Source of the DNA: Rhabdaerophilum sp. SD176
GTDB taxonomy: Bacteria > Pseudomonadota > Alphaproteobacteria > Rhizobiales > Beijerinckiaceae
Length of the DNA: 64,000 bases
Assembly (NCBI RefSeq): GCF_030143245.1
Contig: NZ_JARJNS010000005.1
Coordinates: forward strand, 248,001 to 312,000
Direction: 5' to 3'
In this document: one piece after another, positions 1 to 64,000 of the stretch
Layout of the letters: every line of letters begins with the position of its first letter
Position numbering within the stretch: position 1 is the first letter of the stretch
Program-made: the position numbers and the translations under genes
Notes under the pieces: generated by a model
Told to the model about the DNA's origin: nothing
Database searches by the model: none
What the model saw: only the letters and a program-made list of their open reading frames with translations

Positions 1-537
1 CCTGCCCATCACGCGCTGGCGGATGGCCTGCGCGCGGCCGGCCCAATCGGCGAGGCTCGGGGGCAGCAGCATCTCGATCCGGCGGCGGATGCCCTGCCCG
101 AGAATTGGCGCCGCTCCATCGGTCGAGATGCCGATCACCACGGGCGAGCGGTTGACGATCGAGCCGAACAGGAAGTCGCAGGTCTCGGGCTTGTCGACCG
201 TGTTGACGATCACGCCCGAAGCGCGTGCGGCGCAGCGGAAGGCCTTGGCTTCGGCCTCGTCCTCGAAATCGCCGACGGCCAAAGCCGCATGGGTGAAGAT
301 GTCGAGGGACCAGGGCCGTTCGAGCAAGGTCAGGCTGCCCGCCTCGGCGCCCCGCGCCACGATGGCGAGCATCTCCTCGCTGGGTTCGGACGCATAGATC
401 GCGACATCGGCCCCCGCAGCGGCCAGAAGCTCGGCTTTCCACGCCGCGCCGGCGCTGTTCCCGGCCAGCACGGCACGCTTGCCGGCGAGATCGAAGAAGA
501 CGGGAAGCTTCGCCAGCGCGCCCATCCGGGGCGGCAT
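1..537 (-). CDS. cysG: Siroheme synthase CysG, N-terminal part (cut by window edge)
   Basis: Partial gene: 179 N-terminal codons are visible and the frame runs off the left edge. It begins MPPRMGALAKLPVFFDLAGK and continues with a Rossmann-type NAD-binding fold (VLAGNSAGAAWKAELLAAAG, residues about 22-41), then NTVDKPETCDFLFGSIV and ISTDGAAPILGQGIRRRIE, all typical of the precorrin-2 dehydrogenase/sirohydrochlorin ferrochelatase module. Whether the C-terminal uroporphyrinogen-III methyltransferase module is present cannot be seen. The start lies 4 bases after the nasA stop, so it is the tail of the nitrate operon, where it would supply siroheme for NirB. The nucleotide-binding loop departs from the usual GGG motif. 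Confidence 0.88.
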   Translation of the reverse strand, partial: MPPRMGALAKLPVFFDLAGKRAVLAGNSAGAAWKAELLAAAGADVAIYASEPSEEMLAIVARGAEAGSLTLLERPWSLDIFTHAALAVGDFEDEAEAKAFRCAARASGVIVNTVDKPETCDFLFGSIVNRSPVVIGISTDGAAPILGQGIRRRIEMLLPPSLADWAGRAQAIRQRVMGR

Positions 538-541
538 GGCC

Positions 542-3208
542 TCAGCCGGCTTTCTCGAGGCGATTTTCATCGAGCATCCTCCGGATGTCATGGCGGCAGG
601 AGCCGCAATTGGTGCCGGCCTTCAGCGCATCGCCGATGACCTCCACCGAAGCCTTGCCCTCGCGGATGGCCGCCAGGATCTCGTTCACGCCGACCTGGAA
701 ACAGGCGCAGACGATCGCGCCGCGATCCGGCCGGTCCGCCCCGCCGCGCCCGGCGAGGATCCGGAACCGTTCCGCCGCCGAATGGGCGCTGCCGATGGCA
801 TCCGACAGGAAGGACCGCGAAAGCCGCACCGGCTCCGGCGCGAGGAAAAGCGCCCCGGCCAGCGCCTCGCTGCGGAACGCGGCAAGGCGGGCCCGCCCGG
901 CCTCGCGATCATGCAGCGCCACCCACTCGGCGTCGTCTTCGGGCAGGCCGAACAGCCGCGCGGCCATGGCCTGCGGATCGGCGAGCGGGGTCTCCCCCGC
1001 CATCTCGATGCGGTAACCGCCCTCGACTGGCGCGATGGCCCAATAGGTATCGGGCGGCGGGTCAGGACGACGCGCGGTCACTGCGAAGCCGAACCATTGA
1101 GCGGCATAGCGCTCGATCCGGGCCGGCGTGCGCTTCAGGCCGGGCTGGCCGGAAACAGGGTCGGTCATCCGGTCGACCAGCTTGTCGACGCGGCCATCGC
1201 TGGCGAAGCGATCCGTCCAGTGGATCGGCACGAAGACCGAGCCCCGGCGCTGGCGCGGGGTCACCATGGCGCGGACCACGGCTTCCCCGTGGCGGGAGCG
1301 AACCCGGACAAGATCGGCCGGCGCGATACCTGCCGCCGCAGCGTCATCCGGGTGGATCTCGGCAAAGGGTTCGCCGAACTGGCCGAGCAGGGCCGGCGCC
1401 CGGCCGGTCCGCGTCATCGTGTGCCATTGATCGCGGATGCGGCCGGTATTGAGCCAGAGCGTGTGTTCCGCATCCCTCGGCTTCGTCTCCGGCGGCAGGG
1501 CGATGGCGATCATCCGCGCCTTGCGGTCCGGCGTGAAAAACCCGCCTTTCGCAAAGAACCGTCCGCCATCCGCTCCATCGGTGGGTTTCGGCCAGAGGAA
1601 CGGGGCCATCGCATCGAAAGCGGCATCCCCGATCCCGGCCACGCCGCCCAGATCGAAATCGCGCGTGCCGCCATTCTCGAAAGCCGAGAGGGCGGCATGC
1701 TCGCGGAAGATCGCGGCGGCATCCGGATAGTCGAACCCGGCAAAGCCCATCCGCCGCGCCACTTCGGCCATAGCCCACCAATCGGCACGGGCCTCGCCTG
1801 GCGGCAGCAGGAAGCCGCGCTGGCGCGAGATCCGTCGCTCGGAATTCGTCACCGTCCCGTCCTTCTCGCCCCAGCCGAGTGCGGGGAGCAGCACATGGGC
1901 ATGGCGGGTCGTGTCGGTCTCGGTCAGGATGTCGGAAACCACCACGAAGGGGCAGGCCGCGAGGGCGGCGTCGATGCGCCCGGCTTCTGGCAGCGAATCG
2001 GCCGGGTTGGTCGCCATGATCCAGAGCGCCTTGATCCGCCCGTCGAGCACGGCATCGAAGAGATCGACCGCTTTCAGCCCCGGTCGTGGCGCCATTTTGG
2101 GAGAATGCCAGAAGCGTTGCACCCGGTCGCGCGCAGCCTCGTCCTCGATATTCATATGGGCGGCCAGCATGTTGGCGAGGCCGCCGACTTCCCGCCCGCC
2201 CATCGCGTTGGGTTGCCCGGTGATCGAGAAGGGCGAGGCGCCGGGCTTGCCGATACGCCCGGTATAGAGATGGCAGTTGATGATGGCATTGGCCTTGTCG
2301 GTGCCCCGGACCGACTGGTTTACGCCCTGGCTGAAGATCGTCAGCGTGCGGGGCGTCCGGGCGAAGGTCTCGTAGAAGGCGCGGATCTGCTCGGCGGGAA
2401 GTCCGGTCAGGTCGGCAACGCGGGGAACAGGCAGGGCGCGGGCCTCGGCGAGCGCGGCATCCACGCCCGAGACATGGGCCTCGAGATAGGCTGTGTCGCC
2501 CAGCTCCTCCGCTTCAAGATGCCGAAGCAGCCCGAGGAAGAGCGCGGCATCGCTGTCCGGCTCGAGTGCGAGATGCAGGTCGGCCGCCTCGGCGGTCATG
2601 GTTCGGCGCGGATCGATGACGATGATCCGCGTCCCCCGGCTCTCGCGGGTAGCCAGCAGCCGCTGGAACAGGACCGGATGGCACCAGGCGAAATTCGACC
2701 CGACGAGCACCACGAGATCGGCCTCGTCGAGATCGTCGTAGAGCGCCGGCACCGTGTCGCTGCCGAAGGCCCGGCGATGGGCGGCCACCGAGGAGGCCAT
2801 GCAGAGCCGGGAATTGGTGTCGATATTGGCCGAGCCGATGAAGCCTTTCATCAGCTTGTTGGCGACGTAGTAATCCTCGGTCAGTAGCTGGCCCGAGACA
2901 TAGAACGCCACCGAATCCGGCCCATGCTCGGCGATCGTCTCGGAAAACCTCCGCGCCACAAGGTCGAGCGCATCATCCCAGCTGGCCCGCTGCCCATGGA
3001 TCGAGGGATGGGTGAGCCGCCCCTCCATCCCTAACGTGGCGCCAAGCGCCGTACCCTTCGAACAGAGCTTCCCGAAATTGGCCGGGTGGTCCGGATCGCC
3101 GGCAATGGCGATACTGCCATCCGCAAGCGGCGTGGCCAGAACCCCGCAGCCGACCCCGCAATAGGGGCAGGTTGTGCGCGTGGTCGGGCCGGCCGCTCCT
3201 TCAGCCAT
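542..3208 (-). CDS. nasA: Assimilatory nitrate reductase catalytic subunit NasA
   Basis: 888-residue molybdopterin oxidoreductase that reduces nitrate to nitrite in the cytoplasm. The N-terminus has a 4Fe-4S site, CPYCGVGC plus GKLCSKG (C14, C17, C21, C49), and NSRLCMAS supplies the probable Mo-ligand Cys136. The last 58 residues form a BFD-like [2Fe-2S] domain (C834, C836, C868, C871), a form common in bacterial Nas enzymes and a likely electron entry point. I start at ATG 3208, which overlaps the nirD stop by 8 bases; the frame stays open upstream but the extra residues look non-coding. No separate flavoprotein electron donor gene is next to it. It lies between nirD and cysG in one operon. 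Confidence 0.95.
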   Translation of the reverse strand: MAEGAAGPTTRTTCPYCGVGCGVLATPLADGSIAIAGDPDHPANFGKLCSKGTALGATLGMEGRLTHPSIHGQRASWDDALDLVARRFSETIAEHGPDSVAFYVSGQLLTEDYYVANKLMKGFIGSANIDTNSRLCMASSVAAHRRAFGSDTVPALYDDLDEADLVVLVGSNFAWCHPVLFQRLLATRESRGTRIIVIDPRRTMTAEAADLHLALEPDSDAALFLGLLRHLEAEELGDTAYLEAHVSGVDAALAEARALPVPRVADLTGLPAEQIRAFYETFARTPRTLTIFSQGVNQSVRGTDKANAIINCHLYTGRIGKPGASPFSITGQPNAMGGREVGGLANMLAAHMNIEDEAARDRVQRFWHSPKMAPRPGLKAVDLFDAVLDGRIKALWIMATNPADSLPEAGRIDAALAACPFVVVSDILTETDTTRHAHVLLPALGWGEKDGTVTNSERRISRQRGFLLPPGEARADWWAMAEVARRMGFAGFDYPDAAAIFREHAALSAFENGGTRDFDLGGVAGIGDAAFDAMAPFLWPKPTDGADGGRFFAKGGFFTPDRKARMIAIALPPETKPRDAEHTLWLNTGRIRDQWHTMTRTGRAPALLGQFGEPFAEIHPDDAAAAGIAPADLVRVRSRHGEAVVRAMVTPRQRRGSVFVPIHWTDRFASDGRVDKLVDRMTDPVSGQPGLKRTPARIERYAAQWFGFAVTARRPDPPPDTYWAIAPVEGGYRIEMAGETPLADPQAMAARLFGLPEDDAEWVALHDREAGRARLAAFRSEALAGALFLAPEPVRLSRSFLSDAIGSAHSAAERFRILAGRGGADRPDRGAIVCACFQVGVNEILAAIREGKASVEVIGDALKAGTNCGSCRHDIRRMLDENRLEKAG

Positions 3209-3554
3209 GGGGCACAGCGAGCCGGGCGATCGCCTGCGCATCCAGCAGGATGCGCCCGTCGAGGCGCTGGACCGGAATTTTCGGCGTGCAGCCGTGATCG
3301 GCGCCCTGCGCCTCACCGGTTTCGAGGCTGATCACCCAGTTATGCAGCGGGCAGGTCACGCCATGACCATGCACAATGCCCTGGCTGAGTGGCCCGCCCT
3401 TGTGGGGGCAACGGTCCCGCAGGGCGAAGACCGAGCCATCCGCGGCTCGGAAGACCGCGATATCGCCGGCGGCACTGCGCACGACGCGGGCCCCGCGCAG
3501 AGGAATATCGGATTCGGCACCGACATCGATCCATTCTGGCGTCATCGCATTCAT
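3201..3554 (-). CDS. nirD: Nitrite reductase small subunit NirD (Rieske type)
   Basis: 117-residue small subunit of the NADH-dependent assimilatory nitrite reductase. It keeps the complete Rieske [2Fe-2S] ligand set, CPH (C49, H51) and CPLH (C68, H71), spaced as in Rieske ferredoxins. Many enterobacterial NirD proteins have lost these ligands, so this is the cluster-bearing kind. It begins 9 bases after nirB and overlaps nasA by 8 bases, which suggests translational coupling. Confidence 0.94.
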   Translation of the reverse strand: MNAMTPEWIDVGAESDIPLRGARVVRSAAGDIAVFRAADGSVFALRDRCPHKGGPLSQGIVHGHGVTCPLHNWVISLETGEAQGADHGCTPKIPVQRLDGRILLDAQAIARLAVPHG

Positions 3555-3563
3555 GGCCCCCTC

Positions 3564-6017
3564 CTATTCCGCCGCCTGGGGCAGCCCGAGCGTGCCGATC
3601 GGGGCGAATTCATGCGCATCCTTGCCGGCCACGCGTTCGGCCCAGGGATCGATCTGCGCGTAGCGCTGGCTCAGCACGAACCGGTCGAACAGAACACGCC
3701 GCCGCGCGGTATCCTCGATGACCGCCTTCTTGATCGAGTCGCTCCCGACCCGCTTGGCCCATTTGTAGATGCGCTCGAGATAGCGGCCCTGCTCGCGGTA
3801 GAGCTGGGTCAGCGCCGCGATGATCTCGATCGTCTCGTCCTCGGTCCGGGCATGGCCCAGGACCTGCGTGCCATGGATGTCGAGCCCGGCGGCCCCGGCG
3901 AAATGGATCTCGTAGCCGGAATCGACGCAGATCACGCCGACATCCTTGCAGGTCGCCTCGGCGCAGTTCCGCGGGCAACCGGATACCGCCATCTTCACCT
4001 TGGCCGGTGTCCAGGAGCCCCACATGAATTTCTCGATCTTCACGCCGAGACCCGTGGAATCCTGGGTGCCGAACCGGCACCAGTCGGTGCCGACGCAGGT
4101 CTTCACCGTGCGCAGCCCCTTGGCATAGGCCGCACCGGAGATCATCCCGGCCTGGTTGAGATCGGACCAGACGGCGGGAAGATCCTCCTTCTTCACGCCG
4201 AGCAGGTCGATCCGCTGCCCGCCGGTGACCTTCACCGTGGGGATGGCGAACTTGTCGACCACATCGGCGATCGCGCGGAGTTCCTTCGCGCTTGTCAGCC
4301 CGCCCCACATCCGCGGCACCACCGAATAGGTGCCGTCCTTCTGGATGTTGGCGTGGACGCGCTCGTTGATGTAGCGCGACTGGCTGTCATCCGCATATTC
4401 GCCCGGCCAGTCGCAAATCAGGTAGTAATTCAGCGCCGGGCGGCATTTCGCGCAGCCGCAGGAGGTCTTCCAGCCGAGTTCCTGCATGATTGCGGGAATG
4501 GATTTCAGCTCCTTGGCCTTGATCAGCCGGCGGACATCGTCATGGCCGAGATCCGTGCAGCCGCACATCGGCTGGACGGCGGCCGGGTTGTAGCTGTCGC
4601 CGAGGCTCAGCCTGATGACCTGCTCGACAAGGCCGGTACAGGAGCCGCAGGAGGCCGAGGCCTTGGTATGGGCCCGCACCGCATCGAGGCTCGTCAGGCC
4701 CAGTTCGGCGATCTTCGTTGTGATCTTGCCCTTGCAGACGCCGTTGCAGCCACAGATCTCTGCCTCATCCGGCAAGGCTGCAACGGCTGCCATAGGGTCC
4801 GCGAGGCCACCTCCCTGGTAGCCCTGACCGAAGATCAGTGTTTCGCGCATCTCCGAGATATCGGTGCCGCGCCTGATCATGTCGAAGAACCATGGCCCGT
4901 CGCCGGTATCGCCGTAGAGCACGGCGCCGATCAGGATGTTGTCCTTCAGGATGAGGCGCTTGTAGACGCCGCGCATGGGGTCGCGCAGGACGATTTCCTC
5001 GCGGTCCTTCGCATCGGCGAAATCGCCGGCGGAATAGAGGTCGATTCCCGTCACCTTGAGCTTCGTGGCCGTGGCCTGCGGGCTGAAGGCCGCCGTGGCA
5101 TCGCCCGTCAGCTGCCTGGCGACCACGCCGGCCATGTCATAGAGCGGCGCAACAAGACCGAAGACCTGCCCCGAGGCTTCCGCGCATTCGCCAAGGGCGA
5201 AGATGTCAGGGTCGGAACTGCGCATATCCGGGCTGACGACAATGCCCCGGTTGACCTCCAGCCCGGCCATCTTGGCCAGCCCGGCATTCGGGCGGATGCC
5301 CACCGCCATGACAACGAGATCGGCCGGATAAATCGTCCCGTCATCAAGGCGCACGCCCGTCACCCGGTCCGTGCCGGTGATCTCGTGCGTGTTGGCCTTG
5401 CAATGAACCTTGATGCCGCGCGATTCGACTGCCTTCTGCAGCAGGTAGCCCGCCGCCGGATCGAGCTGGCGTTCCATCAGCGTCGGCATGAGATGGAGCA
5501 CGACCACCTCCATGCCCTGGGCCTGCAGGCCGGCTGCGGCCTCAAGGCCGAGCAGCCCGCCGCCGATCACCACGGCCTTCCCGCCTGATTTCGCCGCCAG
5601 CATCATGGCGTGGACATCGTCGAGATCGCGGTAGGTCAGCACGCCCGGCAACTGGTGCCCCGGCACCGGAATGATCACCGGGTTCGACCCGGTGGCAATG
5701 ATCAGCTTGTCATAGGGAACCGTCTCGCCATGCTCGGAGGTCACCGTCCGGGCGTCCCGGTTTATTTCGGTAACCTTGTGCCCTTTGTACAGCGTGATCC
5801 CGTGATCGATGTACCAGCCATCGCCGTGGATCACGATCTGCTCGAAGGTCTTCTCGCCGGAAAGGACCGGCGAAAGCATGATCCGGTCATAGTTCACGCG
5901 CGGTTCGGCGTTGAAGATCGTTACCTCATAGGCATCCGGCGCCAGCTCGAACAGCTTCTCGAGCGCACGGCCCGGCGCCATGCCATTGCCGATGACCACA
6001 AGTTTCTGCTTGGCCAT
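3564..6017 (-). CDS. nirB: Nitrite reductase [NAD(P)H] large subunit NirB
   Basis: 817 residues; six-electron reduction of nitrite to ammonium. Domains in order: FAD/NAD-dependent pyridine nucleotide reductase (VVIGNGMAPG at 7-16, VVIGGGLLGLEAA at 149-161), BFD-like [2Fe-2S] domain (C422, C424, C427, C457, C460), a second cysteine-rich stretch (CGC at 485-487 and CGCAKC at 520-525), then the siroheme/4Fe-4S sulfite-nitrite reductase domain with CVGTDWC (C641, C647) and CPRNC (C681, C685). Length and motif order match complete NirB. It sits 10 bases after the transporter ATPase gene and needs the siroheme made by CysG at the operon end. Confidence 0.97.
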   Translation of the reverse strand: MAKQKLVVIGNGMAPGRALEKLFELAPDAYEVTIFNAEPRVNYDRIMLSPVLSGEKTFEQIVIHGDGWYIDHGITLYKGHKVTEINRDARTVTSEHGETVPYDKLIIATGSNPVIIPVPGHQLPGVLTYRDLDDVHAMMLAAKSGGKAVVIGGGLLGLEAAAGLQAQGMEVVVLHLMPTLMERQLDPAAGYLLQKAVESRGIKVHCKANTHEITGTDRVTGVRLDDGTIYPADLVVMAVGIRPNAGLAKMAGLEVNRGIVVSPDMRSSDPDIFALGECAEASGQVFGLVAPLYDMAGVVARQLTGDATAAFSPQATATKLKVTGIDLYSAGDFADAKDREEIVLRDPMRGVYKRLILKDNILIGAVLYGDTGDGPWFFDMIRRGTDISEMRETLIFGQGYQGGGLADPMAAVAALPDEAEICGCNGVCKGKITTKIAELGLTSLDAVRAHTKASASCGSCTGLVEQVIRLSLGDSYNPAAVQPMCGCTDLGHDDVRRLIKAKELKSIPAIMQELGWKTSCGCAKCRPALNYYLICDWPGEYADDSQSRYINERVHANIQKDGTYSVVPRMWGGLTSAKELRAIADVVDKFAIPTVKVTGGQRIDLLGVKKEDLPAVWSDLNQAGMISGAAYAKGLRTVKTCVGTDWCRFGTQDSTGLGVKIEKFMWGSWTPAKVKMAVSGCPRNCAEATCKDVGVICVDSGYEIHFAGAAGLDIHGTQVLGHARTEDETIEIIAALTQLYREQGRYLERIYKWAKRVGSDSIKKAVIEDTARRRVLFDRFVLSQRYAQIDPWAERVAGKDAHEFAPIGTLGLPQAAE

Positions 6018-6027
6018 GATCCGCTCC

Positions 6028-6822
6028 TCAGGCCGCTTCGACGAGCCGGTGGCGCTCGTACAGGAACCGCAGCACGGCTTCGCGCGCGGCGATGTAGCGG
6101 CTGTCCGAAACCAGATCGAGCCGCTTGCGCGGGCGCGGCAGGTCGACGGTCAGCACTTCGCCGATCCGCGCGGCCGGGCCATTCGTCATCATGACGATCC
6201 GGTCCGAGAGCAGCACGGCCTCGTCGACATCATGCGTGATCATGATCATCGTGTTCTTCAGCCGGGCATGGATATCCATGACGCTGTCCTGCAGATGCGC
6301 GCGGGTCAGCGCGTCGAGTGCGCCGAAGGGCTCGTCGAGCAGCAGGATCTTCGGCTCCATGGCCAGAGCCCGGGCAATGCCGACCCTTTGTTTCATGCCG
6401 CCGGAGATCTCCGAGGGGCGCTTGTCGCGGGCATGGCCCATCTGCACGAGATCGAGATTGGCCATGATCCAGTCATGCCGCTCCGCCCGGCTCTTCTTGC
6501 CGGAAAACACCTTTTCCACCGCGAGCTTCACATTCTCGTAGACCGTCAGCCAGGGCAGCAGCGAATGGTTCTGGAACACCACGGCCCGTTCCGGCCCCGG
6601 CGCATTGACCTCGCGATTCTCCAGCAGGACGGCGCCGGCTGTCACCTGCGTCAGCCCGGCAATCAGGTTGAGCAGGGTCGACTTGCCGCAGCCGGAATGG
6701 CCGATGATCGAGACGAACTCGCCCTGGTCGATCGTCAGGCTGATATCCTTGAGGACTTCGGTGGTCTGGCCACCGCGGATGAAGCTTTTGTCGAGATGAT
6801 CGAGCTTGAGATAGGCAGGCAT
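6028..6822 (-). CDS. nrtD: Nitrate ABC transporter ATP-binding protein
   Basis: 264-residue single-domain ATPase of a nitrate/sulfonate/taurine-type importer. Walker A GHSGCGKST (41-49), signature SEISGGMKQR (137-146) and Walker B ILLLDEP (159-165) are intact. It has no fused NrtA-like regulatory domain, so it corresponds to NrtD rather than to the longer NrtC. It lies 14 bases after nrtB and 10 bases before nirB, so transport and nitrite reduction are co-transcribed. Confidence 0.93.
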   Translation of the reverse strand: MPAYLKLDHLDKSFIRGGQTTEVLKDISLTIDQGEFVSIIGHSGCGKSTLLNLIAGLTQVTAGAVLLENREVNAPGPERAVVFQNHSLLPWLTVYENVKLAVEKVFSGKKSRAERHDWIMANLDLVQMGHARDKRPSEISGGMKQRVGIARALAMEPKILLLDEPFGALDALTRAHLQDSVMDIHARLKNTMIMITHDVDEAVLLSDRIVMMTNGPAARIGEVLTVDLPRPRKRLDLVSDSRYIAAREAVLRFLYERHRLVEAA

Positions 6823-6836
6823 GGGAGATCTCCTTC

Positions 6837-7748
6837 TCAGCTGGCCGAGGTGCCGCGGGTGACGAGATTGCCGATCGCCGCGACCAGACGGTCCAGGGCG
6901 AAGCCGACGACGCCGATATAGAGAAGCGCGACGATGATGTCGGAGAGCTTCGAGGAGTTCCAGGCGTCCCAGATGAAGAAGCCGATCCCCACCCCGCCGG
7001 TCAGCATTTCCGCTGCCACGATGGCGAGCCAGGACAGGCCGATGCCGATGCGCAGGCCGGTGAAGATGTAGGGTGCTGCCGAGGGCACCATGATCTTGAA
7101 GAAGAATTCGAACGTGTTCAGCCGCAGAACCTGCGCGACGTTGCGGTAATCCTGCGGAATATTGCGGATGCCGACGGCCGTGTTGATGATGATCGGCCAG
7201 ATCGCGGTGATGAAGATCACGAAGATCGCGCTGGGATTGGCATCGCGGAAGGCAGCAAGGCTGATCGGCAGCCAGGCCAGCGGCGGCACCGTGCGCAGCA
7301 CCTGGAAGATCGGGTCAAGTCCGCGCGTCGCCCAGACCGACTGGCCGACTAGGGCGCCGAGCAGCACGCCGACCACGGCCGCGAGGCCGAAGCCGATCGC
7401 CACGCGTTCGAGTGAGGTCAGCACGCGCAGACCGAGCCCGATATCCTGCGGCCCCATGACGAAGAACGGATCGAGGATCAGATCCTTCGCTTCGGCCCAG
7501 ATCACGCTCGGGGCCGGCAGGCTCGCGCCCGGCTGGGCAAAGCCGATCTGCCAGACCAGCAGCAGCACGCCCAGCACCAGCAGCGGTGGCACAGTGGTCG
7601 CGGCGATGCCTTTCAGCTGATCCAGGATCTTTTTTCCTTTCCCGTCGCTCTTGCGGGTGGGAAGGGCGACGATCTCGGCGGCCTTGGCGCTCGCCTTCGG
7701 GCCGGGGAGGGATGTCACGTTGTCGGTTTTCTGCACGGGGACGGCCAT
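6837..7748 (-). CDS. nrtB: Nitrate ABC transporter permease
   Basis: 303-residue inner-membrane permease of the binding-protein-dependent transport family. A hydrophilic N-terminal tail of about 45 residues precedes several membrane segments, for example TTVPPLLVLGVLLLVWQIGF, and the permease core. The EAA-type loop is recognisable around RNIPQDYRNVAQVLRLNTFE. It lies between nrtA and the ATPase gene on the same strand, forming a complete importer. Confidence 0.92.
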   Translation of the reverse strand: MAVPVQKTDNVTSLPGPKASAKAAEIVALPTRKSDGKGKKILDQLKGIAATTVPPLLVLGVLLLVWQIGFAQPGASLPAPSVIWAEAKDLILDPFFVMGPQDIGLGLRVLTSLERVAIGFGLAAVVGVLLGALVGQSVWATRGLDPIFQVLRTVPPLAWLPISLAAFRDANPSAIFVIFITAIWPIIINTAVGIRNIPQDYRNVAQVLRLNTFEFFFKIMVPSAAPYIFTGLRIGIGLSWLAIVAAEMLTGGVGIGFFIWDAWNSSKLSDIIVALLYIGVVGFALDRLVAAIGNLVTRGTSAS

Positions 7749-7799
7749 GGCGCTCTCCAGGAACGGGGAAGGGGGCCGCCGTCGGGCGGCCCGCGTTGA

Positions 7800-9113
7800 T
7801 CAGGCGATGCGCTTGACGGAAAGGGACTTGAGGTAGCCCATCGGGTCGGCCGGATCGAAAACCTTGCCGTCGAAGAACTTTTCCACGCCGCGGCTGTCGC
7901 CGGTCGGATAGCCGGTCAGGCCGAGGCCCTTGGCCGCCTCGATCCAGAGATCCGAGCGGTTGGTCTTGTCGACCAGCGCCTTGATGTCGAGCGTCGGCTC
8001 GAACTTGCCCCAGCGGATATTCTCGGTGACAAACCAGGCATCGAGGCTCTTCCAGGGATAGGAAACCTCGCCCGACTGGCCCCAGAACTTCATCAAGAGG
8101 TTGGTGCCCTTGGCGACCTTTCCCCGGCCGTAATTGATGTCGCCCTTGATGCGGCCGATAATGTCCGGCACCGGCACGTTGAACCATTGCCGGCGGCCGA
8201 CGATCTCGGCCATCTCCTGCTTGTTCTCCATCTTCTCGCACCAGATCTGGGCTTCGATGGTCGCGCGGAGGATGGCCTGCGTGGCCTTCGGATTGGCATC
8301 CACCCAGTCCGCACGCATGCCGAGGACCTTCTCCGGATGCTTGAACCAGACCTCGCCGGTCGTGCAGGCGGTGAAGCCGATATTCTGGTTGACGAGCTGC
8401 TCGTTCCACGGCTCGCCCACGCAGAAAGCGTCCATGTTGCCGACCTTCATGTTCGCCACCATCTGCGGCGGTGGGACCACGATGGTCGAGACATCCTTGT
8501 CCGGGTCGATGCCGGCCGCCGCCAGCCAGTAGCGGATCCAGAGATCATGCGTGCCGCCGGGGAAGGTCATCGCGCATTTCACTTCCTTCCCGGCGGCCTT
8601 CTTCTTCGCAAAGGCTTCCTTCAGCGCCGTGGCATCGGTGCCGACCGGAAGGTCCTTGTATTCGTTGGAGACGGAGAGACCCTGGCAATCCTCGTTCAGG
8701 CGCAGCAGGGTATACATCGGCAGGGGCTGGCTGTTCTGCATCACCTTGCCTGTCCCGTAGAGGTAGGGCTTGGGCGACAGGATATGCCCGCCATCGATGC
8801 CGTTCGCCTTGGTGCCGAGGGCCATGTTATCGCGCGTGGCACCCCAGGAGGCCTGTTTCAGGATTTCCATATCCGGCACGCCATGCTTGGCGAAAAGGCC
8901 CTTCTCCTTGGCGATGATCAGCGGCGCCGCATCGGTCAGCGCGATATAGCCCAGCTTCGTGCCCTTCACCTCCGGTCCGGTGCCCTGCGCGAAGGCGCCA
9001 CCCGGGAAAGCGAGCCGGGCAGCGGCGGCGGTTGCACCCGCAGCAGCGCCCAGTTTCAGGATATCACGGCGGGTGGCCACGGGGTCCCTGGCGGTCAGAA
9101 CCTTTGACGTCAT
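7800..9113 (-). CDS. nrtA: Nitrate ABC transporter substrate-binding protein, Tat-exported
   Basis: 437-residue periplasmic binding protein of the CmpA/NrtA family and first gene of the nitrate operon. The N-terminus carries a twin-arginine signal (TRRDILKLG followed by an Ala-rich hydrophobic stretch ending near GGAFAQ). The frame is open for another 55 codons upstream, but ATG 9113 is preferred: it has a good AGGAGAG ribosome site and puts the Tat motif at the N-terminus, and the upstream codons overlap the leader terminator. The binding domain shares family features with NasS upstream, which lacks a signal peptide. Confidence 0.93.
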   Translation of the reverse strand: MTSKVLTARDPVATRRDILKLGAAAGATAAAARLAFPGGAFAQGTGPEVKGTKLGYIALTDAAPLIIAKEKGLFAKHGVPDMEILKQASWGATRDNMALGTKANGIDGGHILSPKPYLYGTGKVMQNSQPLPMYTLLRLNEDCQGLSVSNEYKDLPVGTDATALKEAFAKKKAAGKEVKCAMTFPGGTHDLWIRYWLAAAGIDPDKDVSTIVVPPPQMVANMKVGNMDAFCVGEPWNEQLVNQNIGFTACTTGEVWFKHPEKVLGMRADWVDANPKATQAILRATIEAQIWCEKMENKQEMAEIVGRRQWFNVPVPDIIGRIKGDINYGRGKVAKGTNLLMKFWGQSGEVSYPWKSLDAWFVTENIRWGKFEPTLDIKALVDKTNRSDLWIEAAKGLGLTGYPTGDSRGVEKFFDGKVFDPADPMGYLKSLSVKRIA

Positions 9114-9149
9114 CCTTGCTCTCCTTTGCGGCACGGGGCCGTTGAAATG

Positions 9150-9198
9150 AAAAACCGCCGGCAGCGATCTCCTCGGGAAGAGGAGGGCTGGCCGGCGG
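9150..9198 (-). terminator. Leader intrinsic terminator before nrtA
   Basis: On the minus strand a 7-bp GC arm (CCGCCGG, 9198-9192) pairs with CCGGCGG (9161-9155). Inner pairing comes from CAGC/GCTG and CTCCTC/GAGGAG around a GGGAA-type loop, and the stem is followed at once by five U (9154-9150). It sits between the two-hairpin ANTAR target and the nrtA start, so it is expected to stop transcription unless NasT binds the leader. Confidence 0.85.
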
Positions 9199-9203
9199 CA
9201 TTG

Positions 9204-9251
9204 CCGAATACCCGTTCGGGTGAAAACTGAATTCAAGCCGTCATTGGCTTG
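9204..9251 (-). promoter_or_regulatory. Two-hairpin ANTAR (NasT) RNA target in the nrtA leader
   Basis: Read on the minus strand, hairpin 1 is CAAGCC-AAUGAC-GGCUUG (9251-9234): a 6-bp stem with a hexaloop having A at position 1 and G at position 4, as in known ANTAR targets. After a 14-base linker, hairpin 2 is CCGAA-CGGGUA-UUCGG (9219-9204): a 5-bp stem and hexaloop with G at position 4 but C instead of A at position 1. An intrinsic terminator follows within 6 bases. nasT, encoding an ANTAR protein, is the neighbouring gene. The architecture fits NasR/NasT antitermination; the second loop is slightly off consensus. Confidence 0.8.
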
Positions 9252-9261
9252 AGACAAGGAC

Positions 9262-9278
9262 AGCACCTTTCGTGCCAA
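9262..9278 (-). promoter_or_regulatory. Sigma-54 (-24/-12) promoter of the nitrate operon
   Basis: The minus strand reads TTGGCACGAAAGGTGCT, with GG and GC separated by exactly 10 bases, which is the invariant spacing of RpoN promoters (consensus TGGCACG-N4-TTGCW). The predicted start, about 12 bases downstream of the GC, falls near 9251, at the first base of ANTAR hairpin 1. This implies general nitrogen control (NtrC-type activator) on top of nitrate-specific antitermination. I did not find a convincing NtrC site upstream; a TGCAC-containing stretch near 9394-9408 is only a weak candidate. Confidence 0.78.
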
Positions 9279-9418
9279 GTCCGGCGTTGCGCCCGAGACC
9301 TCACAGATTCTGGAATGGATTCAAGTTGTTAGAATTCCAGATGCAGCACGGTCCTTTCGGCCGGCACCGGAATTCTTTTCAGCCCGGCCGCCATGCTGCA
9401 GTGCATCATGCCGAAAAA

Positions 9419-10582
9419 TCAGGCAGGGTCCTGCCGCTGGTCCCGCAGGATCTGGCGGGCGAGATAGGCTTCCGCATCGGCGGGTTCGAATACCTCGCCG
9501 TCAAACAGCCCGGATACCGGTGCCATGCGATAGGGCTCCTCCCGGCCGCCGGATGCGGCGAAGAGTTCCGGCGCGTACGAGGCTTCCGCCCGGCGGCGTG
9601 CCTCGTCCGAAAGGGTCGTCTGGCCCCAACGGGCCATCTGCGTCAGGAACCAGATCGCCGTTTCCCGGCGGGGCGCATTCGCTTCCCCGCCGCCGAAGAC
9701 GAGGAAATCCTGCAACTGGTGCCGCCTTCCATCAGCCAGCAGCATTTTCCCGGTCAGCGGCGCGGCAATATCCTCCTTCGGCAGGTGCAGCCGGCCCGGC
9801 GCTGCGAGAATGTCGATCAGCTCGTCGGCATTTGACTTGTCCGCACACCAGGTCGCTGCACGGCGGCAGGCGCGCAGCAGCGCCTGCACCGCGTCAGGAT
9901 TCGCTTTCGCCCAGGGTGCGCGCAATCCGAGGATCTTTTCCGGCCCGTCACGCCAGATCGCCGACTTGGTGAGGACGATGCGGCCGCCGAAGCGCCGTGC
10001 GGCATGGCTGCTCCACGGCTCGCCGGCGCTGAACCCGTCGAGGCTCCCGCTGGCCAGCGCATCGGGCATGAGTGGTGGCGCAAGGATCGCCAGCTCGATA
10101 TCCCGCCCGGGCTGGATGCCGGAGGCAGCCAGCCAGTAGCGCAGCTCATAATTGTGGGAGGAATGCGGATGGACCACGGCGAGCGTCGGTTTGCCGCCTG
10201 GCCAGGTGCGCAGGGCGAGGCGCAGGGCGCGGCCGACCGACTTCGCATCATTGGCGACGACATCCGGCGCCACGCGCAGCATGGCCTGCCAGAGGGCTTC
10301 CGACACCGTGGTCGCATTGCCGCCGACGCCGAGCGTCATGGCCGCAACCACGGGCACGTCGAGCGGCGTCAGCCCGAGCGCCGCCGCCACCGGCATCGGC
10401 GCCAGCATATGCGCGGCATCGAAATGGCCGATGGCCAGCCGGTCGCGGATATTGGCCCAGGAGGTCTCGCGGACGAGTTCGATCTCGAGCCCCTCGGCGG
10501 CGGCAAAGCCCTTGTCCGCCACCACGATGGGGATCGAGGCATCAATCAGCGGGATGAAGCCGAGGCGGATGGGGGCCTTCAT
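9419..10582 (-). CDS. nasS: Nitrate sensor NasS (NrtA-like, cytoplasmic)
   Basis: 387-residue CmpA/NrtA-family protein beginning MKAPIRLGFIPLIDASIPIV, with no signal peptide, so it is not a transporter binding protein. In known systems NasS holds NasT inactive and releases it on binding nitrate or nitrite. The start overlaps the nasT stop by 4 bases, giving tight coupling of sensor and antiterminator. Downstream is the 305-base nrtA leader carrying the target RNA. The role rests on this context and on the missing signal sequence. Confidence 0.9.
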   Translation of the reverse strand: MKAPIRLGFIPLIDASIPIVVADKGFAAAEGLEIELVRETSWANIRDRLAIGHFDAAHMLAPMPVAAALGLTPLDVPVVAAMTLGVGGNATTVSEALWQAMLRVAPDVVANDAKSVGRALRLALRTWPGGKPTLAVVHPHSSHNYELRYWLAASGIQPGRDIELAILAPPLMPDALASGSLDGFSAGEPWSSHAARRFGGRIVLTKSAIWRDGPEKILGLRAPWAKANPDAVQALLRACRRAATWCADKSNADELIDILAAPGRLHLPKEDIAAPLTGKMLLADGRRHQLQDFLVFGGGEANAPRRETAIWFLTQMARWGQTTLSDEARRRAEASYAPELFAASGGREEPYRMAPVSGLFDGEVFEPADAEAYLARQILRDQRQDPA

Positions 10583-11181
10583 TCGCGATCTCCCAGGATC
10601 AGGGATGCGCTGGCGATCAGCGCGCGGGCGACATCACCCATGCGGCGGTTTTCGCGCATGGCGGTGCGCCGGAGCAGGTGATGCGCTTCGTCTTCCGTCA
10701 TGCCGCGTGTTTTCATCAGGATTGCCTTTGCCCGGTCCACGGCCTTGCGGTCTTCCAGCGCCTGGCGCGTGCCCTCCAGTTCCGACCGCAGCCGGGAATA
10801 GGCATTGAACCGGGCAATGGCCATATCCATGATCGCCTTCACCCGGTCCTGCCGCAGGCCATCGACCACATAGGCCGAAACGCCCGCATCGATCGCCGCC
10901 TCCATCATGCTGCTGTCGGACTGGTCGACGAACATCGCGATCGGCTTGTCCACGACCCGGCTCATCTGGAGCAGATACTCCAGCCGGTCGCGGTTCGGGT
11001 TCTCGAGATCGATCACGATCACATCCGGTGACAGCTCGACAATCTGGCGCATCAACCCCTGCATATCCGATAGAACGGTCACTCTCTCATGCCCGGCTTC
11101 CCGCAGCCCCGCCTCGATGATGGCGGCGCGTACCCGGTTCTCGTCGATGATCAGGACGGAAAGCTGGGCAGCCGGGATCAC
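10579..11181 (-). CDS. nasT: ANTAR-domain antiterminator NasT
   Basis: 200 residues: an N-terminal receiver-like domain (D13, D58) and a C-terminal ANTAR RNA-binding domain (about 137-190, AVDRAKAILMKTRGMTEDEA). The receiver lacks the usual conserved Thr/Ser (FVDQSD) and Lys (AYVVDGL) positions, so it is a pseudo-receiver, consistent with control by NasS binding rather than phosphorylation. It is expected to bind the hairpins at 9204-9251 and prevent termination. It is transcribed divergently from the sigma-factor gene at 11355. Confidence 0.92.
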   Translation of the reverse strand: MIPAAQLSVLIIDENRVRAAIIEAGLREAGHERVTVLSDMQGLMRQIVELSPDVIVIDLENPNRDRLEYLLQMSRVVDKPIAMFVDQSDSSMMEAAIDAGVSAYVVDGLRQDRVKAIMDMAIARFNAYSRLRSELEGTRQALEDRKAVDRAKAILMKTRGMTEDEAHHLLRRTAMRENRRMGDVARALIASASLILGDRE

Positions 11182-11354
11182 GCGCGAGGGGGCCTCTCAG
11201 ATTGTGCAGTGCGATATGGTGGCACGGATCGCGGGGGGATCAACCGAAATTTTCCCGGGACGTTCTTCCCTTTGCTTGCGCAAACGCGTCTTATGCCTGC
11301 ATCCGCCGGGCCTTCCGGGGTGTATTCCCCCTGTCGGCCCAAGCCGAGGACGAA

Positions 11355-11906
11355 ATGACGAACGACCCTGTCGGAACCGAACTGGCAACCTGCCTGCGCG
11401 ACATCGCGCAAGGCCGGGCCGATGCGTTCCGGCGCCTGTACGAGGCGGAGGCTGGCCGGATGCTGGGCATCGCGCTGCGAATCCTGAAACGCCGGTCCCT
11501 CGCGGAGGAGGCGGTCCATGATGCCTTTGTCAGCATCTGGAACCGCGCGGCCAGCTATGATGCCCGGCTCGGCAGCCCGCGTGGCTGGATCCACACGATC
11601 GTCCGGAACCGCGCGCTGAACATCCTGCGTGGCGAGGCCCGGACGGAGCTGACCGATTCGCTGGAACCGCTTGAGATCGCCTCCGGGGACGAGAATCCCG
11701 AGGAGGCGGTCGGGCGCCTGTCCGATGCCGAGGCGCTCAGGCATTGCCTCGATCGCCTCGAGACGGCGCCGCGCCACGCCGTGGTGCTCGCCTATGTCGA
11801 GGGGCTGAGCCATGGCGAGATCGCAGAACGGTTGCGGATCCCGCTCGGCACCATCAAGAGCCGGATCCGGCGGTCACTGCTTGCGCTGAAGGAGTGCCTT
11901 GGATGA
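11355..11906 (+). CDS. ECF-family RNA polymerase sigma factor
   Basis: 183 residues with sigma-70 region 2 (FRRLYEAEAGRMLGIALRIL through AFVSIWNRAASYD) and region 4 (CLDRLETAPRHAVVLAYVEG, then SHGEIAERLRIPLGTIKSRI), the minimal ECF layout. I start at ATG 11355 after GAGGACGAA; the frame is open upstream but those residues resemble non-coding sequence. The stop overlaps the start of the anti-sigma gene by 4 bases (ATGA). I could not identify a matching ECF-type promoter in the 173-base divergent gap, so autoregulation is unproven, and the inducing signal is unknown. Confidence 0.9.
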   Translation: MTNDPVGTELATCLRDIAQGRADAFRRLYEAEAGRMLGIALRILKRRSLAEEAVHDAFVSIWNRAASYDARLGSPRGWIHTIVRNRALNILRGEARTELTDSLEPLEIASGDENPEEAVGRLSDAEALRHCLDRLETAPRHAVVLAYVEGLSHGEIAERLRIPLGTIKSRIRRSLLALKECLG

Positions 11907-12616
11907 GTCTCTCGCGGGATGACATGGCTCTTGCGGGAGAATTCGTTCTCGGCGTGCTGGACAGGGGCGAGCGGGCGGCACTCGAGCGGCGCATCCAGCG
12001 GGATCCGGCCTTTGCCGAGGCGGTGGCGGAATGGCAGCGGCATTTCGCCGGGTTGGATGCTAGTGCACCGGAACTTACGCCCTCTCCCGAACTCTGGTCC
12101 CGCATCGAGGCCAGCCGCCTGGCCTTCAGGGCGGAACGTGCGGCACCGCGCGAGCGTGTCGGGCTGGCCGGGCTCTGGGACTCGCTCCGTCTCTGGCGCC
12201 CGCTCGGGCTGGCCGGCACCCTGGCCTCACTCATCCTCGGCATCGCCCTGCTGATCCGGGTTGCTGCCGGCCCGGAAGCGCCGCAACTTGTCGCGGTGCT
12301 CTCGGTGCCGGATGGCCGGGCTGCCGCCGTGGTCCATGCCTATGCCAACGGGACCGTCCAGCTCATTCCGCTCGATACGATTCCCGTTCCCGATGGCCGG
12401 GTTCTCGAGGTCTGGACGCTGCAGACCCGCGAGCAGGGCCCCGTCTCGCTGGCGCGGATGGACCGCGCCCGCACGATCAAGCTGGAACTCAGGGGGCTTT
12501 CGCCCGCACAGGTCGGCCATCTGTTCGAGATCACCCTCGAGCCGCAAGGCGGCTCCCCCACGGGCAAGCCCACGGGGCCGATCCTGATGAAAGGCCTCGC
12601 GGCAACCCGGCTCTGA
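11903..12616 (+). CDS. Membrane anti-sigma factor, RskA/anti-sigma-K type
   Basis: 237 residues, overlapping the ECF gene by 4 bases. The N-terminal cytoplasmic part (LAGEFVLGVLDRGERAALER) is a zinc-finger-less anti-sigma domain. One membrane segment follows at about residues 97-120 (LGLAGTLASLILGIALLIRV). The exported C-terminal half (VVHAYANGTVQLIPLDTIPV through GHLFEITLEP) resembles the anti-sigma-K (RskA) domain. It presumably tethers the sigma factor to the membrane until an envelope or oxidative cue triggers release; the cue is not visible here. Confidence 0.87.
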   Translation: MSLSRDDMALAGEFVLGVLDRGERAALERRIQRDPAFAEAVAEWQRHFAGLDASAPELTPSPELWSRIEASRLAFRAERAAPRERVGLAGLWDSLRLWRPLGLAGTLASLILGIALLIRVAAGPEAPQLVAVLSVPDGRAAAVVHAYANGTVQLIPLDTIPVPDGRVLEVWTLQTREQGPVSLARMDRARTIKLELRGLSPAQVGHLFEITLEPQGGSPTGKPTGPILMKGLAATRL

Positions 12617-12632
12617 GCCCGGCCTTCACGGC

Positions 12633-13277
12633 CTATTCGAAATCGGGCTGGTTTTCCGGCCGCGCGGCCTCGAAGGCCGGCAGGGCGAGGCATGCCGCCT
12701 CGATGGCCAGCAGCCGGTCCAGCCCGTCTGCCGGTGCGTTCCAGCGGCGGAGATTGTAGAGCTGCGGCACCAGGCAGCAATCGGCGAGGGTCGGATTGTC
12801 GCCGAACGAGAACCGCGTTCCCTCCGGAAGAAGCGCCTGATAGGCCAGCAGGCCGTTCCGCATCCAGTGATGCATCCAGGTGATGACATCCTCCTGGCTG
12901 TGCCCGAATTCCGACTTGAGATAGGCCCCGACGCGGGAATTGTTTACCGGGTGGATGTCGCAGGCGATGACCTGCGCCGCCGCGCGGATCTGCGCCCTCG
13001 CAAGCGCATTGCCCGGCAGAAGCGGCGGCTCGGGCCGGATCTCCTCGAGATATTCGATGATGGCGAGGCTCTGGACGATGGCCGTGCCCTCCTCGGTAAC
13101 AAGGGCCGGTACCGTGGCATTCGGGTTGATGCGGCGGAAGGCCTCGCTCTTCTGCTCGCCCCCGTTCCGCACGAGGTGGATGAAGCGTGGCTCGGCTGCC
13201 AAGCCCTTCAGGCCAAGCGCGATCCGCACGCGATAGGCGGCGGAGGAGCGGTAATAGGTGTAGAGCGTCAGTGCCAT
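12633..13277 (-). CDS. maiA: Maleylacetoacetate isomerase (zeta-class GST)
   Basis: 214 residues with the zeta-class signature SSAAYRVRIAL near the N-terminus (residues about 11-21), the active-site serine region of glutathione-dependent maleylacetoacetate isomerase. It isomerises maleylacetoacetate to fumarylacetoacetate in tyrosine/homogentisate breakdown. It lies 100 bases downstream of hpd on the same strand, which supports the pathway; homogentisate dioxygenase and fumarylacetoacetase are not in this window. It converges with the anti-sigma gene, 16 bases away. Confidence 0.93.
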   Translation of the reverse strand: MALTLYTYYRSSAAYRVRIALGLKGLAAEPRFIHLVRNGGEQKSEAFRRINPNATVPALVTEEGTAIVQSLAIIEYLEEIRPEPPLLPGNALARAQIRAAAQVIACDIHPVNNSRVGAYLKSEFGHSQEDVITWMHHWMRNGLLAYQALLPEGTRFSFGDNPTLADCCLVPQLYNLRRWNAPADGLDRLLAIEAACLALPAFEAARPENQPDFE

Positions 13278-13377
13278 GGCGATCCCTGTCCTGTCTGCCG
13301 GCAGGGTGCCGCCTTCCGGGCCGCAAAATCAAGCAGGCTCGGGGGGCGGACCGGCGCCGTCCCCCGGGACCGGCGCC

Positions 13378-14493
13378 TTACTCCGCCGCCTGGACCTTCA
13401 GCACGCCGCGGCGGATCTGGTCTTCCTCGATCGATTCGAACAGGGCGCGGAAATTGCCCTCGCCAAAGCCGTCATCGCCCTTGCGCTGGATGAACTCGAA
13501 GAAGATCGGCCCGATCACCGTTTTCGAGAAGATCTGCAGCAGGATGCGCGTCACGCCGCCATCGACCACGCCCTCGCCGTCGATCAGGATGCCATGCTTG
13601 CGCATCGCCTCGATCGGCTCCTGATGGCCCACAACGCGGGCCTGGCTCTTCTCGTAATAGGTATCCGGCGGGCCCGGCATGAAGCGGATGCCGTTTTCAG
13701 CCAGAAGATCGGTCGAGCGGTAGATATTCTCGGTCGCGACCGCGATATGCTGGATGCCTTCGCCCTTGTATTTCTTGAGATATTCCTCGATCTGCGAATG
13801 CTCGTCGGCGCTTTCGTTGATCGGGATGCGGATCCGGCCGCAGGGCGAGGTCAGCGCCCGCGAGAACAGGCCGGTCAGCTTGCCTTCGATGTCGAAGAAG
13901 CGGATCTGCCGGAAATTGAACAGGGTGATGTAGAAATTCGACCACTTGTCCATGTTCCCGCGGAACACGTTATGGGTGAGGTGGTCGAGATAATAGAAGC
14001 CATGCCCTTCCGGCTTCGGATCGACCGGGCCGAGCCAGGTGAAATCCGGGTGCGAATAGAGCGAGCCTTTCGCGCCATAGGTATCGACGAAATAGAGAAT
14101 CGAGCCGCCGATGCCCTTGATGGCCGGCACGTCGAAGGTCTTGTCCTCGCCCTCATAGGGCTCGGCGCCAAGGCTCACCGCATGGGCGAAAGCGTGCTCG
14201 GCATCGACCACGCGCCAGCCCATCGAGGGCGCGCAGGGGCCGTGCTCGGCGACGAAACGCGCGGCGAAGGAGGTCGGCTCGGCGTTGAGCACATAGTTGA
14301 TGTCGCCCTGGCGATAGATCGTGATCGCCTTCTTCTTGTGCCGGGCCACAGGCTTGTAGCCCATCTGCTGGAACAGGATGGCCAGTTTTTCCGGCTGCGG
14401 ATGGGCGAATTCGACAAACTCGAACCCATCTGTCCCGGCCGGATTATCCGGGCTGATCATGGCGGGCGGTGCGTTATGCGGAAACGGACCCAA
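13378..14493 (-). CDS. hpd: 4-hydroxyphenylpyruvate dioxygenase
   Basis: 371 residues with this start; converts 4-hydroxyphenylpyruvate to homogentisate. Two vicinal-oxygen-chelate domains are visible, with iron-ligand contexts YYLDHLTHNV, IQHIAVATENIY and FFEFIQRKGDDGFGEGNF. I choose a TTG start at 14493: it gives an N-terminus reading (M)GPFPHNAPPAMISPDNPAG, which matches the conserved start of alphaproteobacterial homologues, and it follows GGGAGAGAGCC. Alternatives are ATG 14460 (no ribosome site) and ATG 14523 or further upstream. It is divergent from the Lrp-type regulator at 14643. Confidence 0.93.
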   Translation of the reverse strand: MGPFPHNAPPAMISPDNPAGTDGFEFVEFAHPQPEKLAILFQQMGYKPVARHKKKAITIYRQGDINYVLNAEPTSFAARFVAEHGPCAPSMGWRVVDAEHAFAHAVSLGAEPYEGEDKTFDVPAIKGIGGSILYFVDTYGAKGSLYSHPDFTWLGPVDPKPEGHGFYYLDHLTHNVFRGNMDKWSNFYITLFNFRQIRFFDIEGKLTGLFSRALTSPCGRIRIPINESADEHSQIEEYLKKYKGEGIQHIAVATENIYRSTDLLAENGIRFMPGPPDTYYEKSQARVVGHQEPIEAMRKHGILIDGEGVVDGGVTRILLQIFSKTVIGPIFFEFIQRKGDDGFGEGNFRALFESIEEDQIRRGVLKVQAAE

Positions 14494-14642
14494 GGCTCTC
14501 TCCCGTGATGTGACGGAGGACATGCCTCCTTGGACCAAAGGATAACGCGCTTCGCATGCACGAGGCGCGCATTCGGAAGAGACCTTATGCATGAACACGG
14601 CGATCAATTGCGGAATCTCTCTGAATTGTGCATGATCTGTGC

Positions 14643-15110
14643 ATGGATCCGTTCGACATGCGCATTCTCGCCGCCTTGCAGCAGGACGGGCGGCTCACCA
14701 ACAACGAACTGGCGGAGAAGGTCGGCCTCTCCGCTTCACAATGCTCCCGCCGTCGCCAGCATCTCGAGGCGGAAGGGACGATCCGCGCCTATCACGCCGC
14801 GCTCGAGCCGGCTGCGATCGGCTTGCATGTCCATGCCTTCGTGCAGGTGACCCTGGCCACGCATTCGCCGGACAACGCCCGCCGCTTCCAGCGGCTGGTC
14901 GAGGGCCTCGACGAGGTTCTCGAGGCCTTTGCCGTGACCGGCGAGGCCGATTACCTGATCCGCCTTGTGGTGCCGGACCTGCCGGCCCTTGCCCGCATCC
15001 TCAACGAAGTCTTCCTGCCGCATGAGAGCGTGGCGCATGTGCGCTCCTCCATCGGGCTGACCTGCCTGAAGGACAGCCGCATCCTGCCGATGCCGCCGCC
15101 CCGGGCGTGA
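14643..15110 (+). CDS. Lrp/AsnC-family transcriptional regulator
   Basis: 155 residues (160 if ATG 14628 is used): an N-terminal winged helix (FDMRILAALQQDGRLTNNEL, then KVGLSASQCSRRRQHLEAEG) and a C-terminal RAM ligand-binding domain (residues about 65-140). The divergent hpd gene makes it the probable regulator of tyrosine or homogentisate catabolism, with an aromatic amino acid as plausible effector; that is inference from position. The intergenic stretch holds repeated GTGCATG/ATGCATGA motifs (14584-14592 and 14630-14646), possible operator elements. Confidence 0.9.
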   Translation: MDPFDMRILAALQQDGRLTNNELAEKVGLSASQCSRRRQHLEAEGTIRAYHAALEPAAIGLHVHAFVQVTLATHSPDNARRFQRLVEGLDEVLEAFAVTGEADYLIRLVVPDLPALARILNEVFLPHESVAHVRSSIGLTCLKDSRILPMPPPRA

Positions 15111-15251
15111 GTTTCACGCGAGCGTGATGGATGCCGCTGTGGAGCCTTGCGGTTTTGCCGCCCGCGCGCGATGCCCGAGCCTGTCCTTCACCGTGATTCT
15201 GTCTAGATTGACGGGATAGTCTCGCGCATCCACGCGCCTCAGGGATTTCTG

Positions 15252-17348
15252 ATGACGATGCACCCTCTCCAGCGCCTTCTGGCCTTTGCCGTTGCGGCCA
15301 TGTCCGTCCTGGCGATCGCCCTGAATCTTGTCGGCCTTGTCGGACAGGTTCCGCTCTATGTCTCCGCTGCCGGACTCTTCCTCGCCGGGGGCATGCTGGC
15401 CACGCCCGGGATCGGCGCCTATCTGCGCTTCTTCATCGTCTTCTACGGTTTCGGCTATCTCCTGCTGATGGCCATCGTGATCCTCGGCGGCCTGACGGGC
15501 TTAAGCTGGCTCAAGCTTGTCCCGCCGCTCACGGCCTTCACGGCGGCCGCTTTCGGCCTTCTCGCCATCCTGCTGGCGCGGCTGCCGATCACCAAGCGCG
15601 TCTTTGCCATCGCCGATCCCTATTTCGAAACCGCGGATCGGGGCACGCTCAGCCTCTGGCCGATCCCGAAGGTCAATGCACCGGAACGCTGGATCGCCTT
15701 CGTCCTGCTCGGCGTGATCATCGTGATCAACCTTGCGCAGGTCGGCATCACGGTGCGGCTAAACCAGTGGAACCGCGAATTTTATGATGCCATCCAGAAC
15801 AAGAACCAGCCGGAATTCTGGCGCCAGCTTCTGGAAGTCTGGATGCCGATCGTTGCGGTCTTCATCCTGTCCAACATCATCGAGCTGGTGCTGGTCTCGG
15901 TTTTCAAGATCCGCTGGCGCGAATGGATGACCAACCGCCTGTCCGGCCGCTGGCTAGACAACAGCACGCATTACACGTTGCAGTTCGGCCACGCCATCGA
16001 CAACCCGGACCAGCGCATCCAGGAGGATGTCCGGAAATATACCGAGACCACGTATACCCTGACGATCCAGATGATCGCGCAGATCTCCTCGCTGGTCTCC
16101 TTCTCGGTCATTCTCTGGAACCTCTCGGCCAACCTGCCGATTCCGGGCACCGAAACCAAGCTTCCGGGCATGCTGTTCTGGATTGCCCTTGTCTATGCCG
16201 GCATCGGCACGATCCTCGCGCATTTCATCGGCCGCCGCCTGATCCGGCTCAATTTCGAGCAGGAGAAATACGAGGCGGATTTCCGTTATCTCCTTGCGCG
16301 TCTGCGGGAGTTCAACGAGCCCATCGCCCTGCTTCGGGGCGAGCCGACCGAGAAGCAGCGCCTTGGCGGCCGGTTCCGGCGGGTCGCGTCGAACTACATG
16401 GAAATCATCGGCGTCGCGAAATGGCTCAATGCCTTCACAAGCTTCTATGGCATGGCCAACAGCGTCATCCCGATCGTGATCCTCGCGCCGTTCTATTTCC
16501 TCGACAAGATCACGCTCGGCATCATGTTCCAGACGGCCAGCGCCTTCGGGCGCGTGGATGCCGCGCTCTCGTTCTTCATCGACCGCTACTCGACCATCGC
16601 GGATTACAAGGCCGTGGTGGATCGCCTCACCGGTTTCGAGCAATCGATTGATTCCGCGCGGGAAACGCAGAAAGCTACGGCCATCCGCCCCGCCCGGGCG
16701 TCCAGCCCTGACCTCGTGATCCCGCAGCTCGAACTGGCCTTGCCCGATGGCCGGACCATTGCCCGCATCCGCGACCTCGCCTTCCGCAAGGGCCAGCGCA
16801 CCTTGCTGGTCGGGCCGTCCGGTTCAGGCAAGTCGACGTTGTTCCGCGCCATTTCCGGGATCTGGCCCTTCGGATCGGGCACGGTCGACATCCCTGCCGG
16901 GGCCAGCGTGATGTTGCTGCCGCAGCGGCCCTATATCCCGATGGGCACCTTGCGCGGCGCGGTGTCCTATCCCTCGGTCGAGGGCGTGCATGATGATGCG
17001 TCGATCGTTACTGCGCTCGAGGCCGTCCGCCTGCCGGCCCTTGTCACCCGGCTCGATGAGGAGGCGAACTGGTCACAGGTCCTCTCCGGCGGCGAGCAGC
17101 AGCGTCTTGCCGTGGCACGCGCGCTCCTCGCCAGGCCGGATTGGCTGCTGCTCGACGAATCCACCTCCGCGCTTGACGAGCCGCTTGAGGATGCGATCTA
17201 TGCCGCGATTGCGCGCCTCCTGCCCGAAACCTCGGTCATCTCGATCGGCCACCGGTCGAGCCTGATCGACAACCATGATCGCCGGGTCGAGATGCGCATG
17301 GGCCCCGATTCGCTCTACAGCATCGAGGAGTCCCGACAGCCTGCGTAA
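15252..17348 (+). CDS. SbmA/BacA/YddA-like ABC transporter, fused membrane and ATPase domains
   Basis: 698 residues. The core is the SbmA_BacA-type membrane domain (WIAFVLLGVIIVINLAQVGI, then NQWNREFYDAIQNKNQPEFW) followed by an ABC ATPase: Walker A GPSGSGKST (521-529), signature LSGGEQQR near 611 and WLLLDESTSAL. About 130 extra N-terminal residues contain four predicted membrane helices not found in classical YddA (about 560 residues). Relatives such as BclA, Rv1819c and YddA move peptides or vitamin-like compounds; the substrate here is unknown. It appears monocistronic. Confidence 0.88.
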   Translation: MTMHPLQRLLAFAVAAMSVLAIALNLVGLVGQVPLYVSAAGLFLAGGMLATPGIGAYLRFFIVFYGFGYLLLMAIVILGGLTGLSWLKLVPPLTAFTAAAFGLLAILLARLPITKRVFAIADPYFETADRGTLSLWPIPKVNAPERWIAFVLLGVIIVINLAQVGITVRLNQWNREFYDAIQNKNQPEFWRQLLEVWMPIVAVFILSNIIELVLVSVFKIRWREWMTNRLSGRWLDNSTHYTLQFGHAIDNPDQRIQEDVRKYTETTYTLTIQMIAQISSLVSFSVILWNLSANLPIPGTETKLPGMLFWIALVYAGIGTILAHFIGRRLIRLNFEQEKYEADFRYLLARLREFNEPIALLRGEPTEKQRLGGRFRRVASNYMEIIGVAKWLNAFTSFYGMANSVIPIVILAPFYFLDKITLGIMFQTASAFGRVDAALSFFIDRYSTIADYKAVVDRLTGFEQSIDSARETQKATAIRPARASSPDLVIPQLELALPDGRTIARIRDLAFRKGQRTLLVGPSGSGKSTLFRAISGIWPFGSGTVDIPAGASVMLLPQRPYIPMGTLRGAVSYPSVEGVHDDASIVTALEAVRLPALVTRLDEEANWSQVLSGGEQQRLAVARALLARPDWLLLDESTSALDEPLEDAIYAAIARLLPETSVISIGHRSSLIDNHDRRVEMRMGPDSLYSIEESRQPA

Positions 17349-17444
17349 TCATACGTGGCGTTTTTGGTGATCCATCCGCAGAAAGCGGGCGTAAAATAAT
17401 CAAGACGCGCCGATGGTTTGCCCCCCGCTCGCCTCGTGCGCTTC

Positions 17445-17477
17445 AAGAGGTCGCCCGCCCCCCGCGAGCGGCCTCTT
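17445..17477 (+). terminator. Possible terminator hairpin after the ABC transporter gene
   Basis: AAGAGG (17445-17450) and CCTCTT (17472-17477) form the outer arms, with inner CGC/GCG pairing and a C-rich loop. A short T-containing tract (TTTCCGTTTT) follows on the plus strand. It sits in the 174-base gap between the convergent ABC transporter and hisG genes, where a terminator is expected, but the stem is imperfect. Confidence 0.4.
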
Positions 17478-17522
17478 TCCGTTTTCGCAGCAGGGTGGCT
17501 CGCTGCTCGCTCCTCGCGGCGA

Positions 17523-18518
17523 TCAGGCGATCGCGCGGAGATCGGCAATCCGCCGGCCATCGAGAGCCTGGTTCAGCTTGTCGAAAAGCGGGTTCTCGAT
17601 GCTGAAGGCATAATCCACCTCCGAAACGAGAACGCGTTCTGCGCCATGGCGCAGCAGGGTATCGGCCGTCTCGGCCACCCGGTCCTTCGGAAGAAACAGC
17701 GTCACTTCCTGCGGGCCCTCGGCGAGGATCCGGCCATTCTGTGCTGCCACCCGGGCGGCTTCGGAAACAGGGCCGCCGAAATAGGCTGCAACCCGGCGAT
17801 GGCTGCGGGCCTCTTCCTCGGCATGGATTCGCGCCAGAACCGAGCGGGCGCGTTCCAGCATATCCGGGCTCCAGTCGGCCTGCAGCGAGGCGACAAGATT
17901 GGCTTCGGATTTCAGCATCGTGCCGTCATCCAGCACCTTCAGCGCATTGGCCGCGAGCGTGGCGCCGGTGGTCGTGATGTCGACGATGATCTCGGCCGTG
18001 CCGGCGGCCGGCGCGCCTTCGGTAGCGCCGAGGCTCTCGACGATCCGGTAATCGGCAATGCCGTGCTTCTTGAAGAAACGCCGCGTCAGGTTGACGTATT
18101 TGGTCGCAACCCGCAGGCGGCGCTGCTTCCGGTGCCGGAAATCCGCCGCGACTTCCTCGATATCGGCCATGTCATGCACGTCGATCCACGCCTCAGGCAC
18201 GGCGACAACGACATTGGCGTGCCCAAAGCCGAGGGGCGCCAGCATCTCGACCTTGGCTGCCGGCTCGGCCAGTTGCTCGTGCAGCAGATCCGCGCCGGTT
18301 ACGCCGAAATGCACGGCACCGCGTGCCAGCTCCCCGGCGATCTCCGATGCTGAAAGGAACGCGATCTCGATCCCATCGAGCCCCTTCACCGCCCCGCGAT
18401 AGTCGCGGGCGCCGCGCGGCTGGATGATCGGCATCCCGGCGCGGGCGAAGAAAGCGAAGGTGTTTTCCTGCAGGCGCCCCTTGGAGGGGATGCCAATGGT
18501 CAGCGGAGCATCCGTCAT
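17523..18518 (-). CDS. hisG: ATP phosphoribosyltransferase catalytic subunit HisG
   Basis: 331 residues; first step of histidine biosynthesis, from PRPP and ATP. The catalytic fold is recognisable from IGIPSKGRLQENTFAFF and the PRPP-binding loop VDITTTGATLAANAL. The short, HisZ-dependent form is usually about 220-230 residues; this protein carries about 100 further C-terminal residues (after ANLVASLQADW) and still has hisZ beside it. It overlaps hisZ by 4 bases, so the two subunits are translationally coupled. Confidence 0.93.
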   Translation of the reverse strand: MTDAPLTIGIPSKGRLQENTFAFFARAGMPIIQPRGARDYRGAVKGLDGIEIAFLSASEIAGELARGAVHFGVTGADLLHEQLAEPAAKVEMLAPLGFGHANVVVAVPEAWIDVHDMADIEEVAADFRHRKQRRLRVATKYVNLTRRFFKKHGIADYRIVESLGATEGAPAAGTAEIIVDITTTGATLAANALKVLDDGTMLKSEANLVASLQADWSPDMLERARSVLARIHAEEEARSHRRVAAYFGGPVSEAARVAAQNGRILAEGPQEVTLFLPKDRVAETADTLLRHGAERVLVSEVDYAFSIENPLFDKLNQALDGRRIADLRAIA

Positions 18519-19675
18519 ACCGCCATCTCCCGGACCAGCCGGTCCATCCAGATCGCCGCGCCGATGCCCGGCACCGCGCGGCCCATGCGCTCGAACAGCC
18601 GGTCATAGCGGCCGCCGGCGGCGAGGGGGTGCGGCGCGCCCTCAAGCCGGAGGTCGAAGACGAAGCCGGAATAGTAATCGAGGCTGCGCGAGAACCCGGC
18701 CGCGGCGCGGATCTTTGCCAGCGGCAGGCCGCGCGCTTCGATAAAGCCGATGCGCATCTCGAATCGGTCGATCGCGGCCGAAAGGTCGAGCCGGGCCTCT
18801 CCGGCAAGGTGGCGCAGCGCCTGTGCTACCCGGTCGGGATCGCCATCGATGGCGAGGAAGCGGCGCAGGATTTCCGCCTGTTCCGGGCCGAGCTGCTGGG
18901 CATCGTCCCGCGCGCGCTGGAGGAAACGACCGGCAATATCCTCCGCCGTCCGGCCACCAATGGCGGTGATGCCGGCCATGGAGAGCAGGTCTTTCACGAA
19001 GGCGCGTGCCTCTTCAGGATCGGCGCCCTTGAGCGCGTCCAGCACGCCGGAATAGCGCGTCAGGCCGCGCGGCTCGTGCTTCCGTTCCGCAAGATGCTGT
19101 GCATCGAGCAGCGAGCCGAGCCGCCCTTCGCCAAGTGCCAGTGCCAGTCGCCGGCTGGTGACGCCGTCGAGCGCCAGCGCATCGAGCAGGCTGGAAAACA
19201 GGCCGAGATCGCCGATGGTGATGCCAAGTCCGCTTTCGCCAGCCACATCGGTGACGGCGCCATGGATTTCAGCGAGCACATCGGCATCGGCGGCCTCGCG
19301 GTCATTCCGCCCGATGGATTCAAGGCTGACCTGCGTGAACTCGCCGCTTTCGCCGGGCCGGTGCCGGAAGACCGGGCCGACAAAGACCTGGTCGAGCCGC
19401 CGGCCGACAATGCCGGATTTCAGATAGGCCAGAGCGGCGGGAATCGTGAATTCCGGCCGGAGGCACCATTCCTCGCCCTCTTCGTTCGTCGTCAGGAACA
19501 GGCGGCCGCGGATATCCTCGCCCGAAAGCTCGAGAAACGGATCGGCAGGCTGGAGCACCGGAACCTCGGCCGCATGGTAGCCGGCCCGATGCAGCCGCGC
19601 CATCAGGCGGCTGAGATCGTCGGCTTGCGGTTGGGGCCGCGCGAGGCGGGCCGCAGTTTCGGGTCGTTCGGTCAT
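18515..19675 (-). CDS. hisZ: ATP phosphoribosyltransferase regulatory subunit HisZ
   Basis: 386-residue histidyl-tRNA-synthetase paralogue without aminoacylation function, which forms the histidine-sensing complex with HisG. Class II synthetase-like stretches are visible (FVGPVFRHRPGESGEFTQVS, AAGFSRSLDYYSGFVFDL, AAGGRYDRLFERMG). The anticodon-binding domain of true HisRS is absent, as expected. It lies 157 bases after hisS and overlaps hisG by 4 bases. Confidence 0.93.
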   Translation of the reverse strand: MTERPETAARLARPQPQADDLSRLMARLHRAGYHAAEVPVLQPADPFLELSGEDIRGRLFLTTNEEGEEWCLRPEFTIPAALAYLKSGIVGRRLDQVFVGPVFRHRPGESGEFTQVSLESIGRNDREAADADVLAEIHGAVTDVAGESGLGITIGDLGLFSSLLDALALDGVTSRRLALALGEGRLGSLLDAQHLAERKHEPRGLTRYSGVLDALKGADPEEARAFVKDLLSMAGITAIGGRTAEDIAGRFLQRARDDAQQLGPEQAEILRRFLAIDGDPDRVAQALRHLAGEARLDLSAAIDRFEMRIGFIEARGLPLAKIRAAAGFSRSLDYYSGFVFDLRLEGAPHPLAAGGRYDRLFERMGRAVPGIGAAIWMDRLVREMAV

Positions 19676-19832
19676 CGGGTCTCGCCGCTGGGGCGCTCCT
19701 GCAGAAGGCCGGCGCGTTCTGGCTAGCCCAGGTCGACCGTGCCCATGATCGACCTGCCCATACCAGCCCGCCCGCGCGCAGGCGAGCGGAAACCGCGAAT
19801 GCGCTTAATCCTTTGCGTTAAGGCCGTGCTCC

Positions 19833-21305
19833 TCAGCCCCGTTGCCGGGCCAGCACCTCGCGGATGGCCTGCACCAGGCTGGAAACCGGCACTTCGAACT
19901 GTGCCTTCGCCTGCAGGGCAAGATATTCCTCGCGATCCTTCGTTGCCGAGAGCGTCGCGCCGAGGATCAGGTCCTTCACCTGCGCCGTGCCTTTCTCGCG
20001 CTCGTTCGAGCCCTGGATGATGGCGATGGGCGAAGCGCGGCGATCGGCATATTTCATCTGCGCCTTCATGCCGGCGCTGCCGAGATAGATCTCGGCGCGG
20101 ATGCCTTCGGCGCGCAGGGCCGCGACCATCTGCTGGTAGCTCGCCATCGCCGCGACATCGCGGTCCATCGCCAGAACCAGCACGGGGCCATCGAGCGGCC
20201 GGGTCGAGACCTTGCCGAGCGCCTGCAACGCCGCCAGCAGCCGCGACACGCCGATGGAGAAGCCGGTGGCCGGTACGGGCTCGTTGAGGAAGCGCGAGAC
20301 GAGGCCATCATAGCGCCCGCCGCCACCCACCGAGCCGAACCGGACCGGCCGTCCGTCCTCATCCTTCACCTCGAACAGCAATTCAGCCTCGAAGACAGGG
20401 CCTGTGTAATATTCGAGGCCACGGACGACGCTCGGGTCGATGCGGATGCGGTCCGGGCCGTAGCCGGCGGCGGTGACGAGGGCCTCGATCTGCTGCAACT
20501 CGTCTTGGCCGGCCCGACCCATTTCGGTAACAGCTTCCGGCTGCTCCGACAGCGGCTTCAGACCTGCGCGAAGCTGGGCGACCTGATCTAGTGTCAGGCC
20601 AGCCCCCCTTGTGAAGTCGCCACTTTCATCAAGGCGACCGTCGCCAAGTAATTTGGTGACTTCCGTCCAGTCAAACTTGTCCAGCTTGTCGATCGCCCGC
20701 AGCACGATCAGCCGGCGCGCGGCGTTCTCCTCGCCGCCAAGGCCGATTGCCTCCATCACGCCGTCGAGGATCTTGCGGTTATTGACCTTGATCACATAGG
20801 AGCCGCGCGGAATGCCGAGCGCTTCCATCGTATCCGCGGCCATCATGCAGATCTCGGCATCGGCGGCCACGCTGGCTGCGCCCACCGTATCGGCATCGAA
20901 TTGCATGAATTGCCGGAAGCGGCCGGGCCCCGGCTTCTCGTTGCGGAACACCCAGCCGGCGCGATAGCTGCGATAGGGCTTGGGCAGGCTCTGCCAGTTC
21001 TCGGCGCAATAGCGGGCGAGCGGTGCGGTAAGATCGTAGCGCAGGCTCATCCATTGCTCGTCATCATCCCGCAGGCTGAAGACGCCGGCATTCGGGCGGT
21101 CCTGGTCCGGCAGGAACTTGCCGAGCGCATCGGTATATTCGAGGAAGGGCGTCTCGACCGGGTCGAAGCCGTACCGCTGGTAGACCTCGCGGATTGTCGC
21201 CATCATGGCTTCGGTGGCCATGATATCGGCGGGCCCGCGATCGGGCAGGCCGCGCGGGCGTCGGGCTTCGGTCTTGTCGGAACGGGGGGCGCTGTCGGTG
21301 CTCAT
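19833..21305 (-). CDS. hisS: Histidyl-tRNA synthetase
   Basis: 490-residue class II aminoacyl-tRNA synthetase. Motif 2 region [20 protein letters not shown], the histidine-binding stretch [17 protein letters not shown], and a C-terminal anticodon-binding domain ([20 protein letters not shown] onward) identify it. A segment near 20586-20690 ([20 protein letters not shown]) uses less GC-biased codons than its flanks. It sits 53 bases downstream of a small unknown gene and upstream of hisZ-hisG. Confidence 0.95.
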
Positions 21306-21358
21306 GCCGGGGCTTTATCGCCACCGGCGCTGCTTGTCACGCCTCAAGCATCAAGGCC

Positions 21359-21589
21359 TCACGCGTGCCGGGCTTCGAGCGTGGCGTAGAGATCATGCAG
21401 GGCGTCGATGTCGTTCTCTTCCGGCGGCCGCCCATGGGCTGCATCAAACCGGGCCGAGATCTCGCGATTCGCCAGCAGGAGCAGGATCGCCTCCCTCGGC
21501 GCCAGATCGGCGTGGCGACCGGCTTCTTCCGCGCTCAGCGCCACGCCGAAGCGGGCGAACAGGGCCTTGAGCAGGTCGGCATCCGTCAT
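21359..21589 (-). CDS. Small hypothetical protein
   Basis: 76 residues starting MTDADLLKALFARFGVALSA, mostly helical, acidic, with an EEAGRHADLAPREAILLLLA stretch. No cysteine, signal peptide or membrane segment. I do not recognise a family. The start at 21589 has a GGGAG ribosome site 9 bases upstream; an in-frame ATG 24 bases further upstream lacks one. It lies between the aminotransferase gene (83-base gap) and hisS (53-base gap) on the same strand, so it may be co-transcribed with the his genes. Confidence 0.65.
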   Translation of the reverse strand: MTDADLLKALFARFGVALSAEEAGRHADLAPREAILLLLANREISARFDAAHGRPPEENDIDALHDLYATLEARHA

Positions 21590-21672
21590 GATCGCCATCT
21601 CCCGGTTCCGCACAACGAATCCAAGCAGATATAGGCTATCATGACGCTGCCGGCCTGCCTATCCCATGGCGG

Positions 21673-23025
21673 TCAGGCAACCGCGCGGATCAGCTTGCCG
21701 AGCTTGTCCACGGTCTCGTCGATCTGGGCTTCGGAGATGATCAGTGGCGGGGTCAGTGCCAGCGTCTCGCCGGTATTGCGCACCATGAAGCCGTAATCTT
21801 CGAAGCCGCGATGCATCGCCGTATAGGCGCGCTTGCCGAACGCGTCGGGGATCGAGGCGAGGTCGATCGCCGCCGTCAGGCCGACCGTGCGGATGTCGAG
21901 CACATTGGGCGAGCCCTTGAGCGAGTGGATGGCATCGGCCCAGATCGGCTCGAGCTTGCGGGCACGCTCGAACAGGTCCTCGTCGCGATAGACATCGAGC
22001 GTGGCCATGGCGGCGGCGCAGGCCAGCGGATGGGCCGAATAGGTGTAGCCGTGGAAGAACTCCACCATATGCTCGGGGCCCTTCATGAAGGCCTCGTGGA
22101 TATGCTTCCGCGCAATGACGCCGCCCATCGGCACCGTGCCCGAGGTGACGCCCTTGGCGAAGGTGATCATGTCCGGCACCACGCCATAGCGCTCCGCCGC
22201 AAAGGAGGTGCCGAGCCGGCCGAAGCCGCAGATCACCTCGTCGAAGATCAGCAGGATGCCATACTTGTCGCAAATCTCGCGAAGGCGCTTGAGATAGCCC
22301 TTCGGCGTCGGCAGCACGCCGGTGGAACCGGCCATCGGCTCGACGATGACGGCAGCGATCGTCGAGGCATCATGCAGGGCGACGATCCGCTCGAGATCAT
22401 CGGCCAGATGCGCACCCCATTCCGGCTCGCCTTTGGTGAAGGCCTGCTCGGCCCGGTTATACGTGTGCGGCAGATGGTCGACATGCGGCAGGAGCTGGGT
22501 GGCGAAGGCCTTCCGGTTGGCCAGCATGCCGCCGACCGAGATGCCGCCGAAACCGATGCCGTGATAGCCACGCTCGCGGCCGATCAGCCGGCAGCGATTG
22601 CCTTCGCCCTTCGCGTGGAAATAGCCGATCGCCATTTTCAGCGCGGTATCGACGGCTTCCGAGCCCGAATTCACGAAGAAGACGTGGTCGAGATCGCCCG
22701 GCGCCATCGACGCGATGCGCGAGGCCAGCTGGAACCCGAGGGGATGCGCGAACTGGAACGGCGGCGAGTAATCCAGCGTCTCGGCCTGGGCCTTGATCGC
22801 CTCGACGATCGGATCGCGGTTATGGCCGGCATTGCAGCACCACAGGCCGGCGGTCGTGTCCATGATCTCGCGGCCGTCATTGGTGTAATAATGCATATCC
22901 TTCGAGCGCGAGACGATGCGCGGCGCTTTCTTGAAGGCGCGCTCGGCCGTGAAGGGCATCCAGAATGCCTCGAGGTCATTCGGCTGCGAAAGGGTGGTGA
23001 TCGGCTGGGCGCCGGACTTGGCCAT
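21673..23025 (-). CDS. Class III PLP-dependent omega-aminotransferase (beta-alanine:pyruvate type)
   Basis: 450 residues. The N-terminus FWMPFTAERAFKKAPRIVSR and overall length match omega-amino acid:pyruvate aminotransferases. The PLP pocket is visible: NSGSEAVDTALK (phosphate site), FDEVICGFGRLG (ring-stacking Asp) and FAKGVTSG with Schiff-base Lys291. Likely substrates are beta-alanine or related omega-amines with pyruvate as acceptor; exact specificity cannot be read from sequence. No catabolic partner gene is adjacent. Confidence 0.88.
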   Translation of the reverse strand: MAKSGAQPITTLSQPNDLEAFWMPFTAERAFKKAPRIVSRSKDMHYYTNDGREIMDTTAGLWCCNAGHNRDPIVEAIKAQAETLDYSPPFQFAHPLGFQLASRIASMAPGDLDHVFFVNSGSEAVDTALKMAIGYFHAKGEGNRCRLIGRERGYHGIGFGGISVGGMLANRKAFATQLLPHVDHLPHTYNRAEQAFTKGEPEWGAHLADDLERIVALHDASTIAAVIVEPMAGSTGVLPTPKGYLKRLREICDKYGILLIFDEVICGFGRLGTSFAAERYGVVPDMITFAKGVTSGTVPMGGVIARKHIHEAFMKGPEHMVEFFHGYTYSAHPLACAAAMATLDVYRDEDLFERARKLEPIWADAIHSLKGSPNVLDIRTVGLTAAIDLASIPDAFGKRAYTAMHRGFEDYGFMVRNTGETLALTPPLIISEAQIDETVDKLGKLIRAVA

Positions 23026-23141
23026 GGGAATCTCCGCGCAAGTTTGTTGCGAGCGCTGCCAGCGCCCGGAAATAACCGCGAGGATACGCCCCTCGGGGAA
23101 GGAAACAACCCCTGAAAGCGGCGCGGGATTAGTGGAAAAAT

Positions 23142-23363
23142 CTATTGCGCCGCGGGAGGGAGGATGTCGTATCCGGCGGCATGGATCGCCTGCTCGAAGG
23201 CGGCCCGGTCCTTCGTCGCGGCGCTGATCCGGACGGACTTGCCCGGAAGGTCGACCGCCACTTTCGCGCCGGGGTCGATCCGGGTGATCGCACGGGTCAC
23301 GGATTGGGCGCAGCCTTCGCAGGCCATGCCGCCGACGCCGAGTGTGAGATCCTGCTCCGCCAT
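23142..23363 (-). CDS. Single-domain heavy-metal-associated (HMA, CopZ-like) protein
   Basis: 73 residues comprising one ferredoxin-like HMA domain with GMACEGC (C15, C18), the metal-binding loop of copper chaperones. Start chosen at ATG 23363, 7 bases after GGAG; an ATG directly upstream (23366) is possible. No P-type ATPase or copper regulator is nearby, so the delivery partner is elsewhere or absent. It lies 16 bases downstream of the RidA-like gene, suggesting co-transcription. Confidence 0.85.
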   Translation of the reverse strand: MAEQDLTLGVGGMACEGCAQSVTRAITRIDPGAKVAVDLPGKSVRISAATKDRAAFEQAIHAAGYDILPPAAQ

Positions 23364-23379
23364 CATCCCTCTCCTGCGT

Positions 23380-23862
23380 TCATTCCTGCCCGATCGGCCC
23401 GGCCCTGTGGCTTCCGCCGCCGCCCGTCGCGCCGATTTCGGCTTCGCGCGGCATGTCGAGGAAAGCCAGCTCGGCATCCTCGCAGACCGCTTCCCCTTCA
23501 ATCTCCACGAGATAGGCCGGCGAGGCGAGGGCCGCAACCTCGACATAGGTCGCGGCAACAAGATGGCCGCCAAGTCGTCGATCCCGGATGGTCCTGTACA
23601 GACCGACGGAGCCCGGCACGGTGGCATAGACCACGATCTTGACGAGATCCTGCACCGCCATGCCAGCCTCGCGCAGGACGGCCTCGAGGTTGTCCCAGGC
23701 GAGCTCCATCTGGCCGGCGAGGTCGGGCGCTGGCGTCCCGTCGAGCGTGATCCCGACCTGCCCGGAAACCAGCAACCGGCGAGACCGGCCCGAATGCACG
23801 ATGCCATGCGCGTAATGCGAAGCGGGAGGGGCGATCGAGCGCGGGTTGATGATCCGGGGCAT
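23380..23862 (-). CDS. RidA/YjgF-family protein
   Basis: 160 residues from ATG 23862 (ribosome site AAGGAAAGC). The fold is recognisable from HSGRSRRLLVSGQVGITLDG, LDNLEAVL-like WDNLEAVLREAGMAVQDLVK, and PAYLVEIEGEAVC. Classical RidA deaminates enamine/imine intermediates using a conserved C-terminal Arg; the usual R-V-E-I-E-A context reads PAYLVEIEGEA here, so the key Arg is not evident and imine deaminase activity is doubtful. The C-terminal tail after PREAEIGA is unusually Gly/Ser/Arg-rich. Same strand as the HMA gene. Confidence 0.82.
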   Translation of the reverse strand: MPRIINPRSIAPPASHYAHGIVHSGRSRRLLVSGQVGITLDGTPAPDLAGQMELAWDNLEAVLREAGMAVQDLVKIVVYATVPGSVGLYRTIRDRRLGGHLVAATYVEVAALASPAYLVEIEGEAVCEDAELAFLDMPREAEIGATGGGGSHRAGPIGQE

Positions 23863-24047
23863 GCTTTCCTTCCGGCGGCATAAGGCTTCCGCCCTCATTC
23901 CTAGCAACCTTGCCGTGCCCAAGACTAGCGGGGCCACAGGGGCTTGCACAACGTTGATTTCCACAGGCCGTTGCGGGGAAGGAGTCTCGCTATTGCATTC
24001 TGGACAAAGTAGCTTTGACTGAAGTGATTCGTTGTCTCTCCCGACAC

Positions 24048-25472
24048 ATGGCGCCGCCTCGCATGCGTGTTCAACATCTTCTCTCAGTCAGCCTTGTGGC
24101 CGTTACCGCAGCGGGCCTCTCGGTTCTCGCGCATCGGTACGACCAGCTCTGGCTGGCGGTGGTCGGCCTGTCCGCGGCTTTTGCCGGTGGCGGGGCGCTT
24201 CTGCATGTGCGGGGTTCCAGTCTCTTCCGCGAGATCGAGGTCCTTCGCGATCATCTCGAAAGCACTCGCCAGCATGCGGCCCTCCTCGCCCGGCACACCC
24301 GAGAATTGCGCGAGGCCTTCGTCAATGGCCCGGCCGAGGGCGCTGTTCATGCCAGCGAATTCGCCACACTGAGTGCCTTGGTGCGTGATATTGCGGATGG
24401 CGTGGCCGAACTCGATCGCCGCACCGAGGCCACCGAGCAGGAGCTGGCCTATTCCCGCCGCCCGGCCGCGACATCCGTCAGCCGCGCCGCCGAGGCCCGG
24501 CCTGCGCCCGGATGGCTTGCACCGCAGAAGCCGGTCGCGCCGGAGCCTGCCCGCGCTTCCGCGATGATGCCGGAGGAGCGGGTGATCCGTGAGGCGCCGA
24601 TGGCGCCGCGCCAGGGCGGAAACGGCCAGGAGCCGCCGCGCGCCGTCCGCCAGCTTGTGGCCGCTGCCATCGCCGCCGACCGGTTCGATCTCTTCCTCCA
24701 GCGCGTGGTGGGCCTGCCGCAGCGGCGCCTCAAGGGCTACGATGTCACCCTGCGCCCGGATGGCAGCGATCTGGCAATCCCGAATGCCGAGATCCGGCTT
24801 GCTGTCGAGGCGGTGGGCCACCAGCTGGCCTTCGACCGCAAGCTGATGATCCAGGCCGTCCGGCTGGCCCGGGTCTTTTCCCAGCGCGAGCGGGACGTGT
24901 TGCTCTTTGTCGACATTTCCCAGCGGTTCCTGATGAGCGAAGCGGCCTTCGATGATCTCGAGGCGCTGATTGCCGACGTGCCGCAGGCGCCGGAGCGTAT
25001 CGTCCTGTGCCTGCCGCAGCGTTTCTTCCGCAAGGCCGTGGCCTTCGAGCACGAGGCGTTGCGGAATCTGTCGAAGATGGGCTTCAGCTTCATGATGCGC
25101 GATATCGAGGATCTCGATTTCGACCCCGTGAAGCTCTCGCAAATGGGCGTGCGCTGGCTGCGCATGCCGGCCGAGTCTCTGCTGGCCGAGACCCACGAGC
25201 GCGATACCCTGTTCGATGTCGCAACGGCGGATTTCGTGCCGCTCCTGGCCCGCCGCAAGCTCTCCTTCATGGTCGATGCCGTCAGCGACGAGCCGACCAT
25301 TGCCGATCTCATCGATCTCAACATCGAATTTGCGCAGGGCCTTGCCTTCTCGCCGCCGCAGGCCGTCCGGGCCGATGTGCTCGAGGCCGGCACGCCCTCG
25401 CCGGAGCCGCCCAGGCCGACAGAGCCGCCTGCGGAGCGCCGCAGCCTGCGCGACCTTGCACGGCGCGCGTGA
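24048..25472 (+). CDS. Membrane-anchored degenerate EAL-domain protein
   Basis: 474 residues from ATG 24048 (a TTG at 24015 and ATG 24063 are alternatives; none has a strong ribosome site). Two close N-terminal hydrophobic segments are followed by a coiled-coil-like region, a Pro/Ala-rich linker and a C-terminal EAL-type fold (AADRFDLFLQRVVGLPQRRL to IEFAQGLAFSPP). The signature EAL/EVLxR position reads DVTLR and most metal-binding acidic residues are not apparent, so cyclic-di-GMP hydrolysis is unlikely; a binding or scaffold role is possible. It is 52 bases upstream of the HAD gene. Confidence 0.8.
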   Translation: MAPPRMRVQHLLSVSLVAVTAAGLSVLAHRYDQLWLAVVGLSAAFAGGGALLHVRGSSLFREIEVLRDHLESTRQHAALLARHTRELREAFVNGPAEGAVHASEFATLSALVRDIADGVAELDRRTEATEQELAYSRRPAATSVSRAAEARPAPGWLAPQKPVAPEPARASAMMPEERVIREAPMAPRQGGNGQEPPRAVRQLVAAAIAADRFDLFLQRVVGLPQRRLKGYDVTLRPDGSDLAIPNAEIRLAVEAVGHQLAFDRKLMIQAVRLARVFSQRERDVLLFVDISQRFLMSEAAFDDLEALIADVPQAPERIVLCLPQRFFRKAVAFEHEALRNLSKMGFSFMMRDIEDLDFDPVKLSQMGVRWLRMPAESLLAETHERDTLFDVATADFVPLLARRKLSFMVDAVSDEPTIADLIDLNIEFAQGLAFSPPQAVRADVLEAGTPSPEPPRPTEPPAERRSLRDLARRA

Positions 25473-25524
25473 ACGGGCTACCCGCTGCCACGCGGCATGA
25501 TCGCCGCGTCGCCGAGGGCCGCGC

Positions 25525-26394
25525 ATGACTTCCCTGACGCCTCTGATCTCTGGCCTCTCGGGCATGATGGATCGCTATGACGCGATCATCAGCGATGTCT
25601 GGGGTGTGCTCCATAACGGGGTTTCCGCCACGCCCGGCGCCGGCGAGGCGCTGAAGGCGGCCCGCCAGGCCGGCAAGGCTGTCGTCCTGCTGACCAACGC
25701 GCCCCGCCCGCCGGATTCGATCCGGAGGCAACTCACCGGCTTCGGCGTGATCGACGGCATCAGCGACGCGATCGTCTCCTCGGGCGGTGTCACGCGGGAT
25801 CTGCTGGCCCGGGAAGGCGATGCGCCTTTCTACCATCTCGGCCCCGCACGGGACCGGTCGATCTATGAAGGGCTGCACGTCCGCCCGGTTCCGCTGGAAG
25901 AGGCCCGTCTCATCCTCTGTTCCGGTTTGTTCGACGATGAAACCGAGCAGGCCGAAGATTACCGGCCCATGCTGGAAGAGGCACGTCACCGCAACCTCCG
26001 GCTGATCTGCGCCAATCCCGACCTCGTGGTCGAGCGCGGCCATGACCTGCTGCCCTGTGCCGGCGCGATTGCGGATCTCTACGAGAAACTGGGTGGCGAG
26101 ACGATCTGGGTCGGCAAGCCGCATCCCCTTGTCTATCGCTATGCAAGCGAGGCGATCGAGCAGGCTCTGGGCCGGAAGGTCGATCCTGCGCGCATCCTCT
26201 GCATCGGCGATGCCCTTCGGACCGATGTGGCGGGCGCGGTGGCAGCCGGGCATGATTGCCTGATGACCTTGGCCGGCATTCACGGGCACGAGATCAACCT
26301 GGAACAGGGTCGGTTCAACCGCGACCTGCTGGAAGCCTTGATTGCGACGCATGAAAAAAGGCCGGTCGCTGTGGCGACCAGCCTGGTCTGGTAG
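25525..26394 (+). CDS. HAD-superfamily hydrolase, class IIA (TIGR01459-like)
   Basis: 289 residues. HAD motif I is DVWGVLHNG (residues about 24-32), motif II LLTNAPRPP, the lysine GKPHPLVY near 197, and motif IV IGDALRTDVAGAVAAGHDCL. This matches the alphaproteobacterial TIGR01459 family related to NagD phosphatases, whose substrate is not established. Motif I has DVWGV where most HADs have DxDGT, a regular feature of this family. A ribosome site GAGGG precedes the ATG. It converges with the CheY gene, 17 bases away. Confidence 0.87.
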   Translation: MTSLTPLISGLSGMMDRYDAIISDVWGVLHNGVSATPGAGEALKAARQAGKAVVLLTNAPRPPDSIRRQLTGFGVIDGISDAIVSSGGVTRDLLAREGDAPFYHLGPARDRSIYEGLHVRPVPLEEARLILCSGLFDDETEQAEDYRPMLEEARHRNLRLICANPDLVVERGHDLLPCAGAIADLYEKLGGETIWVGKPHPLVYRYASEAIEQALGRKVDPARILCIGDALRTDVAGAVAAGHDCLMTLAGIHGHEINLEQGRFNRDLLEALIATHEKRPVAVATSLVW

Positions 26395-26411
26395 GTCCGG
26401 GGCGGCAGACC

Positions 26412-26804
26412 TTACTGATGCATCGACTGGCTGACCGCGTCGATCTTCGCCTTCAGCGTCTGGGCGTTGAACGGCTTGACGATGTAGTTGTTCACACCGG
26501 CGCGCTTGGCCGCGATGACGTTTTCCGTCTTCGATTCGGCCGTCACCATGATGAAGGGCGTGGCATGCAGATCGCGGTCGGCACGAACCTGCTTCAGCAA
26601 TTCGTAGCCCGTCATCGGTGCCATGTTCCAGTCGGAAATGATCAGCCCATAGCGGCGTTCGCGCATCTTGTTCAGCGCTTCCGAACCATCCGAGGCTTCA
26701 TCCACATCCTCGAAGCCAAGCTGCTTCAAGAGGTTACGGATGATCCGCACCATGGTCTGATAATCGTCCACGACGAGAATCGGCATTGAACTGTCGAAAT
26801 TCAT
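26412..26804 (-). CDS. CheY-like single-domain response regulator
   Basis: 130-residue receiver with no output domain. All phosphorylation residues are present: D13/D14, phospho-acceptor D58 (LIISDWNMAPMTGYELL), T88 and K110 (IVKPFN). The sequence is closest in style to chemotaxis CheY. I start at ATG 26804, 7 bases after GGAG; the frame is open for 34 codons upstream. No chemotaxis or motility genes are in the window, so this is an orphan copy whose kinase is unknown. Confidence 0.88.
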   Translation of the reverse strand: MNFDSSMPILVVDDYQTMVRIIRNLLKQLGFEDVDEASDGSEALNKMRERRYGLIISDWNMAPMTGYELLKQVRADRDLHATPFIMVTAESKTENVIAAKRAGVNNYIVKPFNAQTLKAKIDAVSQSMHQ

Positions 26805-27020
26805 GACCCGCTCCAATAACGCCCCTTCACCAAAACCCGCCCGACTTCGGCCCGGCAGCTTTTTCGCGAAAGTCACACGTTCACCCTCTAGATGTGTGCT
26901 CTTCACCGCCGAAACTACCTGCGTCTCGATTGCGAATGCGTTAATGCGGTGGCATGGCAGGATCGAATTTGCAGGGATCGCGGGAGGTTAGCCCGCTCCA
27001 AAGTGCAGACGTGGTTGATA

Positions 27021-28043
27021 ATGAACAAACAAGTTTCCAAAAATTTTCCTGTCTGGATGCTGTCCGCCGACGCGCAATCGGCAGCGAAAACGGGAATTCC
27101 GGCCCCGGGTGATCGTTTTCGTGTTGTGGCCATCGGGAATTTCGATGGCGCCCATCTCGGCCATGCCGCCCTCGTGGAGGCGGGTCGGACCCTGGCCGGT
27201 GAGAAGGCGCCTGGCCGCCCGGTCGAATGCGTGGCTCTGACCTTCGATCCCCATCCGCGCGCGCTTTTCCAGCCTGGCCAGCTCCTCTTCAGGCTGACGG
27301 CTCCGGAAGACCGCGCGGCCGCTTTACTTGGTATCGGCTTTGATGCCGCAGCGATCATCGCGTTCGACAGGGCCTTTGCCAGCCTCTCGGCCGAGGCTTT
27401 CATCGCCGACATCCTTCTCGGCGCACTCCGGGCCGATGCCGTGGTGGTGGGCGAAGATTTCCATTTCGGTCAGGGCCGCAAGGGCACGCCGGCTTTGCTG
27501 GTGACCGAGGGCGAGCGGCTCGGTTTCGCGGTGCGTCTTGTCAGGCCCGTCCGCCATGCTGACGGGACGACCATCTCCTCCACCGCCATCCGCGAGGCCT
27601 TGGCTGCCGGTGATATCCCCCGCGCCAATGCGATGCTCGGCCGGCCCTATGCCGTGGCCGGTGAGGTGATCCACGGTGCCAAACGCGGCCGGGAGATCGG
27701 TTATCGCACGGCGAACATTGCACTCGATCCGGGCAACGCTCTGGCTTATGGCATCTATGCCGTGACCGCCGCACTCGATGGGGAACCGCTCCGCGGCGTT
27801 GCGAGCTATGGCCGGCGCCCGCATTTCGACAATGGCCCGCCCTTGCTTGAGGTGCATCTCTTCGATTTCAGCCGCGACATCTACGGAAGCCGGCTGGCAG
27901 TCGCTTTCCATGCCCGGCTGCGCGGCGAGGCCAAGTTTGATTCGCTGGAGGCGCTGCTGGCGCAGATGGCGCGCGATTGTAAGGCCGCGCGGGCGATCCT
28001 TGACTCGAGCACCGGGGTTCTTCCCCAACGCGGCAAAGCCTGA
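27021..28043 (+). CDS. ribF: Bifunctional riboflavin kinase/FMN adenylyltransferase
   Basis: 340 residues; makes FMN and FAD. The N-terminal adenylyltransferase domain shows VVAIGNFDGAHLGHAALV and FDPHPRALF; the C-terminal kinase domain shows GEVIHGAKRGREIGYRTANI and GVASYGRRPHFDNG. I use ATG 27021; the frame is open 129 bases upstream but overlaps the divergent CheY promoter region. It precedes ileS and lspA on the same strand, an order common in many proteobacteria. Confidence 0.93.
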   Translation: MNKQVSKNFPVWMLSADAQSAAKTGIPAPGDRFRVVAIGNFDGAHLGHAALVEAGRTLAGEKAPGRPVECVALTFDPHPRALFQPGQLLFRLTAPEDRAAALLGIGFDAAAIIAFDRAFASLSAEAFIADILLGALRADAVVVGEDFHFGQGRKGTPALLVTEGERLGFAVRLVRPVRHADGTTISSTAIREALAAGDIPRANAMLGRPYAVAGEVIHGAKRGREIGYRTANIALDPGNALAYGIYAVTAALDGEPLRGVASYGRRPHFDNGPPLLEVHLFDFSRDIYGSRLAVAFHARLRGEAKFDSLEALLAQMARDCKAARAILDSSTGVLPQRGKA

Positions 28044-28171
28044 TAGAGCGGCACCATGGTCGGTACCCGCATCTTTCTGGCGCGAATTATCACCCCGGCT
28101 CCGGCGCGTTGATCGCCAGGGGCCGGTTGTTGCTGTCGCCCTGATCTGCCGTTTTTCGAGAAGAGCCCTCG

Positions 28172-31100
28172 ATGTCCGAACAATCCGCCGCTTTCGATTA
28201 TTCGAAGACCCTGTTCCTGCCCGAAACCGAGTTTCCCATGCGCGCCGGCCTTCCGCAGAAGGAGCCGGAAATCCTTGAACGCTGGCAGAAGATCGATCTC
28301 TATCGCCGGATCCGCGAGGCGTCGAAGGGCAAGCCGAAATTCGTGCTGCATGATGGCCCCCCTTACGCCAACGGCAACATCCATATCGGCCATGCGCTCA
28401 ACAAGATCCTGAAGGACCTCGTGACCCGCAGCCAGTCGATGCTGGGGTTTGATTCGAATTACGTGCCGGGTTGGGATTGCCACGGCCTGCCGATCGAATG
28501 GCGGATCGAGGAGGAATACCGGGCGCGCGGCCAGTCCAAGCCGGAGCTCAATTCCGGCACGGCCATCAACGCGTTCCGCGCCGAATGCCGCGCCTATGCC
28601 GAGAAATGGCTCTCGATCCAGCGCGAGGAATTCAAGCGGCTGGGCGTGACGGGCGACTGGGACCACCCCTATTCGACCATGGCCTTCCATGCCGAGGCGC
28701 AGATCGCCCGCGAGATCATGAAGTTCAAGGATAACGGGCTGCTCTATCGCGGCTCGAAGCCGGTCATGTGGTCCGTGGTCGAGAAGACCGCGCTGGCCGA
28801 GGCGGAAATCGAATATCACGACCACCAGAGCGACATGGTCTGGGTGAAGTTTCCGGTGAAGATGGCGTCCGGCCCCACTTTTCAATGGACTGCAGGCCGA
28901 ACTCCAGAACAAATCGCCCAAAGTTACCAGCAGCTTGTGGATTTGTTCAGTACTGCCAGCATCCTTATCTGGACGACAACGCCCTGGACACTGCCGGGCA
29001 ACCGCGCAATCTCCTTCTCCTCAAAGATCGCCTATGGTCTGTTTGAAGTTACGGCGAACGAGCGTGATTTCGGCCCGAAGCCGGGCGAGCGCTACATCAT
29101 CGCCGACAAGCTGGCTGAAGCAGTTGCAGGTGCAGGGAAAGTGTCGTTTTTGCGGTTGGTGGACGTACCTCCGGACTCGCTTGAATATTGGACCTGCGCC
29201 CACCCGCTCGCCTCCCTCGGCTATACTTTCGACGTTCCTCTCCTCGATGGCGACCATGTCACCGACGATGCGGGCACGGGCTTCGTCCATACCGCGCCGA
29301 GCCATGGCCGCGAGGACTTCGAAATCTGGACCCGCGCCGATATCCAGCAGGACCTGCGCGCCCGCGGTATCGAGACGAAGATCCCCTTCACGATCGATGA
29401 TGACAGCATCTACACCGACGAAGCCCCCGGCTTCACGGGCAAGCGCGTGATCACCGAAAAGGGCGAGAAGGGCGATGCCAACGAGGCCGTCATCAAGGCC
29501 TTGATCGAGGCGGATGCCCTCGTCGCGCGCGGGCGTCTGAAGCACCAGTATCCGCATAGCTGGCGCTCGAAAAAGCCGGTGATCTTCCGGAACACGCCGC
29601 AATGGTTCATCGCGATGGACAAGCCCTTTGCGGTGGATCCGGCGCAAGCCACCAACGGCGCGACCCTCCGCGACACCGCCTTCGAGGCGATTTCGAACAC
29701 CGAATGGGTGCCGGGTTCGGGCGAGAACCGCATCCGCGGCATGGTCGAGAACAAGCCGGACTGGGTGATGAGCCGCCAGCGTGCCTGGGGCGTGCCGATC
29801 ACCGTTTTCGTGCATCGCGACACGAAGGAACTCCTGCTGGACAAGCGCGTGGATGAGGCCATCGCGGCCGCCTTCGATCAGGAAGGGGCGGATGCCTGGT
29901 TCGCGGAAGGCGCGGCCGAGCGGTTCCTCAAGCCCTTCGGCCACGATGCCGCCGCCTACGAGCAGGTCACCGACGTGCTCGATGTCTGGTTCGATTCCGG
30001 CTCGACCCATACCTACACGCTGGAAGATCCGAAGCATTTCCCCGGCCTCGCCGGCGTGAAGCGCAAGGTCGATGGCGGGGTGGACCGGGTGATGTATCTC
30101 GAGGGCTCCGACCAGCATCGCGGCTGGTTCCAGTCCTCGTTGCTGGAAAGCTGTGGCACGCGCGGCCGCGCGCCCTTCGACGTGGTGCTGACCCATGGCT
30201 TCGTCCTCGACGAAAAGGGTCAGAAAATGTCGAAATCCCTCGGCAACGTGACCGCCCCGCAGGATGTCATCAAGGATTCCGGCGCCGATATCCTCCGGCT
30301 CTGGGTGGCCTCGGCCGATTATTCGGACGATCTTCGCATCGGCAAGGAAATCCTGAAGACCTTCGTCGAGACCTACCGCAAGCTGCGCAACACGATCCGC
30401 TGGATGCTGGGCGCGCTGAGGCACCATGATGGCCAGCCTGTCGACGCCACCGCCATGCCCGAGCTGGAACGGCTGATGCTCCACCGGCTGGCTGAGCTCG
30501 ATCCCGTGATCCGGAAGGCCTATGCGGATTATGATTACCGCAAGGTCGTTATGGAGCTTTCGGCCTTCATGAATACCGAGCTCTCGGCCTTCTATTTCGA
30601 TATCCGCAAGGACACGCTCTATTGCGATCCCGCCTCCAGCCTGGCCCGCCGCGCCGCGCTGACCGTGATCGACATGCTTTGCGATACGATCCTGCGCTGG
30701 CTCGCGCCGATTCTCGTCTTCACGGCGGACGAGGCCTGGCTCGCCCGCAATCCGGGTTCGCCCGGCTCGATCCATGAGCTGGGCTTCCGCGACATCCCCG
30801 CCGGCTGGCATGACCCGGCTCTCGCCGCAAAATGGGATCGCCTGCGCGAGATCCGCCGCGTCGTGACCGGCGCGCTGGAACTCGAGCGGGCAGACAAGCG
30901 GATCGGGTCCTCGCTGGAAGCCGCGCCGGTCGTCCATCTCGCCGATTCCGCTGATCTTGCCGCGCTCGAGGGCATTGACTTTGCCGAGATCTGCATCACT
31001 TCGGCGATCCGCCTCGCGGCCGGCGAGGGGCCGGGAGCGGCCTTCCGCCTGCCGGACGTCAAGGGGGTGGCGGTTGAGCCGGCCCGGGCGGAGGGCGTAA

Positions 31101-31222
31101 AATGCGCCCGTTCCTGGCGTTATTTCGATCCCGCCACGGCGGATCCGGCCTTCCCCGACATTACCCCCAGGGATGCGCAGGCCATGCGGGAATGGCAGGC
31201 CGCCAACCCGCAGGCAGCGTGA
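28172..31222 (+). CDS. ileS: Isoleucyl-tRNA synthetase
   Basis: 1016-residue class I synthetase with HIGH ([12 protein letters not shown], 71-74) and KMSKS (685-689) motifs, the editing (CP1) domain in between, including [13 protein letters not shown], and a C-terminal anticodon-binding region. The C-terminal zinc-binding cysteines of many bacterial IleRS enzymes are not evident. A stretch of about 300 bases (roughly 28876-29185, in CP1) uses codons unlike the rest of the gene (CAA, AGT, TTG, ACA, GTA). lspA begins 7 bases after the stop. Confidence 0.96.
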
Positions 31223-31229
31223 GGTCGGC

Positions 31230-31742
31230 ATGACGGGCGAGGCCCGGCCGTCCGGCGATCCGGCGGCCCTCCGGATCGGGCTCGGTATTGCGCTGGTCTG
31301 CCTTCTGGCTGACCAGGCGAGCAAGCTCTGGCTGATCTATGGCACCACGCTGCGGCTCACCTATCCCTGGCCGGTCCTGCCATTCGTCGATTTCACGGTT
31401 GTCTGGAACCGGGGGATTTCCTACGGCCTGTTCCAGCAGGATTCGGATACCGGGCGCTGGTTCCTTGCGGCTTTCAAGATCGCCGCTGCGATCTTCCTGA
31501 CCTTCTGGCTCCGGAAATCCGCAAACCGGCCGGAGACCATCGGGATCGGGCTGATCATCGGTGGGGCGATCGGCAATGCGATCGACCGCATCGTGCATGG
31601 TGCGGTCTTCGACTTTGTGCATTTCCATATCGGTACTTTCAGCTGGTATGTGTTCAATATCGCCGATGCCGCCATCGTTTTCGGGGTCATCTTCATGGTC
31701 CTCGGGCAGCTTTTACCATCCCGTGCCCCGGAATTGCCCTGA
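31230..31742 (+). CDS. lspA: Lipoprotein signal peptidase LspA
   Basis: 170-residue inner-membrane aspartyl protease that cleaves prolipoprotein signal peptides. Four hydrophobic segments are visible. The catalytic aspartates are in GNAIDRIVHGAVFDF (D119) and VFNIADAAIV (D146). The start has GAGG 6 bases upstream and follows ileS by 7 bases, the classic ribF-ileS-lspA arrangement. Confidence 0.95.
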   Translation: MTGEARPSGDPAALRIGLGIALVCLLADQASKLWLIYGTTLRLTYPWPVLPFVDFTVVWNRGISYGLFQQDSDTGRWFLAAFKIAAAIFLTFWLRKSANRPETIGIGLIIGGAIGNAIDRIVHGAVFDFVHFHIGTFSWYVFNIADAAIVFGVIFMVLGQLLPSRAPELP

Positions 31743-31768
31743 TCTGGTGTTTTGAGTGGGGGAATGAT

Positions 31769-32458
31769 ATGGGATCCAGCTGGTTACGGAGTTCCCCGAT
31801 GGTCTCTTCTTCTTTCACGCTCCTGCGCGCCGCTTTTCTCGGCGGCCTTGTTGGCTTTTCCGCGCTGGTCCCGCTCCCTGCGGTTGCACAGGATGGACTC
31901 CTGATGCGCAACATGCTGGGCCGGATCGGCCTTCTGCCCGATGAGAAGGAGCCGATCGAATACCGCGAGCGCCCCGGCCTTGTGGTGCCGAAGGATCTCA
32001 ACAAGCTCCGCGAGCCCGAGCCCGAGGATGCCGCCCGTCGCCAGGCCGCCGGTCAGTGGCCGCGCGACCCGGACGTGCTTGAGCGCGAACGGGAACGCCA
32101 GCGCCGGAAACTACCACTCGTCTCGGTGATTGCGGCGGATCCTTCGGAAGGGGGGCGCCTTTCCGTCGACGAACTCGCGCGAGGTCGCTCAACGCGCGGT
32201 GCCCAGATCGGAGAATCCGGAGTCCCGCTCAACGACAAGGCCGGCGTCCGACTCAGCATCCACGAGATGAAGGCGGCCGATGCGCGGCTTGCAGTACCCA
32301 CCTATCCTCCCGGCACGGAGCCGCCGCGTCGATATCTGACCGATCCTCCTGCTGGTCTGCGCGTTCCGTCTGCTGCTGTCCCATCGGGCAGAAGGACGGC
32401 GGATGGTCCCATTGTGGATGATTTCAGACCGTCGAATGTCTGGGGTCGTATCGACTGA
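31769..32458 (+). CDS. Exported hypothetical protein
   Basis: 229 residues with a signal peptide (LLRAAFLGGLVGFSALVPLP, cleavage near AVAQ-DG). The mature part is hydrophilic and Pro/Arg/Glu-rich (RLREPEPEDAARRQ-like stretch, then a highly charged RERERQRRK patch) with no cysteine pair or recognisable domain. I recall similar exported proteins at this site, between lspA and the M16 peptidase pair, in related rhizobial genomes, but I cannot name a family. A GGGGGAATGAT ribosome site supports the start. A strong terminator follows, so it may close the ribF-ileS-lspA unit. Confidence 0.75.
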   Translation: MGSSWLRSSPMVSSSFTLLRAAFLGGLVGFSALVPLPAVAQDGLLMRNMLGRIGLLPDEKEPIEYRERPGLVVPKDLNKLREPEPEDAARRQAAGQWPRDPDVLERERERQRRKLPLVSVIAADPSEGGRLSVDELARGRSTRGAQIGESGVPLNDKAGVRLSIHEMKAADARLAVPTYPPGTEPPRRYLTDPPAGLRVPSAAVPSGRRTADGPIVDDFRPSNVWGRID

Positions 32459-32509
32459 TGCGGCGTGCCGCCCCCTTGCAGGGGCGCCGTCCTGACGCCA
32501 TGTCTGAAG

Positions 32510-32536
32510 GGCCGGAATGATCCATTCCGGCCTTTT
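32510..32536 (+). terminator. Rho-independent terminator
   Basis: A perfect 10-bp stem, GGCCGGAATG (32510-32519) and CATTCCGGCC (32523-32532), closes on a 3-base loop (ATC) and is followed by TTTT. It lies between the exported unknown gene and the first M16 peptidase gene, which separates the two transcription units. Confidence 0.88.
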
Positions 32537-32577
32537 GTTTCATCGGGCCCGGCCGGGCCCAGCCTGCGAGGGAATCC

Positions 32578-33855
32578 ATGCGCACCGATGCTGCCGTCGA
32601 TCATTTCCATCTCGATAATGGGCTTGAAGTGGTGGTGATCCCGGACCGGCGCGCCCCTGTCGTGACGCATATGGTCTATTTCCGGAACGGCGCCGCGGAT
32701 GATCCCGCCGGCAAGTCCGGTATCGCGCATTTTCTCGAGCACTTGATGTTCAAGGGAACCGAAAGGAACCCCAAGGGCACATTCTCCGAGACGGTGGCCA
32801 GCCTCGGCGGTCAGGAAAATGCGTTTACCTCCTATGATTACACCGCCTATTTCCAGCGCGTCGCGAAGGAACATCTCGGCGCGATGATGGCGCTCGAATC
32901 CGACCGCATGACCGGCCTCGTCCTTGAAGGGCCGGAAGTCCTGTCCGAGCGCGATGTGGTGATCGAGGAGCGCAAGATGCGCACCGACAGCGATCCCTCC
33001 GCCCAGTTGCAGGAAAGCCTGCTGGCCACGCTCTATGTCCACCATCCCTATGGCACGCCGGTCATCGGCTGGGGCCACGAGATCGAGGATCTCCAGCGCG
33101 AGGATGCTTTGGCCTATTACCGGCGGTTCTACCGGCCGGACAATGCGATCCTGATCGTTGCCGGCGATGTTGAATCCGGCGAGGTCCGGCGCCTCGCCGA
33201 GGGAACCTACGGCCGTGTTCCGCGGCCGGAAGGGCCCGCCCCGGCGCGTCGGCGGGTGAAGGAGCCCGAAATCCGTGCAACGCGGCAGGTGCGCCTGAGC
33301 GATGCGAAGGTCGAGCAGCCCATCACCCAACGCGCCTATCTGGTTCCCGCCCATGCCACGGCCGAGGGTAACGAGGCCTTCGCGCTCGAATTGCTTGCGC
33401 AGATCCTTGGCGGGTCCCAGACCAGCCGCCTCTATCGCGCCCTCGTGCTCGATGGCAGCACAGCGGTCAATGCCGGCTCGTGGTACTGGAATGACGCGCT
33501 CGATATCGGCCAGTTCGGCGTTTATGCCGTGCCGGCGGAAGATGTTTCACTCGACGCTGTCGATGGTGCCATCGATGCCGTTATTGCCACCCTGCGTGAG
33601 GCGGAGGTCAGCGCCACCGAACTCGAACGCGCCAAGACGCGGCTGATCGCCGACATGATCTATGCGCAGGACAATCAGGCCCATCTTGCCCGCATTTACG
33701 GCGCCACGCTGACGACCGGCGGCACCGTGCGCGATGTGACCGATTGGCCCGAGCAGATCCGCGCCGTCACGGCGGCCGAGATCCTCGATGTTGCCAAGCG
33801 CTATCTCCAGCCCGGCCGCTTCGTGGTCGGACATCTCCTGAAGGCTGCGGCCTGA
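32578..33855 (+). CDS. Zinc-dependent M16 peptidase, active subunit
   Basis: 425-residue pitrilysin-family peptidase. The inverted zinc motif HFLEH (H51, E54, H55) and the third ligand E131 (HxxEH-x75-E spacing) are intact, so this is the catalytic partner. No signal peptide is evident. The adjacent second M16 gene, 16 bases downstream, lacks the motif; together they resemble the two-subunit mitochondrial-processing-peptidase-like arrangement of alphaproteobacteria. Confidence 0.92.
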   Translation: MRTDAAVDHFHLDNGLEVVVIPDRRAPVVTHMVYFRNGAADDPAGKSGIAHFLEHLMFKGTERNPKGTFSETVASLGGQENAFTSYDYTAYFQRVAKEHLGAMMALESDRMTGLVLEGPEVLSERDVVIEERKMRTDSDPSAQLQESLLATLYVHHPYGTPVIGWGHEIEDLQREDALAYYRRFYRPDNAILIVAGDVESGEVRRLAEGTYGRVPRPEGPAPARRRVKEPEIRATRQVRLSDAKVEQPITQRAYLVPAHATAEGNEAFALELLAQILGGSQTSRLYRALVLDGSTAVNAGSWYWNDALDIGQFGVYAVPAEDVSLDAVDGAIDAVIATLREAEVSATELERAKTRLIADMIYAQDNQAHLARIYGATLTTGGTVRDVTDWPEQIRAVTAAEILDVAKRYLQPGRFVVGHLLKAAA

Positions 33856-33871
33856 GCCCCGGACGGAACCC

Positions 33872-35146
33872 ATGAACGCACCCTTGTCCCATGCCCGAAC
33901 CACCAGCCGGGCCCGCGCCCTGGTCTCGCCTTCCGGGATCGAGATCTGGCATGTCGAGGATTACACCGTTCCGCTTGTCTCGATGGAATTCGCCTTTGTC
34001 GGCGGTGCCGCGCAGGATCCGGCGGGCATGGCCGGCCTCGCCAACCTGATGGCCGGCACGCTGGACGAAGGCGCCGGCCCGCATGATGCCTCGGCCTTCC
34101 AGGAGCGGCTGGAGGAAAAGGCGATCGAGCTGTCTTTCGACGCCGGCCGGGATCGGGTCGACGGCTCCCTCCGTACGCTTTCCGAACATGTCGAGACCGC
34201 GTTCGACCTGCTGGCGCTGGCAGTCAACCAGCCGCGCTTCGACCAGTCCGCGATAGATCGCGTCCGGAGCCAGATCATTTCCGGCCTCCGGCGAGAGGAA
34301 TCCGATCCCGGCGCCCGCGCGCGAGACCGGCTGAATGCCCTCGCCTTCGAGGGCCACAGTTATGCCCGTCCGGCAGATGGCCGCATCCCGGAATTGCAGG
34401 CGATCACCCGCAAGGATGTCGTTGCCCAGCATCAGGCGCTGTTCGGGCGGGATGTGCTGCATATCGCCGTGGTCGGCGCCATCTCGCCGGAGCAACTGAC
34501 GGCCCTTGTCGAAAAGGCATTCGGAGGGCTGCCGGCCAAGGCCCGCCTTGCCACCATTCCCGATATCGGCGTCGGCCATGCCGGCCATCGCGAGATCGTG
34601 CCGCTCGATATCCCCCAATCCACCCTCTACCTCGCCATGCCTGGCATCGCGCGGAAGGACCCGGATTTCATGGCCGCCCTGCTGGTCAATCACATCCTCG
34701 GCGGCGGCAGCTTCACCTCGCGCCTCTGGATGGAAGTGCGCGAAAAGCGCGGCCTTGCCTATTCGGTCTGGTCGAGTCTCTCCAACCGCCACCATGCCGA
34801 AACGTTCATTGCCGGCACGGCGACCAGCAACGAGCGCGTCGCCGAATCGCTCTCGATCATGCTGACCGAGATCGCGCGGATGGCGGAATCCGGCCCGACC
34901 GAAGAGGAAATGGCCAAGACCAAGGCTTTCCTGATCGGGTCCTATGCCCTCCGGTTCGATACTTCACGGAAAATCGCCAACCAGCTGCTCGAAATCGCCA
35001 TCGAGAAGCTCGGAATCGACCATATTGACCGCCGGAATGACGAGGTGGCAGCCGTCACCCTGCCGCAAATGCAGGCGGTGGCGCAGCGCCTTTTTGCCGG
35101 CCGGGAGCCGCTCGTGGTCGTGGCCGGTCAACCCAAGGGGTTGTGA
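33872..35146 (+). CDS. M16 peptidase-like protein, inactive subunit
   Basis: 424 residues of the same fold as the gene before it, but the zinc motif is replaced by LANLMAGT, so it cannot bind zinc in the usual way. The substrate-binding Arg/Tyr element of the C-terminal domain is kept (EVREKRGLAYSVWSSL). It is expected to pair with the active subunit at 32578-33855, as in other split M16B enzymes. Confidence 0.9.
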   Translation: MNAPLSHARTTSRARALVSPSGIEIWHVEDYTVPLVSMEFAFVGGAAQDPAGMAGLANLMAGTLDEGAGPHDASAFQERLEEKAIELSFDAGRDRVDGSLRTLSEHVETAFDLLALAVNQPRFDQSAIDRVRSQIISGLRREESDPGARARDRLNALAFEGHSYARPADGRIPELQAITRKDVVAQHQALFGRDVLHIAVVGAISPEQLTALVEKAFGGLPAKARLATIPDIGVGHAGHREIVPLDIPQSTLYLAMPGIARKDPDFMAALLVNHILGGGSFTSRLWMEVREKRGLAYSVWSSLSNRHHAETFIAGTATSNERVAESLSIMLTEIARMAESGPTEEEMAKTKAFLIGSYALRFDTSRKIANQLLEIAIEKLGIDHIDRRNDEVAAVTLPQMQAVAQRLFAGREPLVVVAGQPKGL

Positions 35147-35211
35147 TCCGGCCCCGATCGTGGCAACGGCTTTGTCCATAGGGTGCGGCACTTTCGGCCA
35201 GGGATGAGAGA

Positions 35212-36150
35212 ATGGCTCTGACGGCAGACATGATGGTCGACAGGCGGCAGCTGCGCAGGAAGCTGACATTCTGGCGCGTTATCGCGATTCTCGCCGCGCT
35301 CGCGGCACTTGTTGTGGCCGGGCTTGCCTGGCGCGGCAGCCTCGGATTTTCCCGCCCGCATATCGCCCGCATCACCATCGAGGGCATGATCACCGGCCGG
35401 CAGGCGACGCTCGATGTGCTCAAGCGCGCGGATAACGCCAATGTCCGGGCCGTCATCCTCCGGATCAATTCCGGCGGCGGAACCACGGCTGGTTCAGAGG
35501 CCCTCTACAACGAGGTGCAGCGCCTCGCCGGCAAGAAGCCCGTGGTTGCGGTTGTCGACGGCGTCGGTGCCTCCGGGGCTTACATGGCTGCGCTCGGCGC
35601 CGAGCGGATCATCGCAAATGGCAGCGGCATTGTCGGTTCGATCGGCGTGATTGCTCAGGTGCCCAATCTCTCGAAGCTGCTCGATACGCTGGGGGTCAAG
35701 GTCGAGTCGGTGCGGTCCTCGCCGCTCAAGGCTATGCCGAGTGGCGTCGAACCGACATCGCCCGAAGCGCGCAAGGCGCTGGAGGAGACGGTACTCGACA
35801 CCTATCGCTGGTTCCGGGCGCTGGTCGGCGAACGCCGGAAGCTCGAGGGCGAGGCGCTCGACAGGGTCACGGATGGCCGCGTCTTCACCGGCCGGCAGGC
35901 GGTTGAACTCAAGCTGATCGATGCTTTGGGCGGAGAGCGCGAGGCCATTGCCTGGCTGGAGGCGGAGAAGAAAATTGGCGCCGATCTTCCGGTGACGGAT
36001 TACCGGCCACGTCAGGCTTCGGGCACCCTGCCGGGGATTGCGGCCTTCCTCGGGCTCGACTGGCCGGGACTGGGCGACACCGCGCGCGATCTCCTCGGCC
36101 CCGGAGCGCTTGACGGCTTGGTGTCGATCTGGCAACCTTCGGGCCAATAA
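35212..36150 (+). CDS. sppA: Signal peptide peptidase SppA (short form)
   Basis: 312 residues with one N-terminal membrane anchor (WRVIAILAALAALVVAGLAW) and a ClpP-like serine protease domain. Catalytic Ser121 lies in DGVGASGAYMAALGAERIIA and the general-base Lys173 in SSPLKAMPSG, the Ser/Lys dyad of bacterial SppA. It is the single-domain form that assembles as an octamer in other bacteria. It is 73 bases upstream of ihfB, with a GAGAGA ribosome site. Confidence 0.93.
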   Translation: MALTADMMVDRRQLRRKLTFWRVIAILAALAALVVAGLAWRGSLGFSRPHIARITIEGMITGRQATLDVLKRADNANVRAVILRINSGGGTTAGSEALYNEVQRLAGKKPVVAVVDGVGASGAYMAALGAERIIANGSGIVGSIGVIAQVPNLSKLLDTLGVKVESVRSSPLKAMPSGVEPTSPEARKALEETVLDTYRWFRALVGERRKLEGEALDRVTDGRVFTGRQAVELKLIDALGGEREAIAWLEAEKKIGADLPVTDYRPRQASGTLPGIAAFLGLDWPGLGDTARDLLGPGALDGLVSIWQPSGQ

Positions 36151-36223
36151 TTATTCGAAATCAATTATCTAACGGGTTTCGCCATGCCGAGGGCGGGCCC
36201 GGTTTCCAGGACAGAGGTATTCC

Positions 36224-36526
36224 ATGATCAAGTCCGAACTGGTGCTCAAACTGGCCGAGCTGAACCCGCATCTCTACCAGCGGGATGTCGAGATTCTGGT
36301 CAATGCCATCCTCGACGAGATCACCGATGCACTCAAGCGTGGCGACCGGGTCGAACTGCGTGGCTTCGGCACCTTCTCGATCAAGGAACGGGATCCACGC
36401 CAGGGGCGTAATCCACGCACCGGCGAGAAGGTCAGCGTGACGGGCAAGGTCGTTCCCTATTTCAAGAGCGGCAAGGAAATGCGCGAGCGGCTCAACCCGA
36501 AGGCCGGCGCTGCCAAGCGCGCCTGA
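36224..36526 (+). CDS. ihfB: Integration host factor subunit beta
   Basis: 100-residue HU/IHF-fold DNA-bending protein starting [20 protein letters not shown], with the conserved [10 protein letters not shown] arm and [14 protein letters not shown]-terminus that mark IHF-beta. The sppA-ihfB gap contains an AT-rich stretch (TAATTATTCGAAATCAATTA, 36148-36168) that stands out from the surrounding GC and may hold its promoter or an autoregulatory site. Confidence 0.95.
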
Positions 36527-36556
36527 CACGCGCGCTGCTGGACAAGGAGAAACGCC

Positions 36557-36889
36557 GTGTTGCGCCTGCTGAAATTTCTGCTGCTGCTGCCGGTGGCGAT
36601 CCTTCTCGTCCTGTTCGGCGTGGCAAACCGGCAGATCGTCAGCCTTGTCATCGACCCGCTTTCGCCCCCGGCCGAGGCTTTGCGCGTCTCGGTGCCGTTG
36701 TTCCTGTTCTTCTTCGGCACACTTGCCGTTGGCGCCGTGATCGGCTCGATGGTGACCTGGCTCGCGCAGGGCCGGCATCGCAAGGCCGAGCGCCAGTTCC
36801 GCCGCGAGCGTGACCGCCTGCAGGATGAATGCACCCGGCTGAAAGCGCAGTCGGGCCAGGCCACGAACCTGCTTCCTGCAACAAGGTAA
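36557..36889 (+). CDS. LapA/DUF1049-domain membrane protein
   Basis: 110 residues with two membrane helices (LLKFLLLLPVAILLVLFGVA and VPLFLFFFGTLAVGAVIGSM) and a charged C-terminal tail (RKAERQFRRERDRLQDEC). It belongs to the lipopolysaccharide-assembly LapA-type family by architecture. It uses a GTG start after AAGGAG. It follows ihfB by 30 bases, a pairing seen in many proteobacteria. Confidence 0.86.
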   Translation: MLRLLKFLLLLPVAILLVLFGVANRQIVSLVIDPLSPPAEALRVSVPLFLFFFGTLAVGAVIGSMVTWLAQGRHRKAERQFRRERDRLQDECTRLKAQSGQATNLLPATR

Positions 36890-36896
36890 CGCTGCC

Positions 36897-37847
36897 ATGC
36901 GTGTTCTGGAACAGGCCGCGATCGACGCGGCATTGACTATTCCTGCCCTGATCGAGGCCATTGACTCCCTCCTCCGGGCGGATGTCGTGGTGCCGGTCCG
37001 GCATCATCATCCGATTGCCCGCGAGGATGGCGAGGCCATGCATCTCATCATGCCGGCCTGGCATGCCGGAGCGGGCGGCTATCTCGGCGTGAAGATCGTC
37101 AATGTCTTTCCCGGCAATGCCGTTCGCGGCCTGCCCAGCGTGCTCGGCGCCTATGTGCTCATGAACGGCGATACCGGCGCCCCGATGGCGCTGATCGACG
37201 GGACGCGGCTCACCTTGTGGCGGACGGCTGCAACCTCCGCGCTCGCCGCGCGCTATCTCGCCCGGCCGGATGCGGCAACCCATCTCGTGGTCGGGGCCGG
37301 CGCGCTCGCGCCGTTCTTCCTCCGTGCGCATCGGGTCACGCGCCCGATCACCCGGTCGATCCTCTGGAACAAGACACGCGCCAATGCCGAGAAGCTGGCG
37401 GCCAGCCTCGCAGCCGAAGGGTTCGCGGTCGAGGTCGCCGATGATCTCGAAAGCGCCGTGCGGGAAGCGGATATCGTGTCGACCATCACGCTCTCGCGGG
37501 AACCGCTGGTTCATGGCGCCTGGCTGAAGCCGGGCGCGCATCTCGACCTTGTGGGGGCCTTTACCCCGGCGATGCGCGAAACCGACGATGATTGCGTGTT
37601 GCGGTCGCGGCTTTTCGCCGATACGCGCGGCGGTGCGCTCAAGGAGGGCGGCGATCTCGTCCAGCCCATCGCAGCGGGGCTGGTCTCCGTCGATCAGGTC
37701 GAGGCCGATCTGCCGGAACTGGCGCGCGGGGCCGTGATCAATCCACGTCAGCCGGGCGACATTACGCTCTACAAGTCGACCGGCGGCGCGATGTTCGATC
37801 TCGCCACGGCGATGCAGATCGCCCGGGCGACGGGCCTGGTCGCCTGA
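36897..37847 (+). CDS. Ornithine cyclodeaminase/mu-crystallin family protein
   Basis: 316-residue NAD(P)-dependent enzyme. The family signature is visible in GGYLGVKIVNVFPGN (about 61-75), DGTRLTLWRTAATSALAARY, the nucleotide-binding VVGAGALAPFFLRAHRV and the second-domain HLDLVGAFTPAMRETDD. Members act as ornithine cyclodeaminase, alanine dehydrogenase or delta1-pyrroline-2-carboxylate reductase; sequence alone does not decide. It is placed between lapA and trpF, sharing one base with trpF, so it is co-transcribed with tryptophan genes. Confidence 0.87.
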   Translation: MRVLEQAAIDAALTIPALIEAIDSLLRADVVVPVRHHHPIAREDGEAMHLIMPAWHAGAGGYLGVKIVNVFPGNAVRGLPSVLGAYVLMNGDTGAPMALIDGTRLTLWRTAATSALAARYLARPDAATHLVVGAGALAPFFLRAHRVTRPITRSILWNKTRANAEKLAASLAAEGFAVEVADDLESAVREADIVSTITLSREPLVHGAWLKPGAHLDLVGAFTPAMRETDDDCVLRSRLFADTRGGALKEGGDLVQPIAAGLVSVDQVEADLPELARGAVINPRQPGDITLYKSTGGAMFDLATAMQIARATGLVA

Positions 37848-38515
37848 TGACCCTGCTGATCAAGATCTGCGGGCTGTCCACGCCGGAATCGATCGATACT
37901 GCCATCGAGGCCGGGGCAGATCTGATCGCCTTCAATTTCCATCCGCGCAGCCCACGCTATGTCGAGCTCGATCGGGCGGCGGCGCTGGCAGCCCATGCCC
38001 GCGGGCGGGTGGAGACGGTCGCGCTGGTCGTCAATGCCGGCGATGATGCCCTGAGCGCGATCCGATCGGCGGTTGAACCTGATTCCTGGCAGTTTCACGG
38101 GCAGGAAACGCCCGAACGCGTGCGCGATGTCCGTGCGGTCTGGGGTCTGCCGGTCATGAAGGCGATCGGCGTTTCGGGCCCGGCGGATCTTGCCGCCCTG
38201 GCCAGTTTCGCGCCGGTCGCGGACAGGCTGTTGCTGGATGCGAAGCCGCCGAAAGATGCCGCCTATCCGGGCGGGCATGGCCAGCCCTTCGACTGGCGCG
38301 TCCTTTCGGCGCTTCCCCCGCATCGCCCGTTCATGCTATCCGGCGGCCTCACGCCGGAGAATGTCGGCGAGGCAATCCGCCTCGTCCGGGGCTTCGGCGT
38401 CAATCTGCTGGGCGTGGATGTCTCGTCCGGGGTCGAATCAGCCCCCGGCATCAAGGATCCCGACAGGATCAGGGCCTTCGTCGCCGCTGCGCGCGAGGCC
38501 GAGGGAGCACGGTGA
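37847..38515 (+). CDS. trpF: Phosphoribosylanthranilate isomerase TrpF
   Basis: 222-residue TIM barrel. The N-terminal KICGLST contains the catalytic Cys8, and LLLDAKPP carries the catalytic Asp. It isomerises phosphoribosylanthranilate to CdRP in tryptophan synthesis. The ATG overlaps the preceding stop by one base (TGATG), and its own stop overlaps trpB, so trpF-trpB-trpA are coupled. trpE, trpD and trpC are not in this window. Confidence 0.94.
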
Positions 38516-39732
38516 TGGTGGTGCAGGAACGCCCGAATTCCTTCCGGACGGGCCCGGATGACAATGGCCGCTTCGGCCTGTTCGGCGGCCGCTTCGTCGC
38601 GGAAACGCTGATGCCGCTCATCCTCGAGCTGCAGAAGGCCTACGAGGCCGCCAAGGCGGATCCTGCCTTCCATGCCGAGATGAGCAACATGCTCACCCAT
38701 TATGTCGGCCGGCCCTCGCCGCTTTATTTCGCCGAGCGCATGACCGAGCATCTCGGGGGAGCCAAGATCTATTTCAAGCGCGACGAGCTGAATCATACCG
38801 GCGCGCACAAGGTCAACAACGTGCTCGGCCAGATCTTGCTCGCCCGCCGCATGGGCAAGAAGCGGATCATCGCCGAGACCGGTGCCGGCCAGCACGGCGT
38901 GGCCACGGCCACCCTCTGCGCCCGCTATGGCCTGCAATGCGTGGTCTATATGGGCGCGGTCGATGTCGAGCGGCAGAAGCCCAATGTCTTCCGGATGAAG
39001 ATGCTCGGTGCGGAGGTCATCCCCGTCACCTCCGGCTCGAAGACGCTGAAGGATGCGATGAACGAGGCCCTCCGCGATTGGGTCACCAATGTCGCCGATA
39101 CCTTCTATTGCATCGGCACGGTGGCCGGCCCTCACCCTTATCCGGCCATGGTGCGTGACTTCCAGTGCGTCATCGGCAACGAGACGCGTGAGCAGATGAT
39201 GGCGGCGGAAGGCCGCCTGCCGGACAGCCTGATCGCGGCGATCGGCGGTGGCTCCAATGCCATCGGCCTCTTCCATCCCTTCCTCGACGACACGTCGGTC
39301 CAGATCTTCGGTGTCGAGGCGGCCGGCCATGGCCTCTCCTCGGGCCTCCACGCCGCTTCGTTGACGGGCGGCCGCCCCGGCGTGCTGCACGGCAACCGTA
39401 CCTACCTGCTGATGGACGAGGACGGGCAGATCAAGGATGCCCATTCGATCTCCGCCGGCCTCGATTACCCCGGCATCGGCCCGGAACATGCCTATCTGCA
39501 CGATACTGGGCGCGTGACCTATCTCTCCGCCACAGATGACGAGGCGCTCGCCGCCTTCCAGCTCTGCTCGAAGCTCGAGGGCATCATCCCGGCGCTCGAA
39601 CCGGCCCACGCCCTCGCCAAGGTGATCGAACTCGCGCCGAAACTGCCCAAGGACCACCTGATGGTCATGAATCTCTGCGGGCGCGGCGACAAGGACATCT
39701 TCACCGTGGCCGAGCATCTCGGGGGAATGTGA
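38515..39732 (+). CDS. trpB: Tryptophan synthase beta chain
   Basis: 405-residue PLP enzyme joining indole and serine. The PLP lysine is K99 in [10 protein letters not shown]; the phosphate-binding loop is [11 protein letters not shown] prefer ATG 38515, 7 bases after GGGAG, over an in-frame GTG at 38512. It overlaps the trpF stop and precedes trpA by 3 bases. Confidence 0.96.
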
Positions 39733-39735
39733 CGA

Positions 39736-40563
39736 ATGTCGACGCGTATTGCCACCTGCTTCGCTGACAATGCTGCCGCTGGCCGCGCCAGCCTGGTCAC
39801 CTTCGTGACGGCCGGCGATCCGGACCCCGTCACCAGCCTCGCTCTGGTCAAGGCGTTGCCCGGTGCCGGCGCCGACGTGATCGAACTCGGCATGCCCTTC
39901 TCGGATCCGATGGCCGATGGACCGGCGATCCAATGGTCCTCGATGCGCGCGCTGAAGGCAGGGATGAGCCTGAAGGGCACGCTCGACCTCGTGCAGCAGT
40001 TCCGGGCCAGCAACCAGGACACGCCCATCGTCCTGATGGGCTATTACAACCCGATCTATGTCTATGGCGTCGAGCGGTTCCTCGCCGATGCCGGCGCGGC
40101 GGGCGTCGATGGCCTGATCGTGGTGGATCTGCCGCCGGAAGAGGATTCGGAGCTCTGCGTGCCCGCCATGCAGGCTGGCCTCAACTTCATCCGGCTCGCG
40201 ACGCCCACCACGGATGACAAGCGCCTGCCGGCGGTGCTGGCGAATACATCGGGCTTTGTCTACTACGTCTCGATCACCGGGATCACCGGCACAGCGACGC
40301 CGGATTTCTCGAAAGTTGCCGACGCGGTTGCCCGGATCAAGCGCCATACCGGCTTGCCTGTGGCGGTCGGTTTCGGCGTCAAGGCGCCGGACCATGCGGC
40401 GGCGATCGCCCGGGGCGCCGATGGCGTGGTGGTCGGGTCGGCTTTGGTCGAGTTGATCCGCACCTCGCTCGATGGCGAGGGCAAGGCCACGGAAAAGACC
40501 GTTTCCGCTGTCACCGATCTGGTCTCGTCGCTCGCGGCTGCTGTGCGCGGCGTGAAGAAGTAA
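39736..40563 (+). CDS. trpA: Tryptophan synthase alpha chain
   Basis: 275-residue TIM barrel that cleaves indole-3-glycerol phosphate. The catalytic acids are E50 ([12 protein letters not shown]) and D61 (MADGPAIQ). The phosphate-binding loops [11 protein letters not shown] and [11 protein letters not shown] are present. Three bases separate it from trpB. Confidence 0.96.
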
Positions 40564-40655
40564 CAGCCTCGGCCTCGCCGGAACACAATCCGGACCGGAC
40601 ATGCCCGGGCGAGGAGCGAAGCGACGCCGAGCTTATGCGAGGGATTGAAAGCAGA

Positions 40656-41531
40656 ATGTCCACCGAAAGCACGATGAACTGGATCACCAATCTCGTCCGG
40701 CCGAAGATCCGGTCGCTGCTCAAGCGCGAGACGCCCGAGAACCTCTGGATCAAATGCCCGGATACCGGGCAGATGGTGTTCCAGAAGGAAGTCGAGGACA
40801 ATCTCTGGGTCATCCCCGGCTCCGAACATCACCTGCGCATGGGGGCGAAGGCCCGGCTGGCGCATATGTTCGATGGCGGCCAGTACGAGACGATCAAGGT
40901 GCCGGATGTCCCGGTCGATCCGCTGAAATTCAAGGACGAGAAGCGCTACACTGACCGCCTCAAGGATGCCCGCGCCAAGACCGGGCTGAATGATTCCGTC
41001 CTGATCGGCTTCGGCACGCTCGATGCGCTGCCGGTGACGATGGCCGTGCAGGATTTTGCCTTCATGGGCGGTTCGCTGGGCATGGCGGCAGGTGAGTCCA
41101 TCATCGTCGCGGCCAATACGGCCTTCGAACGAAGGTCACCGCTCGTGCTCTTCATCGCCTCCGGCGGCGCGCGCATGCAGGAAGGCATCCTCTCGCTGAT
41201 GCAATTGCCGCGCACCACGGTGGCGATCCAGCGCCTGCGCCGGGCCGGCCTGCCCTATATCGCGGTGCTGACCAACCCGACCACCGGCGGCGTCACCGCC
41301 TCCTATGCCATGCTGGGCGACATCCATATCGCCGAGCCGGGCGCGATGATCGGCTTTGCCGGTCCGCGCGTCATCGAGCAGACCATCCGCGAGAAGCTGC
41401 CCGAGGGTTTCCAGCGGGCGGAATACCTGCGTGATCACGGCATGGTCGACATGGTCCTCCACCGCAAGGAAATCCGGCCCACTGTGTCCCGGCTCTGCCG
41501 GCTCCTGAGCAAGCGCGAAGCGGCGGCCTGA
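40656..41531 (+). CDS. accD: Acetyl-CoA carboxylase carboxyltransferase subunit beta
   Basis: 291 residues from ATG 40656 (ATG 40671, giving the conserved start [16 protein letters not shown], and ATG 40635 are alternatives). The carboxyltransferase crotonase fold is intact ([32 protein letters not shown]). The usual N-terminal zinc ribbon with four cysteines is degenerate: [20 protein letters not shown] keeps one Cys and the second pair is replaced by [10 protein letters not shown]. Loss of these cysteines is, as far as I recall, common in alphaproteobacterial AccD. It is 12 bases upstream of folC. Confidence 0.94.
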
Positions 41532-41543
41532 CGGGGTCGCGCC

Positions 41544-42857
41544 ATGCAGCATGCAGATGCCTTCCTGGCGCGGTTTGAATCGCTTCATCCGAAGAAGATC
41601 GATCTAACGCTCGGGCGCACCGAACGTCTGCTGGCGAAGCTCGGCAATCCCGAACGCAAGCTGCCGCCGCTGATCCATGTCGCCGGCACGAACGGCAAGG
41701 GTTCGACCATCGCCTTCATGCGCGCGATGCTCGAGGCGGCCGGCGCCCGCGTCCATGTCTTCACCTCGCCGCATCTCGTGCGCTTCCATGAGCGGATCCG
41801 CCTCGGCCAGCCTGGCGGCGGCCGGCTGATCACCGACGAGCAGCTTGCCGAGGCCTGCGCCCGGATCGAGGCGATCAATGCCGGCGATCCGATCACCTTC
41901 TTCGAGATCACGACCGCCATGGCGTTCGATCTGTTCCACCGCCACCCCGCCGATGTGGTGCTGATGGAGGTGGGCCTCGGCGGCAGGTTTGATTCAACAA
42001 ATGTCGTCCATGGCCCTGCGGCGAGCGTGATCACGCCGATCTCGATGGATCATCGCGAGCATCTCGGCGACACGATCGGCAAGATCGCTTTCGAGAAGGC
42101 CGGTATCATTAAGGCCGGTTCGCCCGTGATTGTCGCCGATCAGGACCCGGAGGCTATGGCGGTCTGTCTCGAACAGGCCGCGCGCCGCGGCTCCGAGGCG
42201 ATGATCGGCGGGCAGGATTTCCACGCCCATGAGGAACGTGGCCGGATGGTCTACCAGGCCGAGGACCGGCTGCTGGATCTGCCGCTGCCCCGCCTGCTTG
42301 GCCGGCACCAGATCGGCAATGCCGCCACGGCCATTGCCGCGCTTTCACGGGCCGTGCCGCAATGGACAACGCCCGCCGCGATCGAGCAGGGGCTGCTCCA
42401 GGTCGAATGGCCGGCCCGTTTCCAGCGCCTGCAGGGCCATCTCTCCCGCCTCGCGCCGGCAGGCGCCGAACTCTGGCTCGATGGCGGGCATAACGAGGAT
42501 GGCGCACGGGTTCTGGCGGAGACGCTTGTGAGCCTCGAGGAGCGCCAGCCGCGCCCGGTTGTCCTGCTGATGGGCACAATGGCACGCAAGGATGCCCGCG
42601 CCATCCTCAAGCCTTTTGTCGGTCTCGCGCAGGAATTGCTCGCTGTGCCGGTCGTGCATTCGCTCGCCCGTCCGCCCGAGGAACTGGCGGCGATCGCGCG
42701 CGAGACCGGGCTTCCCGCGGTCTCGACTGCCTCGGTGCGCGACGGGCTGCGTTACCTTGCCGCCCGCGCCTGGCCGGTGGCGCCGCGCATCCTGATCATC
42801 GGTTCGCTCTATCTTGCAGGCGAGGTCCTGCAGGCCGACGGGTCACTTCCGGCCTGA
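41544..42857 (+). CDS. folC: Bifunctional folylpolyglutamate/dihydrofolate synthase
   Basis: 437-residue Mur-ligase-family enzyme. ATP-binding P-loop HVAGTNGKGSTIAF (about 46-59), the folate-site region FTSPHLVRFHERIRL, SVITPISMDHREHLG and LDGGHNEDGA identify it. It adds glutamate to dihydropteroate and folates. The accD-folC pair is a standard rhizobial order. A terminator follows, shared with the convergent trxA. Confidence 0.94.
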   Translation: MQHADAFLARFESLHPKKIDLTLGRTERLLAKLGNPERKLPPLIHVAGTNGKGSTIAFMRAMLEAAGARVHVFTSPHLVRFHERIRLGQPGGGRLITDEQLAEACARIEAINAGDPITFFEITTAMAFDLFHRHPADVVLMEVGLGGRFDSTNVVHGPAASVITPISMDHREHLGDTIGKIAFEKAGIIKAGSPVIVADQDPEAMAVCLEQAARRGSEAMIGGQDFHAHEERGRMVYQAEDRLLDLPLPRLLGRHQIGNAATAIAALSRAVPQWTTPAAIEQGLLQVEWPARFQRLQGHLSRLAPAGAELWLDGGHNEDGARVLAETLVSLEERQPRPVVLLMGTMARKDARAILKPFVGLAQELLAVPVVHSLARPPEELAAIARETGLPAVSTASVRDGLRYLAARAWPVAPRILIIGSLYLAGEVLQADGSLPA

Positions 42858-42873
42858 ACCTGCTGGCAAAAGG

Positions 42874-42896
42874 AAACCCGGCGCGAAGCCGGGTTT
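42874..42896. terminator. Bidirectional terminator between folC and trxA
   Basis: A perfect 9-bp stem, AAACCCGGC (42874-42882) and GCCGGGTTT (42888-42896), closes on GCGAA. On the minus strand it is followed by CCTTTT; on the plus strand the T-run is within the stem. It separates two converging genes. Confidence 0.8.
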
Positions 42897-42927
42897 CAGA
42901 GACACGGGCGACGCGGGAATTAACCGG

Positions 42928-43254
42928 TCAGGCCGAGGTCTGGATCCATTTCGAGAGATCGGATTTCGAGCCGGCGCCGACCTTGGTCGCGGCCAGCTTG
43001 CCATCCTTGAAGATCATCAGCGTCGGGATCGACCGGATGCCGTACTGGGCGGCGATTTCCTGGTTCTCGTCCACATTGACCTTGGCGATCTTGACCTTGC
43101 CGGCCATCTCGGTGGCAATTTCCTCAAGCGCCGGAGCGATCATCCGGCACGGGCCGCACCAGGGCGCCCAGAAATCGACAACGACCGGCTCTGCCGATTG
43201 CAGCACGTCCGCCGCAAAGCTTTTGTCGGTCACGGTGTGGGTATTCGCGCCCAT
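42928..43254 (-). CDS. trxA: Thioredoxin
   Basis: 108 residues with the WCGPC active site (C33, C36) and the cis-Pro stretch [13 protein letters not shown] cytoplasmic disulfide reductase without a signal peptide. It lies 60 bases downstream of addA on the same strand, the addB-addA-trxA order usual in rhizobia. Confidence 0.96.
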
Positions 43255-43314
43255 GGGAATTTCCTTTCGGCAGGCGATGCATTCAGGGAAAGGTAGGCAT
43301 TGCCCGGGGCTGAA

Positions 43315-46300
43315 TCAAGGCAGGTTGTCATCCCGTTGCGTCGGGGGCGGGATCTCCGCAAGCGCCTTCCGCAAAAGGGCGGGATCGAGCGGTTCGAGCG
43401 TCATGGTCCGCATCCAGAGGATTGCGCCCGTCACCGCCTTTTGCGGATAGAGCTGTTCCAGCAGGTTGGCATAGACGGCCATCTGCCGGAGAATGCCTGC
43501 ACCAATCCGCTCGCCGCGCCAGCCGCTCTTGATGTCGAGGAAGGCGACCTGCCCCTCTGTCACTCTCAGCCGGTCGAGCCGCGCCTCGACCGGATAGGTT
43601 TCACCATCGGCAAGCCGGACGAGTCCGGCAATTGCCGCTTCCGCCCGTGAGCCGGGGGCGAACCAGAAAGCCATGTCCGGTTGCGCCAGCATGGCGAGGA
43701 CCGGGTTGAGAAGCGGTTCCACAGCCGCTGCGTCCAGCTGCGGCATTGCCCGCTCGACCCAGCGTCGGCCGGCATCTGCCCGCTGCGGCTCCGGCATCGT
43801 TGCCAGCATCTCGAAAAGACGATGGAGCAGGATGCCGCGCTCCCGCGGCGAAAGCGGGCCGGCCTCGCGTTCCGGCCCGGCTTGTTCGGGCCCGGCCAGC
43901 CCGGACGGAACCAGCCGTCCCGGCGGTGGTTCCTCGGCAGGTGGCGCGACGAGCAGCCAACCGGGCAACGTTGCCGGGGCGGCGATACCGGGGCCCCGTG
44001 AAGCCGGGCGCACCATTTCCCCTCCGGAGGGCAGGTGCGCAGGCGGGATCCGCATCACGCTGCGGCCCAGCCCGTCCAGGCCCATCGCCTTGGCGTCCGG
44101 ATCGGGCGTGACAACCACGCGTGGATGCCGGGTGAACCCCTCCCGCGCCATCTGGTACCATGTCGCACGGTCGGCATCGTCCATCGGGTGTTCCTGCCCG
44201 GCCTTGATTTCCCGGGCAGGCGGGGGCCTTCTGTTGAACCCGCCGAGGATGAGCCGGTCGGAAGCCCGCGTCATCGCCACATAGAACAGCCGCCGGGCCT
44301 CTTCTCTCTGCTTCCGGTCGATCTCCTTCGTCACGATATCGAAACCGGGCTGTTTCTCGAGATCGGAGCCCAGCCAGCCGAGCAGCGGCCCGGTGGCGTC
44401 CCGCAGGAGGATCGGCTCGCTCTTCCGCGCGGTTTTCGGAGGCCGCATCGTGTCACACAGAAAGACGACCCGCCCTTCAAGGCCCTTCGAGCCATGGACC
44501 GTCATCACGCGGATCAGATCGCTACGCGAATCCATGTCGCGCTTGATCTGGGTGCTGCGTTTCCGCTGGTCGAGCAGGAACAGCATCAGCGAGGCAGTCT
44601 CGCGGCTCTCGAAGGCCTGTGCCTCCTGCAGCAGCGCATCGACCGGCTCGTGCATGTCCGAACCCAGCCGCGCTTCAAGCGCCTGGCGCCCCGTTCGCCC
44701 CGATCCGTCCGGTACCGCCCCGCCGAGCAACCCGGCAAGGAAGGCATAAGGCCCGATCCGCCGCGCCTGCCGCGCAAGGCGCCCGAGCATGCCGGCTACC
44801 TCGCCGAGCGCTGGATGGGCCTGAACGGCATCCCAGAGCAGGCCGGGCCGGCCCCGGGCGACGGCTTCCAGCACCGGCTCGTCGACCCCGAAAAGCGGGC
44901 TGCGCAGCGCCGTCGCCAGCGCAAGGTCATGGCCCGGGCTCAGAACCGCCTCGGCCACGACCAGCAGGTCCTGCACCGCAATATGGTCCTGCAATGTCAA
45001 CCGGTCGGCCCCGGCGACCGGAAGTCCGCGCCGTTTCAGGGCGCGCAGCATCGCTTCGAAGAAGGGGCCGCGCTCGCGAACGAGGATCAGCACATCGCCC
45101 GGCTCGATGGGCTTGCCGTCACGCTGGTGGCACTGGCCGCTGTCGATCCAGCCGCGGATCGTCCCCGCGACCTTCTCCGCCAGCATTTGCTCCGGCGGCT
45201 GCCGGGGCCCCGCCGGCGCAAGATCGGGGATGGGCGGCCGGATAATCGGCCAGATCTCGGCCTCGCCGGGGAAGTCCGGCCAGGCGGCCTGATGCGCCAC
45301 CGCCTCGCCCGAAAGCGCGACGCCGGATCGGAATTCCGGATGGGCGAAGATCCGGTCAACCAGCTCGAGCAGGTCCGGGCTGGTCCGGAACGAGTAATTC
45401 AGCGGGACGGGGCTGCGGATCGGGTCCTTCGCGCGGGCGAGATCTCCGAAATGCTGCCGCGCCGCTTCGAACTCGGCCGGGTTGGCCCCCTGGAACGAGA
45501 AGATCGACTGTTTCTCGTCCCCGACGACAAACAGGCTCCGCGGCCGCGTGACACCCCCCTCGCCGGCGAAGAATTCCTCGGTCAGCGCCTTGAGGATCTC
45601 CCACATGTCCGGGGTCGTATCCTGCGCCTCGTCGACAAGGATATGGTCGATCGAGGCATCGAGCTTCATCATGATCCAGCCGGCATGGCCGGACCGGACC
45701 AGCCGCCGGAGCGAGCCGATCAGATCGTTGAAGTCGAGCGCATTCCGCGCCTGCTTGAGAGCTTCGTAGCGGCCATGCACGCTTTCGGCGAAGGTCATCA
45801 GCGCGAGCGAGCGCTCGATGGCCGGGAAGGCATCGTTCAACTGGCGTGCGGTCCGGAACGTTCCGATCAGCGCCTCGAGGCCTGCTGCCAGCGCCGGGGC
45901 CTTCCGGCGCTGCGCATCGCTCAGCGTCTGCTTGCTGAGGAGGTCTTTATCTGTCCTGATCGTGTCCAGCAGGGTTTCGAAACGGCGTTCGGGCTCCGGC
46001 GCCCCTCCGGCGAGGATCTCGTCGATGGCAGCGATGATGCTGTCCCGGCCCTTGGTCTGGTTGAGACCCCGCGCCATGGCTTGCCAATCCGCCAGAACCT
46101 GGTCCGAAGGCAGAGTATCCCAGGCACGTTGTACGGCCTCGTCGGGCCCTTCGCCCGGCAGCAGCCCCAGCACCCGGCGCAGGCTGGCCTCCCGGCCTTC
46201 CGGGGGCGGCAGGGTCTCGCCCCGGATCGCGAGGCCGGCGAGCAGTCCCGTTGCTGCCGTGAGCGTCTTTTCGAAGGCGCCGAGCCCGGAACTGTCCAGC

Positions 46301-46875
46301 AGGACCTGGAACGCCTGGCCAAGCGGGCTGCCGCTGTCGCGGATCGACCGCGCGAGAATGGCTTGCCGGGCTTCTTCCAGCAGGCCTTGCGCGCTGGCCT
46401 CGTCCAGGATCTCGAAATTCAGCGGAACGCCTGATTCGAGCGGGAACAGCCGCAGGATGCGCTCGGCAAAGGCATGGATGGTCTGGATCTTTAGCCCGCC
46501 CGGCGTTTCGATCGCCCGGGCAAAGAGCGTCCGCGCCTGTTCGAGCTGTGGCGGCGTGAAGCCGGCCGGGCCGGGTTCCGGCCTGAGCATCGCGCCGATC
46601 GCCTCGTCCAGCGCCGCATCATCGAGGCCGACCCAGCGCGCCAGCTCCTCGAAGATGCGGTTCTGCATCTCGGCGGCGGCGGCCTTCGTGTAGGTCAGGC
46701 AGAGGATCCGGTCGGGCGCGGCGCCCGAAAGCAGCAGCCGGATCACGCGGTTCCGCAGAATGCTGGTCTTGCCCGAGCCGGCATTCGCGGCCACCCAGGC
46801 ATGCAAGGCCGGATCGGTGGCGCGCAGCCGTTGCTGCTTTTCGGCGAGCGGCAGGAGATCAGGCGTTCTCGCCAT
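43315..46875 (-). CDS. addA: Double-strand break repair helicase/nuclease AddA
   Basis: 1186 residues; UvrD-type helicase plus RecB-like nuclease, acting with AddB to resect DNA ends for RecA. Walker A is ANAGSGKT (30-37), the helicase DEAQD motif is in HILVDEAQDTTPDMW, and the C-terminal nuclease motif is VAFLDIKSGW. The start at 46875 has AAGGAG 6 bases upstream and overlaps the addB end by 17 bases; two further ATGs (46881, 46890) lack this spacing. Confidence 0.94.
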   Translation of the reverse strand: MARTPDLLPLAEKQQRLRATDPALHAWVAANAGSGKTSILRNRVIRLLLSGAAPDRILCLTYTKAAAAEMQNRIFEELARWVGLDDAALDEAIGAMLRPEPGPAGFTPPQLEQARTLFARAIETPGGLKIQTIHAFAERILRLFPLESGVPLNFEILDEASAQGLLEEARQAILARSIRDSGSPLGQAFQVLLDSSGLGAFEKTLTAATGLLAGLAIRGETLPPPEGREASLRRVLGLLPGEGPDEAVQRAWDTLPSDQVLADWQAMARGLNQTKGRDSIIAAIDEILAGGAPEPERRFETLLDTIRTDKDLLSKQTLSDAQRRKAPALAAGLEALIGTFRTARQLNDAFPAIERSLALMTFAESVHGRYEALKQARNALDFNDLIGSLRRLVRSGHAGWIMMKLDASIDHILVDEAQDTTPDMWEILKALTEEFFAGEGGVTRPRSLFVVGDEKQSIFSFQGANPAEFEAARQHFGDLARAKDPIRSPVPLNYSFRTSPDLLELVDRIFAHPEFRSGVALSGEAVAHQAAWPDFPGEAEIWPIIRPPIPDLAPAGPRQPPEQMLAEKVAGTIRGWIDSGQCHQRDGKPIEPGDVLILVRERGPFFEAMLRALKRRGLPVAGADRLTLQDHIAVQDLLVVAEAVLSPGHDLALATALRSPLFGVDEPVLEAVARGRPGLLWDAVQAHPALGEVAGMLGRLARQARRIGPYAFLAGLLGGAVPDGSGRTGRQALEARLGSDMHEPVDALLQEAQAFESRETASLMLFLLDQRKRSTQIKRDMDSRSDLIRVMTVHGSKGLEGRVVFLCDTMRPPKTARKSEPILLRDATGPLLGWLGSDLEKQPGFDIVTKEIDRKQREEARRLFYVAMTRASDRLILGGFNRRPPPAREIKAGQEHPMDDADRATWYQMAREGFTRHPRVVVTPDPDAKAMGLDGLGRSVMRIPPAHLPSGGEMVRPASRGPGIAAPATLPGWLLVAPPAEEPPPGRLVPSGLAGPEQAGPEREAGPLSPRERGILLHRLFEMLATMPEPQRADAGRRWVERAMPQLDAAAVEPLLNPVLAMLAQPDMAFWFAPGSRAEAAIAGLVRLADGETYPVEARLDRLRVTEGQVAFLDIKSGWRGERIGAGILRQMAVYANLLEQLYPQKAVTGAILWMRTMTLEPLDPALLRKALAEIPPPTQRDDNLP

Positions 46876-49800
46876 CGCCATCTCCTTCATCGTCCGCCTC
46901 GGCGCCGCCCAGCGCATCCCATTCGCGGACCCGGGCGAGATGGTCGAAATCGCCAGGTCCCTGCCGACGCACCGGGTTGACCCGGGACGCATAACCTTTC
47001 TCGCCCGATGCCAGTGCGCTGAGTTCGTCGACCACGAATTGCCAGATCGCCTCGCTCTCTCCGGTCTCCTCACCGGAAAGGATCGGCTCGGCCTGGCCTT
47101 TCGCACGGTCACCCAGGGCGAAATAGGCCAGCTCGGACACAGTCCGGGCGGGCGGCAGTTTCGGGAAGGCGCCGCGCAGGGCAAGAGCCCCGGTCATCGG
47201 CAATTGCGGGGCGAGTCCCTTCGCAAGGTCGGCTTTACGCGGCATCGACCCGCCGGTCTTGTAGTCGAAGATCGCGATGTCGCCCGCCGGCGAGTATTCG
47301 AGGCGATCCGCCTTGCCGACCAACAGCACGCTGTCGCCCGTGGGCAGGACCAGCGGAAACCGGGCCCGCTGCTCCGGCAGCACCGTGTAGCCCTTGTCCC
47401 GCCGCTCCCGGTCAAAGGCAACAAAGGCCGGGATGAGCCGTTCAAACGGACGCCACCAGAAGGCGTGCCGGGCCGGATCCGAGCGGATCCCGCCGAAAAT
47501 CTCCTCGCCGATCGCCCGGAGGCGGGCCTGCGCCGCGTCCGGCTCCTGCGGCGGCTCCTCGGCGGCATAGAGTTCGAGGCATCGATGCACCAACGTGCCA
47601 CGGTCCCGCGCATCGATCGGCGGGTCGACCGGATTGAGTGCCTTCAGCCCGAGGATCAGGCGCGCATAGAGAACGAACGGATCGCGCCGCAATGGCTCGA
47701 TATCGGTGATTGCCAGCCGGGCGGGCACACGCGGCGCAGCGGGGATCGGGGCAGGCCGGCTCGCCGGCTGTGGCATGACACCGGTTTCATCAAGCCGCCC
47801 GGACAGGTCAAGAACGGCATCTCCCCGCGCCTTCAGGCCCTTCCAGGCCTCCGCACCGCACAAAGCCTCGAGCCGGCGCCAGAAACGCGAAGGCTGGGCC
47901 GGCCCCTCGCCGCCATGGCGTGCGCGGGACAGGACGAGATCGATATGTCCGGCGAGCATCTGGAAATCATGTGCGCTCTGGCCGATCCGCCGCTCCGGTG
48001 GCGTCAGGCCGAGGTGCAGCCGCATCGTCCGGGTGAGGAACGGGTCCTCCCGCGCTGCCGGCGGGAACTGGCCTTCGTTCAGCCCGCCGAGGATCAGCCG
48101 GTCGGTCGAGACCAGGCGGGCTTCCAGCGGGCCGAGGATCGCTGCCCGGCGATGGCCCCCCGTGGCCGGCAGGACCGCCTCGGCCAGCGTCGACCGGAGA
48201 ATCTCGCGCAGTTCGGCGCCCGAGCCGGCCTGCTCGGCCGCTGCCTCGAGCAGGGAATCCAGCACCCCTGTCAGCTGGACGCCGCTGGGATGGTTCCGCC
48301 AGAGCGGTGCGCCCTCCATAGGGCGGGTCAGGGCGTCCAGCGCTTCCACGAACCGCTCCAGCAAGGCGGGCAAGGATCCCCGCTCCTCCTGCCGCAGCGG
48401 GGCCAGGATGCCCTCCAGCTGCCCGGCAAGGGCCATCAGTTCCGCCCGCTCGGGCAGGCTGGCAGCGTGCCCGGCCACCTCCGCCTGCTCGAAGGCCTGC
48501 TCGACCTGCCTTTGCAGGGTCGTTCGTTCCCCCGCCCGGCGCTGGCGGAAGACCGCCAGTTCCAGCGCTGTGACCGTCCGGGTCAGTTCAGGCTCGGGCA
48601 AGCCGAGCCGGAGATCGGGATGGCGTAACAGCGCCAGCAGATGGGCGCCGCTCGGCTCTTCCACAGCGCGAAGCAGCAGGATGGCCAGCTGGCCGGCCTG
48701 CAGGTCGCGCAGCCGCAGCCCGGCGGAATCCTCGATCGCCAGCCCCCAGCGCTTCAGTTCCGACTGGACACGCAAGGCCAGAGCCCGGTCGGCAGTGACC
48801 AGCGCCACGTTGCGGCCAGGCGTCTCGAGTGTCTCGCGGATCAGGACGGCAATGGCCAGCGCTTCCCGCCGGGGATCAGGCGCTTCCAGCACGATCATCC
48901 CCTCGGTGGCGGCTGCAAGATCGCGCGTGTCGCGCTTCTCGCGCCAGAGATGGACGGTCTCCGCCGGGCCGAGTGCTTCGGAAATCAGCCGGTTCCTCGC
49001 CCGGAGGGCCGGCGAAGGCCGGTCGAGGGATGTCACGGCCTCACGGGGGAGGCCGATTGTCGCCAGCGTGGCCTTGAGATGCGACTGGGCATGCGCGAAA
49101 CGGGTCGCCAGCGAGGCCTGCTCATGCCCGATCAGGTTCCAGTTCTCCGGCACAAGATCGAGGTCCAGTCCCGGCAGGATCACCGCGCCCGCGTCGTGCC
49201 GCGCGATGGCGCGCATGAGGCGGGCGGTCGCCGGCACCGAACCGGTCGATCCGGCAAGCAGGAACGCCCCGGGCGCTCCCTCTTGGATCCGCCGCGCCTC
49301 GGCATCCAGTGCCGCCCTGCGGAGGCCCTTGGAATCCGCGAAGCCCTGCTCGCCAAGCAGGCCCGGCCAGGCTTCGGCGGCGATCTGCAGGAAGCGCCGC
49401 GTCTGCTCCCAGTAGACATCATGTCGAGAGGCGTCGTAGCCCGGCGGAGCGGCCCGGGCGAGCAGGTCGAGCGGCAGATCGGCGATGATGGTCTCGTCGA
49501 TCAGGCTGCCCAAGGCATCGGCGAGCGCCAGCCGCTCGCGCATGGCATGCGGCCCTTGCGCCGCATGAATCTCGCGGTCACCCAGCCGCGTCAACGCCTG
49601 ATGCCAGGCCGAGACCAGCGGCAGGAGAAGGAATCGCCGGCGCAACGTATCCAGCGGCCGGAGGGGCCCGGCTTCATCAGGATCCGCGATACTGTCGAGG
49701 GTCTCCTCCAGCGGGTCCCACGGCTCGCCCAGCGCGCGGATCTGCGGCAGAAGGACAGGCCTCGGTGCCGTCGCGGCCAGAAGCCGGTCACGAAGCGCAG

Positions 49801-49966
49801 CCCGCACGCGCTGGGTCGGCACGAAGATCGTCAGATCGGCCAGGGCATCCGGCTGGGATCCATAGTGCACCGGCAGGAGCCGCCCGCCCAGCAGGGCGTC
49901 GACGAGACAGGTCACGAAATCCGTGCCCGGGCCGATCGTGAGGACCTGCGGGACCGCGCGCACCAT
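46859..49966 (-). CDS. addB: Double-strand break repair protein AddB
   Basis: 1035 residues, alphaproteobacterial AddB type. The N-terminal helicase-like domain (LTIFVPTQRVRAALRDRLLA) lacks a convincing Walker A motif, as expected for this lineage. The C-terminal RecB-like nuclease shows LVHRCLELYA and AIFDYKTGG. Four iron-sulfur cysteines of Bacillus AddB are not evident. The start at 49966 lies 4 bases after the murU stop. Confidence 0.92.
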   Translation of the reverse strand: MVRAVPQVLTIGPGTDFVTCLVDALLGGRLLPVHYGSQPDALADLTIFVPTQRVRAALRDRLLAATAPRPVLLPQIRALGEPWDPLEETLDSIADPDEAGPLRPLDTLRRRFLLLPLVSAWHQALTRLGDREIHAAQGPHAMRERLALADALGSLIDETIIADLPLDLLARAAPPGYDASRHDVYWEQTRRFLQIAAEAWPGLLGEQGFADSKGLRRAALDAEARRIQEGAPGAFLLAGSTGSVPATARLMRAIARHDAGAVILPGLDLDLVPENWNLIGHEQASLATRFAHAQSHLKATLATIGLPREAVTSLDRPSPALRARNRLISEALGPAETVHLWREKRDTRDLAAATEGMIVLEAPDPRREALAIAVLIRETLETPGRNVALVTADRALALRVQSELKRWGLAIEDSAGLRLRDLQAGQLAILLLRAVEEPSGAHLLALLRHPDLRLGLPEPELTRTVTALELAVFRQRRAGERTTLQRQVEQAFEQAEVAGHAASLPERAELMALAGQLEGILAPLRQEERGSLPALLERFVEALDALTRPMEGAPLWRNHPSGVQLTGVLDSLLEAAAEQAGSGAELREILRSTLAEAVLPATGGHRRAAILGPLEARLVSTDRLILGGLNEGQFPPAAREDPFLTRTMRLHLGLTPPERRIGQSAHDFQMLAGHIDLVLSRARHGGEGPAQPSRFWRRLEALCGAEAWKGLKARGDAVLDLSGRLDETGVMPQPASRPAPIPAAPRVPARLAITDIEPLRRDPFVLYARLILGLKALNPVDPPIDARDRGTLVHRCLELYAAEEPPQEPDAAQARLRAIGEEIFGGIRSDPARHAFWWRPFERLIPAFVAFDRERRDKGYTVLPEQRARFPLVLPTGDSVLLVGKADRLEYSPAGDIAIFDYKTGGSMPRKADLAKGLAPQLPMTGALALRGAFPKLPPARTVSELAYFALGDRAKGQAEPILSGEETGESEAIWQFVVDELSALASGEKGYASRVNPVRRQGPGDFDHLARVREWDALGGAEADDEGDGDGENA

Positions 49967-49970
49967 CCCG

Positions 49971-50687
49971 CTACCGGTCGTAGAGGTCGAGCGCGTGCTC
50001 GGCTTCGGCCAGCGCTTGCGGCGTCCCGACATGCATGAAGACGCCGTCGAGCCGGAGCCCGAGCAATCGGCCATTTTCTGCGGCTTCGTCGAAAATGCGG
50101 TTCAGGGAAAAGATCTCCGGCTTGCCCGCGAAGCTTTCCGGCTTGAGGATCCCGACACCGGTATAGGCGAAGGGCGCCACGTCGTGCCGGTCCGGGCGCC
50201 GCAGGCGGCCGGCCCCGTCCATCAGGAAATCACCACGGCTGCCCCAGCCGATCGTGGTCACAACAGGGGCGACCAGAAGCAGGACGTCCATCGTGGCGGG
50301 GTCGAACGTCTCCTGCATCCGCACGAGGTTCCGGCGTGGTCCGTCGAGCCAGATCGTATCGGCATTGAGCGTGAAGAACGGCGCATCGCCGAAGAAGGGC
50401 AGCACCTTACGGATTCCGCCACCGGAATCGAGGAGGCGGTCGCGTTCGTCGGAGATCGTCACGGCCGGAAGGCGACGGCTGGCCACGTGCCGGATGATCT
50501 GGTCGGGCAGGTAATGCACATTGATCACCGCCTCGGTGATCCCCGATTCCGCGAGCTGATCGAGATTATGGTCGAGCAGCGTCTTCCGGCCGGCTTCAAT
50601 CAGCGGCTTGGGACGGGCTTCCGTCAGCGGCCGCATCCGCGTTCCCAGCCCCGCGGCCAGAACCATCGCCTTGCTGATCCGCTGCAC
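49971..50687 (-). CDS. murU: N-acetylmuramate-1-phosphate uridylyltransferase MurU
   Basis: 238-residue nucleotidyltransferase with the N-terminal signature AMVLAAGLGTRMRPLTEARP and the LNADTIW and TGVGILKPE elements. Next to an AmgK-type kinase, MurU converts MurNAc-1-phosphate to UDP-MurNAc in peptidoglycan recycling. I use GTG 50687, 8 bases after GGAGG; a TTG at 50708 is an alternative. The first 92 bases overlap the end of the tsaE-amgK gene in another frame. Confidence 0.88.
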   Translation of the reverse strand: MQRISKAMVLAAGLGTRMRPLTEARPKPLIEAGRKTLLDHNLDQLAESGITEAVINVHYLPDQIIRHVASRRLPAVTISDERDRLLDSGGGIRKVLPFFGDAPFFTLNADTIWLDGPRRNLVRMQETFDPATMDVLLLVAPVVTTIGWGSRGDFLMDGAGRLRRPDRHDVAPFAYTGVGILKPESFAGKPEIFSLNRIFDEAAENGRLLGLRLDGVFMHVGTPQALAEAEHALDLYDR

Positions 50688-52251
50688 CCTTCTGGCCTCC
50701 GTGCTCAACGCCCAGTTCCCTTGGTTCGGCGAATCCCGGCAGGTGAGTCGCGTACCACGTCTTCAGCTTTGCCAAGGCCGGATGGGCAAGGCAACGCCTG
50801 AGATAGGCCTCGATCCGCGGGATATGCTTGAGATAGGCCGGCTTTCCGTCGCGCCGGTCGAGGCGCACGAAGATGCCGAGAATCTTCGAAGCCCGCTGCG
50901 CACCCAGGATGGCATAGGCCTGGGCGAAGGCCTGCATGTCGAAATCCGGATCCCGCGCCCGCCGCATCCGGGCATAGCGGGCGAGAAGCTGCAATTCCAG
51001 CTCCTCGGGCACGGTGACGCGCGCGTCCTGCAGCAGCGAGACGACGTCATAGGCCGGATGCCCGATCACGCAATCCTGGAAGTCGATCAGCCCCATCCGT
51101 TTCAGGCCGTCGCGTTGCGGCATCCAGATGAGGTTGGGCGAATGATAATCGCGCAGGGTCCAGGTCTTCTCGCCGGAGGTCACCGGTTCGAGGACGGACA
51201 CCCATTGGTCGACATAGGCGAGGCGCATCGCGGCGTTCGGCGTCCGCATCGTGCGATAGGCGAAGAACCAGTCCAGAAGCAGCTCGGTCTCGATCGTCAG
51301 CGCCTCGAGATCATAGCGGTGCAGCTTGTGCGTGAGGATGCCCTCGACGGGCAATTCCTGCGGCAAGGTTCGCGCATGCAGTTCCGCCAGCACATCGACC
51401 GCCAGCTGGTAGCGCTCCGGGATCGGCCCGTCCGGCCCGATCACGCCCTCGGGGCCAAGATCCTCGATCAGCAGCAACCCCGCCTCGAGATCGCTGGCGA
51501 AGATTTCCGGCGCCGAAAAGCCCTGGTCGCGCAGGCCGCGTGCCATGGCGACGAAGGCATGGACGCTCTCGGCCAGATGCACCAGCGTCGAGTAGCTCTT
51601 GCCCAGCCGGATCGCCGGCCCGTCCGGGCGGCGCGGCGCGATCATCAGGATGGCCTTCCGCCCGCTGGCAGGATCGGAGATCCGCTCATAGGCGCGGACC
51701 GAGGCATCCCCGAGCATGTAGTCTCGCGCCGGATCGACAAAGCCGGCTTTGGCGAACAGGGCTTCGATGGCCCGCCACCGGTCCAGCCGGCCCGCAAACC
51801 GGCCCTGTGCAGTCAGGGTCACATGCCGGCCCCGCCCGTCGGGCGGAATGGCAAAGGCAATGTCGAGCCTGTCCGCCGCCAGGACCTCGCCAGCCTTCTC
51901 GGCCCATTCGCACAGCACGACGGCGTTCTCCGCCGCATCTTCCCAGCCCAGCTCGACCAGTTCCGAGATGTCCGCGACACGGTAGAGATCGGCATGGACG
52001 ATCCGGAAACCGTCGCCGTCATAGGTCTGGATCAGGGTGTAGGTCGGGCTCGGCACCTCAAGCGCGGGCTGGCGCGTCAGCGCGCGGATCAGCGCCCGGG
52101 CGAAGGTGGTCTTCCCGGCGCCGAGATCGCCGCTGAGTGTCACCAGATCGCCGGGGCGGAATTCCGCCGCGAGTTTCTGTGCCAGCCGCAAGGTGGCGGC
52201 CTCGTCGGGCAGGAAATGGTGCCATTGCCAGGCCGGGCCGGGGCTCTTCAT
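50596..52251 (-). CDS. Fused TsaE ATPase and AmgK-like sugar kinase
   Basis: 551 residues joining two proteins that are separate in most bacteria. Residues about 1-155 are TsaE, the ATPase of tRNA t6A modification (Walker A GDLGAGKT, 41-48). Residues about 165-510 are an aminoglycoside-phosphotransferase-fold kinase like AmgK (N-acetylmuramate/N-acetylglucosamine anomeric kinase), with RDYHSPN (catalytic D368) and IDFQD (metal D390). The last 40 residues are low-complexity and overlap murU. ATG 52251 overlaps the kinase-like gene stop; GTG 52254 is possible. murU is the next gene, which supports the recycling role. Confidence 0.88.
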   Translation of the reverse strand: MKSPGPAWQWHHFLPDEAATLRLAQKLAAEFRPGDLVTLSGDLGAGKTTFARALIRALTRQPALEVPSPTYTLIQTYDGDGFRIVHADLYRVADISELVELGWEDAAENAVVLCEWAEKAGEVLAADRLDIAFAIPPDGRGRHVTLTAQGRFAGRLDRWRAIEALFAKAGFVDPARDYMLGDASVRAYERISDPASGRKAILMIAPRRPDGPAIRLGKSYSTLVHLAESVHAFVAMARGLRDQGFSAPEIFASDLEAGLLLIEDLGPEGVIGPDGPIPERYQLAVDVLAELHARTLPQELPVEGILTHKLHRYDLEALTIETELLLDWFFAYRTMRTPNAAMRLAYVDQWVSVLEPVTSGEKTWTLRDYHSPNLIWMPQRDGLKRMGLIDFQDCVIGHPAYDVVSLLQDARVTVPEELELQLLARYARMRRARDPDFDMQAFAQAYAILGAQRASKILGIFVRLDRRDGKPAYLKHIPRIEAYLRRCLAHPALAKLKTWYATHLPGFAEPRELGVEHGGQKGAADQQGDGSGRGAGNADAAADGSPSQAAD

Positions 52252-54746
52252 CACGCCTCGGGGAGGAACACGACGGTCTGGTGTCCGCCGGAGGGATTGT
52301 CATGGATGTCGATGCGCCCGCCATGCAGCAGCACCAAGGCCTTGGCCAGCGAGAAGCGCAGCCCTTGTTCACGCTCGATCCCCGGCAGAATCGACGATTT
52401 GCCGGGCACCGCGCTGACGCCCGGATGGTTGCCGCTGTCGGTGACCTCGAGAATGATTCCGCCCTCGGCCTTGCGCACCGCCAGCCGCACGGTCTCGCCC
52501 GGCTGGGCGAACGCGACGGCATTGGCAAGGAGGTTGAACACGATATGCCGGAACCGTTTCGGATCGGCCATGACAGGCGGCAGCCCGGCCTGGAGGTTGA
52601 GCGACAGCCGAATTTTGGCATCGCCCAGCCGGTCCTTCAGCCCTTCCGTCGCCTCGGCGATGGCGGTACCGAGATCGACCGGTGCCTTGACGATCTCCAC
52701 CCCGCCGGATTCCACGCCCGCAAGGTCGAGAATGTCCGAGGTCAGGGCGAGAACCGCATCGGCCGCGCGCGAAAGGTCCTGCGCATAGGCCAGCTGCTTT
52801 GGTGTCAGTTCACCCGCAACCCCGCCCGCAAGCGCCTGGGCCAGCCCGACCACGCTGGTCAGCGGCGAGCGCAGCTCGAACGAGACCGACTTGATGAAAT
52901 CGGTCCGCAGGCGCGCGGCCTGGCGAAGGGCCTCGTTATGCTCGCGGAGGCGGTTTTCGGCCTGCACTGTGTCGGTCACGTCGGTCACGGTGACGAGCGT
53001 CGCGCGGTCCGGCAGCGGCGCGATCGCAACGGTCAGCGTCCGGCCATCGAGGGTGGCGAGGTTGAACTGCTCGTCATCGCGCGCCTCCATCAGGCTGCAC
53101 ACGATCTCGGAGATACGCCGCCAGCCGCCGGGCGGCAGCTTCCTGACGGAAGCGCCGATGCTCTCGACATGCGGGCGGCCCTGCAGGGCCTCGGGCTCCA
53201 GCCCCCAGATCTGGGCAAAGGCCGGGTTTGACAGTTGCAGGCAGCCGTCGGAGCCGAACACGCCGACACCTTCGGAAAGCGCCATCAGCGTTTCCCATTG
53301 GGTGTTCTTGAGCTCCTCGTAGGAGGTGGCGAGCGTGAATCGCTCGGTCTCGTCCTCGAACAGATAGGTCAGTCCGCCCTGCGGGTTGGGAGAGATAACC
53401 ACGCGGAGCGAACGGCCATTCGGCAGCCGCCAGCCATGTTCGGTTGTCTCGGCGGAGGCATATTGCGCGAGGAGCGAGGCCTTCCATTCACGGAAGTCGC
53501 TGGCTTCGGGCAGGCGACCCCGGGCGCGGAGCTGGTCGAGCACGGCGCCGTTGGTCGGCTGCCCCTGCAGGAAATTCCGGTCCAGCGCGAAGAGATCGAC
53601 GAAGGCCCGGTTGAAATAGGTCAGCACCTGCTGCTGGTTGAAGATCGCCACGGCGGTCGGCAGCTCGTCCAGCGTCCGGACATGCGCCTCCATCTGCCGT
53701 TCGAGGGCGAGCCTCGTGGCCTCGAGTTCACTGATATCGAGCGCGAAACCACCACCGCCCTCCGGCCCGCTCACCTCGACGACATCGACTTTCCGCCGCT
53801 GCCCGGACAGGATCGCCGTAACTGAGCCATGGTAGCGCCCCTGCCGGACCTGCGTCTGGCGGATGGCGGCGCGGTCGTCGCTGTCGAGGATTTCCGTCTG
53901 CCGCGAGAGCACGGCATCCGCGCCCGGGAGATCAACGGCTTGCGCATAGGCCGAATTCACCCAGCCCAGCTTCCCGGCCCGGTCCCGCAGCCAGACCGGC
54001 TGCGGAATGGCCTCCAGCACTGTCCGGAGTTGCCCCTGTGCGGCCTCCAGTGCCGATTTCTCGTCCATCATCCGGGCGAGGGCCAGCCGCTCCCCGGTCG
54101 CGACCTTGAGCGCCATCACGGCCCGGCCGGCAATCGGACGCCCTTCGATCTCGAGGAAATCGCCGCGGATTGACCGGGCATTCATGCTGAAGGACGTCCC
54201 CTCCGAGCGCAGTTGCAGGAGGTGAGTGTCCAGTTGCCGCGCCTCGGCCTCGGGCAGCCATTCGGAAAAGGCCAGCACCCGGTGGGGATTGGTGGTTTCG
54301 ACCACGATGCCGGGATCACCCTCGAATTCCGGCTCGCCTTTCGGGCCGTTCCAGGCCACGAGCAGCCTCTTGTCTGTGGTGAGAAACAGGGCGGAGCGCT
54401 CCATCCGCGCCTGTGCATCGCGGATCGTGCGGTTCTGCTCCTCGAAATGCTCGTTCCAGAGCCGCCGGGCCCGCACATGGAGCATCGAGATCGCCGTCGC
54501 ATAGACCGTCACGACCAGCAGCGCGATGCCGAACGGAAGCGCGCTGTGCATCAGCCCGTAGGCCTGCTGGCCCATGCCGGGCAGGCGGAGCTGGAAGGCC
54601 TCGGCATTGTCCTGCGCGAAAGCCTGGACGGGCAGGAGGGCGCCGAGAAAGGTCGAGGCTCTCAACCCGGCGGCCAGCCGCAGCCAACGCCGCGCCCGGG
54701 CAGGGCCGCGCCTCACTGTCTTCTCGCCCGATGCCTCGAACCCCAT
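52251..54746 (-). CDS. divL: DivL-like PAS-domain pseudo-histidine kinase
   Basis: 831 residues from ATG 54746 (GGAGG 7 bases upstream). Layout: N-terminal hydrophobic segment and a second helix (LPFGIALLVVTVYATAISML), several PAS-like regions (about 235-600), HisKA-like helix and HATPase-like domain. The phospho-acceptor position, normally SHELRTPL, reads SFELRSPL (F623), so it cannot autophosphorylate on His. The ATPase N-box is partly kept (FNLLANAVAF) but the G1 box reads DSGNHPG. Caulobacter DivL is a known cell-cycle pseudokinase with Tyr at this position. The assignment as DivL is inference from architecture and the missing His. Confidence 0.72.
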   Translation of the reverse strand: MGFEASGEKTVRRGPARARRWLRLAAGLRASTFLGALLPVQAFAQDNAEAFQLRLPGMGQQAYGLMHSALPFGIALLVVTVYATAISMLHVRARRLWNEHFEEQNRTIRDAQARMERSALFLTTDKRLLVAWNGPKGEPEFEGDPGIVVETTNPHRVLAFSEWLPEAEARQLDTHLLQLRSEGTSFSMNARSIRGDFLEIEGRPIAGRAVMALKVATGERLALARMMDEKSALEAAQGQLRTVLEAIPQPVWLRDRAGKLGWVNSAYAQAVDLPGADAVLSRQTEILDSDDRAAIRQTQVRQGRYHGSVTAILSGQRRKVDVVEVSGPEGGGGFALDISELEATRLALERQMEAHVRTLDELPTAVAIFNQQQVLTYFNRAFVDLFALDRNFLQGQPTNGAVLDQLRARGRLPEASDFREWKASLLAQYASAETTEHGWRLPNGRSLRVVISPNPQGGLTYLFEDETERFTLATSYEELKNTQWETLMALSEGVGVFGSDGCLQLSNPAFAQIWGLEPEALQGRPHVESIGASVRKLPPGGWRRISEIVCSLMEARDDEQFNLATLDGRTLTVAIAPLPDRATLVTVTDVTDTVQAENRLREHNEALRQAARLRTDFIKSVSFELRSPLTSVVGLAQALAGGVAGELTPKQLAYAQDLSRAADAVLALTSDILDLAGVESGGVEIVKAPVDLGTAIAEATEGLKDRLGDAKIRLSLNLQAGLPPVMADPKRFRHIVFNLLANAVAFAQPGETVRLAVRKAEGGIILEVTDSGNHPGVSAVPGKSSILPGIEREQGLRFSLAKALVLLHGGRIDIHDNPSGGHQTVVFLPEA

Positions 54747-54807
54747 CCCCTGGCCTCCGCGCGCTCCCCGCCGAGGAAGCACGATCGCCGTTGCCACCAC
54801 GCACCGC

Positions 54808-54856
54808 GAATCACTTCTGAATCGCCATCGCGCGCACTTTAACCAGCCCGAGACTC
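54808..54856. promoter_or_regulatory. Cluster of three GANTC (CcrM) sites upstream of the divL-like gene
   Basis: GAATC at 54808-54812 and 54819-54823, and GACTC at 54852-54856, are all GANTC, the target of the alphaproteobacterial cell-cycle methyltransferase CcrM. They lie 62-110 bases upstream of the start. At this base composition about one site per 290 bases is expected by chance, so three in 49 bases is dense. Functional methylation control is inference. Confidence 0.45.
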
Positions 54857-54883
54857 CGTCAGGAAGTGGTTAGCAAACAATTG

Positions 54884-54907
54884 ATGCGCCCGGTTTCCCG
54901 GGCGCAT
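54884..54907 (-). terminator. Terminator-like hairpin after ahcY
   Basis: A 10-bp perfect stem, ATGCGCCCGG (54884-54893) and CCGGGCGCAT (54898-54907), closes on a TTTC loop. On the minus strand, downstream of ahcY, it is followed by CAATTGTTTG, only partly T-rich. It lies in the 213-base gap between ahcY and the divL-like gene. Confidence 0.65.
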
Positions 54908-54959
54908 CTTGGGTGTTCGGAACGAAACGCGAATGCGGCACGGGCGCCGCAACCTGCGC

Positions 54960-56351
54960 TCAGTAGCGGTAGGTTTCCGGCTTGAACGGGCCGGCTTCCG
55001 GCACGCCGATATAGCTGGCCTGCTTGTCCGACAGCTTGGTCAGCTTGGCGCCGACCTTGTCGAGATGCAGCGCCGCAACCTTCTCGTCGAGATGCTTCGG
55101 CAGCGTGTAGACCTTGTTCTCGTACTTCTTGTGATGGTTCCAGAGTTCGATCTGGGCCAGCGTCTGGTTCGAGAACGAGCAGGACATCACGAAGCTCGGA
55201 TGGCCGGTGGCGTTGCCGAGATTCACGAGGCGACCTTCCGAGAGCAGGATGATGCGCTTGCCATCGGGGAACTCGATCTCGTCCACCTGCGGCTTCACAT
55301 TGTCCCACTTGAAGTTCTTCAGCGCGGAAACCTGGATTTCCGAGTCGAAATGGCCGATGTTGCAGACGATGGCGCGATGCTTCATCGACCGCATATGGTC
55401 GACGGTGATGACATCGACATTGCCGGTCGCGGTCACGAAGATGTCGGCGCGGGGCGCGGCATCTTCCATCGTGGTCACTTCATAGCCTTCCATGGCGGCC
55501 TGCAAGGCGCAGATCGGATCGATTTCCGACACCAGCACGCGGCAGCCGGCCTGGCGCAGCGAGGCGGCCGAACCCTTGCCCACGTCGCCATAGCCGGCGA
55601 CCATCGCCACCTTGCCGGCCATCATCACGTCCGTGCCGCGGCGCAGCGCGTCGACAAGGCTCTCCCGGCAACCATAGAGGTTGTCGAATTTCGACTTGGT
55701 CACCGAGTCATTGACGTTGATCGCCGGGAAGGGCAGGCGGCCGGCCTTGGCCAGCTCATAGAGGCGATGCACGCCCGTGGTGGTCTCTTCCGAGACGCCC
55801 TTGATCGCATCGCGGACGCGCGTGAACCAGCCTGGATTTTCCTTCAGGATCCGCTTGATCAGCGCGAAGAAGATCGTTTCTTCCTCATTGCCCGGCTTGT
55901 CGAGGAAGGCGGTCTTGCCCGCTTCCGCCTCGGCGCCGAGGATGATCAGCATGGTCAGGTCGCCGCCATCGTCGAGGATCATGTTCGGCGTGCCGCCATC
56001 ACCCCACTGGGCGGTGAGGTAGACATAGTCCCAGTATTCCTCGAGCGTCTCGCCCTTGATCGCGAAGACCGGCGTGCCGCCGGCAGCGATGGCCGCCGCG
56101 GCATGGTCCTGCGTCGAATAGATGTTGCAGGACGACCAGCGCACATCGGCGCCGAGATGCTTCAGCGTCTCGATCAGCACGGCCGTCTGGATCGTCATGT
56201 GGAGGCAGCCGGCAACGCGGGCGCCTTTCAGCGGCTGCTGACCCCGGTATTCATCCCGGACAGCCATGAGGCCCGGCATTTCGGTCTCGGCCATGTCGAT
56301 TTCCTTGCGACCCCAGGCGGCAAGGCCGATATCCTTCACGATGTAATCCAT
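54960..56351 (-). CDS. ahcY: S-adenosylhomocysteine hydrolase (adenosylhomocysteinase)
   Basis: 463 residues; splits S-adenosylhomocysteine to homocysteine and adenosine, sustaining the methylation cycle. NAD-binding [10 protein letters not shown], active-site stretches [19 protein letters not shown] and [16 protein letters not shown], and the C-terminal KPETYRY ending are all present. The leader from the predicted promoter is about 77 bases and I see no riboswitch fold in it. A palindromic operator lies upstream of the promoter. Confidence 0.96.
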
Positions 56352-56434
56352 GGAACCCTCGATGATGGTCGCGCTGTCCCTGCAGCGCGGACAATGTCTT
56401 GCCCGGAAGCGAACCGCTCGGCAGGCATGACGGC

Positions 56435-56463
56435 GCTATAGCAGAAGCCGCAACGAGCCGCAA
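56435..56463 (-). promoter_or_regulatory. Predicted ahcY promoter
   Basis: On the minus strand TTGCGG (56463-56458) and TATAGC (56440-56435) are separated by 17 bases, a fair sigma-70-type pair for alphaproteobacteria. The start site would be near 56428, about 77 bases before the ATG. The -35 box touches the right edge of the palindromic operator. Confidence 0.55.
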
Positions 56464-56489
56464 TAAAGATATAAAGATTTCTTTATGTC
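56463..56489. promoter_or_regulatory. Palindromic operator upstream of ahcY
   Basis: The perfect 16-base palindrome ATAAAGATTTCTTTAT (56471-56486) extends to a 22-base near-palindrome (56468-56489) with one mismatched pair, and a further half-site ATAAAGAT lies beside it (56463-56470). It is a strikingly AT-rich island in GC-rich DNA and abuts the -35 box. ArsR-family S-adenosylhomocysteine-responsive regulators control ahcY and methionine genes in proteobacteria; this site is a good candidate for one, but the regulator gene is not in the window. Confidence 0.65.
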
Positions 56490-56494
56490 GAATG

Positions 56495-56518
56495 GCGTGG
56501 CCGGAATACCGGCCACGC
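56495..56518 (-). terminator. Hairpin between the SnoaL-like gene and ahcY
   Basis: A perfect 10-bp GC-rich stem, GCGTGGCCGG (56495-56504) and CCGGCCACGC (56509-56518), with loop AATA, sits 9 bases past the SnoaL-like stop. It has no T-run, so termination efficiency is uncertain. Confidence 0.55.
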
Positions 56519-56526
56519 GGTAACCA

Positions 56527-57009
56527 TCAGGGAGCCGAGAGCTGGCGGAGGGCGGTCGACCAATCCTCGACATGATAGGACTTCACAATCTGTCCGTTGC
56601 TGACCTCATGGATATCGATCGACATGATGGTGAAGGACTTGCCTTTGCCATCCACGCCAAAGAAGGGCCCTTTCGGCGTCCCGCTGGCGCGGCCGCGCAC
56701 GACGAAGCGATTGCCCGCCTCGATGATCTCCTCAATCTTCCATTCCAGATCCGGGATCAGTTGCGTGAAACCGGTGAGCTGCTTGCCGAGCTCTTCGCGC
56801 GATTTGGTCTTGCCGGAATAATCGCCGATGCTCTGGAAGCCTGGCGCAAGCAGCCGGGTTGCTTCTGCCGGCTTGTCCTTGGCGCCCTGGGCGGAGAGCA
56901 ACCGTGTGTAGAAGGCTTCGACGATGGCCCGGTCATTTGCAGAGACGGGCTGTGACAGCATGAGGCCGGCAACGAGGGTAGAAAGTGCAGCAATACGGCG
57001 TGAAATCAT
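56527..57009 (-). CDS. Exported SnoaL/ester-cyclase-like protein
   Basis: 160 residues with a signal peptide (AALSTLVAGLMLSQPVSA, cleavage near residue 24). The mature part is a single SnoaL/NTF2-like cone (AIVEAFYTRLLSAQ, LIPDLEWKIEEIIEAGNRFV, MSIDIHEVSNGQIVKSYHVE). Such domains serve as polyketide cyclases, hydrolases or binding proteins; no function can be fixed here. It is divergent from an HxlR-family regulator 114 bases away, the usual arrangement for a regulator and its target. Confidence 0.82.
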   Translation of the reverse strand: MISRRIAALSTLVAGLMLSQPVSANDRAIVEAFYTRLLSAQGAKDKPAEATRLLAPGFQSIGDYSGKTKSREELGKQLTGFTQLIPDLEWKIEEIIEAGNRFVVRGRASGTPKGPFFGVDGKGKSFTIMSIDIHEVSNGQIVKSYHVEDWSTALRQLSAP

Positions 57010-57076
57010 CTTGGGTTCTCCTTGTGGCAGGGCCTTGCCGACCCTGGCAACAGGAGATAGGCATGGTCACTCTCTT

Positions 57077-57105
57077 TAAGGAAGTAGGCACTTTTTTGTA
57101 ACTTA
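57077..57105. promoter_or_regulatory. Candidate HxlR operator in the divergent gap
   Basis: In the gap between the SnoaL-like and hxlR genes, TTAAGGAAGTAGGCACTT (57076-57093) and GTAACTTA (57098-57105) form an imperfect inverted repeat with TAAG/CTTA ends and AAGT/ACTT inner arms. HxlR-family operators are typically such AGTA/TACT-like repeats over the promoter. Assignment is by position and symmetry only. Confidence 0.35.
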
Positions 57106-57123
57106 TGCCCGGGAACATGCACC

Positions 57124-57480
57124 ATGGATGGTATGGGAAAGATCGAAGACTGCCCGGTCCGCGGGGTGATCGACGGCATCGGTGACAAATGGAGTGTGCT
57201 GCTCTTGCTGCATCTCTCCCATGGCAACCAGCGATTTTCCGGGCTGAAGCGTCTCGTGCCCGATGTCTCGCAGCGTATGCTGACGGCAACACTGCGCAAA
57301 CTCGAGCGGGATGGGCTGGTCTGGCGGGATGTCCTGCCGACGGTGCCGGCGACCGTAACCTATGGGTTGACCGAACTGGGGTGTTCCCTGATCGCGCATC
57401 TGCAGCGCTTGGCAGAATGGGCGAAAACCAACCGGCCCGCCATCGAGCGCGCACGGGAAGATTTCAATCGGCGTCCCTGA
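57124..57480 (+). CDS. HxlR-family transcriptional regulator
   Basis: 118-residue winged-helix regulator. The family hallmark [20 protein letters not shown] has its conserved cysteine at residue 10, the residue that senses electrophiles or redox changes in several members; [20 protein letters not shown] is the recognition helix and wing. It probably controls the divergent SnoaL-like gene and itself. A second ATG at 57133 is possible. Its stop abuts the HPr gene stop (57481). Confidence 0.9.
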
Positions 57481-57792
57481 TCACTCGTCTTCGCCGAAGC
57501 GGTTGGCAAGCAAGGCCTGAAGCGCATCCAGCGCCTCGCAGGCCTGGCTTCCGCGCGCCGCGACAGACACTGTGGTGCCCTGCGCGGCAGCCAGTGTCAG
57601 CAGGCCCATGATCGACGTACCGCCGACCGTCTCGCCGCAGCGGGTCACCTGCACTTCGGCATCGAAAGCCTCGCAGCATTGCACGAATTTGGCGGAGGCG
57701 CGGGCATGCAGGCCCTTGCGGTTGATGATCGGGAATTCCCGCACCAGCGCGCCTTCAAGAACCGGGGGCGGAGGGCAGGGCTGTTCCATCAT
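57481..57792 (-). CDS. HPr-family phosphocarrier protein
   Basis: 103 residues (102 if the second ATG is used). The phosphorylated histidine is H29 in KGLHARAS and the HprK-regulated serine is S60 in GGTSIMGLL. It is a little longer than classical HPr because of a proline-rich N-terminal extension. It lies 6 bases after the EIIA gene; together with EIIA-Man, HprK and no permease it forms a regulatory phosphotransferase system. Confidence 0.93.
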   Translation of the reverse strand: MMEQPCPPPPVLEGALVREFPIINRKGLHARASAKFVQCCEAFDAEVQVTRCGETVGGTSIMGLLTLAAAQGTTVSVAARGSQACEALDALQALLANRFGEDE

Positions 57793-57798
57793 CGCGTC

Positions 57799-58200
57799 TC
57801 ACCGGCCGGCCAGAATGTGGCTGGCCACATTGATATATTTCCGCCCGGCATCCTGCGCCTGAACCACGGCCTCGGCCAGCGGGCTGCTCTCTCGGACCTT
57901 CGCCAGCTTCACCAGCATCGGCAGGTTGATCCCCGCGATGACCTCGACATGCGTGCCGTTCATGGCCGAGATGGCAAGGTTGGAGGGCGTGCCGCCGAAC
58001 ATGTCCGTCAGGACGACAACGCCGTCGCCGCTGTCGACATCATGGATGGCCGCCACAATCTCGCCACGGCGGGCATCCATGTCGTCCTCGGGTCCGATGC
58101 AGACCACGGCAAGCTGCTGCTGGCGGCCGACAACATGCTCCATGGCGGATCGGAATTCTGTCGCGAGCTGCCCGTGGCTGACGAGTACCAGGCCAATCAT
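57799..58200 (-). CDS. PTS EIIA component, mannose family
   Basis: 133 residues with phosphorylatable H9 (LVLVSHGQLATEF) and GVVVLTDMFGGTPSNLAISA, typical of the EIIA-Man fold. No EIIB, EIIC or EIID gene accompanies it, so it is a signalling rather than sugar-transport component, as in other alphaproteobacteria. I start at ATG 58200; upstream codons overlap the gap to hprK and look non-coding. Confidence 0.93.
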   Translation of the reverse strand: MIGLVLVSHGQLATEFRSAMEHVVGRQQQLAVVCIGPEDDMDARRGEIVAAIHDVDSGDGVVVLTDMFGGTPSNLAISAMNGTHVEVIAGINLPMLVKLAKVRESSPLAEAVVQAQDAGRKYINVASHILAGR

Positions 58201-58313
58201 GAAGAGATACGGTCCTCTTTCCGCCCGGAAGGGCAGGTCGCGCATTTTGTCCAGCCGCGCGCCTTTGGCAAGCGAAACCAGCATTTTGCCTTGAGTTTTT
58301 CGCAAATGCGAGA

Positions 58314-58757
58314 TTAGGGCTCCAGCCAGGCAAAAACAAGATCCGCCTTGGCTGCAAGATCGCGGTCATCGGGCAGGATCAACTGCCTCTGGGCAAGCCC
58401 GAGGATCTCGGTGGAGCCCGCGCTATCGGCTGGCAGGCGATCGGGGCTCGCCTCCAGCGTCACGACGGCAGAGATGACAACATCCTCGACGGCCTCCCGC
58501 GTGAGAATGCCGGTGCCGCGTGCCTCGATCTGCCCGTGCACGGCCGGATGGCCACGACCGACCAGCCGCCCGCCGGCGACCTCGACCAGCACCCGGTCAT
58601 CACCGACAAGGCGCGCATGCCATCCTGCAGCACCCGCGCGGGCCAGCAGGGCGAGGGCGAGCGCCGATTTTCCTGCACCGGACCGTCCCCGGATCAGCAC
58701 GCCGCTCTCGCCGAGGACCACGAGAGTAGCATGCAGGGCCTCCCGCAAGGGGGTCAT
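58314..58757 (-). CDS. hprK: HPr kinase/phosphorylase, short alphaproteobacterial form
   Basis: 147 residues consisting of the catalytic domain only: P-loop GRSGAGKS (24-31) and the HprK signature region GHPAVHGQIEARGTGIL. Firmicute HprK is about 310 residues and has an extra N-terminal domain. It phosphorylates or dephosphorylates the HPr serine. The start overlaps the chvG stop by 4 bases, coupling it to the ChvG-ChvI system. Confidence 0.92.
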   Translation of the reverse strand: MTPLREALHATLVVLGESGVLIRGRSGAGKSALALALLARAGAAGWHARLVGDDRVLVEVAGGRLVGRGHPAVHGQIEARGTGILTREAVEDVVISAVVTLEASPDRLPADSAGSTEILGLAQRQLILPDDRDLAAKADLVFAWLEP

Positions 58758-60541
58758 CCGCTCGCCCCTGCCAGCGGGAGCGACACGACAAAGCGTGCGC
58801 CGGCCCTCTGCCCGTCCGCCGAGAGAATGTTCTCCGCCCGGATCGTGCCGCCATGCGCCTCGACGATCTGTTTGGAAATGGCCAGACCGAGGCCGGAATT
58901 CTGCCCGAAGCCATGATCCGGCCGGTCGGTGTAAAATCGCTCGAAGATCCGCTCCAGCGCGTGGTCGGGGATACCCGGCCCGTCATCTTCGATCCGGATC
59001 TCGACACGCGGCCCGGCCGAGGCCGCCGTGACCCGGACAGTCCCGCCTTCGGGCGAGAAGGATTGCGCATTGTCGATCAGGTTATTGAACACCTGCACGA
59101 TCCGGCTGTCATGGCCGCGGATCAGCATCGGGCGGATTTTCGGGCCGGAAGCGGGCAGGATGACCTCGACGCGCGCCTCGCCGGGCTTCAGCACATCGTT
59201 CTTCATGCCGGCCACCGTGCCCAGCAGCGCGCCAAGATCGAACACATTCGCCTGCGCGCGCTGCAATTCGGCATCGAGCCGGGAGGCATCGGAAATATCG
59301 GTGATCAGCCGGTCCAGCCGCTTCACGTCATGCACGATCACGGCCAGCAGCCGGTCCCTGCTGTCCGGATTGCGGGCGAGCGGCAATGTCTCCACGGCAC
59401 TGCGCAGCGAGGTCAGCGGGTTCTTCAACTCATGCGCGACATCGGCGGCGAAGCGCTCGATGGCCTCGATCCGGCTGTAGAGCGAGCCGGTCATGTCGCG
59501 CAGGGACACGGAAAGCTGGCCGATCTCGTCGGATCGATCCGAAAAATCGGGGATCTCCTCGCGGGCCCGGGTGCCGCGCCGCACGCGGTCGGCCGCTTCG
59601 GAAAGGCGCCGCACCGGTTCGGCGATCGTGCCTGCCAGCAGCACCGAGAGCACGAGCATCACCCCGGAGGCGATCAGGAAGACCAGTACGAAACCCCAGC
59701 GTTCCTCGGCGATGATCCGGTCGACGTCGCCTTCCTGCGTCGAGAGCAGCAACGCGCCCTTGATCCGGCTGCTCCGCTGGATCGGACTAGCGGCATAGAC
59801 GATCGTCTGCCCGTCGGCCGCTACCCGGACGACATTGCCCGATGTGCCCTTGAGCGCCCGCTGGACCTCCGGCAGGCGCTGCGTCGTCGGTGAATCCTGC
59901 TGCGACAGGTCCACCCGCCCGAACCGCTGCTTCACCGCGTTCCAGCTTCGCGTGAACAGCGTCCAGTCCGATTCATCATGGGTCGGCGGCCGCGGATCGG
60001 AGAAGGCGCCGGGTGTGTAGAAGGCCTTCGTGTCGAGAAGCAGCAAGCCGTCCTGGTCGAAGATGCGGGCCCGCGTCCGTGTCGGCGTCACCAGTCGCTT
60101 GAGGATCGGCGCGACGCGGGCGGGATTGATGGAGAATTCGAACCAGTCGAGCGCCTGCTCCTCGCGTTGAGGTGTTTCGCTCAATTGCTGTTGCAGCAGC
60201 TTTTCCGGATCGAGCTGGATCGTGTTGTCGCTGGTGGAGGCCGCGCTCGCGATCGCCGCCGAGATGATCTCTGCCTGGAGCGAGAGCGATTGCGACCGGG
60301 CATCGATCACGCCTACCCGCGTCTGGTTCAGCCACAGGAACCCGAGAAACAGCGCCAGCAGACCGGCAATGTTGAGGAAGGCAATCCGCCGCGTCAGGCT
60401 TGAGGAGAGCCGCCGCACCAAACCCATGCGAAACCGCGCGGTGAACCGAAGCAAGCTCGAGCGGAGCCCGCGGCGCACTGGCGCCGCCGGTTCAGCCGGA
60501 TCCGGCCCGGCAATCCGGCTGGCTGGGTTTCGGTCGAGCAC
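58754..60541 (-). CDS. chvG: Sensor histidine kinase ChvG/ExoS
   Basis: 595-residue membrane kinase. Two membrane helices (about 52-72 and 282-305) flank a periplasmic sensor domain of about 210 residues. HAMP follows, then HisKA with H370 (VAHELKNPLTSL), and a HATPase domain (IDNAQSFSPEG, EDDGPGIPDHALERIFERFY, GLGLAISKQIV). Start is GTG 60541 after GGGAGG. ChvG-ChvI senses acid and envelope conditions in rhizobia and controls exopolysaccharide and host-related genes. Confidence 0.94.
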   Translation of the reverse strand: MLDRNPASRIAGPDPAEPAAPVRRGLRSSLLRFTARFRMGLVRRLSSSLTRRIAFLNIAGLLALFLGFLWLNQTRVGVIDARSQSLSLQAEIISAAIASAASTSDNTIQLDPEKLLQQQLSETPQREEQALDWFEFSINPARVAPILKRLVTPTRTRARIFDQDGLLLLDTKAFYTPGAFSDPRPPTHDESDWTLFTRSWNAVKQRFGRVDLSQQDSPTTQRLPEVQRALKGTSGNVVRVAADGQTIVYAASPIQRSSRIKGALLLSTQEGDVDRIIAEERWGFVLVFLIASGVMLVLSVLLAGTIAEPVRRLSEAADRVRRGTRAREEIPDFSDRSDEIGQLSVSLRDMTGSLYSRIEAIERFAADVAHELKNPLTSLRSAVETLPLARNPDSRDRLLAVIVHDVKRLDRLITDISDASRLDAELQRAQANVFDLGALLGTVAGMKNDVLKPGEARVEVILPASGPKIRPMLIRGHDSRIVQVFNNLIDNAQSFSPEGGTVRVTAASAGPRVEIRIEDDGPGIPDHALERIFERFYTDRPDHGFGQNSGLGLAISKQIVEAHGGTIRAENILSADGQRAGARFVVSLPLAGASG

Positions 60542-60579
60542 GCAATCCTCCCGGGGACTTGTGGGCGCGCGATGCGCCC

Positions 60580-61278
60580 TCAGCCTTCCTTGAAGCGATA
60601 GCCCACACCATACAGGGTTTCGATCATTTCGAAATCATCGTCGACCTGCTTGAATTTCTTGCGCAGGCGCTTGATGTGGCTGTCGATCGTGCGGTCATCC
60701 ACATAGACCTGGTCATCATAGGCGGCATCCATCAGCGCATTCCGGCTGCGGACCACGCCGGGCCTTTGCGCCAGCGATTGCAGGATGAGGAATTCGGTCA
60801 CTGTCAGCACGACCTGCTCGCCCTTCCAGGTGCAGGTATGGCGTTCCGGATCCATCTTGAGGTTGCCACGCTCCAGAACCTTGGCATCCGCTTCCTTGCT
60901 GGCCGGCAGGTCCTTCGCGCCGGCCCGGCGCAGGATGGCCTTCACCCGCTCCACCAGAAGGCGTTGCGAGAACGGTTTCCGGATGAAATCATCGGCGCCC
61001 ATCTTCAGCCCGAACAATTCGTCGATCTCCTCGTCTTTCGAAGTGAGGAAGATCACGGGCATGTCGGACTTCTGGCGCAGGCGGCGCAGCAATTCCATGC
61101 CGTCCATGCGCGGCATCTTGATGTCGAAGATCGCGAGATCCGGCGGATTCTGTCGCAGCCCGTCCAGAGCCGAGGCACCGTCCGTGTAGCTCTGGATGCG
61201 GAAGCCCTCGTTCTCGAGCGCGATCGAGACGGAGGTCAGAATGTTGCGGTCATCATCGACCAGCGCGATCGTGGGCAT
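60580..61278 (-). CDS. chvI: Response regulator ChvI
   Basis: 232 residues: receiver with acceptor D52 ([17 protein letters not shown]) and an OmpR-type winged-helix output domain ([20 protein letters not shown] to [18 protein letters not shown]). It precedes chvG by 38 bases in the standard rhizobial order. It shares a 203-base divergent region with the HugZ-like gene. Confidence 0.95.
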
Positions 61279-61481
61279 GGAAATTCCTTGTCATCGCGGG
61301 GTCAGGCGCCCCGTTTCCCGGCATCATGGGCCGCATCTCTAGAACAAAGACAGGCCGAATTGTGGCATCGAAGCCGGGACGATGCAAATTGGCCGCCCGC
61401 GATTGCGCCAGACGCTTGAATTCCGGTGCCGGGGAGGAGACATCTCGCGGAGCGCGGCGAAGGTCGGATCAGGAGGTCGTC

Positions 61482-62282
61482 ATGTCGGAAACGCCAAAAA
61501 CTCTCGAAGCCGCCGGGGCCGGCCGCGCCGCGGAGCCTGAACGCGATCCGCGCCAGCCCGCCGATTTCGAGCCCCTGGCGCTCGCGCGAGACCTGTTGCG
61601 GGCAGCGCGGACGGGCTCGCTCGGCACGGTCGAGGCAGCAAGCGGCTTTCCGATGGTGACGCTGGCCAGTGTGGCGACGGACTACGACGGCAGCCCGCTG
61701 ATTCTCACCTCCCGCCTGTCGCACCACACGCAGAACCTGCTCGCCGATCCGCGGGGCTCGCTTCTGCTGTCCCGGCCCGGCAAGGGTGATCCGCTGGCGC
61801 ATCCGCGGCTCAGCCTGCGGGTGGTCGCCGAACCGGCCGGGGAGCCGCGCGTGCGCAGCCGGTTCCTGGCCCGAAACCCCAAGGCGCGGGTCTATGTCGA
61901 CTTTCCGGATTTTCTGTTCTTCCGGCTGGTTCCCCAGGCGATGCATCTGAATGGCGGCTTCGCCCGGGCCTATTCCGGCGATGCCGCCCCGATCCTCGCG
62001 TCGGCATCGGACTGGGCGGATTTCGAGGCACTGGAGCATTCGGCCGTCGCCCACATGAACGAGGATCATGCCGATGCCGTCCGGCTTTATGCTACCCGGC
62101 TCTGCGGCATGCCGGAGGGCCCCTGGCAGGCGGTCGGGCTCGACCCGGACGGGCTCGACATGATGGCGGGCGATCGGCTTGCCCGGCTGCCTTTCGACAG
62201 TCCCGTCACAGACGGCGCATCCTTGCGCAGGGTGCTCCGGGAACTGGCCGAAAAGGCGCGCGCGGCGGGGCAATCCGGCTGA
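61482..62282 (+). CDS. HugZ-like pyridoxamine-5'-phosphate-oxidase-fold protein with DUF2470 domain
   Basis: 266 residues from ATG 61482, 5 bases after AGGAGG. The N-terminal split-barrel flavin/heme-type domain (ARDLLRAARTGSLGTV, PMVTLASVATDYDGSPLILT) is followed by a C-terminal DUF2470 domain (HMNEDHADAVRLYATRL). The combination is that of HugZ-type heme-utilisation/degradation proteins. No heme transport genes are adjacent, so heme degradation is a family inference. It is divergent from chvI. Confidence 0.85.
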   Translation: MSETPKTLEAAGAGRAAEPERDPRQPADFEPLALARDLLRAARTGSLGTVEAASGFPMVTLASVATDYDGSPLILTSRLSHHTQNLLADPRGSLLLSRPGKGDPLAHPRLSLRVVAEPAGEPRVRSRFLARNPKARVYVDFPDFLFFRLVPQAMHLNGGFARAYSGDAAPILASASDWADFEALEHSAVAHMNEDHADAVRLYATRLCGMPEGPWQAVGLDPDGLDMMAGDRLARLPFDSPVTDGASLRRVLRELAEKARAAGQSG

Positions 62283-62519
62283 CTGTGCCAGCCAATTCTG
62301 GCCGACACTGGTATGGTAGCAATCCCCGTAAACCTTTTCCGGAAATCTTTGGAACATTTAGCCGAATAGCCCATTGCCTGAGGGCAGATTCCTGCTATTC
62401 GCCTCCGCCAATCGCTGTCGCGCGGGAGGGGAGACCCGAAGCGACAGCCGATGGCGGTGCCTTCGGGCCCGCCATCACCTTTGCCCCCTTTCGGGCTGCA
62501 CCAGGGAAGGACCGCACCT

Positions 62520-64000
62520 ATGGAAACCAGAGGCGTCTTCAACAAGGCCTTGGGACCGAACACGTTCGGCTTCGAGGCTCCGGCCCGGTTCCTTCTCAAC
62601 CTCGAGGCGCCCGCGCTCTACGAGGAATCCATCCGCCGCAACGAGGCGATGATCACCGCTGGCGGGGCGCTGCTTGCGGAAACCGGCATCCATACCGGCC
62701 GTTCGCCGAAGGACAAGTTCGTTGTCCGCGATGCCGGTACCGAGAATGCGGTCTGGTGGGACAACAACAACGCGATGAGCCCGGCGCATTTCGCGACGTT
62801 GCTCGCCGATTTCCGCGCCCATGCGAAGGGCAAGGAGCTGTTCGCGCAGGATCTCTATGGCGGTGCCGATGGCGCCAACCGGGTCAAGGTGCGCGTCTTC
62901 ACCGAATATGCCTGGCACTCGCTCTTCATCCGCAACCTGCTGATCCGGCCGGAACTGCACGAACTCGCCGCCTTCACGCCGGAAATGACGATCGTCGACC
63001 TGCCGTCCTTCAAGGCCGATCCCGCCCGCCATGGCTGCCGGACCGGCACCGTGATCGCGGTCGATTTCGCCTCGAAGACCGTGCTGATCGGCGGCACCTC
63101 CTATGCCGGCGAGATGAAGAAGAGCGTCTTCACCTATCTCAACTACGCCCTGCCGGAAGCCGGTGTGATGCCGATGCATTGCTCGGCCAATGTCGGCCCG
63201 GCGGGTGATTCCGCCGTCTTCTTCGGCCTTTCGGGCACCGGCAAGACCACGCTTTCGGCCGATCCGTCGCGCACGCTGATCGGCGATGACGAGCATGGCT
63301 GGTCGAAAAGCGGCATCTTCAATTTCGAGGGCGGCTGCTACGCCAAGACGATCCGCCTCTCGGCCGAGGCCGAGCCGGAAATCTACGCCACCACCCAGCG
63401 CTTCGGCACGGTGCTCGAAAATGTGGTGATCGACCCCGAAACCCGCATCCCGGATTTCGATGACGGGTCGAAAACCGAGAATACCCGCTGTGCCTATCCG
63501 CTGCATTTCATCCCGAACGCCTCGGAAACCGGCCGCGCCGGCCACCCGAAGAACATCGTGATGCTCACCTGCGATGCGTTCGGCGTGCTGCCGCCCATCG
63601 CCAAGCTCACGCCGGCGGAAGCCATGTATCACTTCCTCTCGGGCTACACCGCCAAGGTGGCCGGCACCGAAAAGGGCGTGACCGAGCCGGAAGCCGTGTT
63701 CTCGACCTGCTTCGGCGCCCCGTTCATGCCGCGCCACCCGGCGGTGTACGGCAATCTCCTGCGCGATCTCATCGCCAAGCACCATGTCGATTGCTGGCTG
63801 GTCAATACCGGCTGGACCGGCGGCAAGCACGGCGTCGGCCGCCGCATGCCGATCCGCGTGACGCGCCGGCTGCTCTCGGCCGCTCTGGACGGTTCGCTCG
63901 CCAAGGCTGATTTCCGCCGCGACCCGTATTTCGGCTTCGCCGTCCCGGCTTCGGTGCCGGGCGTCGAGCCGCACATTCTCTATCCGGTCAAGACCTGGCA
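62520..64000 (+). CDS. pckA: Phosphoenolpyruvate carboxykinase (ATP), cut by the window end
   Basis: The first 493 codons are visible; the frame continues past the right edge. The kinase-1a motif [13 protein letters not shown] (P-loop 236-244), [23 protein letters not shown] and [17 protein letters not shown] are intact. It converts oxaloacetate to phosphoenolpyruvate in gluconeogenesis. Start ATG 62520 has AAGGA 8 bases upstream. A 7-bp inverted repeat (GAATAGC at 62364-62370, GCTATTC at 62394-62400) in the 237-base leader is of unknown meaning. The pckA-chvI-chvG neighbourhood is a rhizobial hallmark. Confidence 0.96.

Follow-up and report, generated by a model that had tools for sequence, protein, structure and literature searches.

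The window, the whole 64,000-nucleotide stretch of Rhabdaerophilum sp. SD176 DNA that was analysed, carries the following genes around the leader considered here.

542-3316, minus strand: assimilatory nitrate reductase-like molybdopterin protein (start taken from the open reading frame list)
3564-6017, minus strand: nirB-like nitrite reductase large subunit (family search)
6028-6822, minus strand: nrtD-like ATPase (ABC_tran)
6837-7748, minus strand: nrtB-like permease (BPD_transp_1)
7800-9113, minus strand: nrtA, nitrate ABC transporter substrate-binding protein (NMT1_2), the regulated gene in the model below
9419-10582, minus strand: nasS, predicted nitrate/nitrite sensor (NMT1_2)
10579-11181, minus strand: nasT, predicted RNA-binding response regulator (Pfam Response_reg and ANTAR)

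An earlier note, made from the sequence alone, had described adjacent nasS and nasT genes encoding a sensor and an ANTAR protein, and the Pfam matches at 9419-11181 bear this out: a NasT with receiver and ANTAR domains is encoded beside an NrtA-like NasS. The nasT gene is the only ANTAR match in the window's genome. Divergent from it, on the plus strand (11202-12616), lie open reading frames which by eye resemble an ECF sigma factor and an anti-sigma partner.

Anatomy of the nrtA leader

Sequence and folding place a sigma-54 site, hairpins P1, M and P2, a terminator and the nrtA start codon (ATG 9113), in this order on the minus strand, between nasS and nrtA.

9262-9277, minus strand: sigma-54 (-24/-12) promoter TGGCACGAAAGGTGCT, predicted +1 at 9251
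9233-9252, minus strand: P1, first ANTAR hairpin, TCAAGCC(AATGAC)GGCTTGA, loop AAUGAC with A1/G4
9210-9221, minus strand: M, middle hairpin (possible spacer), ACCC-GAAC-GGGU, loop not of ANTAR type
9192-9207 (core 9193-9206), minus strand: P2, second ANTAR hairpin and predicted antiterminator, UCGGC(AAUGCC)GCCGG
Stem 9199-9154 with U-run 9154-9150, minus strand: intrinsic terminator, -33.5 kcal/mol, excludes P2

The 140-nt leader folds 4.1 standard deviations better than shuffled sequences. The AAUGAC hairpin at 9252-9233, the terminator ending in five U and the position of nrtA downstream, all named previously, were recovered in this analysis, the hairpin by both sequence and fold. Predicted pair probabilities of P1 are 0.87-1.0, and two of its seven pairs show changes on both sides among nine leaders of the window's genus. 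Both hexaloops, AAUGAC and AAUGCC, begin with A, have G as their fourth base and are closed by a C:G pair, as in GCC(AAUGAC)GGC and GGC(AAUGCC)GCC. P2 (9207-9192) overlaps the terminator stem and excludes it, G4 of the P2 loop and the 3' arm being the first bases of the terminator 5' arm, and the same overlap was found by script in 79 of the 97 loci compared below. Judged from its sequence, the leader is very probably a NasT-controlled transcription antitermination leader.

The general identification given before, an ANTAR leader of the NasS-NasT type upstream of nrtA, is right, but the anatomy of the second hairpin is not. Hairpin 2 had been drawn with a CGGGUA loop whose C at position 1 appeared non-consensus. 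This hairpin, CCGAA(CGGGTA)TTCGG at 9219-9204, is drawable, but in a transcript that ends with P2 its predicted pair probability is 0.0, where the pairs of M reach 0.90-0.99 and the four core pairs of P2 0.97-0.99; it competes with both M and P2. The alignment of related leaders proposed in the earlier note does not favour it: P2 keeps 97.8% of cells in nine genus leaders, while the CGGGUA hairpin is intact solely in five near-identical leaders, with 75.6% of cells kept in the nine, no double change, two pairs broken in four leaders and a third in three. That it is nevertheless a second NasT site with an unusual C1 loop, as its being drawable in those five leaders might suggest, is extremely improbable given zero pairing probability, three of five pairs broken in three or four of nine leaders, a loop without A1 and a position without terminator overlap. 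The apparent oddity of a C in first place thus arose from picking the wrong hairpin; the loop of the actual P2, AAUGCC, has A1/G4. With this misassignment one of the two details singled out as unusual vanishes; the odd features are instead the third, middle hairpin and the long linker between P1 and P2, both overlooked there.

Promoter and upstream region

The GG-N10-GC promoter claimed for this leader is present as TGGCACGAAAGGTGCT at 9277-9262. Counting the C of the -12 GC as 9263, spacing puts the predicted +1 on the second base of the P1 stem (9251), in agreement with a start inside hairpin 1. TGGCACGAAAGGTGCT is the sole zero-mismatch match to TGGCACGN5TGCW in the window; with one mismatch, five matches compare with a chance expectation of 2.95. 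As the match is weak alone, its conserved position carries the evidence. The promoter is unchanged in all five nearest genus leaders (window's own included). Of 83 leaders, 82 have their best sigma-54-like site at 59-103 nt on the upstream side of the P2 loop; the exception, L042, has no such site in that range. The short distance between promoter and hairpin, which had been regarded as unusual, is therefore no peculiarity of this genome. At -12, many relatives, including Bosea, show TTGT or TTGA where the window has TTGC, and a strict GG-N10-GC is therefore not universal. Besides the GG-N10-GC site, the genome contains one RpoN gene and ten matches to sigma-54 activator domains, seven of them strong.

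An imperfect palindrome, CATGATGCACTGCAGCATG, at 9410-9392, some 150 bp before the predicted start, is nearly invariant in the five nearest genus leaders and is possibly an activator site. Judged by eye, it does not fit the Paracoccus denitrificans consensus for NtrC. A conserved block (TAACAA..TGAATC..TTC..GAATC, 9331-9306) between palindrome and promoter could, as a guess, be a site for IHF. At the end of nasS a terminator-like hairpin (9435-9422) was observed; transcription of nasTS may therefore stop before the nrtA promoter.

Conservation of the leader and co-occurrence with ANTAR proteins

The comparison comprised 97 nrtA loci, namely the window's own, 16 relatives and 80 genome records (the best 80 of 572); L007 and L032 are from one genome, and 13 NrtA paralogues of low identity (L019-L031) were left out of the counts. 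A P2 with A1/G4 was present in 83 of the 97 loci, the window included, 79 being found by script and four set by hand (L065, L066, L067 and L078; L042, also listed by hand, agreed with the script). Three otherwise similar leaders (L017, L060, L088) have by eye a P2-like loop that begins with G (GACGCC), and no such ANTAR leader was found in the remaining 11. By the script rule, six of the 83 leaders (L013, L014, L043, L056, L071, L081) lack an A1/G4 partner for P2; L043 and L056 have possible P1 loops GACGCT, in which position 1 is G rather than A.

An Rfam search of positions 7000-12000 matched no family at E values up to 1. A covariance search of the window's own genome with model R1 gave 22 matches, this leader scoring 81.9 bits and the next 26.9 bits. 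The second and third matches (C17:53912 and C19:222185) were rejected as NasT targets, both lying inside long open frames which look like SdhA and a proton-pumping pyrophosphatase. Over 289 genomes of the class, R1 gave six matches outside the window's genome with E values of at most 0.001 (26.4-30.3 bits); none is leader-like by eye, and matches of about 27 bits were consequently taken as noise. Model R2 consisted of the two ANTAR hairpins only.

Leader and ANTAR protein largely occur together. Among leader-bearing loci, 71 of the 72 of known state have an ANTAR protein, with a nasT beside nrtA counted as such and 13 of the 85 loci, of unknown ANTAR state, standing outside the 72; 75 of the 85 also have a NasS match upstream in the same orientation. 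A search of 24 genomes detected ANTAR proteins in 12 of the 13 that are not leaderless and in none of the 11 leaderless ones, for which completeness is reported in one case and which include several metagenome assemblies, two of about 2.0 Mb. In L088, a 2.1 Mb assembly with a leader-like stretch, an ANTAR protein was not found. Four independent pairs on the tree are all concordant with co-occurrence (p 0.125, too few for significance). One member of the window's genus, L010 (genome G009, 100% complete), has nrtA with a sigma-54-like site and no adjoining nasST; neither an ANTAR protein nor an ANTAR leader was found there, an apparent joint loss of both.

Linker length, the middle hairpin and the proposed mechanism

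The linker between P1 and P2 in the window is 25 nt long, with 13 unpaired bases if M folds. This length is outside the 5-12 nt of eut linkers, for which 3 or 14 nt reduced induction (PMC3369931), and at the limit of the 2-25 nt kept in a survey of actinobacterial targets (PMC8164766); 13 unpaired bases come close to the eut range without falling inside it. In folds of the 83 leaders from the start to P2, exactly two hairpins precede P2 in 73 cases, one in six and three in four, and the ANTAR-type loop sits on the first, the middle or both of these hairpins. Script labels for this layout were far in 49 leaders, near in 20, both in eight and none in six; five of the eight, all of the Agrobacterium group, were moved from both to far, because their second loop, ATAGGC, requires a mismatch. 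By eye, L017 was assigned to far, and L060 and L088 to G1. Loop-to-loop distances to P2 are 36-53 nt in far-type and 17-25 nt in near-type leaders with none between, and linkers measure 18-36 nt in 18 representatives of the 54 far-type leaders and 1-8 nt (median 3) in the 23 near-type ones (three labelled both included). With both counted as near and L007 left out because it shares its genome with L032, a quick NrtA tree without bootstraps implies no fewer than five changes of layout class. The length of NasT does not follow these changes: 58 full-length NasT proteins, of which only L032 is from the window's genus, differ from the window's by gaps only at residues 4-6 or 190-195, and in the absence of internal length change an adjustment of NasT length to the long linker was rejected.

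With no structure supplied, RNAalifold drew P1, M and P2 both in the nine genus leaders and in 27 leaders of Rhizobiaceae (26 distinct). M shows double changes in one of four pairs in the genus set and in four of seven pairs in the Rhizobiaceae; the pairs of P2 are nearly invariant and therefore uninformative for covariation within a group. In both alignments the covariation score of the three-hairpin structure exceeded those of all 500 shuffles, although for the genus set 49 of 500 shuffles reached the observed count of double-change pairs, these controls covering the whole three-hairpin structure rather than M singly and leaving relatedness in place. The MAFFT alignment is uncertain for so short and variable a stretch. 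Taken alone, the window's linker does not fold significantly better than dinucleotide shuffles (p 0.13); the mean fold z of long linkers is -1.65, with p below 0.05 in eight of 18 representatives. M is unsupported in a group with distances of 36-40 nt, mostly Bosea (representatives L016, L037, L048, L055, L068 and L074; p 0.09-1.0), so that a linker of 18-22 nt may work unfolded there. Support for M at the level of sequence thus covers the window's genus and Rhizobiaceae, but not every long linker.

The role of M was considered in the light of EutV, with which 20 additional nucleotides in the linker abolished antitermination in vitro (PMC8934654). By this rule a linker of 25 nt should fail unless it is folded, and since NasT length is constant, M may be a spacer helix. 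This is the reading we tentatively prefer, with a confidence that falls just short of even. NasT may also be more tolerant of the linker than EutV. M could then be a decayed third binding hairpin that has no present job, NasT coping with long linkers, and the group of mostly Bosea leaders without a well-supported M fits this explanation, as do the A1/G4 loops on both upstream hairpins of L042, L065 and L066. A stem without a job should melt, yet M has kept pairing through double changes in four of seven Rhizobiaceae pairs and is present in genus leaders whose M sequences differ; we consider a decayed hairpin rather unlikely.

Plasmid-borne leaders bear on the origin of M. A NasT search matched 224 plasmid records, and nine of 11 fetched stretches were scanned, with Acetobacter and Azospirillum left out. 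In three of the nine, one from Rhodobacter and two from Paracoccus, three A1/G4 hexaloops follow one another, which likewise speaks for a decayed hairpin; the two Paracoccus stretches have no run of five T, and their minimum-energy folds show fewer than the three hairpins. A fourth A1/G4 loop is present in one of these two. In Leisingera, Sulfitobacter and Phyllobacterium the layout is far (47-50 nt), with an intervening hairpin, and the Niveispirillum stretch has one A1/G4 loop. The Sinorhizobium meliloti stretch gave one short match and nothing leader-like in the part inspected. On a Methylocystis plasmid (L143, 5234-5597), nasT and a nasS-like gene are followed by nirB, and before nirB lie two ANTAR-type hairpins with loops 33 nt apart and another hairpin between them. 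Because three-loop leaders exist on plasmids, their sequences suggest that M is a former binding hairpin. Alphaproteobacterial NasT leaders might thus descend from an array of three hairpins, of which, depending on the lineage, the first or the middle one lost its protein-binding loop and kept its helix as a spacer, so that the slot of P1 moves at unchanged NasT length; we judge this scenario possible, if somewhat doubtful.

The three-loop leaders also agree with a third role, in which NasT, assembled into more than a dimer, contacts M, or M acts as a pause hairpin for RNA polymerase. P. denitrificans NasT freed from NasS has been estimated at about six monomers (PMC3795266), which would suit such a contact. 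The M loops of the nine genus leaders (GAAC in the window) vary in sequence and none is an A1/G4 hexaloop, and this role is improbable.

With M as a spacer helix, the leader would work as follows. Transcription would start from the sigma-54 promoter at the foot of P1, as inferred from spacing, and P1, M and P2 would fold in this order. By analogy with relatives, NasS would hold NasT in the absence of nitrate, and the stronger terminator would form before nrtA; with nitrate, NasS would free NasT, whose ANTAR domains would bind the A1/G4 loops of both P1 and P2 at once. M would pack the 25-nt linker into a compact helix, allowing one NasT dimer to reach both loops. With P2 held in this way, the terminator stem would be left with 10 of its 18 pairs and shifted away from the U-run, and transcription would continue into nrtA. 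The parts of the leader, the mutual exclusion, the conservation, the covariation of M and the co-occurrence with ANTAR proteins were computed here; nitrate sensing, release of NasT and loop recognition are presumed from published work on relatives.

The closest known system is that of P. denitrificans, where the same two proteins are encoded beside nitrate genes. According to the accessible parts of the reports, NasT binds nasA leader RNA with nitrate (PMC3795266), and of two hairpins, HI and HII, located 137 and 91 bp upstream of nasA, HI is required for expression (PMC3795266, PMC5424462). Compared by description only, the nasA leader differs in that those parts name no spacer hairpin (PMC3795266, PMC5424462). 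Klebsiella oxytoca NasR, which controls nasF by nitrate-dependent ANTAR antitermination, shares with the present leader the nitrate control and A1/G4 loops on P1 and P2 with a top C:G pair (PMC7496416, PMC3369936). It differs by uniting sensor and RNA-binding parts in one protein, and the accessible text mentions no hairpin lying between its P1 and P2. The overlap of P2 with the terminator agrees with the ANTAR model as available from PMC3369936.

The eut leaders of Enterococcus faecalis, controlled by EutV, resemble the present one in two A1/G4 hexaloop hairpins and a P2 that excludes the terminator (PMC3369931); in the sections available they have short linkers, in contrast to the window's linker with its predicted hairpin inside. 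Actinobacterial ANTAR targets likewise have dual stem-loops with A1/G4, and an intervening hairpin is not named in the available part of that survey (PMC8164766). Our literature search, in whose scope papers on Azotobacter and Bradyrhizobium leaders did not fall, recognised no description of a hairpin between two ANTAR hairpins. If the three-hairpin descent is true, the idea of a fixed linker, derived from EutV, would give way to a silent helix that sets the geometry of P1 and P2. With a covarying hairpin as spacer, it would become clear how long linkers can function, and searches could recover leaders excluded by a length rule such as at least one survey has used. Related bacteria with near- and far-type leaders and NasT of equal length make the question of geometry testable. 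Compared with these systems, the mechanism is already known; the novelty lies in a probable spacer hairpin and in a P1 slot that can move.
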